Source: Winogradskyella sp.
GTDB taxonomy: Bacteria; Bacteroidota; Bacteroidia; Flavobacteriales; Flavobacteriaceae
NCBI GenBank assembly: GCA_004211785.1
Contig: SHBX01000001.1
Span: forward strand, 186,001-250,000
Direction: 5' to 3'
DNA length: 64,000 nt
A model generated the notes under the pieces. That model was given only the letters and a program-made list of their open reading frames with translations. It made no database searches and was not told the DNA's origin. A program made the position numbers and the translations under genes. Below are positions 1 through 64,000 of the stretch, in pieces (the stretch's first letter is position 1; every line of letters begins with the position of its first letter).

Positions 1-683
1 AGTGCTCTTCTTACATAGCCTTCAAAGTCAGGACCTGTACCAGTTCTTCCTCCAAAACCAATCATACCTAATCCATGCCCTAACTCATGCAATACTACAG
101 TAACAAAATCATATTGGGTTACAGTTGGATTTCCATCAGTACCAAAATACCAGTTCGAATACTGAGAATTAAGGTTACAGTTAATATCTATGGAGTTGGA
201 GCCATTAAGTTCTGTGCCTACAATAGATTCTGCTAATGCTGCTGGATATAGTGTATTTGCACCACCACTTGGGATTTCTGTAAAAAATGCTGGGCCAGCA
301 CTACCTAATGATAGACCTAAATCAGTCCAATTGGCATTTACTCGTATAGTAACAGGTGAGTCTAAAAGTGACTCCCAAATATCTACAGCAAACTGAAATG
401 CTTGTTGTTCTGGTCCATTAACCGGAAAACCATTGTATGTTACTTCAATTGAAGAACATGGGTTTACTCTATTTTGAAGTCGCTCTTGTACCCATTCTCT
501 TGGAGGGATATAAACTCTATTTTGATAGTTGGAAATTGGTAATGTACAGCCAATCATGTTATGATCGTGGTCATTATTTTCTATAACAGTTAGTTGACCA
601 TTATTATTTTGACTATATGATAGATTAAAAACAAAAAATACAATTAGAGTTGCTAGGTGAGTTTTAATGTAATTTTTCTTCAT
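1..683 (-). CDS. Secreted zinc metalloprotease (metzincin-like), partial at the left edge
   Basis: Translated by hand from ATG at 683: MKKNYIKTHLATLIVFFVFNLSYSQ..., with VVLHELGHGLGMIGFGG; paralogous to the next two ORFs; open at the window edge, so missing from the ORF track. Confidence 0.8.
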   Translation of the reverse strand, partial: MKKNYIKTHLATLIVFFVFNLSYSQNNNGQLTVIENNDHDHNMIGCTLPISNYQNRVYIPPREWVQERLQNRVNPCSSIEVTYNGFPVNGPEQQAFQFAVDIWESLLDSPVTIRVNANWTDLGLSLGSAGPAFFTEIPSGGANTLYPAALAESIVGTELNGSNSIDINCNLNSQYSNWYFGTDGNPTVTQYDFVTVVLHELGHGLGMIGFGGRTGTGPDFEGYVRRA

Positions 684-804
684 GCATGCAAAGGCTTGAT
701 TATCAATATAAAAATAGTGAAACATTATGATTTAAGAGAAACTTTTTGTAAGTAATTTCTGTTTTTTTGCTCAAGCTTATGTTTATCCCTTAATGATATA
801 TAGT

Positions 805-838
805 AAAAAAGGGAAGCAAAATTTGCTCCCCTTTTCTT
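805..838 (-). terminator. Rho-independent terminator-like hairpin
   Basis: aaaaaagggaagcaaaatttgctccccttttcttt, just downstream of the 855..2198 gene. Confidence 0.6.
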
Positions 839-854
839 TATTACATTGAATATT

Positions 855-2198
855 CTAATTCTTAATTATCTTTTTTGTAATACTTAAATCTGATGTTTTA
901 CTTTCTATAGTTAAAAAGTAAAGTGCATTTTTAAGATTGCTTAAGTTAGATATTGTTATTTCTCCACTTATAGCATTTGCAGCTTGATTAAAAACAACAC
1001 GACCATTGATATCAACTATAGATATACCAAATTCTTGGTTTACTATGTTAGAAGTCAAATCCAAAGTTAAAGTATCCGTAAAAGGATTAGGGCTAATTTT
1101 AATGCTGTCTAAGGCAAAATCTTCAGTACTTAATAATGAGCCTTGGCATAATGACCATCCCATATCTTCCATAAAACCTAAGGTTACATTGCCTGGGTCA
1201 TATACATCTTCGCCAGGACCTAAAAACGGAGTCATTAAAGCTGTTTCAGTACCGTTAAATGTACCTTCATCCCAGTGACTATAACTTGTCCCAGCCACAA
1301 AATTGTTAGGCGCGTATGTTCTTGGAAGCGTACCTCCATTTTGTGCTACAGCTATTGGACTATTACTATTTAAATTTCCGCTAGTAAATGCGTTAAGCAT
1401 TGTTGTTGACGGATCAGGGAAAGTCCCTTCATCTAATATAGATGTGCCAGAAGATTCTATAAATGTATCCCAAGGTGAAGTATGAATAGCTAAAGGGTCA
1501 TTTTCTAGTAAAGTAGTATTACCATTAGCGTCTCGTCTAATATATCCGCCTGTTCCAAAAATTGTACCTCTTGTTCTGCCAAAACCAGCCATACCTAGCC
1601 CGTGACCAATCTCATGCAATACAACAGCAGTAAAATTAAACATTCCAGGAGGCGCATCACCATTTATGTCTTGAGGAAAAAACCAATCCGTTCTAGAAGA
1701 GTTAAACTGGCAAAAGATGTCATCACCAGAGTTAGTTGTATTTGTAAGTTTTTCAAATAAAGCAGCAGGATATACAATATTATCTGTACTACCTGGGATG
1801 CCTGCAAAATAAGAAGCAGCTGCTCCACCAAGGTTATTTGGGTTACCGGTATCTACCCAGTTAGCATCAATATATATAGTCTGGTCAGATTCTATAAGTG
1901 TTGCCCATATATCAACTGCCAATTGAAAAGCAATCTGTTCAGTTCCAGGACCAGCTGGTATTCCAGAAGGAAACCCAGTATAATTGACAACAAAATTTGT
2001 ACATGGTGTCGAACGATTTTCTAATCTCTCTTTTGCAGCCTCTCTTAAAGCTATAAATGTATCGTTAGGATTTCCTGTGTCAGGCATCTCACATGATAAT
2101 TTGATAGTACCAGGGCTTTCTAATGTTTGAGAATAACTTATCAGACTTGAGAAAAAAACGAAACAAGTTAAATAAGTTATAAAAGCATTCTTTTTCAT
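855..2198 (-). CDS. Secreted zinc metalloprotease with T9SS type A sorting domain
   Basis: Signal peptide, HEIGHGLGMAGF, SHWDE...LMTP, C-terminal SPNPFTDTLTLDL...ITKKIIKN sorting tail. Confidence 0.85.
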   Translation of the reverse strand: MKKNAFITYLTCFVFFSSLISYSQTLESPGTIKLSCEMPDTGNPNDTFIALREAAKERLENRSTPCTNFVVNYTGFPSGIPAGPGTEQIAFQLAVDIWATLIESDQTIYIDANWVDTGNPNNLGGAAASYFAGIPGSTDNIVYPAALFEKLTNTTNSGDDIFCQFNSSRTDWFFPQDINGDAPPGMFNFTAVVLHEIGHGLGMAGFGRTRGTIFGTGGYIRRDANGNTTLLENDPLAIHTSPWDTFIESSGTSILDEGTFPDPSTTMLNAFTSGNLNSNSPIAVAQNGGTLPRTYAPNNFVAGTSYSHWDEGTFNGTETALMTPFLGPGEDVYDPGNVTLGFMEDMGWSLCQGSLLSTEDFALDSIKISPNPFTDTLTLDLTSNIVNQEFGISIVDINGRVVFNQAANAISGEITISNLSNLKNALYFLTIESKTSDLSITKKIIKN

Positions 2199-2205
2199 AA
2201 TTTAA

Positions 2206-3540
2206 TTATTGCTTAATAATCTTCTTGGTAATTTTTAAATCTGAAGTTTTACTTTCTATAGTTAAAAAGTAAAGTGCATTTTTAAGGTTACTAAGGTTAT
2301 GGATTTTTATTTCTCCACTTATAGCATTTGCAAATTGATTATACACTATACGACCATTAATATCAACTATAGATATGTCAAACTCTTGGCTAGCAATGTT
2401 AGAAGTTAAATCTAATGTTATAGTATCCGTAAAAGGATTAGGGCTTAATTGAATGTTATTTAATAAAAAATCTTCAGTACTGAATGTGTTATCGCATAAT
2501 GGCCATCCCATATCTTCCATAAAAGCCAGTATAACATCACCTGGGTCATGATTAGCTTCTCCAGGTGCAGAAAAAGGTGTCATTAAAGCATGTGGAGTAC
2601 CGTTAAAGGTGTCTTCATCTAAATGACTGTAACTAGAACCAGAATTAAATGTATTCGGAGCATATGTTTGAGGTGGAACTCCACCATTTTGCATAACGGC
2701 TAAAGTAGAATTAATAGTAAGGTTTCCACCCTGAAATTGAGCTAATAGTTGTGACGATGGGTCTGGAAAACCAAAAGGTGCAGACGTATCAAGTATTGAA
2801 ACTGGATTTGCAAATATATCTGCTCCATCTATAAAATTATCCCATATACTTGCATCACCACTAAATCGGATTGCACCTAAATTGGGGTCAGAGGTGAGTT
2901 GTCTTCCAAAACCTAAGACTCCTAATCCATGACCTAATTCATGTAAAACAACGGTTACAAAATCAAATTGACCAGCTGGCGGATTGGCATCGGTTCCAAA
3001 ATACCAATCGCTTCTATTACTATTAAAATTAGCATTGATATCATTAGATGTTCCACCGGGACCATCAACATCTTCTCCTAATAATACCTCAGTCAGTGCT
3101 GCTGGGTACAATGTATTTGCAGGTATTCCAGGACCAGTTAGCGTGAAAAAACCATCAGAATTAGCACTACCTAAATTGCCTGGTGCAGCTGGATCAAAGT
3201 TAGCAGTTACTGTAATGTCTACAGGTGAGCTTAATAAGTTTGACCATATGTCTACGGCAAATTGAAAAGCTGCCTGAGCTTGAGGAAAACTGGCAAACCC
3301 AGAGCCATAATTTACATTAAATGTTGAGCAAGGGGCAATTCTATTCTCCATCCTGTCTTTTACAAATTCTCGTCTGGCATTATTAATTAATGCAGCTTCA
3401 TCAGTTGGAGTATATATACATATATCCCAATCAATTTGATGTCTTTCAGGGCTAGCTAATCTTGTTTGTTGGGCAAAGCCTATAAATGTAAATAGGATTA
3501 ATGTGCTAGTGAATAATAGATTAGTGTAATTTCTTTTCAT
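2206..3540 (-). CDS. Secreted zinc metalloprotease with T9SS type A sorting domain (paralog of the previous gene)
   Basis: HELGHGLGVLGFGR, SHLDE...LMTP, near-identical C-terminal sorting tail; start placed at MKRNYTN rather than the longer track start at 3588. Confidence 0.85.
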   Translation of the reverse strand: MKRNYTNLLFTSTLILFTFIGFAQQTRLASPERHQIDWDICIYTPTDEAALINNARREFVKDRMENRIAPCSTFNVNYGSGFASFPQAQAAFQFAVDIWSNLLSSPVDITVTANFDPAAPGNLGSANSDGFFTLTGPGIPANTLYPAALTEVLLGEDVDGPGGTSNDINANFNSNRSDWYFGTDANPPAGQFDFVTVVLHELGHGLGVLGFGRQLTSDPNLGAIRFSGDASIWDNFIDGADIFANPVSILDTSAPFGFPDPSSQLLAQFQGGNLTINSTLAVMQNGGVPPQTYAPNTFNSGSSYSHLDEDTFNGTPHALMTPFSAPGEANHDPGDVILAFMEDMGWPLCDNTFSTEDFLLNNIQLSPNPFTDTITLDLTSNIASQEFDISIVDINGRIVYNQFANAISGEIKIHNLSNLKNALYFLTIESKTSDLKITKKIIKQ

Positions 3541-3605
3541 AAGTGTAATTTTTCTTTTTGAGACGCAAAAGTAATGAAAGACTAACATTTTTTCTTTTCA
3601 TTTAA

Positions 3606-3648
3606 CAAAAAAGGAGGCTTTTTATAGAAAAAACCTCCTTTTTTTTAA
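3606..3648 (-). terminator. Rho-independent terminator-like hairpin
   Basis: aaaaaaggagg...cctcctttttttt, downstream of the 3662..4054 minus-strand gene. Confidence 0.65.
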
Positions 3649-3661
3649 TTTTATTTCAATA

Positions 3662-4054
3662 TTATTTTACAATCAATGTGTATTGTGGTGTTGGGTTTAG
3701 TGGACAAAAATAAATATACTCTCCTTTTGCTAAGGTAGTTGTATTCGATATACCTTTTGTATTGTTTTCCACGGCTTTTGTTACATAAGCTGTTTTAATA
3801 TGTGCATCTGGATTAGCTTTTGGAGCTAAAACAAAACCTACCTTATGACCAACATTATTGTTAGATATCTCAAAGACATAAGAACCTTCTTTTAGCGTTA
3901 GTGTCTTTTGAGTAAACTCACCTTTGGTTTGCTCTAAAGAAACAATTTGAGCTTTTTCACCCTTCATCATTGCTTCTTTTTTCATATTTTCTTGAGCATT
4001 ACCTGCGACTGTAAATGTTAGTGCGATTACTAAAATTGAAATTACTTTTTTCAT
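3662..4054 (-). CDS. Secreted cupredoxin-like protein
   Basis: Signal peptide; ...VGHKVGFVLAPKANPDAH...LAKGEYIYFCPLNPTPQYTLIVK resembles cupredoxin-fold proteins. Confidence 0.55.
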   Translation of the reverse strand: MKKVISILVIALTFTVAGNAQENMKKEAMMKGEKAQIVSLEQTKGEFTQKTLTLKEGSYVFEISNNNVGHKVGFVLAPKANPDAHIKTAYVTKAVENNTKGISNTTTLAKGEYIYFCPLNPTPQYTLIVK

Positions 4055-4093
4055 GATATTTGTTTTTAAATGTTTATTATTTGTTTTAATGAC

Positions 4094-4447
4094 TTAAGCG
4101 TGGTAATAACGTTCGTTAATGATTTTACCATTTTTCCACTCAGTTCTATTGACTTGTTCAAACCTGTGGTGTTGACCATCATTTGTTTTAAATTCCATAA
4201 TTGCCTCGTAATACGATGTGTTTCCAGAAATCGAAATATTTTTTATATCATATTTAATAAATTCTGTTACAGTATCCAGTAATTCTTTTTCTGCATTTAA
4301 GGCCACTTCTTTACCAATTTTTGGGGTATTATTGGCCTCCTGCAGAATAACATTATCGTCTAAATACTTTTCCATTGCTTCTATGAACTTGCCTTTTCCA
4401 AGCAGTTCTTTTAAGTCTATAAGTGCATTTTCTATTGAATTATTCAT
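4094..4447 (-). CDS. SnoaL/NTF2-like protein
   Basis: 117 aa; ALIDLKELLGKGKFIEAMEKYLDDNVILQEAN...FKTNDGQHHRFEQVNRTEWKNGKI pattern of NTF2-like proteins. Confidence 0.6.
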   Translation of the reverse strand: MNNSIENALIDLKELLGKGKFIEAMEKYLDDNVILQEANNTPKIGKEVALNAEKELLDTVTEFIKYDIKNISISGNTSYYEAIMEFKTNDGQHHRFEQVNRTEWKNGKIINERYYHA

Positions 4448-4470
4448 TTTTTTGTTATTGAGATTAATTG

Positions 4471-5019
4471 TTAAGCTGTTTCTAATTCTAATGGTTGTGC
4501 TAAAGGGAAATCTACAGGTACTTTTGTTGTATTATGGATATAGTTGGATATAGTTTTGTCCCCAACTAATGAAATTGTATCTATAAGATTTGCTTTTGTA
4601 TAGCCTGCATTAAAGAAGTTCTCTAAAACAGCTTCATTAGTTTTTCCTCTATTTTCAGTAATATTTTTAGCAAGTTTTGCTAAAGCATCTAATTTGTCAT
4701 TAACTGAAGAATAGCCTGCTCTTAACTCTAGTATTTGTTCATCTGTAAAACCGTTCATTTTACCAATAGCTGTGTGAGCAGACAAACAATACATACATTC
4801 GTTAACTTGGCTTACCGCAAGATTAACTACTTCTTTTTCTTTTGCAGAAAGGGATGTTTTTGCGTTAGCAAAATTCAAATAGTTTTCTAAGGCGGTATCA
4901 CTATATGCATAGGTTGCAAATAGGTTAGGGACAAAGCCAAGACCTTTGTTTAGATTGTCAAAAATAGCTTGGTTATTTGTGCTTACGTCTTCTCGTTTTG
5001 GAACATTAAATGTGCTCAT
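4471..5019 (-). CDS. Carboxymuconolactone decarboxylase/AhpD-like family protein
   Basis: ECMYCLSAHTAIGK CxxC motif and helical AhpD-like context. Confidence 0.8.
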   Translation of the reverse strand: MSTFNVPKREDVSTNNQAIFDNLNKGLGFVPNLFATYAYSDTALENYLNFANAKTSLSAKEKEVVNLAVSQVNECMYCLSAHTAIGKMNGFTDEQILELRAGYSSVNDKLDALAKLAKNITENRGKTNEAVLENFFNAGYTKANLIDTISLVGDKTISNYIHNTTKVPVDFPLAQPLELETA

Positions 5020-5157
5020 AATTTTATTTTTTATTGTTGTTATTTATTTTTTAAAACTGAAACGATTTCAGTATTACTTTTTGTTGGTACAAAGTTGCTA
5101 CCATTTTGGGTATCGAGGAATGTTTGTTTTTCCTTTTAACTTGTCAATTATTCCCTT

Positions 5158-5319
5158 TTATTTTTTACTACTTATATAAGGTTTTTCAGAATCACAATAG
5201 TAATCATGTATAGATTTGTGCTCACAATGTGTTGCTGCACTTATTGTATTAAGAATTCTTTTAGGAGTGCTTCTGAATATTTCTATTAAATTAAATATAG
5301 ATTTGTGTGTCTTTTTCAT
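5158..5319 (-). CDS. Small hypothetical protein, 53 aa (not in ORF track)
   Basis: ATG to TAA read by hand: MKKTHKSIFNLIEIFRSTPKRILNTISAATHCEHKSIHDYYCDSEKPYISSKK; fills the gap between the CMD and AraC genes. Confidence 0.45.
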   Translation of the reverse strand: MKKTHKSIFNLIEIFRSTPKRILNTISAATHCEHKSIHDYYCDSEKPYISSKK

Positions 5320-5413
5320 CTTATTGTTGTTTTATAATTACAATGCAAAGATGCAATAGGAAGTAATTCTAAAAAATGAACAAATTGCCCAGTAACTTGT
5401 CAATTTTTCCTAA

Positions 5414-6253
5414 CTAAGAAATTTTTAATTGTTTTTTAAATTCAGAAGGTGATTGTGATGTGTGTTTTTTAAACAATCTACTTAAATGTGAAGCGTCGTC
5501 AAAGCCAACTTCGTAGGCAATCTCTTTGGCAGTTTTATCTGTATAAATCAAAAGTCGTTTTGCTTCTAAAACAATTCGCTCATGTATAATTTGGAGAGGG
5601 CTTTGATTAAGTTTTGCAAAGTTATTGGACAAAGTTTTTGGAGATTTAAAAAGCATATCGGCATAAAAACCAACACTATGTTCTTTTCTAAAATGCTGCT
5701 CTACTAAAAAATTGAATGAACGAAGTAAATCTACTTTAGAGCTTTTAGGAGTTTCTACAATACCGCTTTTTGCTTTTAATAAACGTGTACTTTTTATAAT
5801 AAACCGTGCCATGAGCATACGCAGCATTTCGGCTTGTATATTGTCTTTAGTCTCTAGTTCATCAATAAATACTTCGTGAAGTATCTCAAACTTACGTTGC
5901 TCAGTTTTATTAAGTGTAATAACAGGTATATTAGTATTACCAAAAAATAAAATACCAACACAGCTTACTTCTTGGTCATGATCTTTAATACAATAAAACT
6001 CACGATTGAATTGATAGATAATCGCTTCAGAATTATTAACAACCTGAAGGTATTGAATAGGTGTCAATGCCAAAATACTTTGAGGTTTTAAGGTAAAAGG
6101 AACACTATCTATAATTAATTCAATAGGCTCAGATTTTGCCCATATAAAAGTATAAAGCTCTGTTTGTTTTGGAGTTTCAAATGATTTTAGAACCTTTTGG
6201 TCATTAAGATAAAAGATGGCGTCAGTAGAAAATTCTTTAAATTGATATTGCAT
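5414..6253 (-). CDS. AraC family transcriptional regulator
   Basis: C-terminal AraC HTH: KEIAYEVGFDDASHLSRLFKKHTSQSPSEFKKQ. Confidence 0.85.
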   Translation of the reverse strand: MQYQFKEFSTDAIFYLNDQKVLKSFETPKQTELYTFIWAKSEPIELIIDSVPFTLKPQSILALTPIQYLQVVNNSEAIIYQFNREFYCIKDHDQEVSCVGILFFGNTNIPVITLNKTEQRKFEILHEVFIDELETKDNIQAEMLRMLMARFIIKSTRLLKAKSGIVETPKSSKVDLLRSFNFLVEQHFRKEHSVGFYADMLFKSPKTLSNNFAKLNQSPLQIIHERIVLEAKRLLIYTDKTAKEIAYEVGFDDASHLSRLFKKHTSQSPSEFKKQLKIS

Positions 6254-6332
6254 TACTGCTTAGTCTAAAAGCTTTGCCAAAAATTACGAATTATTATAAT
6301 TAAAAAGAGACAAAACAAAAAAAGCAACTTTA

Positions 6333-6506
6333 TTAAGCCACTTTTTTAAGTAAGTCAAAGCAAGGACACTTTTTGCAACGTTTGTGTTCTGCCTTTTTAT
6401 ATTTCTTGCAACATTTAGATTTGATTTTACCTAAAGCATCTAAACCAGAAGTCTCAAGTACTTTGATTCGCTCTTTCTTGAGTTTTTTATCTTTCTTTTT
6501 GCCCAC
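6333..6506 (-). CDS. Small Lys/Cys-rich protein, 57 aa, GTG start (not in ORF track)
   Basis: Read by hand: VGKKKDKKLKKERIKVLETSGLDALGKIKSKCCKKYKKAEHKRCKKCPCFDLLKKVA*. Confidence 0.55.
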   Translation of the reverse strand: MGKKKDKKLKKERIKVLETSGLDALGKIKSKCCKKYKKAEHKRCKKCPCFDLLKKVA

Positions 6507-6571
6507 AATTATTTACTTAAATAACTGCGCAAAAGTAATTATTTGTATTTAATCTAAATAAACTTTAACAT

Positions 6572-7093
6572 TTAAGCTCCCGTATTAGGTGTGGCAGAAC
6601 TAACTACAGTTAATTGTTGTATATCTCTATCAAATAAATAGAGACCGCCTTTGTCATCACCAATCATATTTATCTTATCTAGGATAGTTCTTGCAGTAGC
6701 TTCTTCTTCAATTTGCTCAGCAACATACCACTGTAAAAAGTTGTGTGTAGCATAGTCTTTCTCTTGGAGCGAAATATGTACCAATTCGTTAATACTCTCA
6801 GAAACAAAAATTTCATGTTCTAAAAGTTTTTCAAACATTTTTTTAAAAGAATCAAATGATACGTTAGGCGCATTAAGTTCACTTATATGAGCATGACCAC
6901 CACGTTCGTTTACGAACTTTACAAGTTTAAGCATATGCTCACGCTCTTCATCAGATTGATCGTACATAAAATTAGAAATTCCTTCTAATCCTTTCACTTC
7001 TGCCCATACAGCCATGGCCAAGTAGACTTGTGATGATTCTGCCTCTATTCTTATTTGCTTGTTTAATGCAGATTCTATAGTTTTTGAAAGCAT
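6572..7093 (-). CDS. Ferritin
   Basis: LNKQIRIEAESSQVYLAMAVWAEVKGLEGISNFMYDQSDEEREHMLKLVKFVNERGG, typical non-haem ferritin. Confidence 0.92.
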   Translation of the reverse strand: MLSKTIESALNKQIRIEAESSQVYLAMAVWAEVKGLEGISNFMYDQSDEEREHMLKLVKFVNERGGHAHISELNAPNVSFDSFKKMFEKLLEHEIFVSESINELVHISLQEKDYATHNFLQWYVAEQIEEEATARTILDKINMIGDDKGGLYLFDRDIQQLTVVSSATPNTGA

Positions 7094-7227
7094 AGTTTAC
7101 GTTTTTATCAAAGATACGCAGTAAAAAAGACAAATAAAATAATAGTGAAGCCTGTTAGGACTTTTTTCCGCTAATTCATAATTAGTCTAATTTCTCTTTA
7201 GTATTTTTAAAGGGAAAAATATGTGAA

Positions 7228-9807
7228 ATGTCTATAAAGCCTAGGTTATCAAGATTTAATACTCAAGTTTTACAAAAATACCAGATATACAACGGTATTT
7301 TTATGAACTTACCTTTTGACACACTTTCAAAAACTGTTGCACTATTGCCATTGTTTTATGAGACTTGTAAAAGAGGTTTTGATTCAGGTCAAGACCCAAC
7401 AACAATAGTAGATACTTTTTTTAAAAAATATCAAGCCAGACGTAGTGCTAAGAGTCAAATAAATTTATTGTTTAGATTTATTCAGTATATAGAACGGCAA
7501 GTTGTTTTATTTGATGCTGTAGAAGATGCAGCTTTTCCTGTGGTAAATAACATGGAGGGTATCGGTACACTCAGAAATCTAAAAGAAACTGCCGAGGCTG
7601 AAAATAAAAAACAGCTTTTGCAGGAATATCTTGAAACGTTTAAGGTCCGTATTGTGCTTACTGCGCACCCGACACAGTTTTATCCAGGTACAGTGCTTGG
7701 CATTATTACTGATTTGGCCAAAGCGGTCAAAGTAGATAATCTTCAGGAAATTAACAGCCTACTGGGTCAATTAGGAAAAACCCCTTTCTTTAAAGACAAA
7801 AAACCAACGCCTTATGATGAGGCTGTAAATCTTATCTGGTATTTAAAGAATGTGTTTTATCATTCATTTGGAAGTATTTACGATTATGCGCATCAAAATA
7901 TTTTTGATGAAAAAGAGATAGACAATTCAATTTTAAATATTGGTTTTTGGCCTGGAGGCGACAGAGATGGAAATCCATTTGTTACACCTCAAATAACACT
8001 TGATGTTGCCCAAAAGCTTAAAGAATCTATTATTAAAAAATACATAAAGGATATTAAGTATTTAAGACGTCGACTCACTTTCAAAGGTATTAGAGAACGA
8101 ATTATTGAGCTCAATCATCAGCTTCATAATACATTATTAGATAAAGAAAATCAGATTTCTTTAGAAGAATTTGTTGCCGGGCTAAAGACCATAAGAACGC
8201 TATTAATAACAGAGCATCAATCGCTTTACGTAAATAAAATAACATCTCTTATAAACAAAACAACATTGTTTGGGTATCACTTTGCGAGCCTAGACATACG
8301 TCAAGACAGTCGCGTGCATGATGCGATGTTTAGAAATTTAGTTGCAGAACTTATTGGCAGTGGAAGTGACTTATTTCCTAAAGACTTTTTTGATTTAGAA
8401 ATGTCAAAGCAGCTAAAACACCTTTCTGAGATAAAAGGTTCAATAGGTAATGTAGAATTTAAAGATGAATTGGTAATAAATATTGTTGAAACGATTAGAG
8501 CAATGAAAGCTATCCAAGAACAAAATGGAGAAGTGGCTTGCAATCGATATATTATAAGTAACAACCAAACAACTCTAAACGTATTGCAGCTTTTTGCAAT
8601 GCTTAAAATTATTGCTTTTAATGATAAACTTACAGCTGATGTTGTACCACTTTTTGAAACTGTTCCTGATTTAATAGCAGCTCCTAAAGTCATGGAAGAG
8701 TTATATACAGATTCTAACTATCGAGAACATTTAAAGGCTCGTGGTAATAGGCAAACCATTATGTTAGGCTTTAGTGATGGGACAAAAGATGGAGGTTATT
8801 TAATGGCCAATTGGGCTATTTTTAAAGCTAAAGAGGCTATGACGGAAATGTCTCGTAAATATAATATAGATGTTATTTTCTTTGATGGTCGTGGAGGGCC
8901 ACCAGCACGAGGTGGCGGAAAAACACATCAGTTTTATGCCTCGTTAGGACCAACAATTGAAGACAAAGAGATTCAATTAACCATTCAAGGGCAAACGATT
9001 AGTTCTAATTTTGGAACATTAGCTTCTTCTCAATACAACATGGAGCAATTAATAAGTTCTGGGATTTCAAATAGTCTTAATGATAAGAATCTTGAAATGT
9101 CTAAAGTCAATAAAACATTGATGGATGACCTAGCACAAATAAGCTACCAAGCATATGTGGCCTTTAAAAGTCACCCAAAATTCTTAGCGTATTTACAACA
9201 TATGAGTACACTTAAATATTATGCTAAAACTAATATTGGTAGTCGACCATCTAAGCGAGGGAAGTCAACAGAATTAGTGTTTTCGGACTTAAGAGCTATA
9301 CCTTTTGTTGGTAGTTGGAGTCAGTTAAAGCAAAATGTACCTGGCTTTTTTGGAGTAGGTACAGCACTAAAAGTTTATGAGGATAAAAATGAATTTGACA
9401 AAGTAAAACAGCTTTATAATGAGTCGAAATTTTTTAAAACATTAATTGAAAACAGTATGATGTCTTTAACCAAATCATTTTTTGATTTGACAAAGTACAT
9501 GCAAGAAAATAAAGAATTTGGCGAATTTTGGACTTTGATTTATGAAGAGTACAAAACATCAAAACGCTTAATTTTAAAGCTCTCTGGATACGACACATTA
9601 ATGGAAAATGAGCCAGTAGGAAAAGCGTCTATTGAGGTTAGAGAATCTATAGTATTGCCATTGCTAACCATACAACAATATGCATTGAAGAAAATTCAGA
9701 ATCTTGAAGATTCAGATGATAGAGATGAAGCACAAATAGCCATTTTTGAGAAAATTGTTACCCGAGCTATGTTTGGTAACATTAATGCGAGTCGTAATTC
9801 TGCTTAA
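7228..9807 (+). CDS. ppc: Phosphoenolpyruvate carboxylase
   Basis: VLTAHPTQ, FFDGRGGPPARGGGKTH, SDGTKDGGYLMANW motifs. Confidence 0.92.
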   Translation: MSIKPRLSRFNTQVLQKYQIYNGIFMNLPFDTLSKTVALLPLFYETCKRGFDSGQDPTTIVDTFFKKYQARRSAKSQINLLFRFIQYIERQVVLFDAVEDAAFPVVNNMEGIGTLRNLKETAEAENKKQLLQEYLETFKVRIVLTAHPTQFYPGTVLGIITDLAKAVKVDNLQEINSLLGQLGKTPFFKDKKPTPYDEAVNLIWYLKNVFYHSFGSIYDYAHQNIFDEKEIDNSILNIGFWPGGDRDGNPFVTPQITLDVAQKLKESIIKKYIKDIKYLRRRLTFKGIRERIIELNHQLHNTLLDKENQISLEEFVAGLKTIRTLLITEHQSLYVNKITSLINKTTLFGYHFASLDIRQDSRVHDAMFRNLVAELIGSGSDLFPKDFFDLEMSKQLKHLSEIKGSIGNVEFKDELVINIVETIRAMKAIQEQNGEVACNRYIISNNQTTLNVLQLFAMLKIIAFNDKLTADVVPLFETVPDLIAAPKVMEELYTDSNYREHLKARGNRQTIMLGFSDGTKDGGYLMANWAIFKAKEAMTEMSRKYNIDVIFFDGRGGPPARGGGKTHQFYASLGPTIEDKEIQLTIQGQTISSNFGTLASSQYNMEQLISSGISNSLNDKNLEMSKVNKTLMDDLAQISYQAYVAFKSHPKFLAYLQHMSTLKYYAKTNIGSRPSKRGKSTELVFSDLRAIPFVGSWSQLKQNVPGFFGVGTALKVYEDKNEFDKVKQLYNESKFFKTLIENSMMSLTKSFFDLTKYMQENKEFGEFWTLIYEEYKTSKRLILKLSGYDTLMENEPVGKASIEVRESIVLPLLTIQQYALKKIQNLEDSDDRDEAQIAIFEKIVTRAMFGNINASRNSA

Positions 9808-10706
9808 AAAAAAATCTCTTGCGCTAATCGAAATGTATTCGCATGTGCATCTACTATGGTTTTGATGTCGGGAGAATATCCTCCACCCATGCTACACATT
9901 ATAGGAATATTATTTGTTTTACATTGTTCTAAAACAAATTGGTCTCTAGCTTTACAACCATTAATAGTCATAGCTAATTTGCCTAGTTTGTCACTAGCGA
10001 CAACATCAACACCAGATAAGTAGTAAATAAAATCTGGTTGTTGCTCATCTATTAGCCGAGGTAAAGTTTTCTTTAAAATTTTGAGATAGGTATTATCATC
10101 GGTATTGTTTTCTAGAGCAATATCTAAATTGCTTTGTTCTTTTTTAAAAGGATAATTACTAGCACCATGCATAGAAAATGTAAAAACAGAATCATCTTCT
10201 CGAAAAATTTCTGCAGTGCCATTACCTTGATGTACATCTAAATCAACAATAAGAATCTTTTTTGCTAGACCTTCATTTTGAAGAAATCTTGCGCCGACAG
10301 CTTGGTCATTAATCATACAGAATGCCTCTCCACGGTTGGTATAAGCATGATGTGTGCCGCCAGCAATATTCATAGCAATACCGTTTTTTAATGCAAACTC
10401 ACTGGCTTTAATTGTGCCGTCTGTTATAAAACGTTCACGTTCAACTAAAACTTCACTCAGCGGAAAGCCAATTTTTCTGGCAGCTCTTTGATTGAGTGTA
10501 ATATTTAGTAAATCATAAAAATAGTCTGGCTCATGTACAGCTAAAATATACTTATCATTAGGTCGAGTAGGTTCAAAAAAATTGTTACTACTACAAGTAC
10601 CTTCGTGAAGTAATTGCTGAGGCAACAATTCATATTTCTCCATAGGGAACCGATGTCCCAAAGGGAGTTGATGTCTATAAATAGGATGGTAGGCTATTTT
10701 GAGCAA
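9804..10706 (-). CDS. Histone deacetylase family protein
   Basis: GGTHHAYTNRGEAFCMINDQAVGA, DLDVHQGNGTAEIF, MHGASNYPF motifs. Confidence 0.9.
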   Translation of the reverse strand: MLKIAYHPIYRHQLPLGHRFPMEKYELLPQQLLHEGTCSSNNFFEPTRPNDKYILAVHEPDYFYDLLNITLNQRAARKIGFPLSEVLVERERFITDGTIKASEFALKNGIAMNIAGGTHHAYTNRGEAFCMINDQAVGARFLQNEGLAKKILIVDLDVHQGNGTAEIFREDDSVFTFSMHGASNYPFKKEQSNLDIALENNTDDNTYLKILKKTLPRLIDEQQPDFIYYLSGVDVVASDKLGKLAMTINGCKARDQFVLEQCKTNNIPIMCSMGGGYSPDIKTIVDAHANTFRLAQEIFF

Positions 10707-13121
10707 TTAGTTTTCTCTTTCAATTTTTATTTCTTGAGAAATATACTCGTTATCGTTTACAATGCCTTCTATAAATAGTGAAATATCTTTAGTTTTAGTA
10801 TCATAAAACTTAAAATTAGCTGTTCCAGCAGCATCTAATTTGATATTTGGATGCCAACCAATGGTGCCATATTCTATAAAAAAGTCGCTATTGTAATATT
10901 TGTACTTCGGAGTGTAAAATGTTTTTTCATTACTAAATCTTAGAGGGACATCATATGTTGTGACTTTATTCTTCTTCTTAATGGTTCTGCCATTTGGGTC
11001 AGAAAAAATTTTTATAAATCCTGCATTTCCTCTTATGCCTCCTCCAGAACCATAAAATTCGTATTCTATATAGTCAATATCACCCATGTTTAAAAAAGTT
11101 AAGAGGCTAAAATCTGAGTTTGTGCCTAGTCCAGAAAGAAGTGCATTATCTAAATAAACTAAAGGAACAGGATTTCCCCAATTTACCCTTGGATTAGTAA
11201 TACTAAGCGTCCCAGAAAAATAGTCAAACTGTGTTACCCAACCTAAACGTTGTAAATATAAATCGAGCCTAAGATTTCTAAGCTTAATGTTATCTGCTAT
11301 TAAATCTATTCTGGCATTAGTTGCTTTAGTTTCTAAAGTTTCAAGTCTAGTTTTCCTGCTTTCTGCTTTGATTAATACCTCATCAAGTTTGGTAACGTTA
11401 TCCTCTTTTTCTGTATTAATTTCCTGATTTGGATTAACTGATGTTTCATTAAGAGTATATGTTTCGTCAATTACATTTAGTTCATTTTTAAATTCAGGAA
11501 ATTTTGAAGGATAATACTGTAAATATAACGATGGTTTTTCTTTAAACTTTTTCTTTTTAGTACTTACATATCCAATCCTGAATAAATCATCATCAGTAGG
11601 GAAAGATTTTTTAATAGTAAAAACCTCTTCGTTCTGAGGTATATCAAAAATTTTAGTCTTATTACCTGCTAAAGGATATACAATATAAGTCCCTGGTTTT
11701 TCTTTATTAACATTAGCTACAATGTCAATACCACGCTCAAAAGGATAAATAAATGAGCGTTCACGTTCTTGGTTATTTAAAATGGTTTTCCAACTATAAC
11801 TGCTCCAGCCCTGTGTGAGCATTAACAAGTCAAGATTATATTGTGTTTTTCTATTATTAGATTTAAAATAGCTCGAGCCATTTTCAATCCGTCCTTTTAT
11901 GTAAGGCTGAATAAATAATTGGGTTAAAATATTATGATGATGATTGTAAGATTTAGTTTCGGATGGTAAAATAGAAACACTTAAATTAGATGATTTTAGA
12001 GCCTCGGTTAGGTCAAGGCCTAAATCAATACTTAAGCTGTCAGTTTCAGGCTTAACTTTTACTTTAGATATTTTGTTTTGTAAAATAGATGAATTGTTGA
12101 AGTATAAACGTTCTAAAAGCGGTTTTTCGTCATTACTGAAAACCGTAAAAATATTAACACCTCTAGATAACTCACTTTTAGGAAAACTTAGGACTACAGT
12201 CCCATTTTCATTAAGTTGAAAAGGGGACAAAACCATGTCACTGCCATTGTGTAATGCAACTTTGTAATCTCTATTTTTATTGCGTTGTAATGTTTCTGTA
12301 TTGGTTTTAACTTGAAGTCTTATAATGTCAGAAGTTGATGATAAACTCATAGCTATACCGTAAGATTCGATATTAAGTATTGGAGATGAGATTTCTTGTT
12401 CATTGATATTTATGTTTACCGAATATTTTTTTCCAGGAATAGGCGTTAATAGTGTTTTAGAAAGACCTACATCGTTTAATTGAAATTCAGAAACAATATT
12501 ACCAGAATCATCTTTTATAGAACCATAAGCATTGGCAATACCATAGCCAAACTGATTTTTAGCAATAATACCTATTGTGTTAGAGACATTATATATAATA
12601 TGCCCACCTTCACCTAGAGCTTGCAAATCTATTTGAACATCTTTAGGTGAAACAGGTTTAACTTCACCTAAATTATCTGCATCAATAACTTTAAAAGTTT
12701 GTTCATAATGGTTTTGCTCTTCAAAATTGCGCATCCAATTCGTATAAGCTTTAAAGGTAAAAATACCTGTAGACAGTGTACTATCGACATCAAATACATT
12801 TGCTGCAATACCTTTATCTACTCTGACCAGTTTTTTCTTAATCACCTTACCTTCTTCATTGCTTATGGTGCAATAAAGATTAGTGGTCATTTTAGATGGC
12901 TCTTTGGTGAATTTATCAAAAACGTAAGCCGTGAAGCCTAGCATTTCGCCTTCGATATAGGTTGATTTGTTAAGATGAGCATATGCTATTTCTCTGGGTG
13001 CTTCTGAGTAATCTTCATAAGCATCTACAATATCTGTAGATTGCGCATTAAGATTTGAAACGAATAAAAATGGTAATAGAAAAGAAGATAGTATAATCTG
13101 ATAGAAAGTAGTTTTGAGCAT
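10707..13121 (-). CDS. Large secreted/outer-membrane protein with MG2-like N-terminus and TonB-plug-like C-terminal region
   Basis: Signal peptide; AYAHLNKSTYIEGEMLGFTAYVFD; late VPLVYLDNALLSGLG...IEYEFYGSGGGIRGNAGFIKIFSDP resembling plug domains. Confidence 0.6.
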   Translation of the reverse strand: MLKTTFYQIILSSFLLPFLFVSNLNAQSTDIVDAYEDYSEAPREIAYAHLNKSTYIEGEMLGFTAYVFDKFTKEPSKMTTNLYCTISNEEGKVIKKKLVRVDKGIAANVFDVDSTLSTGIFTFKAYTNWMRNFEEQNHYEQTFKVIDADNLGEVKPVSPKDVQIDLQALGEGGHIIYNVSNTIGIIAKNQFGYGIANAYGSIKDDSGNIVSEFQLNDVGLSKTLLTPIPGKKYSVNININEQEISSPILNIESYGIAMSLSSTSDIIRLQVKTNTETLQRNKNRDYKVALHNGSDMVLSPFQLNENGTVVLSFPKSELSRGVNIFTVFSNDEKPLLERLYFNNSSILQNKISKVKVKPETDSLSIDLGLDLTEALKSSNLSVSILPSETKSYNHHHNILTQLFIQPYIKGRIENGSSYFKSNNRKTQYNLDLLMLTQGWSSYSWKTILNNQERERSFIYPFERGIDIVANVNKEKPGTYIVYPLAGNKTKIFDIPQNEEVFTIKKSFPTDDDLFRIGYVSTKKKKFKEKPSLYLQYYPSKFPEFKNELNVIDETYTLNETSVNPNQEINTEKEDNVTKLDEVLIKAESRKTRLETLETKATNARIDLIADNIKLRNLRLDLYLQRLGWVTQFDYFSGTLSITNPRVNWGNPVPLVYLDNALLSGLGTNSDFSLLTFLNMGDIDYIEYEFYGSGGGIRGNAGFIKIFSDPNGRTIKKKNKVTTYDVPLRFSNEKTFYTPKYKYYNSDFFIEYGTIGWHPNIKLDAAGTANFKFYDTKTKDISLFIEGIVNDNEYISQEIKIEREN

Positions 13122-13193
13122 AGTAAGAAATTTTATATAAATCTCATCAAAAACTATTCCTAAAGCTAGACTTTTAACTAATTTTTAATTAGT

Positions 13194-14672
13194 CTATTTG
13201 TTATTGTTTTGGCAAGTTTTGAACTTTACTAAGATAAATTCTTTTTTCTTCTGATTGATATATGCATAGTAAGGTGTATTATCTATAAAAAATAAATCCT
13301 CAGCAGTAATACCTTTGTAATCAACCATGTAATCATCTATACAATCATTTATGGTAGGCTCAAATTCTTTTTTGACATGCTCCAGGTTTTTTGTTAAAAC
13401 CGTATCAAAAAACGTGGCTTTTGTAGAAGTGTAAGAATTATAATTAAAAAACGTAGGATTAAAAACAGGAACAAATGTACCAGCACCTGTGTTAAAAGCC
13501 ATACTATTTACCCCAAAACCTGCACCAAAGCCACCACCAGATTGTATTTGCTTATATCCGCCAAGTGTTATTTCATAAAGATTATTGACTTTTACTATAG
13601 ATAATCCAATATCTCCGGAGCTTATTTTTCTGAGATATTTTGAAGCAGCTTCTAACTCTCTTCTTTTTTGAAATGGTAAAGCTGTTTGACCTTCTTGAAT
13701 AATTGGTCCATTTTTGAAGGTTATAGAATCTTCTTTTGTTATATAGAACTCTTTTAGAACTTTGTCATTAAAATCTTTAATCTGAAAACTCATTTCTTTT
13801 CTTGAACTGGCTAATTGAAAGATTTTGTCTTCGTGGATAAAGGAGTTATATTTTCTAAAATCATCAATTTTACCTTTTGGATACGTGAAAATTTGTTCAG
13901 TAATATCAAAAGTATTTAAATCAAAGGTATAAACCAATGTACCTTTGTCCTCTTCTTCATCTTCAAGAGAAATAATAAGTTGGTCGTTAAATTTGTAAAG
14001 TTTATTTGGTGTTGAAGCTTGCTCGATAGATATAGGAATACGATGATCTATTTTTGTAATATTTGATTCTGCAATTTGAAGCCAAAAGTATCCCCAGTAA
14101 TCGGGATTACTTTCGTATAATATATCATTTTTAGAATTTTCATTGACTTTAAATGATTTTACAGTCTCAAGATTTTTGTCATTTGATAGAGTTCTTATTA
14201 TAATAGATGTTTTATCACTTGTTAGCATAAACATCTCATTATTATGCACTATGGTATCAATATAAAGTTCTTTCCCAATTTCGAAATCAAGTTCTTTTGT
14301 TTTGGTTGTTTTTGTATTAAAATTTATAGATATGACTATAAGTTTTGAAAAATTTCTAGTTGCGTATAGTAAATTGTATATGCCATCATTTATTGAATAG
14401 GCAAGTGGGTCTAAAAACTTACGTTTTGGAGCTTCAAAGGAGAATTGAGAAATAACTTGAAAATCTGCATCAAAAAGATTAGCATGTATTTGTTTCCTGT
14501 CAGTGACTAAAAAAGCTAAATCATTTGTTTTACTGTTAACCAATGAATATGTAGTCTTTTTACTCCTAGTGTTTTTAGTGTTAATCTTAAAACGTAAAAC
14601 TTCGTTTTGACTATATGAAAATGTAGATATACTTATAAAGAATACTAAGAATAATGTAGAAGCCGATTTCAT
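13194..14672 (-). CDS. Secreted protein of unknown function
   Basis: 492 aa, signal peptide; no family recognised. Confidence 0.65.
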   Translation of the reverse strand: MKSASTLFLVFFISISTFSYSQNEVLRFKINTKNTRSKKTTYSLVNSKTNDLAFLVTDRKQIHANLFDADFQVISQFSFEAPKRKFLDPLAYSINDGIYNLLYATRNFSKLIVISINFNTKTTKTKELDFEIGKELYIDTIVHNNEMFMLTSDKTSIIIRTLSNDKNLETVKSFKVNENSKNDILYESNPDYWGYFWLQIAESNITKIDHRIPISIEQASTPNKLYKFNDQLIISLEDEEEDKGTLVYTFDLNTFDITEQIFTYPKGKIDDFRKYNSFIHEDKIFQLASSRKEMSFQIKDFNDKVLKEFYITKEDSITFKNGPIIQEGQTALPFQKRRELEAASKYLRKISSGDIGLSIVKVNNLYEITLGGYKQIQSGGGFGAGFGVNSMAFNTGAGTFVPVFNPTFFNYNSYTSTKATFFDTVLTKNLEHVKKEFEPTINDCIDDYMVDYKGITAEDLFFIDNTPYYAYINQKKKEFILVKFKTCQNNNK

Positions 14673-16721
14673 TTAACTAATTTTTAATCCGTTTGCTGTT
14701 TCTTTAACGTCAGGATTCACAAAAACTAAGTTCCCGTCTTCATTTTCTGTCATTAAAATCATGCCTTGACTTTCAACGCCTCGTAAGTTTCTTGGTGCCA
14801 AATTGACCAAAACAGTTACTTTTTTACCAATAACATCTTCTGGTTTAAAGCTCTCTGCAATACCAGAAACTATTGTTCTAGTATCGATACCAGTATCTAC
14901 TTTAAGTACTAATAGCTTTTTGGTTTTAGGCATTTTTTCAGCCTCTAAGATAGTGCCAACTCTAATGTCTAGTTTAGTGAAATCATCAAAAGTAATTTCC
15001 TCTTTTTGAGGTTCTATGGCTTTATTTGCTGCCTCGTTAGCTTTTTTGCTAGCTTCTAGTTTGTCGAGTTGCACTTGGATTTGAGCATCTTCAATTTTAG
15101 AGAATAACAATTCGCCTTTACCAATTTGATGTTCAGCAGGTAATAAAATTTCTTTATTTGAAATATTATTCCATGAATTATCTCGGGAGTTTAATATGTT
15201 TTTCAACTTACCTGATGTAAATGGTAAAAATGGCTCACTTAAAACAGCTAAAGCAGATGCGATTTGTAAAGCTACATACATAATTGTTTTAGTACGTGTT
15301 TCATTTATTTTAATAACCTTCCAAGGTTCTTCATCAGCTAGATATTTATTACCTAATCGAGCTAAATTCATAAGTTCTTGGCTCGCTTCTCTAAAACGGT
15401 AACGTTCAATAGAGCTAGCAATAACAGATGGGTATGCTTTTACAGCAGCAAGTGTTTCTTGATCTACAGAAGATAAATCTGAAGGCTCCGGAATAATACC
15501 ATCATAATATTTATTAGTAAGAACGACCACTCGGTTTATAAAGTTACCAAATATGGCAACGAGTTCATTGTTGTTTCTGGCTTGAAAGTCTTTCCAAGTA
15601 AAGTCGTTATCCTTTGTTTCTGGAGCATTTGCAGTAAGTGCATAACGCAACACATCTTGTTGGTTTGGGAAATCTTGTAAATAATCCGGTAACCAAACTG
15701 CCCAATTTTTTGAGGTTGACAATTTATTGCCTTCAAGATTTAAAAACTCATTTGCAGGCACATTTTCTGGTAAAATATATGAGCCTTCTGCTTTAAGCAT
15801 GGCAGGAAAAATAATACAGTGAAAAACTATATTATCCTTACCAATAAAGTGTACTAAAGTGGTGTCGTCTTTTTTCCAATAGTCTTCCCAGTTTTTCCCC
15901 TCACGTGCAGCCCATTCCTTAGTTGCAGAGATATAACCAATTGGCGCATCAAACCATACGTAAAGTACTTTGCCTTGGCCACCTTCAACAGGTACTGGAA
16001 TTCCCCAATCTAAATCTCTGGTTACAGCACGCGGGCGTAAACCATCATCTATCCAAGATTTTACTTGTCCGTATACATTAGGTTTCCAATCTTTTTTATG
16101 ACCTTCAAGTATCCATTCTTTTAAGAAATTTTCATGCTTATTAAGAGGTAAAAACCAGTGTTTTGTTTCTTTTAAAGTTGGTACGTTTCCAGTTATTGCA
16201 GATTTAGGATTGATTAAATCTGTTGCATTATGACTTGTTCCACAGTTTTCGCATTGGTCGCCATAACTTTCTTCATTACCACACTTTGGGCATGTGCCAA
16301 TAATAAAACGATCCGCTAAAAATTGGTTTGCTTCAGCATCATATAATTGTTCTGAAACCTCTTCAACAAATTCATTTTTATCATATAGAGTTTTAAAAAA
16401 CTCTGATGCTGTGTCATGATGAATTTTAGCAGATGTACGCGAATAGTTATCAAACGTAATCCCAAAATCTTCGAAAGATTTTTTAATAATAGCGTGATAT
16501 TTATCTACAACATCTTGAGGAGTTACATCTTCTTTTTTAGCCTTAATTGTAATAGGAACACCATGCTCATCACTACCACAAATAAAAGCAACATCATTAC
16601 CTGTAAGTCTTAAATATCTTGAATATATATCTGCAGGAACATAAACACCAGCTAGGTGACCAATATGTATTGGCCCGTTAGTGTAAGGTAGTGCAGCTGT
16701 AATTGTATAGCGCTTAGACAT
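14673..16721 (-). CDS. metG: Methionyl-tRNA synthetase with C-terminal tRNA-binding domain
   Basis: [39 protein letters not shown] (KMSKS variant), C-terminal EMAP/Trbp111-like [29 protein letters not shown]. Confidence 0.97.
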
Positions 16722-16779
16722 GAAATTTCTAATTTTTACTGAAGCGCAAAATTACGATTTTACTTGTAGTTATAAAACG

Positions 16780-16812
16780 AAAAGCCTTTAGTAATCACTA
16801 AAGGCTTTTATG
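16780..16812 (-). terminator. Rho-independent terminator-like hairpin
   Basis: aaaagcctttagtaatcactaaaggctttta, downstream of the DUF1501 gene. Confidence 0.65.
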
Positions 16813-16830
16813 AGGGATAAGCTTGTTGGA

Positions 16831-18435
16831 CTATCTAATAATTAAAGACTTGCTAAAATTTTGATTACCTACAGATATTCTGTAGATATATTGCCCAAGG
16901 CTAAGTTTGGTTTTTATTGTGTTTTTCACATTAATACTGTGCTCACCAGCAAATAACATTTCATTTTTAAGGGTAGCGATTTCTCGTCCCATTATGTCGT
17001 ATAGTTTAACGACTGTATGTTGTGTAAATGGATTTATAAATTTAATAATGGTTTCATTATTTGGATAAATAACAAAATGTTTAAAACGATCTCTATTAAA
17101 ATCATCAACACCTAAGGCACTGCAATTAAAACCTAAATCTACACGTTGGTAATTAACATTTAGCAAAGCTTCATTAACTAAGTTACTATTAACACAAAGC
17201 CAGTCTTCCATTATTGAAGCGTAAATGGCTCTAAAGTCTTGTTCATAATCTAAATTGTCGTCTACAAGTGCTGTTAAACTTGGGTGATTGCCAATAAAAC
17301 CATTGCCTTGAACTGCTGGACCAAATAACATTAATGGAGCAGCAGTACCATGATCAGTACCATTAGATCCATTTTCGTAAGTACGACGACCAAATTCGCT
17401 TATTGTCATAGATAATACTTTATCATCCATACCTACAGAAGCTAAATCTTCATAAAATTTATTAATGGAATGAGACAAATCTGTTAAAAGCTCTTGATGT
17501 TTTTCTGCTTGATTGGCATGTGTGTCAAAACCACCGAGAGTTACCATATATACTTTAGTGCCTAAATTACCTTTTATTAATCTTGCCACTATGGCTAATT
17601 GTTTACCTAACTTCTCATCTAAGTATTCTGAGGTATTTACACCATTTTCAAAAGCTTCATGAATAGTATTGGCATATTTATATGTAGTATTTGTTGTACC
17701 TCTTAAAAACTCTAATTGTTCTCCATAAATACAATCTGGTAGATTGTTCATGTCGTGAACTGTACCATTTTGAGCTATAGCTTCAAGTTGGTTAGGATTT
17801 GCAACAGAAAAAGCATAATTGTTTGAATCGCCTTCAAAGATTAAGTTTCCAATACTGCCAATTTGTACGGCAGCAGGAATTTCAGGGGGATTTAATATAT
17901 ATTCAGGGTAAAGCTCTTCAAAATAACGTCCTAACCATCCAGATTGCGTTGTATTATTTGCATCTGTTGATGCCCAAATATCTGAACTCGAGAAATGAGA
18001 TTGATTTGGGTTTTCGTAACCAACACCATGTACAACCTTCATGCCGCCATTATCCCATAAACTTTGTAAATCTCCCATATAATTAGGCATTCCAAAATCA
18101 GAGCCCAAGTTTATAAGATTATTTAAATCATGTTTTATAGAAGGTCTTGATATGGCATAGTTGTCATAATCATAAATAGGAACTATAGTGTTAAGCCCAT
18201 CATTACCACCTTTTAATCGTATAATTATTAATACTCTATCAGTTTCAGAGGCACTAATAGCAGCTGCAAGTTTTGTGTTTGTAGATGCAGATAAAGGAGC
18301 GCCACCAATCATCATGGTTCCTGCGCCGGCAAGCCCTAAAGCTTGTAAAAATGAGCGTCTATTCCATTTTTTATGCTCCATGTCATGAGCATTGGCGGCT
18401 TTTGTTTTATGTTTATTTAAATCGTGATTACACAT
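16831..18435 (-). CDS. DUF1501 domain-containing protein with twin-arginine signal and T9SS-type C-terminus
   Basis: NRRSFLQALGLAGAGTMMIGG, LKGGNDGLNTIVP, GGFDTHANQ, TISEFGRRTYENGSNGTDHGTAAP; C-terminal VKLYDIMGREIATLKNE...FSKSLIIR. Confidence 0.88.
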   Translation of the reverse strand: MCNHDLNKHKTKAANAHDMEHKKWNRRSFLQALGLAGAGTMMIGGAPLSASTNTKLAAAISASETDRVLIIIRLKGGNDGLNTIVPIYDYDNYAISRPSIKHDLNNLINLGSDFGMPNYMGDLQSLWDNGGMKVVHGVGYENPNQSHFSSSDIWASTDANNTTQSGWLGRYFEELYPEYILNPPEIPAAVQIGSIGNLIFEGDSNNYAFSVANPNQLEAIAQNGTVHDMNNLPDCIYGEQLEFLRGTTNTTYKYANTIHEAFENGVNTSEYLDEKLGKQLAIVARLIKGNLGTKVYMVTLGGFDTHANQAEKHQELLTDLSHSINKFYEDLASVGMDDKVLSMTISEFGRRTYENGSNGTDHGTAAPLMLFGPAVQGNGFIGNHPSLTALVDDNLDYEQDFRAIYASIMEDWLCVNSNLVNEALLNVNYQRVDLGFNCSALGVDDFNRDRFKHFVIYPNNETIIKFINPFTQHTVVKLYDIMGREIATLKNEMLFAGEHSINVKNTIKTKLSLGQYIYRISVGNQNFSKSLIIR

Positions 18436-18444
18436 AGCAGTAGG

Positions 18445-19902
18445 TTATTTAAGTTGGAATTCTGGGATTTTTATAAGATGCAGTAACAAAAGAATAACTT
18501 GATAAGGAGCGGAGTCCCAATCTAAGTTCCAAATGCCATCTTCGTAATAATTTTCAGGCACATCATGTTTAAAGATGTCTGTAGCAGTCTGATAATCCTC
18601 TGTAGTATGAAGATTTAGGGGCATAAATCTGTCGATAATACTTTTTGCAACTATATATGGGTCATTACTGTTGTCAGAACTTCTTTTTGCAAAAATTCTT
18701 AATTCCTCGGGATAATTTTCCCAGGTATGCCATACGACCCATTCCAAAATTCGCCAACGGCCAGTTAGTGTACTCGAGTTAATCCAGTCTTTATCGCCTT
18801 GCCATCCTGCAACATCAATGGGCTCAAACATGGTTTGGCCTAATGTTGAGGTAAACCACTGAAAACCTTCGAAATAATCTGGTTCAATACTAAATCTTGT
18901 GATATTTAAGTACGACATAAACATATCGTAGGGGCTTTTAATCTGAACACCAATAGATTTTGAATCAAAAAAATGTTCGCTCTTAAATAGAGATTTTAAA
19001 ACAGTTGAAATATTAAAGTCAATTTCAAAAACACTAGCCATTTCAGAAATTACATCTTCATTAGGTGTTGGGCTAACAAAATAAGTATATAGTTTACGGC
19101 AAATGTGAGTTGCTATTAATGGACTTTTTTCTTCAAATAGAATACGTGTAACATCATCATAACCCCAGTTTCCTTCTTGAGTAAAAATAGTTTTAACGGA
19201 ATCGTCAAACTTATTAGGGTTAAATGTAATTGGAGCTGTCCAATGTTCTCTGTCATTATAGCCTGTTAATGCTTTTGCTGTTTCAGTAATATCAGTTTGA
19301 GTATAACCGTTATCAACACCTAAGGTAAACAATTCATAAAGCTCACGTGCATAATTTTCATTTGGGCTATTTTTTCTGTTCTGAAAACCATTTAAATAGA
19401 CGAGCATTGCACTTGTTAAACCGACATCGCTAGTAAGATCTTTAAAGTTGCCAAGAGCATGTTGTTCTAAAGTGGCATAATATTCATAAAGATGATTGCT
19501 AGTATAATAATCCTCTAGCCGTGTTACAAAATGGTTACTCCAAAACATCATCATCCTTGCTTTTAGACCAGTGGTTAGCATCAAATTTTTTAAGGCCATC
19601 CTTAATTCTTGATGATTAGCTTGTGTTTCGTCATCAAAATCGAGCCCCATATTTTCGTAATCAAAATATGTAAAATCTGCCCAAGGCGGTGTTGGTAGTG
19701 CAGGTGCGTCTTTAGATTCATCAACAAGTTGGTCAATAAGTTCGCTGGGAGAAAGTAATAATCCGTTGTCTATATCTGCTTTTGATGCGTCATAGCCAAG
19801 ACGTCTGTATACATGCCTTACGCGTTCTTTATTCCAAGGGCTTTCAGTGGAAGGAACGTAAGGTTGTAATGAACTTGTGATACATGAAGTAATAACAGCC
19901 AT
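18445..19902 (-). CDS. DUF1800 domain-containing protein
   Basis: HVYRRLGYDAS, MMMFWSNHFVT, NENYARELYELFTLGVDNGYTQTDITETAKALTGY. Confidence 0.9.
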   Translation of the reverse strand: MAVITSCITSSLQPYVPSTESPWNKERVRHVYRRLGYDASKADIDNGLLLSPSELIDQLVDESKDAPALPTPPWADFTYFDYENMGLDFDDETQANHQELRMALKNLMLTTGLKARMMMFWSNHFVTRLEDYYTSNHLYEYYATLEQHALGNFKDLTSDVGLTSAMLVYLNGFQNRKNSPNENYARELYELFTLGVDNGYTQTDITETAKALTGYNDREHWTAPITFNPNKFDDSVKTIFTQEGNWGYDDVTRILFEEKSPLIATHICRKLYTYFVSPTPNEDVISEMASVFEIDFNISTVLKSLFKSEHFFDSKSIGVQIKSPYDMFMSYLNITRFSIEPDYFEGFQWFTSTLGQTMFEPIDVAGWQGDKDWINSSTLTGRWRILEWVVWHTWENYPEELRIFAKRSSDNSNDPYIVAKSIIDRFMPLNLHTTEDYQTATDIFKHDVPENYYEDGIWNLDWDSAPYQVILLLLHLIKIPEFQLK

Positions 19903-19955
19903 AAGTAGAATTTTTTAATTAAAAAACAATTTGGGACACATAATATATTGAATAT

Positions 19956-19970
19956 CTACGTATTACGTAG
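19956..19970. promoter_or_regulatory. Perfect inverted repeat CTACGTA-T-TACGTAG in a divergent intergenic region
   Basis: 15-bp palindrome between the DUF1800 (-) and LD-carboxypeptidase (+) genes. Confidence 0.4.
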
Positions 19971-20063
19971 GAACTTTAGATGTTTTTCGTTAAAATAATA
20001 TTAAAATTAACATTTGTAGAGTCTCTTAGTTATACTTTTTATATTTACAGAAACCAGAATTAT

Positions 20064-21074
20064 ATGATTTTGAGAAACCCAATTAGATTAATTTGTTTGA
20101 CTATATTTATTACAGTGAGTTTAGGGGTTTATGCTCAAAATTCAGCAAAACAAAATTCAGAAATGATTCAACCTCCATATTTAAAAGCTGGTGATACTAT
20201 AGCAATAGTAGCACCTTCTGGGATATTAAAAAATAGAGAAGGAGAAGTACAACAAGCTATCTCATTACTAAGAAGTTGGGGTTTACATGCCGTAGTTGGC
20301 AAACATGTGTTTAGTAAGGATAACCACTTTGCTGGGACTGATGAGCAGAGATGCGAAGATTTTCAAAACGCCTTAGATAATCCACAAATAAGTGCTATTT
20401 GGTGTGCAAGAGGTGGTTACGGAACGGTAAGAATTTTAGACAAACTAGATTTTACTAAATTCAAAAAAAATCCAAAATGGCTGATCGGCTATTCAGATAT
20501 CACGGCATTGCATAACCAATTTCATAATCAGGGATTTCAATCGTTACACGCACTGATGTGCGTAAGCTTAACCAAGGATTTAAATGATATAAAAGAAGCA
20601 GTAGACACTTTTAAATCTAGTGTATTTGGTAATCCGGTAAACTATACATTAGAAGGTTCTAAATACAATAAAGCAGGCTCAGCATCTGGACAATTAGTAG
20701 GAGGAAACCTTACAATGTTACATACTATGCTGGGTTCTGAAACCAGCATAGATACTTCAGGAAAAATCTTGTTTATTGAAGAGATTGGAGAATATAAATA
20801 TCATATAGACCGCATGTTACAAAGTTTAAAACGTGCAGGTTATTTTGAAAATTGTAAAGGACTCATTGTTGGTGATATGTCAAAACTTAGAAAGAACACA
20901 ACACTTTGGGGCACTTCAGTTGAACAATTAATATTAGACGCTTTGTCAGAATATAACTTCCCAATAGTATTTAATATGCCTGCTGGTCATGAAAAAGACA
21001 ATCGCGCTATGATTTTTGGAAAAACTATTGAATTAAAAGTCGGAAAAGATAAATCTTCAGTTGTTTTTAATTAA
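20064..21074 (+). CDS. LD-carboxypeptidase (peptidase S66)
   Basis: LKAGDTIAIVAPSG, WCARGGYGTVRILDKLD, PKWLIGYSDITALH, GQLVGGNLTMLHTMLG; start placed at MILRNPIRL for a signal peptide (track start 19980). Confidence 0.9.
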   Translation: MILRNPIRLICLTIFITVSLGVYAQNSAKQNSEMIQPPYLKAGDTIAIVAPSGILKNREGEVQQAISLLRSWGLHAVVGKHVFSKDNHFAGTDEQRCEDFQNALDNPQISAIWCARGGYGTVRILDKLDFTKFKKNPKWLIGYSDITALHNQFHNQGFQSLHALMCVSLTKDLNDIKEAVDTFKSSVFGNPVNYTLEGSKYNKAGSASGQLVGGNLTMLHTMLGSETSIDTSGKILFIEEIGEYKYHIDRMLQSLKRAGYFENCKGLIVGDMSKLRKNTTLWGTSVEQLILDALSEYNFPIVFNMPAGHEKDNRAMIFGKTIELKVGKDKSSVVFN

Positions 21075-21400
21075 ATCTTAATCGAATTCTCTTCGTTTAA
21101 TCTTATTAAATAATTAAGACCGAATAACAGAGATAAAGTTACTATTACCAATAATGGTATTTTAGGAATACTAATCATAAACTCCCAATAACTATTTTCT
21201 TTAGAGTCGGATTTAATAAATAAGAAAACCAGACAAGAAATGATAACTGATACTATTCCTAACACTAACCTAATAGCCTTAAATGAAGTTTTTTGAGTTT
21301 TCTTATGGATTTCAATAGACTCCATGAGGTTATTAATAAAATCTTCAGAAGTTTCTATTGAACTCTTTTTAATAATTTTTTTGAACTGCTCTTCTTTCAT
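21071..21400 (-). CDS. Small membrane protein, possibly cognate to the upstream sigma factor
   Basis: 109 aa with two TM segments; starts within the 3' end of the sigma gene (4-nt overlap). Confidence 0.55.
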   Translation of the reverse strand: MKEEQFKKIIKKSSIETSEDFINNLMESIEIHKKTQKTSFKAIRLVLGIVSVIISCLVFLFIKSDSKENSYWEFMISIPKIPLLVIVTLSLLFGLNYLIRLNEENSIKI

Positions 21401-21972
21401 AATAAATAGTTTATATCGTCTCCTAGTAATTGTTTAAGCTGAAAGCTTAAATTATCTCTTCCACGATGCAAATCGACTTTAACTTTTGATGTTTTAAAAT
21501 TAGTCACCTTTTCTATTTCTTTAATACTTAACTCACACAAATAGAATAGCCTTAAGACTAAAGACTCATCAGGTTTTAGTTGCTTTAATGCTATATTAAT
21601 ATATCTCTTCTGGTCAGACTCTTTCATAAAATCTTTATCTTCAATAGGTGTTAAGAAATTGTCTTTGTTGTCTTCATCTAATGAGATATTTGTTTTTCGT
21701 TTTTTTAATTCATTATAAGACGTATTAACTATAATTCTGTAGAGCCAAGTAGAAAAAGAAGATTTAAAATTGAAAGTATTTAGTTTATGAAATACTTTAA
21801 TAAATGCATCTTGTAGAACATCTTCTGCAATTGTTCTGTCTTTTAAAACAGAATAAGCAAGCGAAAGTGATACATCCTTATGCTTGTAGACTAATTGTCT
21901 AAATGCATTTGTATCACCTTCATTTGCATTACGAATTAAATCGTAATCTTCTATTTGATTTTTAGTCTTCAA
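21397..21972 (-). CDS. RNA polymerase sigma factor, sigma-70/ECF family
   Basis: AFRQLVYKHKDVSLSLAYSVLKDRTIAEDVLQDAFIKVFHKLNTF...FSTWLYRIIVNTSYNELKKRK. Confidence 0.9.
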   Translation of the reverse strand: MKTKNQIEDYDLIRNANEGDTNAFRQLVYKHKDVSLSLAYSVLKDRTIAEDVLQDAFIKVFHKLNTFNFKSSFSTWLYRIIVNTSYNELKKRKTNISLDEDNKDNFLTPIEDKDFMKESDQKRYINIALKQLKPDESLVLRLFYLCELSIKEIEKVTNFKTSKVKVDLHRGRDNLSFQLKQLLGDDINYLL

Positions 21973-22291
21973 GCTTTTTTCTAATGAAATGTGCTGCTAC
22001 AAGTCCTGCTGCTCCAAAAATTAAAATCGTTCCCCAAACTAATAAGTCTGTTGTATCTTCTGTTAAGCTCATTGAAGCAAAAATAGATGAGACTAGTAGC
22101 CCAATACCCAATCCAAAAACAATGCAACCTATATCCAAATATTTATATTTTGCCTCTCTGTTTTCGAGATAAATTCCTTTGTTTATCATTTCTTTTTTTA
22201 TCAAGTAGGTATATCTAGCTATTATAAAAACTACTGATAGTAGACCTAATACAATTACTGAAAATGCTATGGCTTCGTTATAATCTTTCAT
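21962..22291 (-). CDS. Small membrane protein (DUF6249-like)
   Basis: 109 aa, several TM segments; overlaps the sigma factor start, so likely co-transcribed. Confidence 0.55.
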   Translation of the reverse strand: MKDYNEAIAFSVIVLGLLSVVFIIARYTYLIKKEMINKGIYLENREAKYKYLDIGCIVFGLGIGLLVSSIFASMSLTEDTTDLLVWGTILIFGAAGLVAAHFIRKKLED

Positions 22292-22301
22292 GTTTTAAAT
22301 T

Positions 22302-23402
22302 TTAAAAATGTTCTCCTAATAATTCTTCTAGTTTCTCCAAAAAAGGGAATAAGTTGTCTGAATTGGCAAACATAACAAAACCATAATTCTGCTCTGGTAT
22401 AAACATAGTATATGCTTGAAAATCTTGATTATTTCCTGTATGTAAGTGCATCAATCCGTTTGGGGTAGGTTTTTGAGCAAAGCCTAAACCCCAACCAGTT
22501 TGTCCAGTTTCTTTATAGAGTTTATTATCTTTTTTAAAGTGATTATGCTCTCTAAGCATTTCATCTCTTGTAGAAACTGAAATGTTCTTTGGGCTCATCA
22601 TTTCTATTAGAAATAATGCGTAATCTTCAGCGTCAGAATGTAAGCTAAAGCCTGGACCAACTTTTTTATATCGATTTATTTTTGGGTTTACTTTACCTTT
22701 TATATGACCTCTTGCTATAGTGTTTTCATATTTTTTATCCCATGTATAGATTGTTCTATCCATACCAATTGGTAATGCCGCTTCTTTAATAAAAAGTGAA
22801 TCTAGTTTTGTTCCCCAAGCTATACCTAGTTTAGTGCCAAAAGCAGCGCCTAAATGTTGGTAAGCTTCTCCTGAATAAGAAAAATCTGTGCCAGGCTTAA
22901 ATGCTATTTCAATAGGTTTTCCTTTAACCCAATTAGGGATACCAGTTCCATGTGATAAAATAATTCTAGGTGTTAAAGTTTTATAGTATTCGAACGAGTC
23001 AGGAGCTATAGTTCCTTCTGGGAAAATTGGTTTTAGATATGGATAAATAGGTTTGTCTAAATCTAGTTTGCCGTCTTCAGCCATTTTCATTAAAAAATAA
23101 GCGAACAATGGCTTGGATAATGAAGCTCCTTCAAAAATGGTTTTTGCAGTTACAGGCTCTTCTGTTTTTATGTTTTTAATGCCAAATGTATCGTGGTAAG
23201 CAATTTTATTATCGTTGACTATTGCAATAGAAAGTCCAGGTAAGCCAATAGAATCCATAGCTTTCTGAATATAATTGCTTAAGTACTCTGTTGAGATTTT
23301 ACTTCCATCTGGTTTTTGTATTAATTTTTGATTGTTTTGCCCATGTCCAACTAAGAATAAACCTGCGCAAATAATTAAAAAGTATTGTCTTAAAGAATTC
23401 AT
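22302..23402 (-). CDS. Serine hydrolase, beta-lactamase/PBP-like
   Basis: GASLSKPLFAY (SxxK), YSGEAYQHLG (YxG/N), HTGNNQ. Confidence 0.85.
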   Translation of the reverse strand: MNSLRQYFLIICAGLFLVGHGQNNQKLIQKPDGSKISTEYLSNYIQKAMDSIGLPGLSIAIVNDNKIAYHDTFGIKNIKTEEPVTAKTIFEGASLSKPLFAYFLMKMAEDGKLDLDKPIYPYLKPIFPEGTIAPDSFEYYKTLTPRIILSHGTGIPNWVKGKPIEIAFKPGTDFSYSGEAYQHLGAAFGTKLGIAWGTKLDSLFIKEAALPIGMDRTIYTWDKKYENTIARGHIKGKVNPKINRYKKVGPGFSLHSDAEDYALFLIEMMSPKNISVSTRDEMLREHNHFKKDNKLYKETGQTGWGLGFAQKPTPNGLMHLHTGNNQDFQAYTMFIPEQNYGFVMFANSDNLFPFLEKLEELLGEHF

Positions 23403-23502
23403 TTTTTGATGACTTTTAAAATGTTTATAAATGTGTTATTGCGAATTCACACTTATTGGACAAGACAACAAAAAGAAAGGTTACAAAATAATTTTTTAAG
23501 GC

Positions 23503-24075
23503 TTAATCATCACAAACATCGTCACTAAGCTTTACTTCGTTAAACTTATCCCAAACATTATGATTAAAGGGTTGTAGTGAAAACCGGAATAAAACAGTAG
23601 TGGTGTTTTTTGTGTTGCAATAAAAGGCTTTAACCGTGCAGTTTAAGATAATAGTAGTTCTGGAATGAAACTTATCATAGGTTTTTATTGTTCCCGTAAA
23701 ATGAGATTCTTTATTTTTACTGAAAGATATAGTTGCTCCTGGGATTTTCTGTTTATCGTTATCGTTGGGCAGCATTAAACCATCAAAGTAGGCTTTAAGG
23801 TGTGAGGCTAAATTTTCTTCGGTTTGTTTTTGTATGCCTTTTACATGCCAAGCAAAGGTATAAGCCCAAAACTCAGGACTTTCTTTTTTTGACCAACCAC
23901 TTGCAAATCTAATATCTTCAAAACCTTCGTAATTGATTTCTCTAGCAAAGCCTAAAGGCATTTTAATAAGTTCTTTTTTCCAAGTGCTATCTGATTCTAA
24001 AACACCTTGATTTTCTTCTTGACCATACAGTCCTGCAAATAGCAGAAGCGCAATAATTGATAAGTATTTTTTCAT
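23503..24075 (-). CDS. Secreted hypothetical protein
   Basis: 190 aa with signal peptide; upstream-adjacent to the yceI-like gene on the same strand. Confidence 0.6.
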   Translation of the reverse strand: MKKYLSIIALLLFAGLYGQEENQGVLESDSTWKKELIKMPLGFAREINYEGFEDIRFASGWSKKESPEFWAYTFAWHVKGIQKQTEENLASHLKAYFDGLMLPNDNDKQKIPGATISFSKNKESHFTGTIKTYDKFHSRTTIILNCTVKAFYCNTKNTTTVLFRFSLQPFNHNVWDKFNEVKLSDDVCDD

Positions 24076-24078
24076 AGT

Positions 24079-24675
24079 TTATAAACTGAGTTTTACTTCA
24101 AAACCAATAGCATCAGAGATAAGGCCATCTTTTAATTTACCTTCAACCTCTTTAGAATTATAAGTAACGCCCCAAAGTGTGCGATCTATTTTAAATCTAG
24201 CAGTCATCTCTTTTTTTTGATAATCAACTTCGGCTTGAAAATTTACTGGTAAGGTAATATCTTTTATCTTAAGATTAGCTTCCATACGCATATGTGTTGC
24301 ATCATGATAGGTAACTTTGGTTATGACCAATTTTGATTTTGGAAATTTTTTCACATCAAAGAAGTCTTCATTTTTAAGATGCTCTACCAAGCCTGCATTA
24401 GCTTCGACATTTTTTATGTCTGCATTTTTAATAGAATTCATATCTATAGTAAATGCACCACCAGTGATAGCTCCATTTTGTTTTAAAAAATAACCGTCTT
24501 TAAAATTTATTGTGCCGTCGTGACCTCCAAAATAGAAAGCATACTCGCAGGACCATTTGAGTTCGCTTTTTGACGTATTGATGTCTAATTTTTCTATTAA
24601 ATTAGAAGCTGTTGTCTGAGCGTGAGCAAAAGCTGTAAAAAGTGTAATTGCGATAAATAATGTTTGTTTTTTCAT
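24079..24675 (-). CDS. YceI family protein
   Basis: SELKWSCEYAFYFGGHDGTINFKDGYF...GGAFTIDMNSIKN...HLKNEDFFDVKKFPKSKLVITKV. Confidence 0.88.
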   Translation of the reverse strand: MKKQTLFIAITLFTAFAHAQTTASNLIEKLDINTSKSELKWSCEYAFYFGGHDGTINFKDGYFLKQNGAITGGAFTIDMNSIKNADIKNVEANAGLVEHLKNEDFFDVKKFPKSKLVITKVTYHDATHMRMEANLKIKDITLPVNFQAEVDYQKKEMTARFKIDRTLWGVTYNSKEVEGKLKDGLISDAIGFEVKLSL

Positions 24676-24723
24676 GATTCTGATTTTTTGTTTTGATAAA
24701 ACTAGAGGCAGATAAAAACAAGA

Positions 24724-24763
24724 GTGTCAAAAAAATGTAAAAGAAGTGTCAACAGTTGTAAAA
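24724..24763. promoter_or_regulatory. Imperfect tandem direct repeat GTGTCAA-N5-TGTAAAA / GTGTCAA-N4-TGTAAAA
   Basis: GTGTCAA at 24724-24730 and 24746-24752; TGTAAAA at 24736-24742 and 24757-24763; lies between divergent genes. Confidence 0.45.
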
Positions 24764-24795
24764 TGTCATGAAATTGTGTGTTATTTACAGTAATT

Positions 24796-25656
24796 ATGAA
24801 GATAAAGGCCATTAAGACAAGTTTTAGTTTTTTATTTTTCGTCTTAATCTTATCATGCTCAGGGATTGAAAATGATAAGTTTTCAGAGCGTGTTAAGATT
24901 TCCTTTCGAGAAGTTGGTAATCAGCTGCTGCTTTCAAATCAAGATTCTACATCATTAATATTGCCAGTTATAGCCTTAAAACAATCCAAGTACAGATTGT
25001 CTTTTCAAGAAGAGTTGTCCTTTGAGCCTTCTAATCTGGTTTCGCTTATTCAAACTAATTTTAAGAAAGCAAATTTGCCTAGACATTACCTCGTTGAGGT
25101 GATTCAGTGTGCAGATAATGAGGTTGCCTACAGTTATGAGATGAGTATTGATGAAGAAAATACAATTATTCCATGTATTAGTAGAGACTTACCATTAAAC
25201 TGTTATCATATTGAAGTGCGGTTTACTAAAAGAGTCGCATCATTGATTAGTGGAAAAACAATACTATATATAGGTGTTTTAATAGGCGCTGTTCTATTAG
25301 TGTTTTTTGCTTACAGAAGAGAAAAGACACTCAAAAACAAAACACCAAATAAGGATTATATTAAGATTGGGAGCTTTCAGTTTTATGAAAATGAAAATAA
25401 ACTCATAAAAGAGGCGATTGAAATAGCATTGTCTAAAAAAGAATGCGAGTTATTAGCCATTTTTGTTGCTAATCCTAATCAAATTATTACTAGAGACGAA
25501 TTAACAAAAAGAGTTTGGGAAGACAACGGTGTCATAGTAGGAAGAAGCCTGGATACCTTTATTTCAAAACTAAGAAAAAAATTATCTGCGGATAATTCTA
25601 TAAATATTGAAAATGTTCACGGTGTAGGTTATAAACTTGTGGTTATAAATAAATGA
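24796..25656 (+). CDS. Membrane-anchored transcriptional regulator with C-terminal OmpR-type winged helix
   Basis: N-terminal export signal, extracytoplasmic region, TM ILYIGVLIGAVLLVFFAY, then KIGSFQFYENENKLIK...LSKKECELLAIFVANPNQIITRDELTKRVW...VGRSLDTFISKLRKKL...HGVGYKLV. Confidence 0.85.
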   Translation: MKIKAIKTSFSFLFFVLILSCSGIENDKFSERVKISFREVGNQLLLSNQDSTSLILPVIALKQSKYRLSFQEELSFEPSNLVSLIQTNFKKANLPRHYLVEVIQCADNEVAYSYEMSIDEENTIIPCISRDLPLNCYHIEVRFTKRVASLISGKTILYIGVLIGAVLLVFFAYRREKTLKNKTPNKDYIKIGSFQFYENENKLIKEAIEIALSKKECELLAIFVANPNQIITRDELTKRVWEDNGVIVGRSLDTFISKLRKKLSADNSINIENVHGVGYKLVVINK

Positions 25657-25657
25657 T

Positions 25658-26422
25658 ATGGCATTTTACGATTTGTCCAAAGAAGATAGAAACTCACTTG
25701 TAGAGAAAATTAATCAAGAAATCACTCTTGATTTACAACTTGGAAATACTCAAAACATAACATCTTACTTTTCGGACGAGGACACATATATTCGTAAAAC
25801 AGCATATTTGGCAATAGGCAAAATTTTTTATGCTAAGCCTCTATTGCAAACGCATGTATTTTCGATTTTAAATGAGTTAATAATATCAGAAGATGAATTA
25901 ATAAGGCAAACAGTTATTAATGCAGCTGGAGAGGTTGGGAAGTTTCATTTTGATAAGATTCAGCATTTCATGGATACTGGTCTATTTGATAAACATCACC
26001 GTGTGCGAAATGCAGTTATTGGCTCCATAAAGAAGATGGGCGAGCGAAATCCCGAACCTGTCTTACTTTGGGCTAAAACTTACTTAAAACATCCAGATAA
26101 AGAGATTCGACGAGAGATTTGTCATGGTATTGAATTGAGAGGACGCACACATCCACAAGATATTTTGCCCTTGTTAAAAGAACTAGAGTTTGATGAAACA
26201 AGGCGCGTAACAGATACATTAATTCATGTGTTAGGCCAAATAGCATACAAAAAGGGTTGTTTAAAGACGGTTGTTAATCATCTAAATACATGGAAAAATA
26301 AAGGCCTCGTTGAAAAGGCCTTAGATGAAATTGTAGATGTGCATAACCGTTATAAAAAGTTTGCTGTTTTAACTCAGCAAGAGGCTATTGACTATATTGA
26401 TGCTAATTATAATCCTTATTAA
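25658..26422 (+). CDS. HEAT-repeat / DNA alkylation repair-like protein
   Basis: Repeated helical pairs (DEDTYIRKTAYLAIGKI, EDELIRQTVINAAGEVGK, DKHHRVRNAVIGSIKKMG); 1 nt after the regulator stop. Confidence 0.7.
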   Translation: MAFYDLSKEDRNSLVEKINQEITLDLQLGNTQNITSYFSDEDTYIRKTAYLAIGKIFYAKPLLQTHVFSILNELIISEDELIRQTVINAAGEVGKFHFDKIQHFMDTGLFDKHHRVRNAVIGSIKKMGERNPEPVLLWAKTYLKHPDKEIRREICHGIELRGRTHPQDILPLLKELEFDETRRVTDTLIHVLGQIAYKKGCLKTVVNHLNTWKNKGLVEKALDEIVDVHNRYKKFAVLTQQEAIDYIDANYNPY

Positions 26423-28523
26423 TTTCTTCCAAAACTTTATTCGACAATTCTTTTCCATTTTCATCAATAGATACAAACCAAACATTTGTTGTACAGGTTC
26501 TATTAAAAACATCTGTATTGGATGTGCAATTTTGAATGGTTCCTTTTATTAAATACCCATTATCCGTTTTTTCTGCTGAATAGCCATACTCGTTGTAAAA
26601 ATCGCCATAGGTGTTTTGCCATTGCTTATTTCCTTTTTTATCCGTTTTAATAACAAACATATCGTAGTTGCCATTACCATAAGAGCTTGTAGAACCAATG
26701 ATTAAATATCCATCTTCAGTTGCTAAAATAGAACTTGCTTTATCATAGCTTTTTCCACCAAATTGTTGTGACCAGATTTCGTTTCCGTTTGGGTAGTTTT
26801 TAGTCAATAGAATATTCGAAGTTTCCCCATTTCTTGAGCCAATGGTTGTGACATTAATAGAGCCATTTTCGGTTTCAATTTTTGGTTGAAATTTTAGGTT
26901 CGTTTTTTTGATGAATCTAATATTTTTAGCTCTACCATAGGTAAGTATTATCTTTGTAACTCTATCAAATTGATCTTTTTTTACTTTCAAAAAAAAGTTA
27001 TTCGCCTGCAAATATCTTTTATTATATACTTTTACATCGTTAAACTCTTTATCAGTTGATAGTTTCAATTGTAAGTTATTTTCTTTAGTTAATTTTAAAT
27101 CAAAGTTTACATCTAATTCTTTGTTATCATATGTGCCAACTAAGGCCTCTAAATCGGCTAAGGAACTTGGTGATTCTTTAATTCTTTTATAAATCATAGT
27201 TTTACCTGAAGTATAATATTCTGTCATTTTATTCTCATAAAAAACCACTTTCAATTTTGGATTGTTTGTGAATGAAAACACATTTTTATCTTCAGAAACC
27301 ATTCCTACTGTAAAGTTTCGCTCTTTCCAAAATATTTTTCCTTCTTTATCTATTATTTCAACGATTTTATCTTGATTTGGATAAATGTATTTCCCTAAAA
27401 TAGTCAATTTACCTACATTGTTTTTTTGATAAAATTGTTCATTATATGCTATCTTTTTGTTCGATTTTGGTAGAAGAATTTCAGCAATTTGTTTTGCAAT
27501 TAAGTTGCTACTTATATTCCCATTATTACTCATAATAAAAACGGTTAGTTTTTCTTCAGGAAAACGATATGTTTGCGAGTGAAAACCATATGTTCCTCCA
27601 GAATGATGTACAGCCGTTCTACCCAATCTATTTTCCAATTCCAACCCAAATCCATAGGTTTTGATTTCACTATTGGGTATTGGTTTTTGACTTTCAATTA
27701 AAAGAAGATTTTTATCTTTTAAAGCGTTTTGAACAGCCATCTCATAAGTTAATTGGTCTTTTAATGTCGTATACAAAAAACCTTCGCCATTAGTTTTGGT
27801 TACTGTTGGTACTTCCCACCATTCTCCTCTTCCCCAATCTGAATAAGGGTTTGCTCTATTAGGAATTACTTTCATATATCTTTCTACAAAAGAGGTTTCA
27901 TTCATTCCTAAGTTGTCAAAGAACGTTTTAGAATAATCATTAAATGTTTCATCTGTTATTTTTTCAATAATTTTGGTCAGTACATTGTAGTTGGAATTAC
28001 TGTAAGAGTATTTTGAACCTGGTTTAAACCCTAAATCTTCTTGATTTTCTAACAACTCTAAAACATCATTATTATCATATCCAAACCTTCTCCACCAAAC
28101 ATCACCTTCTAAATCTAATAGTTCTACATAATCACGGATGCCACTTGTGTGATTTAAGAGATGTCTTATTCTGATTTTATCAGTGGCATTTTCATAAAGT
28201 TTTGGAAGGTATTTTCGAATATCATCATCTAAATTAAGTTTGTTATTTAAAGACAAATCTAAAATCATTAATGCCGTAAACTGTTTTGCAGTTGATGCAA
28301 TATTTGACCTTGTCTTTTCATAAAACTTTACTTTATGTTGAAGGTTAGCTAAACCAAGATATTTTTCATAAACAATGATTCCATCTTTTATAATACCGAC
28401 AGCAATGCCTGGATCGTTTTCTGCTACTTTAGAGTTAACTATAGAATCAATTTTTTTCACTTCATTTTGTGCGAAGCATAAAACCGAAATAATAAAGGCA
28501 AATAAGGTGATTACTTTTTTCAT
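26403..28523 (-). CDS. Serine hydrolase (beta-lactamase family) with C-terminal beta-propeller-like extension
   Basis: ASTAKQFTALM (SxxK), YSNSNYNVL (YxN), HHSGGTYG; C-terminal EIWSQQFGGKSYDKASSILATEDGYLIIGSTSS repeats. Confidence 0.85.
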   Translation of the reverse strand: MKKVITLFAFIISVLCFAQNEVKKIDSIVNSKVAENDPGIAVGIIKDGIIVYEKYLGLANLQHKVKFYEKTRSNIASTAKQFTALMILDLSLNNKLNLDDDIRKYLPKLYENATDKIRIRHLLNHTSGIRDYVELLDLEGDVWWRRFGYDNNDVLELLENQEDLGFKPGSKYSYSNSNYNVLTKIIEKITDETFNDYSKTFFDNLGMNETSFVERYMKVIPNRANPYSDWGRGEWWEVPTVTKTNGEGFLYTTLKDQLTYEMAVQNALKDKNLLLIESQKPIPNSEIKTYGFGLELENRLGRTAVHHSGGTYGFHSQTYRFPEEKLTVFIMSNNGNISSNLIAKQIAEILLPKSNKKIAYNEQFYQKNNVGKLTILGKYIYPNQDKIVEIIDKEGKIFWKERNFTVGMVSEDKNVFSFTNNPKLKVVFYENKMTEYYTSGKTMIYKRIKESPSSLADLEALVGTYDNKELDVNFDLKLTKENNLQLKLSTDKEFNDVKVYNKRYLQANNFFLKVKKDQFDRVTKIILTYGRAKNIRFIKKTNLKFQPKIETENGSINVTTIGSRNGETSNILLTKNYPNGNEIWSQQFGGKSYDKASSILATEDGYLIIGSTSSYGNGNYDMFVIKTDKKGNKQWQNTYGDFYNEYGYSAEKTDNGYLIKGTIQNCTSNTDVFNRTCTTNVWFVSIDENGKELSNKVLEEINKDYN

Positions 28524-28598
28524 GACTAAAATTTATTTGAAGCAAAAATCTAGTAAAAAAGCATACCAAACGCTTCAAATCTTGATTTGAGACCTCTT

Positions 28599-29816
28599 TT
28601 AAGATAATTTTTCGATATAATCTTTTGGAGATAAAGATGTACTTTTTTTGAATGCTCTATTAAATGTAGCTTTACTGTTAAACCCACAATCTAACGCAAT
28701 TCCAAGAAGTGTTGAAGTAGTATGTTCTCCTTTATCAAGTTTGGTTTTAACGGCTTCAATTCTATGATGATTGACAAAGTCATTAAAATTCATATTGAAC
28801 CCAGAATTTACAACCGAAGATATGGTCTTTGTAGTCGTGCTTAATTCATTAGCCACATCCGAAAGGGTTAAACGCGGATTTTCAAATAGTTTTTTTTGAA
28901 ACATTAAATTAGAAAGTTCGTCTTTCCATTTTAAAGCATTTGATTCTTTGGAAGTTCCTTTAGTCTCAGTTTTTACAACTGAATTTTCGTCATCAAAAAC
29001 ATTAATCACTTTTAGATTTTCATTTCTTAATGTTGTTTGTTTTATAATGTTGCTATATCCAGTAACCGCTATGTAATAAAAAACAAATGAAAATGCAATG
29101 TAGTGCCAAAATTGACTTCCAAAATTTCCCCATTCAGGATTAGTGATAAAAAATACTACTCTAAGAATTAAAATTGCTAGAAAAGCAATCATAAAATTTC
29201 GAATCCACTTGAAAAGTAATGTGTCTGCATAACTTACTTTTTCGAAAACCAGTTTTTTATAGTCTGAATAGTACCGAAGGCTTAAAACGAGATAAAACAT
29301 CATTGAAATAAGACCAACAACTTGATACCAATTGGCTAAATCTTTATCTCTACCATCGGCATAAAAATAGTAGTCATCTAAAATTAATTTGTCTGTAACA
29401 AAAATTATTAAACTATAAATGCCATATAAGACAGCAGGTATAAAGTGGATATAATCGTTTTTCGAAATCTTAAAACTTGTATTTAATAGGCTTTTGGTGT
29501 AGAAATAGACTACAGGTCCAATCAATAACACCTGCATGAATGGTACAAAAAATAAAATGTTTGCAGTATATAGTTTAAATGAAAGTATTGTTATGGAAGT
29601 CCCATCAGAATACCAATTTGCATAACCTAACATGTAAGGTGTAATATACATGGCATACAAAAACAATAAAAGACTAAGCCATTTACTCGCTCTGTTATTG
29701 TGAACGATTCCTTTTTTTAATAATAAAAACGAAAAAACAATCCCATGAAAAAAGAATATTAATAATAAAGAGCTTTTTTGTCCAAAGCTAAACGGAAAGT
29801 CAAATAGTGAATTGAT
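28599..29816 (-). CDS. AraC/HTH family regulator with N-terminal multi-TM domain; start codon uncertain
   Basis: C-terminal LGIALDCGFNSKATFNRAFKKSTSLSPKDYIEKLS; track start is a TTG at 29666 in the middle of a TM region; frame is open upstream to the TAA at 29829-29831. Confidence 0.7.
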   Translation of the reverse strand: MNSLFDFPFSFGQKSSLLLIFFFHGIVFSFLLLKKGIVHNNRASKWLSLLLFLYAMYITPYMLGYANWYSDGTSITILSFKLYTANILFFVPFMQVLLIGPVVYFYTKSLLNTSFKISKNDYIHFIPAVLYGIYSLIIFVTDKLILDDYYFYADGRDKDLANWYQVVGLISMMFYLVLSLRYYSDYKKLVFEKVSYADTLLFKWIRNFMIAFLAILILRVVFFITNPEWGNFGSQFWHYIAFSFVFYYIAVTGYSNIIKQTTLRNENLKVINVFDDENSVVKTETKGTSKESNALKWKDELSNLMFQKKLFENPRLTLSDVANELSTTTKTISSVVNSGFNMNFNDFVNHHRIEAVKTKLDKGEHTTSTLLGIALDCGFNSKATFNRAFKKSTSLSPKDYIEKLS

Positions 29817-29874
29817 GAATTGATGCTTTTAAATTGACAAATTAAAAGTAATACAATTTTTCTATTTTAGTAAT

Positions 29875-30234
29875 ATGGCGCAGCATAATGAACTCGGAAA
29901 AAAAGGCGAACAACTTGCAGTAGATTTTCTTATTGAAAGCAATTACAATATTGTTGCCCGAAATTATCGCTTTGAAAAAGCCGAAGTTGATATTATTGCT
30001 CAAAAGAAAGATATTCTTGCCATTGTTGAGGTTAAAACACGTTCTACAACAGATTTTGGTAACCCACAAGATTTTGTAAAACCTAAACAAATAAAAAATC
30101 TAGTTAAAGCAGTAGATGAATATGTTAACGCAAATGACTTAGATGTCGAAGTTAGGTTTGATATTATTGCCATTGTAAAAGAACAAGGTAAGTTTAAGAT
30201 AGAGCATTTAGAAAATGCGTTTTATCATTTCTAA
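29875..30234 (+). CDS. YraN family protein (UPF0102)
   Basis: MAQHNELGKKGEQLAVDFLIESNYNIVARNYRFEKAEVDIIAQKKDILAIVEVKTR. Confidence 0.93.
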   Translation: MAQHNELGKKGEQLAVDFLIESNYNIVARNYRFEKAEVDIIAQKKDILAIVEVKTRSTTDFGNPQDFVKPKQIKNLVKAVDEYVNANDLDVEVRFDIIAIVKEQGKFKIEHLENAFYHF

Positions 30235-30254
30235 TTTCCGTGAAGACAGAAATC

Positions 30255-30833
30255 TTATTTGTAGAAATTCATCTCATCTACGTATTCCCAAACATGTTCA
30301 GGTAAAAGAGGTCTTATGTTTTTACCATTTTTAATGCTCTTTCTAATAAATGTTGAAGAAATCTCCATGATTGGGGCATCTATATGGTGTATTTTTGGAT
30401 GCTCGTCCAACTGTGTTTCAGTTTTTCCTTCAGAAATTCTAGGGTAGACATGGATACTATGGTTTTCTAATATAAGCTCATAGTTTTTCCACTTGTGGAA
30501 ACTCTTTAAATTATCTTCTCCCATGATTAAAGCAAACTCATGTTCTGGAAACTTTTCGAGTAAATATGTTAGTGTATCAATAGTATAATTTGGTTCAGGC
30601 AGACTAAACTCTATATCACTTGGTCTTAATTTATTGTAATCTTTTGTAGCTCTGTAAACCATCTCTAAACGCTGATGATTATCTAGCAAACTACTTTTCT
30701 TTTTAAACGGACTTAAAGGTGTAACCACAAACCAAACTTGCTCCAAATTGCTATGTTCTGCTAAATGGTTAGCAATGGTTAAATGCCCAACATGAATAGG
30801 ATTAAAGGTACCGAAATACAAACCAATTTTCAT
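30255..30833 (-). CDS. nadD: Nicotinate-nucleotide adenylyltransferase
   Basis: KIGLYFGTFNPIHVGHLTIANHLAE ... MEISSTFIRKSIKNGKNIRPLLPEHVWEYV. Confidence 0.95.
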   Translation of the reverse strand: MKIGLYFGTFNPIHVGHLTIANHLAEHSNLEQVWFVVTPLSPFKKKSSLLDNHQRLEMVYRATKDYNKLRPSDIEFSLPEPNYTIDTLTYLLEKFPEHEFALIMGEDNLKSFHKWKNYELILENHSIHVYPRISEGKTETQLDEHPKIHHIDAPIMEISSTFIRKSIKNGKNIRPLLPEHVWEYVDEMNFYK

Positions 30834-30836
30834 AAG

Positions 30837-31418
30837 TTAACTTTTAACAAATTCTGAAACTAAATTATAAGCATTTTTCAATGCTGTATCTAAATCTGAA
30901 TTTACTACAATCTCATCAAACAAAGGCGCAGTAGCCAGTTCAGCGGGTGCTTTAGAAACGCGCATGCTGATTTTTTCTTCACTTTCTTCACCTCGCTCTT
31001 TTAGACGTTTTACAAGTTCATTTAAGTCTGGTGGCTTAACAAAAACAGCAAGTGTTTGCTCAGGGAACTTACGCTTTATACGCAATCCTCCAGAGACATC
31101 AATATCAAAAATAACATGTTTTCCTTTTGCCCAGATGCGCTCTACTTCGGTTTTTAAAGTGCCGTAAAAGTTGTCGCGATACACTTCTTCCCATTCTAGA
31201 AATTCATCGCCTTTTATTTTGTTTTTAAACGCTGCAAGCGATAAATAATAATAGTCTTTACCATGCTTTTCTTTTCCACGTTTTTCTCGAGAGGTTGCAG
31301 AAATAGAAAACTCTAGATTAAGTTCTTCCTGTTTTAATAAATGACGTACAATTGTTGTTTTTCCTGAGCCTGATGGCGCTGAGAATACAATAAGTTTACC
31401 TTGTCTTTTGTCGCTCAT
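30837..31418 (-). CDS. gmk: Guanylate kinase
   Basis: KLIVFSAPSGSGKTTIVRHLL, SATSREKRGKEKHGKDYYYLS, FDIDVSGGLRIKRKFP. Confidence 0.95.
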   Translation of the reverse strand: MSDKRQGKLIVFSAPSGSGKTTIVRHLLKQEELNLEFSISATSREKRGKEKHGKDYYYLSLAAFKNKIKGDEFLEWEEVYRDNFYGTLKTEVERIWAKGKHVIFDIDVSGGLRIKRKFPEQTLAVFVKPPDLNELVKRLKERGEESEEKISMRVSKAPAELATAPLFDEIVVNSDLDTALKNAYNLVSEFVKS

Positions 31419-31421
31419 AAC

Positions 31422-32279
31422 TTATAAAGCATTAAGCATTTGTTCTTTAATCTTTTCAAGTTCATCCTTCATTTGTACGACCAATTTTTGCATTGGTGCA
31501 TAGTTAGATTTTGAGCCAATTGTGTTTATTTCTCTTCCTATTTCTTGAGAAATAAATCCTAATTTTTTCCCGTTAGAATCTTTTGAATTTAATGAGGAAA
31601 CAAAATAATCCAAGTGGTTATCAAGCCTTACTTTCTCTTCAGTAATATCAAATTTTTCGATGTAGTAAACGAGCTCTTGCTCAAAACGGTTTTCGTCCAC
31701 TTTTTCTTTAATATCCGCAATGCCTTTTTCAAGTCTTGCGCGAACACCGTCAATTCGTTCAGGGTCCATTTTTATGACTTGATTAAGTAAGTCGCGTAAT
31801 GTTGCGATACGAGATTCAAAATCTTGTTTTAAGCTAGCACCTTCATCTTCACGATAACTTTTTATATGGTCGAGTGCTTTATTTATTTCAGATTGAATAG
31901 AAGACCATTCATTTTCATCAATTTCATCTCGCTCGGTAATAATGGCATCAGGTAATCTTACAGCCATTTTTAATAGTTCTGTAGCATCACCATCAACAAC
32001 TTCTTTAAGTTGTTTGATGTATTCTTTTACAATGGTTTTATTGATTTTTGAGCTAGTGTCTTCGCCAGTAACTTCAACATAGAGTGAAAAATCTACCTTG
32101 CCTCTTACCAAATGCTTCGCAATAAGCTTACGTATATCTAGTTCTTTTGCACGATACATTGAAGGCATACGTACATTGAGGTCAAGATTTTTACTATTAA
32201 GAGATTTTAATTCTATTGTTATTTTTTTGGTAGGAAGCTGAAGCACAGATTTCCCATAGCCAGTCATGGATTGTATCAT
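31422..32279 (-). CDS. YicC family protein (endoribonuclease-type)
   Basis: MIQSMTGYGKSVLQLPTKKITIELKSLNSKNLDLNVRMP...GREINTIGSKSNYAPMQKLVVQMKDELEKIKEQMLNAL; start set at MIQSMTGYG. Confidence 0.95.
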   Translation of the reverse strand: MIQSMTGYGKSVLQLPTKKITIELKSLNSKNLDLNVRMPSMYRAKELDIRKLIAKHLVRGKVDFSLYVEVTGEDTSSKINKTIVKEYIKQLKEVVDGDATELLKMAVRLPDAIITERDEIDENEWSSIQSEINKALDHIKSYREDEGASLKQDFESRIATLRDLLNQVIKMDPERIDGVRARLEKGIADIKEKVDENRFEQELVYYIEKFDITEEKVRLDNHLDYFVSSLNSKDSNGKKLGFISQEIGREINTIGSKSNYAPMQKLVVQMKDELEKIKEQMLNAL

Positions 32280-32378
32280 ATAATACAGAACTTTAAAGTT
32301 GGCCAAAGGTACAAAATAGAACGGTTTTATTTGAGAAAAGAATTCTGAGATGCTAAGCATCGAAGTTTCCTAAAAATT

Positions 32379-32407
32379 GTCATTCCGAACTTGTTTCGGA
32401 ATCTTCA
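32379..32407. repeat. Short palindromic dispersed element, intergenic copy
   Basis: GTCATTCCGAACTTGTTTCGGAATCTTCA; 8-bp arms ATTCCGAA/TTCGGAAT with 5-nt loop; related to the copy in bioF. Confidence 0.65.
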
Positions 32408-32434
32408 CTAAAGTAAATTTTAAAGACTTTAGTG
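32406..32434. repeat. Perfect inverted repeat CACTAAAGT...ACTTTAGTG
   Basis: 9-bp arms with 11-nt loop, directly after the palindromic element and upstream of the thioesterase gene. Confidence 0.5.
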
Positions 32435-32467
32435 TATCTTTACAGCTTGATTATAACGAAAGTAAAT

Positions 32468-32950
32468 ATGTACAAAAAACAATTTGAAATCCGTTGGAGC
32501 GATGTTGATGCTAATGGGCACTTAGCAAATTCTGCATATACTAATTTTATGAGCCATGCTCGTATGTCTTTTTTTGCAGAACAAGGTTTTTCGATGCCAG
32601 AAATCATGAAACACGGTATAGGTCCTGTAGTTTTCTACGAGCATATGTTTTACTTTAAAGAATCCTTTATTGGAGCACCAATAACAGTTACTATAGAGGT
32701 TTCTGGTTTAAGTGAAGATGGTATGTTTTTTATGTTTGAACATAACTTTTATAACCATAAAGGCGAAAACTTGGCACATTGTGAAATGCAAGGTGGATGG
32801 ATTGATTTAAAAGCTAGAAAGCTCTGTGAGTTGCCAGAAAATTTATTGCAGCTGGCAGACAAATTTCCTAAATCTGAAAGCTTTAAAATATTAACCAGAG
32901 AAGATACGCGTAAGCATGGTGTGAAGCCAAAACACCTAAACCAAGAATAA
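32468..32950 (+). CDS. Acyl-CoA thioesterase (4HBT-like)
   Basis: MYKKQFEIRWSDVDANGHLANSAYTNFMSHAR; start set downstream of track start. Confidence 0.88.
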   Translation: MYKKQFEIRWSDVDANGHLANSAYTNFMSHARMSFFAEQGFSMPEIMKHGIGPVVFYEHMFYFKESFIGAPITVTIEVSGLSEDGMFFMFEHNFYNHKGENLAHCEMQGGWIDLKARKLCELPENLLQLADKFPKSESFKILTREDTRKHGVKPKHLNQE

Positions 32951-32959
32951 GTTTTAGAC

Positions 32960-34093
32960 TTATTTAAAAGGCTTATGCTGTTTAAACGTTTTAATGGTTA
33001 CATTCTTTACAAAGGGCTTTATTATTGCGTTGGGAAAAGCTCTTTTGTGTTTAAAATAGCAGGTTAAAGTTTCTGGTTCTGCACCAAGTGTGCTTTTTAT
33101 TTCTGATGCTGTACGCCCTAAATTAATACGTTTGGCACTAGTAGATAAGCCTAGTCTGACGTAGTCGTTAAGTATTCTAGGATAAATAGCAAATTCTTTG
33201 TTATTATTATAATCTATGCCAATAAAATGAGCATCTAAATTATCTTCGTTTTTCATTGCAGATAAAAACCCAACAAGTCTATTATCTAAAAAATAACCTA
33301 TTACTGTAAATGCCTCTGGAAAGCTTTCTTTTAAAAAAGTATAGGTGTTTAAGTTTAGTATTTGTGCATTAAAATCTGCATTGTCAATAGTATTTTGATA
33401 CAACTCCTGTAGCTCAGGTTTATAAGCTTCAATATCTTGAGTATTAAATGTTTTAGAAATTAAAATGGCACTTTTAGAATCTGCTTTATTTGCTTTTACA
33501 CGGTATTTAGATTTCAGCGCAGCTTTGTAATCATCAAAAGTCTGCCATTCGGGCTTAAGAGTAATAATCATATTTGGTTCTACTTGCATAGGTGTATAAC
33601 CAAATTTATCGAGATGTTTTGTAATATAAAGCGACTCATTTTTAAAATCCTTGACAAAAAGACCATTTAGTTTTTTTAATGATTTTGAAAGGCGTTTGAT
33701 GCCTTCGGCTAGTGTTTCAAAGGCTTTAGTTTTTTCTTCACCTTCTTTTAGAAATGTGCCATACTCGCCACTTAAAAAAACATTGCCGCAGAAGAGAATT
33801 CTTATATGGTTATCACAAAACAAACGATTAATATTTCGTTTTACCCAAGCATTCATCTTAATGTTTTGAGTAATAGTTTCAACACCAATGGTCACTAATT
33901 GCGTGTTAGCAAAAGTAATAGCTTCACCATTTCTAGTAACAAAGACATAATTAAAAGCAATATCTGTATTTGCTTCTTCGAAAGCTTTTAAAAATTCTGG
34001 AGAATAATAGATGTTTGTACAACAGTCTAAACTATCCCAATAAGCTTTAGGAATAGACTTTACGCTTGAGAATATTTCTGTTTTTAATGACAA
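32960..34093 (-). CDS. GNAT/FemAB-like acyltransferase
   Basis: C-terminal GYFLDNRLVGFLSAMKNEDNLDAHFIGIDYNNNKEFAIYPRILNDYVRLGLSTSAKRINLGRTASEIKS. Confidence 0.65.
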   Translation of the reverse strand: MSLKTEIFSSVKSIPKAYWDSLDCCTNIYYSPEFLKAFEEANTDIAFNYVFVTRNGEAITFANTQLVTIGVETITQNIKMNAWVKRNINRLFCDNHIRILFCGNVFLSGEYGTFLKEGEEKTKAFETLAEGIKRLSKSLKKLNGLFVKDFKNESLYITKHLDKFGYTPMQVEPNMIITLKPEWQTFDDYKAALKSKYRVKANKADSKSAILISKTFNTQDIEAYKPELQELYQNTIDNADFNAQILNLNTYTFLKESFPEAFTVIGYFLDNRLVGFLSAMKNEDNLDAHFIGIDYNNNKEFAIYPRILNDYVRLGLSTSAKRINLGRTASEIKSTLGAEPETLTCYFKHKRAFPNAIIKPFVKNVTIKTFKQHKPFK

Positions 34094-34094
34094 A

Positions 34095-34988
34095 CTATGA
34101 TGTTACTTTTGGTTTTTTGGTAACGAAATATACGCCTAAAAATATAAGAAGCATAGCTGAAATTTTTATAGCATCAATAAAATCTGCTCCAGAAGCTATA
34201 GCAAAAAGACCAGCGATTACAGGTTGTAGATAAATAAAAATACCAACAGTTGATGCTTTAAGCTTACTTATTGCCCAAGGGTTTAAAAGGTAAGTTAGAA
34301 ATGTAGCTCCAATAACCACAAAAGCGACTGCAAATATTATGTATGGCGTAAAACTAGTCCATTTTACAGATGATAACTCACTATAGCCAAATGGTGTTAC
34401 TAGGATTAACCCAAATAAGAATAACCATTTTATGAAGGCAAAAGGATGGTATTTATCCGTAAGTTTTTTAACTAAAATCACATAGATACTATATGAGATT
34501 GCATTAAGAAAAATCATTAAGTTTCCTAAAGGAATGTTATCTGCTACACGAGCCGACTTACCGTAAAGAGTTAATATTAATGCACCAATAAATCCAATAA
34601 CAATTCCTATAACTTTGAGTTGAGTTATGCGTTCTTTTAAGATAAATACGGACAAGACTAATATAACAATTGGAGTTATAGTCATTATGGTTGAAGCATG
34701 TATTGGTGTAGTAAACTCCAAACCTTTTAAGAAGAATAGCATATTAATAAATACACCAAAAACTGAAGCAAAAAAGATAGTTTTAAAATCTTTTCGTTCA
34801 ATTTTTTCTTTTGGTAAGAAGACACTCATTAACCAAAATAACGCTGTAGCACCTATAACACGGAGCAATACAAAACCAAAAGGTTTTATATAGTTCTCGT
34901 TCATAACAGTTTTAGCAAAAGTGTAGTTAAAACCATATAACAATTGAACCATAAACAGTGCAATTATAGCCTTAATCCTACTATTCAT
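34095..34988 (-). CDS. EamA/DMT family transporter
   Basis: Ten-TM pattern with MVQLLYGFNYTFAKTVMNE...TIMTITPIVILVLSVFILKERI. Confidence 0.9.
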   Translation of the reverse strand: MNSRIKAIIALFMVQLLYGFNYTFAKTVMNENYIKPFGFVLLRVIGATALFWLMSVFLPKEKIERKDFKTIFFASVFGVFINMLFFLKGLEFTTPIHASTIMTITPIVILVLSVFILKERITQLKVIGIVIGFIGALILTLYGKSARVADNIPLGNLMIFLNAISYSIYVILVKKLTDKYHPFAFIKWLFLFGLILVTPFGYSELSSVKWTSFTPYIIFAVAFVVIGATFLTYLLNPWAISKLKASTVGIFIYLQPVIAGLFAIASGADFIDAIKISAMLLIFLGVYFVTKKPKVTS

Positions 34989-35334
34989 GTATAGCTGTTT
35001 TAGCTGCTTCTACTACTTTTTTGGAATTACCAATAAAAATCTGATTGTTATAGATTAATACTGGGCGTTTTAAAAACGTATAATGCTTTAATATGTAGTT
35101 TTTATAGTCCTCTTCAGAAAGTGTCTTCTCTTTTAAACCCAATTCTTTGTATAAACGAGCACGCTTACTAAATAATACCTCATAACTCTGAGTTAAAGAA
35201 TGCATTTCCTCAATTTGCTTTACTGTTATAGAATCAGTTTTTATGTCTTGTAGACTAAAACCCGAAGGTAAATTCCACTCATTTATAATACGTTTGCAAG
35301 TATCACAAGTGCTGAGGTAATATATTTTTTTCAT
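34981..35334 (-). CDS. ArsC/Spx-like thioredoxin-fold protein
   Basis: MKKIYYLSTCDTCKRIINEWNLP...HYTFLKRPVLIYNNQIFIG; start set at MKKIYYL. Confidence 0.82.
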   Translation of the reverse strand: MKKIYYLSTCDTCKRIINEWNLPSGFSLQDIKTDSITVKQIEEMHSLTQSYEVLFSKRARLYKELGLKEKTLSEEDYKNYILKHYTFLKRPVLIYNNQIFIGNSKKVVEAAKTAIHE

Positions 35335-35415
35335 CTTTAAAGAATCACGTAATTTGCAATTGCAAAGAAACTCCATTTCAAGGTAAAATACTGTACTTTT
35401 AATAAAAATATAAGA

Positions 35416-35871
35416 ATGCATTACGACATCGATATCACCAGAAAAAATAGAATTCTGTTAGAGGGCTTTCTAGACACGCTGACTTTAGAGCAGTTGAACA
35501 AAGTGCCTGAAGGGTTTAAAAATAATATCATCTGGAATATCGCGCATTGTATTGTTACCCAACAATTACTAGTTTATAAATTATCAGGCTTAGAGGGCGT
35601 TTTGTCTGATGAAATGATTGCTCAGTTTAGAAAAGGCACAAAAACCGAGAGAGATTTGTCTCAATCTGAAGTTGACAAAATTAGAAGCTTATTGTATTCG
35701 CCTATAGACCACACAGAAGAAGATTATAATGATGGAGTTTTTAAAGATTATAAAGAATACACAGTTTCTACAGCAAGCATATTAACAAATGTTGACGAAG
35801 CTCTGGCATTTAATAATTTTCATGAAGGTATTCACTACGGTTATATTTTAGCATTAATAAAAGCACTTTAA
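35416..35871 (+). CDS. DinB family protein
   Basis: GFLDTLTLEQLNKVPEGFKNNIIWNIAHCIVTQQLLVYKLSGL ... NNFHEGIHYGYILAL. Confidence 0.85.
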   Translation: MHYDIDITRKNRILLEGFLDTLTLEQLNKVPEGFKNNIIWNIAHCIVTQQLLVYKLSGLEGVLSDEMIAQFRKGTKTERDLSQSEVDKIRSLLYSPIDHTEEDYNDGVFKDYKEYTVSTASILTNVDEALAFNNFHEGIHYGYILALIKAL

Positions 35872-35875
35872 GATT

Positions 35876-37126
35876 ATGGACTATTTTGGCATAGCATCAA
35901 TACTAATAGTGATATCAGCACTTTTTGGGTACATAAACGTTAGGTTTTTAAAGTTGCCGATTACTATTGGGTTAATGCTTATTACTATTGTGTTTACTTT
36001 AGTAGCGGTCGTTATTGGTCAGTTTGATGATACCATTTTACAAACCGAGCGAGACTTTATTTCAAATATTAATTTTGAAACCCTATTGCTAGACGTTATG
36101 TTAAGTTTCTTGCTATTTGCAGGTGCCTTGCATACCAATTTTGACCAACTTAAAGTTCAGCGCTGGCCAATTTTGGCTTTTGCAACCGTTGGTGTTTTAG
36201 GATCTACATTATTAGTTGGAGTTATTATGTATCCGCTTTTAACTACTATGGGTTTTAACGTAACTTTTATTCATTGTCTGCTTTTTGGAGCATTAATATC
36301 TCCAACAGACCCTATTGCTGTTTTGGGGATTCTTAAAAAAGTAGGAGCTCCTAAAAAGTTAGAAACAAAAATTGTTGGAGAGTCTTTATTTAATGATGGT
36401 GTTGGTGTTGTAATATTTTTAACCATTTATGCTATTGCAAAAAAACCTAATGCTGCTATAGAAATTTCTGAAATTGCCACACTTTTTATTCAAGAAGTTG
36501 GTGGAGGAATTTTGCTTGGAGGTTTGTTAGGATGGATTACATATAGACTTATGAAATCTATTGACAATTATGAAGTAGAAGTTATTATAACACTTGCAGC
36601 TGTAATGGGAGGAACCCTTTTGGCACACCAATTACATTTGTCAGCACCATTAGCAATGGTAACAGCAGGTTTAATTGTAGGTAATGATACTATTAGAGAA
36701 ACATCAATGTCTGAAGTCACAGAAGCTTATGTCGATAAGTTTTGGGAACTTATAGATGTACTATTAAATACCATTTTGTTTGTAATGATAGGTATGGAAA
36801 TATTAGTTTTAACATTAGAAGTGAACTATGTTTATGCAGGATTGTTAGCAATCCCAATATTATTAATGTGTAGATATGTGTCACTTTTTGTGCCAGTAAA
36901 AATCTTTGCCAAACGTTTAGATTTTGTACCTAAAACAACATTAATTATGACTTGGGGAGGCTTACGTGGAGGTATATCTATTGCATTAGCACTAAGCTTA
37001 ACAGCAGATATGAACAAAGACTTATTTTTGGTGATGACCTACATCGTCGTCATTGTCTCTATTCTAGGGCAAGGACTAACGGTCGGTCCAGTAATTAAGA
37101 GTATTACTAAAAGGTATTCTAATTAG
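35876..37126 (+). CDS. Na+/H+ antiporter (CPA1 family)
   Basis: FGALISPTDPIAVLGILKK, GESLFNDGVGVVIF, TWGGLRGGISIALALSL. Confidence 0.93.
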   Translation: MDYFGIASILIVISALFGYINVRFLKLPITIGLMLITIVFTLVAVVIGQFDDTILQTERDFISNINFETLLLDVMLSFLLFAGALHTNFDQLKVQRWPILAFATVGVLGSTLLVGVIMYPLLTTMGFNVTFIHCLLFGALISPTDPIAVLGILKKVGAPKKLETKIVGESLFNDGVGVVIFLTIYAIAKKPNAAIEISEIATLFIQEVGGGILLGGLLGWITYRLMKSIDNYEVEVIITLAAVMGGTLLAHQLHLSAPLAMVTAGLIVGNDTIRETSMSEVTEAYVDKFWELIDVLLNTILFVMIGMEILVLTLEVNYVYAGLLAIPILLMCRYVSLFVPVKIFAKRLDFVPKTTLIMTWGGLRGGISIALALSLTADMNKDLFLVMTYIVVIVSILGQGLTVGPVIKSITKRYSN

Positions 37127-37854
37127 ATTTTCAAGAATTCTTGAACGTTTTCCATAGGAATTACAAATTCTGTATAACCTTGATTATAAGAAGCAATTTC
37201 GTATACATTATAAAGTAAAATAACACCTTCTTCATTAAAACCAATATTTTCAGGGAGTTGAAAAGATTTGCCGAAGAAAAATTCTGAAATATTAGAACCT
37301 TCATTTTTCATATGGTCTAAAAAATAGGTTTCAGCTAATTTTTTAAAACCTTCGATATCACTGAATAACTCTTCATTTGAATATAACTCCCCAGTTTCAG
37401 CATTAAAATTCAAAAACTGAATACTATCATTCCCGTGAGCGCCACCAGCATCGGAATATGCACTTAATCCCATTGTTATAATATTTTCAGTTTTATAAAG
37501 CACTTCCGTTTCTATGGCAAGTGCCCAAGTTTGCTCACTATCAGGGAATTCATTTTTAAAATTTGTAAAATCAGTATCAAAAGCTTTTAAGGCCTCTTCA
37601 ACAGTTTTATGAGTTTCAGAATTAGGTATAGATTTCATGATTTCTGAAGTGATTGCCGTATTCACTTTTTGGGCAATTTCAGAATTCGTTTTAGCCTTAT
37701 CAAAAGCCACCTCAATATCTGCTTTATAGCTGTTATCGATTACAGAGGTTTCAAATTCAAGAGGCTTAACTTCTTCGTTACAAGCAAAAAAGAAAAATAA
37801 AGAGACTAAAAGCGGGACTAATTTTTTCAAATTGAATGGACTTTTGTTTAACAT
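37123..37854 (-). CDS. DUF3298/DUF4163-type (RsiV-like) lipoprotein
   Basis: Lipoprotein signal FFFACNEE; SDAGGAHGNDSIQFLNFNAETGELYSNEELF. Confidence 0.8.
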   Translation of the reverse strand: MLNKSPFNLKKLVPLLVSLFFFFACNEEVKPLEFETSVIDNSYKADIEVAFDKAKTNSEIAQKVNTAITSEIMKSIPNSETHKTVEEALKAFDTDFTNFKNEFPDSEQTWALAIETEVLYKTENIITMGLSAYSDAGGAHGNDSIQFLNFNAETGELYSNEELFSDIEGFKKLAETYFLDHMKNEGSNISEFFFGKSFQLPENIGFNEEGVILLYNVYEIASYNQGYTEFVIPMENVQEFLKI

Positions 37855-37876
37855 TGAATAAAGGTATACTATACAT

Positions 37877-37906
37877 TTGAATACAACGAATTAAGCTTTA
37901 AATTTG
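37877..37906 (+). promoter_or_regulatory. Bacteroidota-type promoter (TTG-N19-TAAATTTG)
   Basis: TTG at 37877-37879, 19-nt spacer, TAAATTTG at 37899-37906, upstream of the PLP enzyme at 37930. Confidence 0.55.
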
Positions 37907-37929
37907 TTATGCTTTGAAAATTATTTTTT

Positions 37930-39069
37930 ATGAAATTCAACACAAAAACAATTCATGGAGGCCAAAAAAATGATCCAGCTTATGGTTCTGTAATGCCTCC
38001 AATTTATCAAACGTCTACATACGCGCAATCTACACCTGGTGGACATAAAGGCTATGAGTATTCCCGCACGCATAATCCAACTCGTAATGCTTTAGAAAAT
38101 GCATTTGCCAGTATAGAAAATGGGAATTACGGCATGGCTTTTGGCTCTGGATTAGCTGCAATTGATGCTGTTTTAAAGTTGCTTCAACCAGGTGACGAGG
38201 TGGTTTCTACTAACGACTTGTATGGCGGGAGTTATCGTTTGTTTACCAAAATTTATAAAGATTTTGGAATCAAGTTTCATTTTGTTGGTATGGAAAATGC
38301 GGATAATATTGAAGGATATATAAATGAAAACACAAAACTCATTTGGGTAGAAACACCAACTAACCCAATGATGAATATTATAGATATTAAAACTATTGCT
38401 GAAGTTACAAAGCGCAAGAGTGTACTTCTGGCTGTGGATAATACATTTGCAACACCTTATTTACAACGACCATTAGATTTGGGAGCAGATATTGTAATGC
38501 ATTCTGCTACAAAATATATTGGTGGTCACAGTGATTTAGTTATGGGTGCTTTGGTGGTTAAGGACCAAGATTTAGCTAACCGTTTATATTTTATACAAAA
38601 TGCAAGTGGTGCAATTTGTGGGCCTCAGGATAGTTTTTTGGCTTTAAGAGGAATAAAGACATTGCACGTACGCATGCAAAGACATTGCGAAAATGGGAAA
38701 GCCGTAGCAGAATATTTGACAAAACATCCAAAGATTGAAAAAGTGTATTGGCCTGGATTTGAAAGTCATCCTAACCACGAGATTGCAAAATCTCAAATGA
38801 GTGATTTTGGAGGTATGGTATCTTTTGTTGCAAAAGGAAATAATTATGAGGAAGCCATTAAAATTGTAGAAAATTTAAAAGTCTTTACACTCGCTGAATC
38901 TCTAGGAGGTGTTGAGTCATTGGCAGGTCATCCAGCAAGTATGACACATGCTAGTATTCCAAAAGAAGAACGCGAAAAAACAGGTGTTGTAGATGCTTTA
39001 ATTAGGTTGAGTGTTGGTATTGAAGACAAAGTAGACTTAATTGCAGATTTAAGACAAGCAATAGGGTAA
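37930..39069 (+). CDS. Cystathionine gamma-synthase/lyase family PLP enzyme
   Basis: PIYQTSTYAQSTPGGHKGYEYSRTHNPTRNALE, HSATKYIGGHSDLVMGAL, SLGGVESLAGHPASMTHAS. Confidence 0.93.
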   Translation: MKFNTKTIHGGQKNDPAYGSVMPPIYQTSTYAQSTPGGHKGYEYSRTHNPTRNALENAFASIENGNYGMAFGSGLAAIDAVLKLLQPGDEVVSTNDLYGGSYRLFTKIYKDFGIKFHFVGMENADNIEGYINENTKLIWVETPTNPMMNIIDIKTIAEVTKRKSVLLAVDNTFATPYLQRPLDLGADIVMHSATKYIGGHSDLVMGALVVKDQDLANRLYFIQNASGAICGPQDSFLALRGIKTLHVRMQRHCENGKAVAEYLTKHPKIEKVYWPGFESHPNHEIAKSQMSDFGGMVSFVAKGNNYEEAIKIVENLKVFTLAESLGGVESLAGHPASMTHASIPKEEREKTGVVDALIRLSVGIEDKVDLIADLRQAIG

Positions 39070-39087
39070 TTACCTATCTAAATAAAC

Positions 39088-39119
39088 AAAAAAGACCGAA
39101 TTCTCATTCGGTCTTTTTT
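39088..39119. terminator. Bidirectional rho-independent terminator
   Basis: aaaaaagaccgaattctcattcggtctttttt between convergent genes. Confidence 0.85.
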
Positions 39120-39135
39120 GTTTATTTCTTTAATT

Positions 39136-39957
39136 TTAATCGATGTAATAGATGTAACCAAAGTTTAGCCAAATCAATACATCATTAAACTTATTAGAAG
39201 GTAATTTATGGTTTAAACCATCAATCCAATCACTAAAATAATATTGAAACCTTAAATCTATCATCAAATCAGAAAGTATGGTCAATTTATAACGCGTACC
39301 TATACTAGAGACTACAGACCAAGCATTAATTTTATCTATGTCTATTGGATACTCTCCGTTACTAGCCTGTATCCATGGGCCGTAAATATTGTCAGGGTTA
39401 AAAATGTTATTATCAGAAGGTCCGCCATTACGCCCAAAAGTTGTAAACTGTTTTGGAGAAGACATGGTATAATGCGCACCTAAACTAATAAAAGGTGCCC
39501 AACCACCTGTATGAGATGAAAAAGCTCTAATGCTTAATGGAAAATACTCGAGCTGCATACCAATATCAAAATTATTGGCCTCACCAGAATGTGCTCTTAA
39601 TCGTTGCCCATCTATACCAAACTGGCTAGCATCGACCCAACGACCAAAATGGTCTAATTTAGTTTTGTTATATGAAATTTCACTCCTTAATTTAAAATGA
39701 TCATTAAAATAAGTATCAGATGTATAACAATTACAATCTGCTCGGTAAGAAAAATTTATATAATGAATAATTCCAATACCATAACCAGTATTACCAATAT
39801 TATTTTCTTCATTAAAGCGTTGTCCAAAATCTGAACGAAACTGTACCGGTCCAGTAATGACACCCACTTCGTGAGAAAAGCCTAGTTGTGCTTGGGTAAC
39901 TTGCATTGCAAATATTGCAGCACAAATAATGAGTAACTGCCTCAGGTTAATAGTCAT
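39136..39957 (-). CDS. Secreted outer-membrane beta-barrel-like protein (THC0290_0291-like family)
   Basis: Signal peptide; LGFSHEVGVITGPVQFRSDFGQR...INFSYRADCNCYTSDTYFNDHFKLRSEISYNKTKLDHFGRWVD. Confidence 0.7.
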   Translation of the reverse strand: MTINLRQLLIICAAIFAMQVTQAQLGFSHEVGVITGPVQFRSDFGQRFNEENNIGNTGYGIGIIHYINFSYRADCNCYTSDTYFNDHFKLRSEISYNKTKLDHFGRWVDASQFGIDGQRLRAHSGEANNFDIGMQLEYFPLSIRAFSSHTGGWAPFISLGAHYTMSSPKQFTTFGRNGGPSDNNIFNPDNIYGPWIQASNGEYPIDIDKINAWSVVSSIGTRYKLTILSDLMIDLRFQYYFSDWIDGLNHKLPSNKFNDVLIWLNFGYIYYID

Positions 39958-40135
39958 AGGTTTAGCTCTTTTTTGGGCTTAATCATGGACAAATATAAAA
40001 AATATCGATGAAATACAAAATAAAACGGACGAAATGCATATTTATTGTATATCAAGATTAGACGAAGCTAAAAATTAAATATTAAAAATATATTGATAAT
40101 ATTAAAAAAATAAATCGATTTTTTTACAGATAATG

Positions 40136-40143
40136 TATCTTTG
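40136..40143 (+). promoter_or_regulatory. Putative -7 element TATCTTTG upstream of gdhA
   Basis: Match to TAnnTTTG 37 nt before ATG; no clear -33 assigned. Confidence 0.4.
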
Positions 40144-40146
40144 TGA

Positions 40147-41523
<1,377 letters not shown>

Positions 41524-41540
41524 TTTATAGTTAGATATAT

Positions 41541-41577
41541 AAAAAAGCTCTTGCAAATCCTGCAGGAGCTTTTTTTA
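41541..41577 (+). terminator. Rho-independent terminator
   Basis: aaaaaagctcttgcaaatcctgcaggagctttttttat downstream of gdhA. Confidence 0.8.
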
Positions 41578-41637
41578 TATATGATAACGCAAAAAATAAC
41601 GTTAGTAATAAATATATTTGAACAAACTTAAATTGAA

Positions 41638-44007
41638 ATGATAAAACGATACATTCTCGTTTTTTTTGTGATTTTCTGTGCGACATTAAAATCAGAAGCG
41701 CAAGACTTTACAGCACTTTGGCAAGACTACTTTTCTTATTACGACATTGTAGATATAACACGTAGTGAGTTTAAGATTTTTGCAGCTTCTGAAAATGTAG
41801 TTTTTAGTTATGATGTAAACTCTAATGAAGTTGAAAAGATTACAACCATTCAAGGACTTTCAGGAGAACTAATTTCTACTATAGAATATAGCGAGGAAAG
41901 TCAATTACTACTAATTGGGTATAAAACAGGTCTCATGGAAATTTATTTTGAGTCGGACCAAAGTGTACTAACCGTAGTAGATATTCTTGAAAAAGAAAGT
42001 ATTGATCCAAGCATAAAAACCATTAATGATTTTAATGAGCACGAAGGTCTGGCATATATATCTACAGATTTTGGAATTTCGGTTTATGATTTAGAACGCT
42101 TAGAGTTTGGCGATACTTATTTCATAGGAAATAACAACACACAAATACCTGTCGAAAAGACTACGGTTTTTAATGGTTTTATTTATGCCGCATGTAATGG
42201 TGGAAACGGCATTAGAAAAGGGTTGTTAACCAATCCAAATTTAATAGATGCTAATCAATGGCAAACAATTACTAATGGTAGTTACATATCAATAGAAACA
42301 TCAGATAACCGTTTATATGGTGTGCGTACAGATAGAAATCTGATTGAGTTTGTCAATGATGCATTAACCACTGTTTTTAATTTTGATGTGCTGCCACTAG
42401 ACTCAGAATCTGTCGACGGTCAGTTGTTATATACGAATAGTAATTCGGTTTATATCTTCAACTCTTCAGCGACCTTAACTACACAAATTAATCAAACAGT
42501 AGATTTTCAGACGGAATACTCATCTGCAATTAGTTTTGGTAATGATATTTATATTGGTACAAGTACATTTGGAGTATTAGTTACAAATATTAGCGATACC
42601 AGTAATTTTGTAGAAATAAGACCTGATGGTCCTTTAAGAAATAATGGTTTTAAAATTCAAGCTTTTAGAGAAGGCTTATGGGTGACATTTGGAGAACATG
42701 ATCAGTTCTTAAATCCATATCCATTAAATAGTCGAGGCATCAGTATTCTAAGAGAAGAACAATGGCAAAACATACCTTTTGACAGTCTTCTAGGGATGCG
42801 GGAATTGAATAAAATCTCAATTAATCCATTAAGCCCAAATCAAGTTTTTGTGAGCTCATTTATAGACGGCATGTTAGAGTTTAATAATTTTGAAGCTACT
42901 AATTTCTTTGATGAAACTAATAGTCCATTACAATCGGCATTTTCAACTTTTGTAGATATTAGGACTGGAGCTTCAGCTTTTGATGATGAAGGGAACCTAT
43001 GGAATCTTACGAGTAGAGTAGACTTAGCATTAAAATCTTATAATCCAGCGAGTAATCAATGGCGTACTTTTAGTTTTGCTTCATTTATAGAAAATGCTGT
43101 TGATGACGAAATAGGATTTTATGATATAGATATTGATGATAGTGGTACTAAATGGATTGGTTCTTTTAATAATGGCGTCATAGCTTATAACGAAAATCTA
43201 AGCCCTTCAATAAAACAAATAAAAGATGAAACTCAAGGAATGCCAACAACTTGGGTGAGAACCCTAGCTATAGATAATTCGGGTCTGTTATGGATTGGAA
43301 CAAATAATGGGCTTAGGGTATTGTTTAATACATCTGGTTTTTTTGAAGATGAAAACCCTGTTGCAGAACCTATAATTTTCCTTGAAGATGGATTAGCAAG
43401 AGAATTACTAGAAAACCAAGTGATTACAGATATAAAGGTTGATGGTTCTAATAATAAATGGATAGGGACATTAGACTCAGGTGTGTTTTATTTTACACCT
43501 AATGGCCAATCGACCATTTATCATTTTACTAGAGCGAATTCTCCATTGCCTACAAATTCAATTAATGATATATCTATTGATGAAAGTGACGGAACCGTTT
43601 ATTTCTCAACACCTAATGGTTTACTTTCATTTAAGGCAGGAGGTTCCTCTCCAGTAGAAGAATTAGACGATGCTTACGCGTACCCAAACCCAGTTAGACC
43701 TGAATATGACATTTTAGGGGCAAATGATTTGAATGATATTAATAAAGGCGTTAAAGTTGTTGGTCTAACCGATAATGTAAATATTAAAATTACAGATATA
43801 GAAGGTAATCTTGTGGCGGAGGCGCAATCACGAGTTAATAGGCGTAATTCTAACCTTAGAACTAATTTTGCTATTGATGGCGGAACCGCAATATGGAATG
43901 GCAAAAACTTGGCAAATAATGTTGTTGCTTCTGGAGTATATCTTATAATAATTAATGATTTAGACTCTTTTGAAAGCAAAATAATAAAACTTCTTATTAT
44001 TAGATAA
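41638..44007 (+). CDS. porZ: PorZ-like beta-propeller protein of the type IX secretion system
   Basis: Two-component-regulator-propeller repeats (DDSGTKWIGSFNNGVIAYNENLS, LLWIGTNNGLRVL), terminal SKIIKLLIIR, adjacent to recO as I recall for Flavobacteriia. Confidence 0.7.
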   Translation: MIKRYILVFFVIFCATLKSEAQDFTALWQDYFSYYDIVDITRSEFKIFAASENVVFSYDVNSNEVEKITTIQGLSGELISTIEYSEESQLLLIGYKTGLMEIYFESDQSVLTVVDILEKESIDPSIKTINDFNEHEGLAYISTDFGISVYDLERLEFGDTYFIGNNNTQIPVEKTTVFNGFIYAACNGGNGIRKGLLTNPNLIDANQWQTITNGSYISIETSDNRLYGVRTDRNLIEFVNDALTTVFNFDVLPLDSESVDGQLLYTNSNSVYIFNSSATLTTQINQTVDFQTEYSSAISFGNDIYIGTSTFGVLVTNISDTSNFVEIRPDGPLRNNGFKIQAFREGLWVTFGEHDQFLNPYPLNSRGISILREEQWQNIPFDSLLGMRELNKISINPLSPNQVFVSSFIDGMLEFNNFEATNFFDETNSPLQSAFSTFVDIRTGASAFDDEGNLWNLTSRVDLALKSYNPASNQWRTFSFASFIENAVDDEIGFYDIDIDDSGTKWIGSFNNGVIAYNENLSPSIKQIKDETQGMPTTWVRTLAIDNSGLLWIGTNNGLRVLFNTSGFFEDENPVAEPIIFLEDGLARELLENQVITDIKVDGSNNKWIGTLDSGVFYFTPNGQSTIYHFTRANSPLPTNSINDISIDESDGTVYFSTPNGLLSFKAGGSSPVEELDDAYAYPNPVRPEYDILGANDLNDINKGVKVVGLTDNVNIKITDIEGNLVAEAQSRVNRRNSNLRTNFAIDGGTAIWNGKNLANNVVASGVYLIIINDLDSFESKIIKLLIIR

Positions 44008-44018
44008 TCATTGTATTT

Positions 44019-44741
44019 ATGCTTATTAAATCCAATATTATTGTTCTCAGTAAAATAAAGTATAAAGACTACGATATAATTGTACGCGCATATACAAAGC
44101 ATAGAGGAACAGTTAGTTATCTCATAAAAGGCGGGTTAAAATCATCAAAAACCAACAGAGCAAAAAGTGTTTATTTTCAGCCTTTAATGCAACTGGCTGT
44201 TGAAGAAAACTTCAAACCCAACCAATCATTACACTACTTAAAAGATATAAAGTCTAATTACATTTATAAAACATTGTATAGCAACGTGTATAAGAGTGCT
44301 ATAGTTATGTTTTTATCAGAACTAATGGCAATGGTTTTAAAAGAAGAAGAAGAGAACGCAGATTTATTTCATTTTATAGAAACAGCGTTTCAGTATTTAG
44401 ATAACGAAGATAATTTTGCCAATTTTCATTTATTATTCCTTTTAAGGTTAAGTCGTTATCTAGGTTTTCAACCAGATGAATCAAAAGAGAGCACAAACTT
44501 TTTTAATTTAAGAACGGGTTATTTTGAAACTCAATCTGAAGGCCATTATTCTGTTTCTGGGAAGAATTTAACATTGTTAAAACAACTACTAGGCATAAAT
44601 TTTGATGCTGTTTCAATTATAAAAATTAATGCACTTGAAAGGCATAGCTTTTTAGATATGCTATTGTTATATTTTGAGTTACATTTGGAGGGTTTTAAAA
44701 AACCAAAATCATTAAAAATCTTAAGCGAGGTTTTTCGCTAA
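44019..44741 (+). CDS. recO: DNA repair protein RecO
   Basis: IVLSKIKYKDYDIIVRAYTKHRGTVSYLIKGGLKSSK. Confidence 0.9.
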   Translation: MLIKSNIIVLSKIKYKDYDIIVRAYTKHRGTVSYLIKGGLKSSKTNRAKSVYFQPLMQLAVEENFKPNQSLHYLKDIKSNYIYKTLYSNVYKSAIVMFLSELMAMVLKEEEENADLFHFIETAFQYLDNEDNFANFHLLFLLRLSRYLGFQPDESKESTNFFNLRTGYFETQSEGHYSVSGKNLTLLKQLLGINFDAVSIIKINALERHSFLDMLLLYFELHLEGFKKPKSLKILSEVFR

Positions 44742-44758
44742 CAAATCATACATTTAGG

Positions 44759-47182
44759 TTGAATTTTATACGTGCAACGATTACCGTAGTTACCTTTTTA
44801 ATGTTAGGCATAATAGTCCAAGCACAAACTGTTATTGTAAAAGAAAAAGCTTCAAAAGAACCAATTCCAGGTGTGGTTCTTTACAATCTAAAAAAAACCA
44901 AATCTGTGATCACAGATATTGATGGTAAAGCAGAACTAAATGTGTTTTCTGAAAACGAAGTTATCTACTTTCAGAATTTTCTTTATACCAAACTACAACT
45001 CACTAAAAGTGCAATTGTGCAGAGCAATTTTGAAATTTTTATGACCTTAAGCGTAGAGGATTTAAATCAAGTAGTTATTTCGGCATCAAAGTTTGAACAA
45101 AGTAAGAGAGATATACCACAGTCTATAGTTAGCTTTAGCGCTAAGGACATTGCGTTAGCAAACCCGCAAACTAGTGCAGACGTTTTGGCTGCAACAGGAA
45201 ATATATTTGTGCAAAAAAGTCAACTAGGTGGAGGAAGCCCTATTATTAGAGGTTTTTCGACTAACAGATTGCTTATTGCTGTTGATGGTGTTCGAATGAA
45301 TAATGCCATATTTAGAGGCGGAAATTTGCAAAATGTCATTTCTATAGACCCATTTGCTATTCAGAATACTGAGGTAACACTTGGGGCAGGTTCCGTAGTT
45401 TATGGAAGTGATGCTATTGGTGGTGTCATGAGCTTTTACACTAAAAAACCTCAGTTATCTTATAAAGACGATGTATTCTTAAAAGCTAATGCCGTTACAC
45501 GATATGCAACGGCTAATAACGAAAAAACAATACACGCAGATGTTAATCTTGGCTATAATAAGTGGGGGTTTTTATCTAGTATAAGTTTTACAGATTTTGA
45601 TGATTTAAGAATGGGACGTCACGGACCAGACGAATATTTAAGAACACAGTTTGTAGAAACTGTAAATGGGACAGATATTTTAGTCAATAATTCTGATCCA
45701 TTAGTACAAAACCCAACAGGTTACAATCAGATAAATTTGATGCAAAAGGTACATTTTGAACCGGCGGATAATTTAAAATTCGATTTAGGATTGCATTATT
45801 CTGCTACATCTGACTTCGGAAGATATGATAGACTTATAAGACCTAGTGGTTCTGGATTGCGCTCTGCAGAATGGTACTATGGACCCCAAAAATGGTTTAT
45901 GAGTAACTTTACTGTAACTAAGTTAAGTAGTAGTTCTACATTTTATGATAAGATAAAAGCGACAGTAGCATATCAAAATTTTAAAGAAAGTAGAATCGAT
46001 AGAAATTTTCAGTCTGTAACTCGACGAACACGCTCTGAACAGGTAGATGCATTGTCATTTAATTTAGATTTAGAAAAGAAGTTAAGTAATACCTCAAGCT
46101 TATATTACGGATTGGAATATCTATATAATATTGTAGGTTCAGAAGGATTTGAGACCAATATAAATACGAACCAAAATACAGCATCATTATCAAGGTATCC
46201 AGATGGTGCTTCATGGCAATCTATTGCAGCTTATACAAGTTATAAGTATAAGCCAAATAAGAAGTTTGTGTTTCAGTCAGGAATACGATACAATCACATA
46301 ATATCTAATGCCAATTTTGAGGCTAATAATGCATTTTTAAGCCTTCCTTTTAACACCTCTGAAATAAACTCGGGAGCATTAACAGGAACAGCAGGAGTTA
46401 GATGGATACCTAATGATATAATTGAGTGGAACTTAAATGCTTCTACCGCCTTTAGAGCTCCAAATATAGATGACATAGGTAAGGTGTTTGACTCTGAACC
46501 AGGTTCTGTTGTTGTGCCTAATAATAATTTAAGACCCGAATATGCATATGGTGGTGAACTAGGTCTTAAACTTAACTTTAATGATAGAGTAAGACTTGAT
46601 TTAGCAACATATTACACATTCTTAGATAATGCTTTAATTCGCCGTAATTTTACACTTAATGGGCAAAGTGAAATTCTTTACGATGGTGAATTAAGTACTG
46701 TGCAAGCTATTCAAAATGCTTCCCAAGAATATATCTACGGTTTTGAAATTGGCGCTGAGGTTAATTTTTCTGAGAGATTACAACTAAGGTCGCAATACAA
46801 TATTATTGGTGGCACAGAAGAAGCTGATGGCTTAGAAGTTCCAGTGAGACATATTGCGCCGAGTTTTGGTCGTACACATTTAACTTACAAACTTAAGAAT
46901 TGGACTTTTGATGCTTTTGCGATATACAATAATGAGCTAACTTTTAATGAATTGGCACCATCAGAAATTAGTAAAGATTTTCTCTATGCTAAAGACCAGA
47001 ATGGGAATCCTTATTCGCCATCATGGTATACTTTAAATTTAAGAACACAATTTAAGATTAATGATAATTTTGAATTAACGACAAGTTTAGAAAATATAAC
47101 TGATCAACGTTACAGACCGTATTCTTCAGGCATTGCGGCAGCAGGACGAAATCTCATTGTCTCTCTTAAGTATAGTCTATAA
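44759..47182 (+). CDS. TonB-dependent receptor with carboxypeptidase-like N-terminal domain
   Basis: QVVISASKFEQSKRDIPQSI, SPIIRGFSTNRLLIAVDGVRMNNAIFRGGNLQNV, GSDAIGGVMSF, C-terminal ITDQRYRPYSSGIAAAGRNLIVSLKYSL. Confidence 0.92.
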   Translation: MNFIRATITVVTFLMLGIIVQAQTVIVKEKASKEPIPGVVLYNLKKTKSVITDIDGKAELNVFSENEVIYFQNFLYTKLQLTKSAIVQSNFEIFMTLSVEDLNQVVISASKFEQSKRDIPQSIVSFSAKDIALANPQTSADVLAATGNIFVQKSQLGGGSPIIRGFSTNRLLIAVDGVRMNNAIFRGGNLQNVISIDPFAIQNTEVTLGAGSVVYGSDAIGGVMSFYTKKPQLSYKDDVFLKANAVTRYATANNEKTIHADVNLGYNKWGFLSSISFTDFDDLRMGRHGPDEYLRTQFVETVNGTDILVNNSDPLVQNPTGYNQINLMQKVHFEPADNLKFDLGLHYSATSDFGRYDRLIRPSGSGLRSAEWYYGPQKWFMSNFTVTKLSSSSTFYDKIKATVAYQNFKESRIDRNFQSVTRRTRSEQVDALSFNLDLEKKLSNTSSLYYGLEYLYNIVGSEGFETNINTNQNTASLSRYPDGASWQSIAAYTSYKYKPNKKFVFQSGIRYNHIISNANFEANNAFLSLPFNTSEINSGALTGTAGVRWIPNDIIEWNLNASTAFRAPNIDDIGKVFDSEPGSVVVPNNNLRPEYAYGGELGLKLNFNDRVRLDLATYYTFLDNALIRRNFTLNGQSEILYDGELSTVQAIQNASQEYIYGFEIGAEVNFSERLQLRSQYNIIGGTEEADGLEVPVRHIAPSFGRTHLTYKLKNWTFDAFAIYNNELTFNELAPSEISKDFLYAKDQNGNPYSPSWYTLNLRTQFKINDNFELTTSLENITDQRYRPYSSGIAAAGRNLIVSLKYSL

Positions 47183-47214
47183 AAAAACTCCAAACAAATG
47201 TCTGGAGTTTTTTA
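47181..47214. terminator. Rho-independent terminator between convergent genes
   Basis: aaaaaaactccaaacaaatgtctggagttttttat. Confidence 0.75.
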
Positions 47215-47233
47215 TAATATATAATTATTGAGC

Positions 47234-50200
47234 TTATTTCTTTATTGACTTTTTAGTAATTGTTAGTCCATTTGCTAGTTCAACTTTTGCAATAAATATC
47301 TGAGATTTTAAGTTCGAAAGGTTATAAGTCTCAGAAGAAGAATCTCCATCTAAGTAGTAGACAAGTCTTCCTTGTAAATCATATATAGAAACATTTTCTA
47401 TAGAAAGAGAATTATTTTTTAATTCAAATTTTACGTTTCCGTCTGTAAGTTCTGTTATGATTAAATCATTTTCACCAAGAATATTGTCACCTGTAGAAAG
47501 CACCTGACTTTTAAATACAATTTCAAACCTATCGTTAAATGTGCCACCATCCGAAGTAAATGTGTAACCTGAGGACGTCAAATCATGAACAATATTTAAG
47601 TCATTATCTTTTATGTAAACAGGGTTGTTATTTAAAAAATCCCCTTCACGCCCAACGGCTTCTAAAGTGTATGTTTCGTTTGTAGTAATGTAAGCACCAA
47701 AACCTAATTTAATAACTTCATCTTCATTAAGACTACTCTTTGCCTTTCCTTGAATAACATAAAAACCATCACCATTATTATCTAAAGAATAAAGTACACC
47801 TGCATTACCTGCATAGTTTCTATTAGTGTCAATGGAATTTCCATCATATCCGTCAGTGGCGATGTCCGCATAAGCCACACAAATTTGACTAAAAATACCG
47901 ATATCAGAACTTAAGTTTATATGTAATTTTTCTATTGAATTAGAAACACTTGCAACACTTGAATTACTAGTCCTAAAGAATTCATCATTAACATTATTAC
48001 CACTTACACGCATGCTATTAGTAAAGACTACACCTCCACTAGATGCTGAAGGTATAAAAAATGCTTGTCCAGATGGAACTTGTCTAGATGGTGCTGCAGT
48101 AGTACCATTACCAGCTTCACCTAAAGTATTTACAGTGATATAATCGTTTTGGTTGTAGTTAAAAACTTCATTACCTGGATTAACGACATTTACATCACTA
48201 ACATTAGACCACATATAAATTACTTCATAAATGGTATTATTACCAGGTGCAACTGTCCCATTCTCAGCAAAAAAAGCATCAACATCTATTGCAGAAGGGT
48301 ATGGGTTTCCAATTAGGTTCCAGTGCAAACCATTTGTTGGGTCATTAACAACAGGGTAAGTTATATCTCCTGTATTGTATGCTCCTTCAAAAACGTAACT
48401 ATAAGCAAATCCAGCTCCAAGAAAACCAATTTGGTTGTGACTGCCAGCAAAACCTTGACCTGGCGTCATAGGGAAATCTCCTTGTTCTCTTGTCCATGCA
48501 TTTGCATCATCATCGATACCGTCTCCGTCAGTATCAACAAAGTTATTGGCATTAAACCAAAAGACGCGACTACTATCAAATAAAGCACCATCTGTACTTT
48601 CTCCCGCTACTGGAGAACTCCAATAGGTAACATCGTACCAATTAGTAAGAGGCGATGTTGTTTTGTTTACAACTGCAGTTGCATCAGTATTTAATGTAAA
48701 TGTTCCAGCTAAAGACCCATCGCCGCGTTGCACAAAACTTCCTTGAGTTTCTACGACAATTTCATTAGATGCTGTACCGTCATCAGTCACAGCTATGTTG
48801 TTGATAATCTCTACATAATAACCATTAGTGACTGTTAAGCTTCCACCAGAATTAATTATCAAGCTACATGCAGTAAAACTAGGGTTGGTTGCATTAACAG
48901 TATAGTTGCCATCAAGTATTGCCGCTGTAGAAGTATCTGGCACTCCAGCACTCCAAGCAGAACCATCCCATGTTGTTGTACTAGGACAAGAACAATCACT
49001 TATATGCATGTTAAAATCACTAGTGTCATTTGCAGGAGCAACTGTCCATTGAGAAGCATCATAGGCAACAGTAGGAATTAATACATCTTGATTTCTTCTT
49101 AAAACTGTATTTTGAGCAAAGTTCGAAGCATCACCAATAAAACCTAAAACATCAATGTTTTCTCCAGAGATTGTTTGTAATGCCATAACGTCATTTCCAG
49201 TAAAATTCATAGTATTACCTGTAACAGCAAAATCACCAGTGATGGCAGCTGTACTTCTGTAAATTAAAAATGTAGAATATGAATTTATTGTTCCTGATAA
49301 ATTAGCTATTGAAGGTAAAGTGCCTCCATTTCTATAACTAGCCAATCTGTATGCGCTAAGGTCTATTGCTCCATTTGTTGGGTTGTACAACTCAATATAT
49401 TTATTGTTTCCATTTCCTGCTCCACTTGGTTCATGATATTCACTTATAATCAACTCAGAGCAATCTGTTATTGGAGCTGTTACTTCGGCATCCGCATTTA
49501 TATTTATTGTTGTAACACCAGTGGTCGCAACGGTAACATTATCATTATACGTATTTTCAGTTAAGCCAGATATTAACCTGATGTAAATTGTAGTTAGAGC
49601 AACAGTTCCTGTAGTAGGAGTTAAATTAATACTATTTGTAAATCCTGCACCAGAAGTTGTTGATATTTCAAAGTTAGTAGGAGCGGTAATTACTATGTCA
49701 GTTGTTAATGTATAACCTTGCACTGTAAAAACAGCTTCTGTTAATGAAGCGTCTCCTTCAACATAACCCAATCCTGACACAGAAGTAGGGCTAATATTTA
49801 CAGTAGGCGTAGCAGGTGCAGTACCTTCTACCAAAATATTATCTAATAGAGGTCTCTCATTATTACCATTTACTGTCATTGTTACTCTAAGCTCTAAAGT
49901 AGAACCAGATAAACCAGTATCTGATACCACAGTAAGTGGGAAATCATTAATGATAGTGCCATTATTTGCAGCTAAAGTCCAGACGCCTCCATCAATTCTG
50001 TATTCAGTTACATATGTATCAGCGTCTTCAAGAGTATCTGTACTATCATTCTCTGATGCTTCAAGAGAGAATTGAACGTTAGTGAAATTTGTAATATCAA
50101 TTACTGGAGATAACCATGTAGCATTTGTATCAAGGTCTCTAGCTTCAAGCATTTCACTTCTTACTTGAAAATAATCATTTGTCGCAGTAAGAGAAGCATT

Positions 50201-50371
50201 ACTAATATCTACTGTCCACGAAACACCAGACACATCTGTAATTGGTCCAGGTCCTATAGCACCTTTACCATTTTGTCCTGTAAAGTCTTCTGAATATATA
50301 GTTGTTTGCCCAAACCCAATAAGAGAAAAAGAGAAAAAAGCAAGTATTAGAATAGGTAATTTTTTAAACAT
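47234..50371 (-). CDS. Large secreted protein with lamin-tail-like domain and T9SS C-terminus
   Basis: Signal peptide; LIISEYHEPSGAGNGNNKYIELYNPTNGAIDLSAYRLASYRNGG; C-terminal VSIYDLQGRLVYYLDGD...ITKKSIKK. Confidence 0.85.
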   Translation of the reverse strand: MFKKLPILILAFFSFSLIGFGQTTIYSEDFTGQNGKGAIGPGPITDVSGVSWTVDISNASLTATNDYFQVRSEMLEARDLDTNATWLSPVIDITNFTNVQFSLEASENDSTDTLEDADTYVTEYRIDGGVWTLAANNGTIINDFPLTVVSDTGLSGSTLELRVTMTVNGNNERPLLDNILVEGTAPATPTVNISPTSVSGLGYVEGDASLTEAVFTVQGYTLTTDIVITAPTNFEISTTSGAGFTNSINLTPTTGTVALTTIYIRLISGLTENTYNDNVTVATTGVTTININADAEVTAPITDCSELIISEYHEPSGAGNGNNKYIELYNPTNGAIDLSAYRLASYRNGGTLPSIANLSGTINSYSTFLIYRSTAAITGDFAVTGNTMNFTGNDVMALQTISGENIDVLGFIGDASNFAQNTVLRRNQDVLIPTVAYDASQWTVAPANDTSDFNMHISDCSCPSTTTWDGSAWSAGVPDTSTAAILDGNYTVNATNPSFTACSLIINSGGSLTVTNGYYVEIINNIAVTDDGTASNEIVVETQGSFVQRGDGSLAGTFTLNTDATAVVNKTTSPLTNWYDVTYWSSPVAGESTDGALFDSSRVFWFNANNFVDTDGDGIDDDANAWTREQGDFPMTPGQGFAGSHNQIGFLGAGFAYSYVFEGAYNTGDITYPVVNDPTNGLHWNLIGNPYPSAIDVDAFFAENGTVAPGNNTIYEVIYMWSNVSDVNVVNPGNEVFNYNQNDYITVNTLGEAGNGTTAAPSRQVPSGQAFFIPSASSGGVVFTNSMRVSGNNVNDEFFRTSNSSVASVSNSIEKLHINLSSDIGIFSQICVAYADIATDGYDGNSIDTNRNYAGNAGVLYSLDNNGDGFYVIQGKAKSSLNEDEVIKLGFGAYITTNETYTLEAVGREGDFLNNNPVYIKDNDLNIVHDLTSSGYTFTSDGGTFNDRFEIVFKSQVLSTGDNILGENDLIITELTDGNVKFELKNNSLSIENVSIYDLQGRLVYYLDGDSSSETYNLSNLKSQIFIAKVELANGLTITKKSIKK

Positions 50372-50434
50372 AACGATTTGGTTTTTTTGTCACATTAGAC
50401 ACAAAGTAAGGGAATTAGAACTTATTTTTGTGTT

Positions 50435-50908
50435 ATGAACCCTCAAAAAACCTATTCTCTCGATGAAGCGCAGAAAATTCTAGAAAATTACTGTGCATAC
50501 CAAGAGCGTTGCCATAAAGATGTTACCGATAAACTACGAAATATGCGGATGATACCTGAGGTAATAGATACTATTGTAGTACATCTTATTCAAAATAATT
50601 ACCTAAATGAAGAGCGTTTTGCTAAAGCTTTTGCAAGAGGAAAATTTAGAATAAAAAAATGGGGGAAGAATAAAATAGTAAGAGAATTAAAGTATAGGCA
50701 AATTTCTGATTATGCGATTAAAAGTGCTTTAACCGAAATTGATTTAGATGATTATTATAAAACACTTCAAGAATTAACCGAAAAAAGAATTACTCAAGTC
50801 AAAGAAAAGAATATTTACAAAAAAAAGAAAAAAGTAGCTGATTATTTACTCTATCGTGGTTGGGAATCTAACTTAATTTATGAAAAAATTAATGAATTAA
50901 TAAAGTAG
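50435..50908 (+). CDS. recX: Regulatory protein RecX
   Basis: LENYCAYQERCHKDVTDKLRNM...NYLNEERFAKAFARGKFRIKKWGKNKIVRELKYRQIS. Confidence 0.88.
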   Translation: MNPQKTYSLDEAQKILENYCAYQERCHKDVTDKLRNMRMIPEVIDTIVVHLIQNNYLNEERFAKAFARGKFRIKKWGKNKIVRELKYRQISDYAIKSALTEIDLDDYYKTLQELTEKRITQVKEKNIYKKKKKVADYLLYRGWESNLIYEKINELIK

Positions 50909-50912
50909 AGAA

Positions 50913-51770
50913 CTAAGTTCTATTAGTTCTTGTAATAGCTTGCTCATTTTTCCAATCAATCCATTTTTGTCCCTTGATTCTTCGCATTATATTATCATAA
51001 CTACGCATTACAAAAAGATTATAAATGGCTTTGCCTAGGTTTTTAGGATTACGAGCTATGGCTCGTAAACTCATTGAAAAGCCAGGTGTTATATACCTCA
51101 TGTGATGCCAATAACCTTCAGGCATGTATAAAACTTCACCGTGATTAAGATTACAAACCCAGCCTTTTGCATTTTTAAGAGCAGGCCATTTATTAAAATC
51201 AGGATTTGAAAAATCAATGTCTTCTCGCGTAATCAGAGAATGTGGAATTTTATAAAGATGCTTGTTCTGTTTTTGGTCAAATAAAATACATTGCTTTTCA
51301 CCTTCAAAATGAAAATGAAAAATATTTGCTAAATCAATATCGTAATGCATAAAGGTATGCGAATCTCTACCTCCAAAAAACAGCATTGGTAAACCTTTCA
51401 TAAGGCGCAAACCAAAGTCGGGATAGCTAAAATCTTTTTGCAGTTGAGGCACTTCTTTTAATATGTTCCAAAGAAAAATCCGATATTTTGTAGGCTCTTT
51501 TTTGAGTAGGTCTACGTAATCATTCATCTTCATTGTGGCATGTGCTTCATTAAAACCATCTTTATAGTCTACAGGCCTATCATCGTAAAGAGGTACTGTA
51601 ATATCTCCAGCTACTTTTTTCATGTAATCAAGATTCCATTTGGCGTAAGCTGGCCAGTCTTCGACAAAACGCTCAATAACCACAGGTTTTTGTGGTTTAA
51701 AGTAATTTTTAATAAAATCCTCTTTTGTAATTGTTTCTACACGAGGAATATCTTGAAGATTTAATTGCAA
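50913..51770 (-). CDS. Cupin-like/JmjC-type dioxygenase-like protein
   Basis: NYFKPQKPVVIERFVEDWPAYAKW, HTFMHYDIDLANIFHFHFEGEKQCILF, GEVLYMPEGYWHHM. Confidence 0.87.
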   Translation of the reverse strand: MQLNLQDIPRVETITKEDFIKNYFKPQKPVVIERFVEDWPAYAKWNLDYMKKVAGDITVPLYDDRPVDYKDGFNEAHATMKMNDYVDLLKKEPTKYRIFLWNILKEVPQLQKDFSYPDFGLRLMKGLPMLFFGGRDSHTFMHYDIDLANIFHFHFEGEKQCILFDQKQNKHLYKIPHSLITREDIDFSNPDFNKWPALKNAKGWVCNLNHGEVLYMPEGYWHHMRYITPGFSMSLRAIARNPKNLGKAIYNLFVMRSYDNIMRRIKGQKWIDWKNEQAITRTNRT

Positions 51771-51846
51771 TGTTGATTGATTTTAATAACTCAAAGTTAA
51801 TAAAACGTTACTAAAATTAGAAAATTGTAAAATGAAGTTTAACGTA

Positions 51847-52941
51847 TTATTTTAAAACTTTAGCTTTCTGCTTTGCTTCTTCATTACGCCCAATCTTGTG
51901 TTCTGGCCTTGACCATTTAGGTTTCTCACCTAAAGACTCGTACTCAGAATCACTAGCTTCAACTGTCTGCGGCTGTGTTTTTTTAGTGAATGGTTTTTGC
52001 GGATTAAGACCTAAAAGCTTAAACATTTCCATATCCTCGTTAACATCTGGATTAGGTGTAGTCAATAATTTATCACCAGCAAAAATGGAGTTTGCTCCAG
52101 CAAAGAAACACATGGCTTGACCTTCGCGAGTCATTTGCGTACGACCTGCACTTAAACGTACCTGAGTTTCTGGTAATACTATACGTGTAGTTGCAACCAT
52201 ACGTACCATATCCCAAATAGAGACAGGAGTTTGGTCTTCTAGTGGTGTACCGTCAACCGCTACTAAAGCGTTAATTGGTGTTGATTCTGGTTGTGGGTCT
52301 AAAGTAGAAAGCGCTACTAACATTCCTGCACGATCTTCGGTTTTTTCTCCCATACCAATAATACCACCAGAACATACTGTAACATTTGTTTTACGAACGT
52401 TATCTATAGTTTCTAGACGGTCTTCAAAACCACGAGTAGAAATCACTTCTTTATAATACTCTTCAGACGAATCTAAATTATGATTGTAAGCATATAAACC
52501 TGCTTCAGCTAGCCGTTGTGCTTGATTTTCGGTAACCATGCCTAGTGTACAGCAAACCTCCATATCTAGTTTGTTAATGGTACGTACCATTTCTAAAACT
52601 TGATCAAACTCTGGACCATCTTTAACGTTTCGCCATGCAGCTCCCATACATACACGAGAACTTCCAGAAGATTTTGCACGCAAGGCTTGGGCTTTTACTT
52701 GTTGTACAGACATTAAATCGTTACCCTCAATGTCGGTATGGTAACGAGCTGCTTGAGGACAATACCCACAATCTTCTGGACATCCACCTGTTTTAATAGA
52801 TAACAACGTAGAAACCTGAACCGTATTTGGGTCATGATTTAAGCGATGTATTGTAGCCGCATCATAAAGCAGCTCCATTAATGGCTTGTTATATATATCA
52901 AGGATTTCTTCTTTAGTCCAATTGTGTCTTACTGTACTCAT
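51847..52941 (-). CDS. bioB: Biotin synthase
   Basis: LLSIKTGGCPEDCGYCPQAARY, VCMGAAWR, YNHNLDSS; start set at MSTVRHNW. Confidence 0.95.
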   Translation of the reverse strand: MSTVRHNWTKEEILDIYNKPLMELLYDAATIHRLNHDPNTVQVSTLLSIKTGGCPEDCGYCPQAARYHTDIEGNDLMSVQQVKAQALRAKSSGSSRVCMGAAWRNVKDGPEFDQVLEMVRTINKLDMEVCCTLGMVTENQAQRLAEAGLYAYNHNLDSSEEYYKEVISTRGFEDRLETIDNVRKTNVTVCSGGIIGMGEKTEDRAGMLVALSTLDPQPESTPINALVAVDGTPLEDQTPVSIWDMVRMVATTRIVLPETQVRLSAGRTQMTREGQAMCFFAGANSIFAGDKLLTTPNPDVNEDMEMFKLLGLNPQKPFTKKTQPQTVEASDSEYESLGEKPKWSRPEHKIGRNEEAKQKAKVLK

Positions 52942-52971
52942 AAATTCACATCTTTTACAAAACAAAAATAA

Positions 52972-53445
52972 CTATATCCATTTAGATTCTCGCTCGGTAG
53001 CATCTAAAATATCAACATTTAATAAAGATGCTATTTCCTTTGCTTTATTAAAAGCATCATCAATGTTATAAGTCCTGTATGCTTCAATTCTTTTACTCGT
53101 GTTATAAAACAAATTAAGTTTAATAACTTCGTTTTTTACATTGGCTTCCGCGGATCTAGAACGTAATGTCGTTAATTCATTTGTTTTAAAAACTGACACA
53201 TATTCAATATCTGGAAGCGGTTCCCATTTTCCTATAGAAATTCCTAGTATTGACTTAATCTTTCTGTACTTATGATGTTCAAAATCGAATTCAGAGCCAT
53301 TTATTAGAAGCAGAAAAATCCCCATACCTATAATAATAAACCCTGTAAAATCAGTAAATAGAGAAACAATGCCTACAATTAAAGCTAAGGTGCCTAAAAT
53401 TAGTTTCCATAAAGGAAGCTGTCTTTTAAAAGTGAATTTGTTCAT
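52972..53445 (-). CDS. Membrane protein of unknown function (two TM plus PH-like cytosolic region)
   Basis: MNKFTFKRQLPLWKLILGTLALIVGIVSLFTDFTGFIIIGMGIFLLL...; start set at MNKFTF. Confidence 0.6.
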   Translation of the reverse strand: MNKFTFKRQLPLWKLILGTLALIVGIVSLFTDFTGFIIIGMGIFLLLINGSEFDFEHHKYRKIKSILGISIGKWEPLPDIEYVSVFKTNELTTLRSRSAEANVKNEVIKLNLFYNTSKRIEAYRTYNIDDAFNKAKEIASLLNVDILDATERESKWI

Positions 53446-53458
53446 GAATATATAATTA

Positions 53459-53491
53459 AAAATTCCACCCAATCGGGTGGAATTTATTAAA
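53459..53491 (-). terminator. Terminator-like hairpin
   Basis: aaattccacccaatcgggtggaattt between two minus-strand genes. Confidence 0.5.
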
Positions 53492-53499
53492 AGTGGTTA

Positions 53500-54933
53500 C
53501 TAATCTTCAGATGCTTCAACTTCAGCATCATTTGCTTCAATTTCTTTTTTGTCTTTACCTTTTAAATACTCTGGCAAATCCATACCAGCCATATTAAACA
53601 TTTCTTGTAAAGGTGGTACCGATTTGTACATTCCGGATAAGAAATTAGCAGTCGATGATTTTCCATCTTTACCATTTCCACCATTATCCCAAACGGTTAC
53701 TTTATCAATTTTAATGTTTTTGATAGCTTCAGCCTGAGTCTTAACTAATTCAGGTAATTTATCAGCGATGAGTAATAATACAGCATCTCTACTATTATTA
53801 CCAGCTGCCTTTACAATTTCATCTAAACCTGCTGCTTGCTTGGTTAAGACTTCATATAAACCTTTTGCTTCGGCTTGTGCTTTAAATAATATTGCATCTG
53901 CTTCACCTTTTGCACGTCTTCTAATACGTTCAGCTTCCGCTTCGGCATCAATTTCAACTTTACGTTTATCAATTTCAGCAGGCACAATAACATCTGCCAT
54001 TTGAGACGAACGCTCACGTTCAGCTCTAGCAGCTTCAGCTTGTTGTTCAGCAGCATAAGACTCTTCTAATGCTTTTGCTGATTGTACTTTCTCAGCAGCT
54101 ATTGCCACACGCTCAGCTTCAGCTTCACGTTGACGACGTAACGAATCTGAATTTGCTACAGAAATCTTAGCCGAGTTTTCACCTTCAACAGCTTGTGCAT
54201 TTGCAGCTGCTACTTGAGTACGCTCATCTTGTACGGCGTTTGCTTCACCAATAGAACCATCTCTAGTTTTCTCAGCAACCGATTTACGAGCTGCGTTAAT
54301 TGCGTGAGCCGCAGCTTCTTTACCAAGTGCTTCGATATAGCCAGATTCATCAACGATATCAGTAATATTTACGTTGATTAATTTAAGCCCTACTTTCTTT
54401 AATTCCGACTCTACACTTGCAGAAATATTAGTTAAAAATTTGTCACGATCGTTATTAATTTCTTCAATATCCATTGAAGCTACAACCAAACGTAGTTGCC
54501 CAAAAATAATTTCTTGAGCTAATTCTTGAATTTCATTCTGCCCTAATCCCAATAGACGTTCTGCAGCATTCTGCATGATACCAGGTTCTGTAGAGATACC
54601 AATGGTAAAGCGCGATGGTACATTAACACGAATGTTTTGTTTTGATAAGGCATTAACGAGATTAACTTCTATAGAAATAGGTGTCAAATCTAAAAACTCA
54701 TAATCCTGAATTACAGGGATTATAAACGCTGCACCACCATGAATACATTTGGCAGATTGTCCGCCACCAACTTTACCATATACTACAAGAATTCTGTCCG
54801 AAGGACAACGCTTGTAGCGTTTTATTAATACGATTAATATGAGTACAATAAATAATACGCCAAAAATTAGCGCCATTGGTCCGCCAATGCCTTCTAATGG
54901 ATTATCTTGTATAAGTATGTTTAGTAATTTCAT
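53500..54933 (-). CDS. Flotillin/SPFH domain protein
   Basis: CIHGGAAFIIPVIQDYEFLDLTPISIEVNLVNALSKQNIRVNVPSRFTIGIST...; long Ala/Glu-rich coiled coil. Confidence 0.92.
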   Translation of the reverse strand: MKLLNILIQDNPLEGIGGPMALIFGVLFIVLILIVLIKRYKRCPSDRILVVYGKVGGGQSAKCIHGGAAFIIPVIQDYEFLDLTPISIEVNLVNALSKQNIRVNVPSRFTIGISTEPGIMQNAAERLLGLGQNEIQELAQEIIFGQLRLVVASMDIEEINNDRDKFLTNISASVESELKKVGLKLINVNITDIVDESGYIEALGKEAAAHAINAARKSVAEKTRDGSIGEANAVQDERTQVAAANAQAVEGENSAKISVANSDSLRRQREAEAERVAIAAEKVQSAKALEESYAAEQQAEAARAERERSSQMADVIVPAEIDKRKVEIDAEAEAERIRRRAKGEADAILFKAQAEAKGLYEVLTKQAAGLDEIVKAAGNNSRDAVLLLIADKLPELVKTQAEAIKNIKIDKVTVWDNGGNGKDGKSSTANFLSGMYKSVPPLQEMFNMAGMDLPEYLKGKDKKEIEANDAEVEASED

Positions 54934-54973
54934 ATAATTATTTTTAGTTGTTATTAATGTTATTTATAATGTT

Positions 54974-55591
54974 CTATTCAATTAGATGAGATTCATCTAA
55001 TTGTGAAACCTCAATAGGTTTACGGGTTTGATCTACAATTAAAATACCGTTTTGCGTGACGTCAACGACTTTAATTACTGTTCCAGTTTTTAAGTCTGTT
55101 AGTGCATCTGTCATAGCCTCTAATTCACGAGTTGTACCTTGAACTCTAATTGACACTTTCCCGATTTTAGAACGATCTGCACCAATGGTTAAGTAAACTT
55201 CACCAATGGCATCAATAGCATTTTTAAAATTTAATGTGCCGCTATCTGTAAGCTTACTCATAAAATAGAATAAAGCAGCCATAATCATCATCATTAGTAA
55301 TCCGCACAATACCGAAATAATAATTGTAATTGGTTTTGATAAACCAGCATCTATACATGCAATGCCCGTCCATCCAAAGATGGTAAAGAAGCCTACAAGA
55401 TTTTTGAAGGTTAAAAACTGAAATCCAATCCCAGCATCGCTCTCAATTTCTGTATCGACGTCTTCAATATCGTCTGCATCACCACCAGTGAACGCCATAA
55501 TCATTACAACTGTAAATATTAATGAGCCAATAAGCGCAATAGACCAATACAATTTTGGAAAGAATTCTAAATTTGAAAACCATTCAATCAT
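54974..55591 (-). CDS. NfeD-like/YuaF-like membrane protein
   Basis: N-terminal TM segments and C-terminal OB-like region ending TGTVIKVVDVTQNGILIVDQ; immediately upstream of the flotillin gene. Confidence 0.72.
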   Translation of the reverse strand: MIEWFSNLEFFPKLYWSIALIGSLIFTVVMIMAFTGGDADDIEDVDTEIESDAGIGFQFLTFKNLVGFFTIFGWTGIACIDAGLSKPITIIISVLCGLLMMMIMAALFYFMSKLTDSGTLNFKNAIDAIGEVYLTIGADRSKIGKVSIRVQGTTRELEAMTDALTDLKTGTVIKVVDVTQNGILIVDQTRKPIEVSQLDESHLIE

Positions 55592-55647
55592 AATTCGAAG
55601 ATTTAAAAAAGGTTAGTAAATATGACCTTGCATAAGATGACTTCATC

Positions 55648-56787
55648 TTATTTTGAAAGTAAAATAGATACTGCGTTACCACCAAAGCCTACAGCATTGA
55701 TCATAATTTTTGAAATCTTTTTTGGATGCGATTGCTCCAAGTAAGGAATGTCAATAAAGGTTTGATGGTTAAGCATAAGTATGGCCATTTCTATACTTAA
55801 TAATCCAGAAGCACCTAGACTATGACCTACTTTCAATTTATTAGTAGTCAATGCAGGAATTTTGTTACAAAAAATCGATTGTATTGCATTAAATTCTGCT
55901 AGATCGCCTTTAATTGTACCTGGTGTATGTGTTACGATAATATCAATGTCACCAGGATTTAAATCACCCAAGGCCATAGCCATAGAACGTTGAAAGCAGT
56001 CTGCATTTGTAGATAACGACGCATTGTGCTCTAACAATTCTGTACCGTAACCAATGCCAATAATTTGTGCTAAAGCATTGTCAGATTTGCCTGATTCTAA
56101 GCAAGCTGTAGCTGCAGCTTCACTAAGAATCATTGTATTTTTGGTTTTGTTAAAATCTAAAGCTTTGCAAGGTGTATTGTCTGTCTCTTCTGAGTATATT
56201 TTTAAAGCTTTCATCTGAGCAATAGTAAAAGGCGTCAAAGGGGCTTCGCTACCACCAACCAAAAACTTATCTGTTAGCCCAGATTGTAACCATGCTACAC
56301 CATTAATTATAGCATGTAAGGCTGTAGAGCAGGTAATTGAATGCGATATTTCAGGACCTTTAGTTTGCAAATCGTGGGCAATCCATGAAGAAATATTGCC
56401 GAGAGTAGTTGTCGGAGAACTTAGAGTTTTAGCTTTATTTCTTTTTAAAAAATCTTTAAAATAAGTTTCAAACAAACCTGTTGCTCCGCGTGAAGACCCA
56501 ATATTAATCCCGAAGTTATCTTCAGTATTCCAACTTGCAGATTTTACAGCTTTTCTTGCAGAATAAATTCCAAATAAAACAGAGTCGTCTAATTGCTTAT
56601 ACTTAGAATTCGAGTTTCTAAGTGTTTCAATTTCTTTTTTAGCATCTTTAGGCAGTTGTGCCACTAAACTTCCGTCTAACTCTGAGAAAAAATGATGACC
56701 AGATAAATAGTTTTTCCAGATGGTTTCAGAATCATATCCAAGTGGAGAAATAGATGAAATTGCAGTTATAGAAATTGGTTGTTTCAA
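55648..56787 (-). CDS. Beta-ketoacyl synthase (FabF/FabB-like)
   Basis: Cys site HSITCSTALHAIINGVAWLQSG, His sites VTHTPGTIKGD and NKLKVGHSLGASGLLSIEMAIL. Confidence 0.9.
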   Translation of the reverse strand: MKQPISITAISSISPLGYDSETIWKNYLSGHHFFSELDGSLVAQLPKDAKKEIETLRNSNSKYKQLDDSVLFGIYSARKAVKSASWNTEDNFGINIGSSRGATGLFETYFKDFLKRNKAKTLSSPTTTLGNISSWIAHDLQTKGPEISHSITCSTALHAIINGVAWLQSGLTDKFLVGGSEAPLTPFTIAQMKALKIYSEETDNTPCKALDFNKTKNTMILSEAAATACLESGKSDNALAQIIGIGYGTELLEHNASLSTNADCFQRSMAMALGDLNPGDIDIIVTHTPGTIKGDLAEFNAIQSIFCNKIPALTTNKLKVGHSLGASGLLSIEMAILMLNHQTFIDIPYLEQSHPKKISKIMINAVGFGGNAVSILLSK

Positions 56788-56937
56788 GTAAAATTTGATT
56801 TAAAGCAAAAATAGATGTTATCATTTTTAACTCCTAAATTATCCTCTATTAACACAAAAAAACTTTTGTAACAAATTCTATTAATTGAACACCTATATTT
56901 GGAATAATATTTAACAAAAATAGTAACAGCAATACAT

Positions 56938-57360
56938 ATGGAAACAGTAAAACAAAAAAGTTGGTTTAGTAGAAATTGGGGTTGGGTACTTGGAGGTGGC
57001 TGTCTAACAATTATAATCGTTGTTGTTTTAGGTATTGGAGGTATTATCTATAAAGTGTCTGACGCTGTTACAAACTCTGAACCGTATACATATGCCTTAA
57101 CCAAAGCAATTGAAAACAAAAAAGTAATTAACTTCTTAGGTGAACCTATTGAGACTAATGGTATGGGAAGTACTAATTATAATTATAAAAACGGAACCAC
57201 TACAACGAGTCTTACTATTCCTATAAGAGGGCCAAAAGATGAAGGAAGTATTGTCGTTAATGCAGAAAAAATTAGTGATGAATGGTCTTATCATGACCTT
57301 TATGTAAAAATTGATGGCGAAACTGAAGCAATTGATTTGAAAGAAGTTAAAGACGAATAA
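56938..57360 (+). CDS. Cytochrome c oxidase assembly factor Coa1 family protein
   Basis: TM then LTKAIENKKVINFLGEPIETNGMGSTNYNYKNGTTTTSLTIPIRGPKDEGSIVVNAEKI. Confidence 0.72.
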   Translation: METVKQKSWFSRNWGWVLGGGCLTIIIVVVLGIGGIIYKVSDAVTNSEPYTYALTKAIENKKVINFLGEPIETNGMGSTNYNYKNGTTTTSLTIPIRGPKDEGSIVVNAEKISDEWSYHDLYVKIDGETEAIDLKEVKDE

Positions 57361-57376
57361 TAAACACTTTTTATTT

Positions 57377-58642
57377 TCAGAGAATCTCTAAAGAATTTTC
57401 AATAATTGCATAAACTTTATTTAATTGCTGGTCTGAAATTATGTAAGGCGGTTGAATGTAAATGGTATTGCCAAGAGGTCTTAAGAACACGCCATTACTC
57501 ATAAAGAATTTTAGAAGTTTGTCTCGTAAATCTCCGTAACGCGGAACTTCAATATCTAAGTCCAAAGCAAAAATAACACCGATATGTCTTGTGGATTTTA
57601 CTTTAGGATGTGTTTTTATGCGTTCAGAAAATTGTTGATGTGATTCAGAAATACGGTTAATATTTTGTTGTGTCTCTTCAGAAGTTAATAACTCAATTAC
57701 AGCTAATGAGGCTGAGCATGCAATAGGGTTTGCGGAATAGGTATGGCAATGAAAAAAGCCTTTTGCCATCTCGTTACTCAAAAACGCATCATAAATATCT
57801 TCTGTACAAGAGGTAATTGCCATAGGTAATAATCCTGCTGTTAATGCTTTACTTAGACATATAATATCTGGTTTTGTTTCAATATAATCGGAAGCAAAAT
57901 ATTGTCCTGTTTTTCCAAAACCAGTCATAACTTCGTCAGCAATGGTAAGAATATGATTGGATTTGCAGAACTTTAATATCTCATTTAGACCTTCAGTATT
58001 ATGAATTTTCATTCCGGCTGCGCCTTGAACCAAAGGTTCGTAAATGAATCCAGCGATGTCCAAATTAGAGCTATACTCTTTAAGCTGATTTAAAATGAAT
58101 TCATGATTATTCCCATCAGGAACAGGAATGCGCTTTACATCAATTAAAAATTCTTCGAAAGGGCCATTGTAAACAGAAAGTCCCGAAACACTCATAGCAC
58201 CAAATGTATCGCCATGAAAACCATTTTTGAAAGCTATAAAGATTGAACGTTTTTGACCTCGATTATAATAATACTGCAAAGCCATTTTAATTCCTGCTTC
58301 TACTGCTGTAGAACCATTATCGTTAAAGAAAATTCTGTTTTGATTCTGCGGTAAAATCTTAATGAGTTCTTCAGATAGTTTTACGGCAGGTTCATGGGTA
58401 AAATCACTAAACATAATTTGGTCTAGCTGTCGCATTTGTTGCGATACTTTATTTACGATATAGTCATTACAATGCCCAAATATGCAGGTGTACCATGAGG
58501 AGATTGCATCGATATACTCGTTGCCATCTTCATCTGTTAGTGTGCAGCCTTTTGCTTTTACAATGGCCAAACTCTCAGGATGCGTTTGGTGTTGTTTTAG
58601 TGGATGCCAGAGATGCTTTTTATCACGTTCTTTTAAACTCAT
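57377..58642 (-). CDS. bioA: Adenosylmethionine-8-amino-7-oxononanoate transaminase
   Basis: HLWHPLKQHQ, ISSWYTCIFGHCN, FFNDNGSTAVEAGIKMALQYY, DEVMTGFGKTG. Confidence 0.95.
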   Translation of the reverse strand: MSLKERDKKHLWHPLKQHQTHPESLAIVKAKGCTLTDEDGNEYIDAISSWYTCIFGHCNDYIVNKVSQQMRQLDQIMFSDFTHEPAVKLSEELIKILPQNQNRIFFNDNGSTAVEAGIKMALQYYYNRGQKRSIFIAFKNGFHGDTFGAMSVSGLSVYNGPFEEFLIDVKRIPVPDGNNHEFILNQLKEYSSNLDIAGFIYEPLVQGAAGMKIHNTEGLNEILKFCKSNHILTIADEVMTGFGKTGQYFASDYIETKPDIICLSKALTAGLLPMAITSCTEDIYDAFLSNEMAKGFFHCHTYSANPIACSASLAVIELLTSEETQQNINRISESHQQFSERIKTHPKVKSTRHIGVIFALDLDIEVPRYGDLRDKLLKFFMSNGVFLRPLGNTIYIQPPYIISDQQLNKVYAIIENSLEIL

Positions 58643-59247
58643 AGTGCATTCTTAAACTTATTGGCATATTCTCTAATGACATTTTTGTCAAAATAAGGTT
58701 CGTCTTCAATTCTCCCAATGATATTAACTCCTGTCATTTTTTCGATAATGCTTTCAGTAGATTTATACTCATTTCCACTATAAATTAAACTGATATCAAA
58801 GCCTTTTTCTTTCAATGTGTTTATAGTCAAAAGCGTATGATTAATACTCCCTAAATAATGACGCGAAACCACAATGACTTTATAATTGGGTTGAATAATA
58901 TTTAAAATAGTTTCGTTGTCATTAAGCGGCACCATCAATCCACCAGCACCCTCAATAACCAGATTGTTTTTAGTATTTGGTACTTTGATTTTTTTTAAAT
59001 CTATGTTTACGCCATCAATTTCTGCGGCACCATGAGGGCTCATAGGTGTTTGTAATGCATAGCTATTGGGATGAAGAACTGATTTTTTGTTCGAGATTAA
59101 TTGCTGAATTTTATGTGTATCACTATTGTCAAGTTCTCCAGCCTGCACGGGTTTCCAATAATCAGCTTCTAAGGCTTCAACCAATATAGCTGAAGCAATA
59201 GTTTTGCCTACATCTGTAGATATTCCGGTTACGAAGTAGCTAGACAT
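58639..59247 (-). CDS. bioD: Dethiobiotin synthetase
   Basis: YFVTGISTDVGKTIASAILVEAL, YWKPVQAGELDNSD, VIEGAGGLMVPLNDN. Confidence 0.95.
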   Translation of the reverse strand: MSSYFVTGISTDVGKTIASAILVEALEADYWKPVQAGELDNSDTHKIQQLISNKKSVLHPNSYALQTPMSPHGAAEIDGVNIDLKKIKVPNTKNNLVIEGAGGLMVPLNDNETILNIIQPNYKVIVVSRHYLGSINHTLLTINTLKEKGFDISLIYSGNEYKSTESIIEKMTGVNIIGRIEDEPYFDKNVIREYANKFKNAL

Positions 59248-59624
59248 TAAAAGATTGTTTTACAATTATTACAAATGTGTTTTGTCTTTTCAAAAAAAGG
59301 AAAAAGCATATAAAAAATGTTCTTTCGTTCTAAAGGCGCTATGAGAATTCTTGTAGAATTGCAGTTAGGACAATTTATAGAATTACCATTTTTATCCTTG
59401 ACATATGCTCTAATAGTATTGTAAATACCTAATGCTATTTCTGCATCCTCATTAAGTACTAATAGTTTTACACCGCCAATGGCTTGACTTATTAACGGGT
59501 CAGAGTCAATTGTTTTTTCATCCATTAGCATTGTTGAGATATTTTGAGAATCTAGCTTTGATTTTATGAGCTGAGCTTCTGTAGAAAACTCAAAAGTATC
59601 TAATAGTGTGTAGTTTTCATTCAT
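59247..59624 (-). CDS. DUF2007-like protein with C-terminal zinc-ribbon-like motif
   Basis: MNENYTLLDTFEFSTEAQLIKSKLDSQNISTMLMDE...CPNCNSTRI...CNNCKTIF; start set at MNENYT. Confidence 0.72.
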   Translation of the reverse strand: MNENYTLLDTFEFSTEAQLIKSKLDSQNISTMLMDEKTIDSDPLISQAIGGVKLLVLNEDAEIALGIYNTIRAYVKDKNGNSINCPNCNSTRILIAPLERKNIFYMLFPFFEKTKHICNNCKTIF

Positions 59625-59634
59625 GCTATGAATT

Positions 59635-60762
59635 TTATAAAACAAAGGTAACAAGTAACTCTAAGATTTGAGTAATTTCCTGTTCTGAATTATAACTATG
59701 TAGACAAAAACGCAAACGTTCCTCACCAATTGGAATAGTAGGAGAGAGGATAGGTTTTACATCAAATCCATTATTTTGAAGTTCTGTTGCTATATTTTTT
59801 ACCTTTTTATTTCCTTGAACAATACAAGATTGAATTGCAGAATGACTTGATATAAAACTATTTTGAAGATTCAAGCGTTCTACTTCGGTATTAAAAAACG
59901 TAATATTTTCTTTTAATTTTTCTTGCGGCAAATTTGAAGCGAATAAATGCTCATAGGCACATTGAATTGTCGCTACGGAATGCGGTGACAAACTTGTAGT
60001 GTAAATCAATGCTCTTGAAAAATTAACGAGGTAGTCTTTTAAATCTTGAGACCCAAAAATTGCCGCACCATGGCAACCCATTGCCTTACCAAAAGTGACA
60101 ATACGTGCAAAAATAGGAATGTTGACTAATCCTTGCCCAAAAACACCAATAGCGTGTGCTTCATCTATGATAAGATGTGCGTTATGTTTTTCGCATAGTT
60201 TTGAAAGCGCATCAATATTTGGAGAATCGCCATCCATGGAAAATACAGATTCTGTCACTATGTAAATGACTTGATGAGATTCTGAATCAAGTTCAGAATG
60301 ACGACGGATGATTAGTTCTAAATCATCTAAATCATTATGCTTAAACTTATAAGCCTTTGCATTACTTAATTGTATGCCATCACGGATTGAAGCATGACTA
60401 TATTCGTCATACAAAATTACATCACCACGTTGAGGTACTGCAGAAAAGAACCCTAAATTGGCATCATAACCAGAGTTATAAACTAAGGTAGCTTCCGTAT
60501 TATGAAAACTGCAAAGTGTTTTTTCTAAATGGATATATAGTTCATGATTACCTGAGAGAAGACGAGAACCCGTTGCACCGTTCACCTTGAAATCATTTTT
60601 AATTAGAGCGTTGTGTGCGTTGTTAAAAATAGTTTCAGATTTGGCAAACCCTAGATAATCGTTTGAAGAAAAATCAATCAGTTTAGAGCTTGAATTTAAT
60701 TCCCGAAAGGAATTTCTATTCTTTCTATCAGTGAGTTTTTTATGTAATTTTTTTGGTAACAC
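59635..60762 (-). CDS. bioF: 8-amino-7-oxononanoate synthase-like PLP acyltransferase
   Basis: IDFSSNDYLGFAKS, NGATGSRLLSGNHELY, VTESVFSMDGDSPNIDAL, DEAHAIGVFGQ, VTFGKAMGCHGAAI. Confidence 0.92.
   Translation of the reverse strand: MLPKKLHKKLTDRKNRNSFRELNSSSKLIDFSSNDYLGFAKSETIFNNAHNALIKNDFKVNGATGSRLLSGNHELYIHLEKTLCSFHNTEATLVYNSGYDANLGFFSAVPQRGDVILYDEYSHASIRDGIQLSNAKAYKFKHNDLDDLELIIRRHSELDSESHQVIYIVTESVFSMDGDSPNIDALSKLCEKHNAHLIIDEAHAIGVFGQGLVNIPIFARIVTFGKAMGCHGAAIFGSQDLKDYLVNFSRALIYTTSLSPHSVATIQCAYEHLFASNLPQEKLKENITFFNTEVERLNLQNSFISSHSAIQSCIVQGNKKVKNIATELQNNGFDVKPILSPTIPIGEERLRFCLHSYNSEQEITQILELLVTFVL
60272..60306 (-). repeat. Short palindromic element inserted in frame in bioF
   Basis: Minus strand CCGTCGTCATTCTGAACTTGATTCAGAATCTCATC; arms ATTCTGAA/TTCAGAAT (60279-60286, 60292-60299), loop 5 nt; encodes ..RRHSELDSESH.. 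Confidence 0.65.
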
Positions 60763-60815
60763 GAGTCAAAGATACAAACTGCTCAACGACTTTAAAATTA
60801 TCTTTTCTTAATTAA

Positions 60816-60867
60816 AAAATTATTGTTTATCAATAATTTTTATATATTTGTTATTGTTAAACAATAA
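60816..60867 (+). promoter_or_regulatory. Promoter with two palindromic operator-like sites
   Basis: TTATTGTTTATCAATAA (60820-60836) and TTATTGTTAAACAATAA (60851-60867), centres 31 bp apart, flanking TATATTTG (60843-60850). Confidence 0.6.
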
Positions 60868-60870
60868 TTT

Positions 60871-61380
60871 ATGAACTCTGCAAGAACACTTTATTCTATA
60901 TTAAATGTTATTATTTTCCTTCTTCTAATCGGTATTGGTTTGGGAGTTTTCTTTTATGTAATGATGCTCTTTGGTGTAAAACAAGATTTTGTCGGCATAA
61001 GAATGGATGTCATCAATTTTAAAACTCAAGTAATGCATACTTTTTATACAATTTTAGGACTTGGAGTTTACGCTATTTTTATTAAGGCACTTTTGAAATT
61101 GAGAACCGCTACAAAATTGTTTTTAAAAAAAGATTTTTACAACAACGAACTTATAAGATTACTATTAATATCTGGAAAACTTATGGTTATTTCTGGAGTT
61201 TCTGCATGGAGTATTAATGTTATAGGTAATGTGTTTTTTAAATTCAGATTTGTAATTGGTTTAAGTGAAAAAACATTAATCTATTTATTTATTATAGCCA
61301 TAGGATTGTTTTTAATGCTAATGAGTACGGTTCTTGGAGATACTAAAGCCATAAAAGAAGAAAATGACTTAACTATTTAA
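60871..61380 (+). CDS. DUF2975-like membrane protein
   Basis: Four-TM-like protein, NSARTLYSILNVIIFLLLIGIGLGVFFYVMML; upstream of a paralog and a YozG-like Xre gene. Confidence 0.75.
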   Translation: MNSARTLYSILNVIIFLLLIGIGLGVFFYVMMLFGVKQDFVGIRMDVINFKTQVMHTFYTILGLGVYAIFIKALLKLRTATKLFLKKDFYNNELIRLLLISGKLMVISGVSAWSINVIGNVFFKFRFVIGLSEKTLIYLFIIAIGLFLMLMSTVLGDTKAIKEENDLTI

Positions 61381-61383
61381 GCT

Positions 61384-61908
61384 ATGAAAGATAATACTAT
61401 AATATTAACCTTAATCACATATGGCGTTTTATTAGGAGCGATTTCAGTACTCTTAAATGATATACGAGAGTTTGATTTTAATCAGTTTGAAAAATTCACA
61501 AACTGGGCAAAAACAGCAGATAAAAGTGAATCATGGTTTACATCAAAGAATGCCATTCAATGGAGTTATTATACTATTAGTGCTGGGTTATTCTTTTGGA
61601 GAGGTTACCTTATTTATGGATTCAGTTATTTCTTGTCTATTCTAAAAGAGATTGAAGCTGGAAACTATTTTAGTGATAAGAATATTAAACACTTCAAAAA
61701 GATAGGAAGTATCTTCATCTGGTATACTGTCAATGTTTTGGTACTAAGGTTTCTATTAACGGCAATTAATGGTTCTACGTTTAAATTTTTTAATGAACTT
61801 AAGGCAGAGTTTACATTTTTAATTCCAGCGGGGTTGGCGTTCTATATTTTGGCAGAGATTTTTAAGCGAGGCAAAGAAGCAGAAGAGGATAACGAGTTAA
61901 CCATATAA
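61384..61908 (+). CDS. DUF2975-like membrane protein (second copy)
   Basis: 174 aa membrane protein sharing the NYFSDKNIKHFKKIG pattern; same ENDLTI/EDNELTI C-terminus. Confidence 0.72.
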   Translation: MKDNTIILTLITYGVLLGAISVLLNDIREFDFNQFEKFTNWAKTADKSESWFTSKNAIQWSYYTISAGLFFWRGYLIYGFSYFLSILKEIEAGNYFSDKNIKHFKKIGSIFIWYTVNVLVLRFLLTAINGSTFKFFNELKAEFTFLIPAGLAFYILAEIFKRGKEAEEDNELTI

Positions 61909-61911
61909 GCC

Positions 61912-62118
61912 ATGTCCATAAAAGTAAACTTAGATATTATGTTGGTAAAGCGAGGCATGAAAAGCAAAGAGCTTGCAGAAATTATAGGCATTACTACGGC
62001 AAATCTATCTATCTTAAAGTCGGGTAAAGCAAAAGCTATCAGATTTTCTACATTAGAAGCCATTTGCAACGCACTAGATTGCCAACCAAGTGATATTTTA
62101 GAGTATGTTGAAGTATAG
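61912..62118 (+). CDS. Xre/YozG-like helix-turn-helix regulator
   Basis: MSIKVNLDIMLVKRGMKSKELAEIIGITTANLSILKSGKAKAIRFSTLEAICNALDCQPSDILEYVEV. Confidence 0.92.
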   Translation: MSIKVNLDIMLVKRGMKSKELAEIIGITTANLSILKSGKAKAIRFSTLEAICNALDCQPSDILEYVEV

Positions 62119-62209
62119 TTGCCGTTTAAAACTATACAAAAACTATACAACGGTATAATTCTATTGTGCATCAGTATATTGTTTAATATCTTAATACACT
62201 AAACCATAA

Positions 62210-64000
62210 ATGTTGAGTGTAAAAGATTATATAGCCTTAATATTCTTATATTTTTCGTGTTCTGTATTACATGCACAACTTAACGCAACAACGATAGGAG
62301 ATGCGCAAAGTCTAGGTAATAATTGTTTTATTATTACTCAAGACATATTAAGTCAGGTTGGTGGTGTTTGGTATGATAATGCCATAGATTTTGATCAAGA
62401 CTTCACTATAAATTATCAAAATAATTTTGGAAGTAAAGATGGAAATGGTGCAGACGGCATGGCCTTAGTTTTTAAAGATAATTCAACGCCTCAGTTAGGA
62501 AACGCTGGTGGTGGTATGGGATACCAAAATATAGGTTCACTCACAGATCCAATATCAGAGGCATCATTAACGATAGAGTTTGATACTTATTTAAATAACA
62601 CACCTCAAGAAGGGCTTTTAGCTGATCCGTTTTTTGATCATATTGCAATAATGCGTAATGGTAATCCAAATCATAATAGTACTGATAATTTAGCAGGTCC
62701 AGTACAAGCTAGTAATACATCTCAAAATATTGAAGATGGGAATACGCATGAAATAAAAATTGATTGGAATGCTTCTACTCAAATACTAAGTGTATTTTTT
62801 GATTGCGAATTAAGGTTGTCTCTAAACTTAGACGTAAAAAACACTATTTTTTCTGGTGATGATACTGTCTTTTTTGGCTTTGTAGGATCAACAGGAGGTT
62901 TATCTAATTTACATCAAGTCTGTTTTAATAGTATTTCATTTATAGATAATTTACAATTACAAGATGAAACTATATGTGAGAATGATGACATTCAAGTAGA
63001 CGCTACTATTCCAAGTGGTGTTACATATGTCTGGACACCAACTAATGGTGTTAGTGACCCCAATATTGCTAATCCATCATTTTTTCCAAATACTACCACG
63101 ACATACACTGTTACTATAAGTGATATTTGTGGAGACACGACTGTAGACGATTTTATGTTAACGGTCTTACCAGTCGAGACACCTACTTTTAATACTGTTC
63201 CTCCAATTTGTGTAGGAGGTTCTTTGACGTCATTACCAACAACTTCTCTTGAGGGTATAACAGGAACTTGGTCACCGACTTTAACCAATACACAAACTAC
63301 GACCTATACATTTACGCCAGATGGAGGTTGCGCCAATTCTACGACTTTAGACATTGTTGTTATTCCTCTTGCGTTACCCACATTTAATTCTGTAGCTCCC
63401 ATTTGTCAGGGAGAAACACTTGCTCCATTACCAACGACTTCTAATAACGGAATTACAGGAACATGGTCTCCAGCTCTAAATAATACGAGTACAACCATAT
63501 ACACATTTATGCCAGACACTGGACAAGGTTGCGTGGACACAGCCACGCTACAAATTGATGTTATAGCTCCAATTACTCCCAGTTTTGATAATGTGACATC
63601 TATTTGTGAAGGTGAAACTTTAGCGCCATTACCAACGACGTCTAATAATGGAATTACAGGAACGTGGTCTCCAGCTTTAAATAATACCACTACAACAACC
63701 TATACTTTTACCCCAAGTATTGGAGAATGTGCGATATCTACAACACTTGATGTTATAGTCAATCCTCCAGTGTTACCTGTGTTTGATGCTATTGATTCTA
63801 TTTGCGAAGGAGAAGCTCTTGCTCCATTACCAACGACTTCTAATAATGGGATATCAGGAACATGGTCTCCAGCTTTAAATAATACCACTACAACCACGTA
63901 TACTTTTACGCCAAATGCTGGAGAATGTGCTATCACAACTACACTAGATATTGTAGTGGACATACCTGTTACTCCGATTTTTAATTCATTAGGTTCTTTC
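62210..64000 (+). CDS. Large secreted protein with L-type-lectin-like domain and tandem Ig/PKD-like repeats, partial at right edge
   Basis: Hand translation from ATG 62210: MLSVKDYIALIFLYFSCSVLHAQLNATTIGDAQSLGNNCFIIT...DGNGADGMALVFKD...; no stop to window end; absent from ORF track because it is open. Confidence 0.85.
   Translation, partial: MLSVKDYIALIFLYFSCSVLHAQLNATTIGDAQSLGNNCFIITQDILSQVGGVWYDNAIDFDQDFTINYQNNFGSKDGNGADGMALVFKDNSTPQLGNAGGGMGYQNIGSLTDPISEASLTIEFDTYLNNTPQEGLLADPFFDHIAIMRNGNPNHNSTDNLAGPVQASNTSQNIEDGNTHEIKIDWNASTQILSVFFDCELRLSLNLDVKNTIFSGDDTVFFGFVGSTGGLSNLHQVCFNSISFIDNLQLQDETICENDDIQVDATIPSGVTYVWTPTNGVSDPNIANPSFFPNTTTTYTVTISDICGDTTVDDFMLTVLPVETPTFNTVPPICVGGSLTSLPTTSLEGITGTWSPTLTNTQTTTYTFTPDGGCANSTTLDIVVIPLALPTFNSVAPICQGETLAPLPTTSNNGITGTWSPALNNTSTTIYTFMPDTGQGCVDTATLQIDVIAPITPSFDNVTSICEGETLAPLPTTSNNGITGTWSPALNNTTTTTYTFTPSIGECAISTTLDVIVNPPVLPVFDAIDSICEGEALAPLPTTSNNGISGTWSPALNNTTTTTYTFTPNAGECAITTTLDIVVDIPVTPIFNSLGSF
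63182..63973 (+). repeat. Four tandem repeats of about 65-67 codons within the lectin-like gene
   Basis: Units start at 63182, 63377, 63578 and 63776; a fifth begins at 63974; core LPTTSNNGITGTWSPALNNTTTTTYTFTP. Confidence 0.85.

Follow-up and report, generated by a model that had tools for sequence, protein, structure and literature searches.

In-frame palindromic elements in two loops of BioF and their association with GIY-YIG nuclease genes in Flavobacteriaceae

The bioF gene of this Winogradskyella sp. contains a small palindromic element, read in frame, which contributes about 10 amino acids to a surface loop of the enzyme. We consider it probable that this segment is a CGTC-type REP, that two loops of BioF are recurrent acceptors of such sequences, and that the palindromes are the matched flanks or targets of GIY-YIG cassettes, by whose nucleases they are spread. 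The spread of CGTC-type palindromes has been an open question since they were described without a transposase, and with a family-matched partner gene it can be addressed using a single purified protein and a handful of oligonucleotides. The BioF loop is also a natural record of the repeated in-frame addition of new peptide to a metabolic enzyme, and the exchanges of palindrome family and orientation between sister species allow one to measure the rate at which selfish DNA supplies new protein sequence.

A palindromic element in frame within bioF

The element was identified in a stretch of 64,000 nucleotides (hereafter the window). The bioF ORF matches Aminotran_1_2, and its product aligns with solved structures of BioF and serine palmitoyltransferase (Table 1). 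Within this ORF, CGTCATTCTGAACTTGATTCAGAATCTCA forms a hairpin with the order tag-stem-loop-stem-tail, CGTC-ATTCTGAA-CTTGA-TTCAGAAT-CTCA, which is translated as R154-HSELDSESH. The original prediction had placed a palindrome in this region, and it is indeed found there, inside the ORF: GTCATTCTGAACTTGATTCAGAATCT (60277-60302, minus strand), translated as R-HSELDSESHQ, directly precedes VIYIVTESVFSMDGDSP. Folding of the element strand gives a tag of 4, a stem of 8, a loop of 5, a second stem arm of 8 and a tail of 4 bases (z = -3.5).

Table 1. Coordinates in the window of bioF, its palindromic element and related features.
Feature	Position	Strand	Remarks
bioF, 8-amino-7-oxononanoate synthase ORF	59635..60762	-	375 codons, GTG start; contains the element
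Palindromic element, A family	60275..60303	-	In frame within bioF, 29 bases
5' stem arm, ATTCTGAA	60292..60299	-	Fold and covariation
3' stem arm, TTCAGAAT	60279..60286	-	Fold and covariation
BioF hot spot 1, ~codons 143-166	60265..60336	-	Variable loop between helix and strand; relatives hold different palindrome families
BioF hot spot 2, ~codons 266-290	59893..59967	-	Variable loop, turn between helices
bioD	58639..59247	-	Downstream of bioF
bioA	57377..58642	-	Downstream of bioF
Second copy in the window, GTCATTCCGAACTTGTTTCGGAATCT	32379..32404	+	Compensatory C-G stem pair; intergenic
ORF beside the second copy	31422..32360	-	
ORF beside the second copy	32432..32950	+	

The element belongs to a dispersed family, which we call A. 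The genome (2.9 Mb in 55 contigs, about 90% complete) holds 9 copies at no more than 3 mismatches and 11 when the pattern is slightly wider, and the reversed control pattern has no match anywhere in it. Two matches to the motif fall in the window, and none was found in any of 100 shuffles of the window. The second of them lies between two divergent ORFs, in the intergenic gap where a sister sequence had been noted. Among the 9 copies examined, the one in bioF is the only one inside a gene, and two others are found just upstream of start codons. The bioF copy scores 24 out of 26 against the A consensus; its tag is CGTC, whereas most intergenic copies have TGTC. The tail of the A copies is unpaired and reads CTCA, and in some other families it reads CCA. 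We analysed the covariation of the stem in 20 copies from relatives, hand-picked for diversity: 97.5% of the cells are paired, with 18 double changes, and the covariation score was reached by none of 500 shuffles. A search with Rfam gave no match anywhere in the window. The number of copies in related genomes ranges from 0 to 56.

In an AlphaFold model built from 30 BioF sequences (mean pLDDT 83), codons 154-163 take up the last part of helix 145-157 and the loop that leads to strand 166-171; a second site, described below, coincides with the turn that links helices 260-275 and 278-296. The reading frames in use are open and mostly hydrophilic (the forward A element is read as HSELDSES, not as VILNLIQNL). 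We infer that the BioF loop tolerates the landing of such elements.

Two BioF loops and their occupants

We gathered BioF homologues from 33 related genomes and 80 GTDB loci. The loop of hot spot 1 is variable within Flavobacteriaceae, and in the other families that we sampled it is short. Many of these loops can be read as palindromes that are present elsewhere in the same genomes. Elements of the A family are read as HSELVSESH when forward and as EMLKRVQHD when reversed, and the other families contribute HLERSREVS (B), CQTERSRSP (C), RQAQND and HTELVEV (D), RFALND (E), and RAQSRT (F). A profile of perfect hairpins along bioF has no clear peak, because the stems of B, C, and D are bulged and many copies are eroded. 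We therefore scored the loops by their match to eight palindrome consensuses. At the loop, 60 of 107 distinct BioF genes reach a score of at least 13, compared with 0.44% of 1805 control windows drawn from these genes.

Such occupancy leaves next to no credence for a chance hairpin or a coincidence of codons in a linker under low constraint. The BioF linker is variable and poorly conserved, as this explanation would have it, but it does not account for the 26-base identity with dispersed copies, nor for the shuffles and reversed controls, none of which gave a match. In the 80 GTDB bioF loci, a stricter scan identified 66 palindromes, of which 36 are in hot spot 1, 4 in hot spot 2, and 26 in the 232 kb of bioF flanks, almost all of these intergenic; none was found elsewhere in bioF and none in shuffled loci. 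Hot spot 2 is occupied by palindromes in about 15 species (carriers include L117, L111, L025, L051, L060, L069, L070, and L084), with peptides such as VTPSAVEGL (L117) and VILNDSEES (L111). Palindromes at this site use another reading frame (ELVILNDSEES), and the window's species has no element there. Some loops hold more than one palindrome: a B element is nested within an A element in L046, other palindromes are nested within B and E-like elements in L094 and L084, and two palindromes stand in tandem in L070. Judged from these sequences, the two BioF loops can be regarded as established recurrent acceptors of several palindrome families, in both orientations, across Flavobacteriaceae.

The bioF loop of L119 contains TCTCCCCTTCAGGGGGAGATGCCTATAGGCAGGGGGG, which belongs to an unrelated palindromic repeat family.

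The original prediction, a small and dispersed palindrome read in frame where the protein tolerates it, was borne out by the copies across the genome and by the palindromic loops of sister species. It had also expected some 10-12 residues to be absent from sister species, which was not what we found: their BioF proteins have palindromic DNA in the same loop. In the nearest relatives (L011, L012, and L040, with BioF 71-73% identical), the palindrome is of the same family but is read the other way round (MLKRVQHD), and in other Flavobacteriaceae families unrelated to it occupy this place. Hence, the dispersed in-frame element stands, but the notion of a single local insertion gives way to a recurrent hot spot in which relatives hold the same or unrelated families. 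The stem letters differ between the window copy (TTC/GAA) and those of its sisters (TGC/GCA), which is more than the simple flip of a single element would explain.

We mapped the states of the loop on a quick BioF tree from which both loops were left out, with about 15 weak loop labels set by eye. The states require at least 43 changes. Among the 65 rows that bear an element, there are 30 changes, against a mean of 39.8 and a minimum of 35 in shuffled data, showing that occupancy is partly inherited and that replacement is frequent. Supported splits between sisters include A+ in the window against A- in L011/L012 (99), A+ in L045 against A- in L118 (98), D- in L084 against A- in L111 (96), and A- in L079 against F in L117 (100). 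These data bear on the possibility that one ancestral insertion in the flavobacterial loop was followed by divergence, the peptides being its drifted descendants. Some clades do keep one family (C in the Hyunsoonleella/Algibacter-like rows, B in the Flavivirga clade), many loops scored as empty resemble decayed elements, and the loops of outgroups are shorter, all of which such an ancestor would explain. Yet individual loops agree at 22-26 of 26 positions with one or another of several genome-wide consensuses, the families are not interconvertible by point changes, and supported sister species have opposite orientations. We regard a single ancestral insertion as most unlikely and reject it on the tree, given the number of changes and the differences in family and orientation between sisters.

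Palindromes were also observed in other genes. In a SerA-like 2-hydroxyacid dehydrogenase (L120 1363-2340 and L168 591-1712), the same loop is filled after SFENLF: one genome has a C element there, the other a tandem of B and reversed C. To judge from these two loci, this is apparently a second gene with repeated capture of palindromes. Its homologue in the window's genome adjoins a B-type GIY-YIG gene (L241). Further in-frame palindromes (L164, L171, L175, L152) were seen in topoisomerase I, leucyl-tRNA synthetase, an HsdM-like methyltransferase, and a CusA-like efflux protein.

Palindromes around GIY-YIG nuclease genes

There is a strong statistical association between the palindromes and GIY-YIG genes, and it is specific to the family. 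In the loci sampled first, 12 of 13 GIY-YIG genes neighbour a palindrome, usually forward before the gene and reversed after it. We then used an unbiased set, fetched by a match to Pfam PF01541 alone, which includes 93 solo genes. A palindrome lies within 140 bp of 56 of these genes, and on both sides of 32, of which 29 have the same family on either side; the palindromes are again mostly forward before and reversed after. Control ORFs have a palindrome in 2 of 83 cases and never on both sides (Fisher p = 2.6e-18). The 37 solo genes with no palindrome at this threshold include many from other subfamilies, and one small subfamily of about 82 aa (FVYILYSK type), which has no palindromes, serves as an internal control.

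A strict detector of tagged hairpins picked up no cassettes beyond A, G, and H, and we replaced it by a library of families and a family-agnostic comparison of flanks. In the latter, the upstream flank is matched to the inverted downstream flank: a score of at least 14 is reached by 10 of 29 genes from across the phylum, compared with 0.9% of cross-paired flanks, and one of the matches, L351 in another family, has a CGTC-like repeat of a different kind. On the GIY-YIG tree, the palindrome family changes 8 times over 49 rows, compared with at least 23 times in all of 200 shuffles, a difference that is inflated by orthologous cassettes at one locus. Part of the agreement between families and clades is explained by co-inheritance at this locus, the cassette between bioD and bioA.

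All four stand-alone GIY-YIG genes of the window's genome adjoin palindromes (A on both sides in C52, D on both sides in C34, B-like in C45 and C1). The A-type nuclease (C52; L243 496-771) has Thr (LDDTMERH) in place of the conserved Arg of its relatives (LDDRMERH), and so it may now be inactive, though four A copies are identical.

The locus between bioD and bioA differs between two Bizionia records. In L042 (G147), it holds a GIY-YIG gene of 93 codons bracketed by palindromes, one before the gene and four after it, and this 600-bp cluster includes all five strict A-family copies of that genome. Its sister L043 (G148) is 97% identical, and exactly one palindrome joins the same bioD and bioA flanks. 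MITEs are marked by terminal inverted repeats and a target-site duplication; as regards this comparison, we found no lone palindrome with a clean unoccupied counterpart, and G147 and G148 differ by a cassette between two palindrome copies. This difference may have arisen by loss and not by gain. In the Bizionia pair L280 (palindrome, GIY-YIG gene, four palindromes) and L043 (a single palindrome), the outermost palindromes are direct repeats, which reads like the loss or gain of a cassette by recombination between palindromes. Tandem near-identical GIY-YIG genes were seen in other Bacteroidota (G280:C1:1733881-1734727, G264:C94:20327-20905, and G215:C86:45033-46092).

From these arrangements we infer that the GIY-YIG nuclease may act on the palindrome, and that this would drive the spread, swap, and loss of palindromes. 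The cassette consists of a palindrome, the nuclease gene, and an inverted palindrome, and the statistics show that each family is matched by its own clade of nucleases. The nuclease would nick or cut its cognate palindrome, the substrate probably being a hairpin that is single-stranded or extruded. Through repair and recombination, palindromes could then be copied, deleted, or swapped, and solitary hairpins would remain. Intragenic copies would persist only where their length and frame are harmless, e.g., in the BioF loop, which would leave mostly open, hydrophilic frames. Landing in this loop is perhaps favoured by the cassette that a dozen or more species have between bioD and bioA. As the bio-operon cassettes are of A type and other families fill many of the BioF loops, the hot spot calls for more than proximity.

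The link between nuclease and repeat may instead be passive, by hitch-hiking. Alternatively, the palindromes may be selected functional sites, e.g., acting in DNA uptake or recombination or as mRNA hairpins, and the GIY-YIG protein a domesticated regulator instead of a mobility enzyme. The strong covariation of the stem fits selection on the hairpin, and Ssn (see below) reportedly cuts single strands at the NTS repeat and affects transformation. On the other hand, copy numbers from 0 to 56 among related genomes, and intragenic copies that are scattered over unrelated proteins and decaying in sequence, look selfish, and we consider selected sites an unlikely explanation.

A third possibility is that these are ordinary REPs, mobilised by transposases of the RAYT type (IS200/IS605-like tyrosine enzymes), with the GIY-YIG genes as incidental neighbours. 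RAYTs mobilise GTAG-type REPs (PMC3733652), and Y1 transposases occur in 11 of the 20 relatives searched. But the genome of the window has no match to Pfam PF01797, nor have 8 other genomes with palindromes among the 20 searched, a palindrome occurs in only 2 of 30 Y1 loci, and not adjacent, compared with 56 of the 93 GIY-YIG genes, and no RAYT/IS200 transposase is flanked by CGTC units (PMC3733652). This scenario is highly improbable, and RAYT was rejected as the mobiliser because it is absent from the window's own genome and the Y1 loci have no flanking repeats.

Returning to spread by GIY-YIG nucleases, a wider claim would be that these are the missing mobility enzymes of CGTC palindromes, those of the Rickettsia kind included, each clade with its specific hairpins, and that the BioF loop took up at least five of the families. 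We hold the case for this claim to be evenly balanced.

Comparison with known systems

Ssn, a meningococcal GIY-YIG enzyme, reportedly cuts single-stranded DNA at the NTS repeat and modulates transformation, and is said to represent a family of GIY-YIG nucleases that cleave single strands at Neisseria repeats and have thousands of homologues. Stand-alone GIY-YIG genes flanked by repeats, said to be a trait of Ssn, are also found here, a likeness of association only. The link between nuclease and repeat may thus have been published in part, if the report on Ssn described flanking repeats. We know of no Rickettsia palindromic elements for which one loop has repeatedly captured several families. 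In the literature searched, we found no description of recurrent capture by BioF with swaps of family and orientation, nor of a tie between protein-coding palindromes and GIY-YIG cassettes or between GIY-YIG genes and REPs. With GIY-YIG homing endonucleases (superfamily survey, PMC1564403) and with Ssn, the genes studied here share the domain and the small stand-alone form. There is no group I intron or intein here, and matches to the NCBIfam group I intron endonucleases are far below the cut-off.

The GTAG REPs, REPINs, and RAYTs also combine a small hairpin with a nuclease-type gene flanked by inverted copies and matched by family (PMC3733652, PMC3116915). They differ in that the tag here is CGTC/TGTC and not GTAG, and that the gene encodes a GIY-YIG nuclease and not a tyrosine transposase, the Y1 loci not being associated.

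By structure, the palindromes fall among the CGTC-tagged REPs of Di Nocera et al. (2013), a superfamily that includes RPE-4 and RPE-6 of Rickettsia, has Bacteroidetes among its host phyla, and for which no dedicated mobility gene or transposase was found; intragenic copies were reported, with one case of a shared site, in recB of two Xanthomonas (PMC3733652). Members of the superfamily have a CGTC, TGTC or CCTC tag, a stem of 8-9 bp and a loop of 4-5 nt. Our elements have the same CGTC/TGTC tag, an 8-bp stem that begins with A-T, and a 5-nt loop, and they are also dispersed in multiple, mostly intergenic copies (9-11 here, with 1 of 9 intragenic). The tail is short and unpaired, but in the A copies it reads CTCA, where the consensus is mostly CCA, as in some of the other families here. 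In contrast, the stems of B and C are bulged (the B consensus folds into a shorter, bulged stem), two sites are shared by dozens of species, and the palindromes are associated with GIY-YIG genes. The likeness to Rickettsia palindromic elements that was originally suggested extends to structure, which is that of the superfamily holding RPE-4 and RPE-6 (PMC3733652). As in those elements, an in-frame insertion in an enzyme gene adds a peptide to an otherwise conserved protein, with other sequences and in other hosts.
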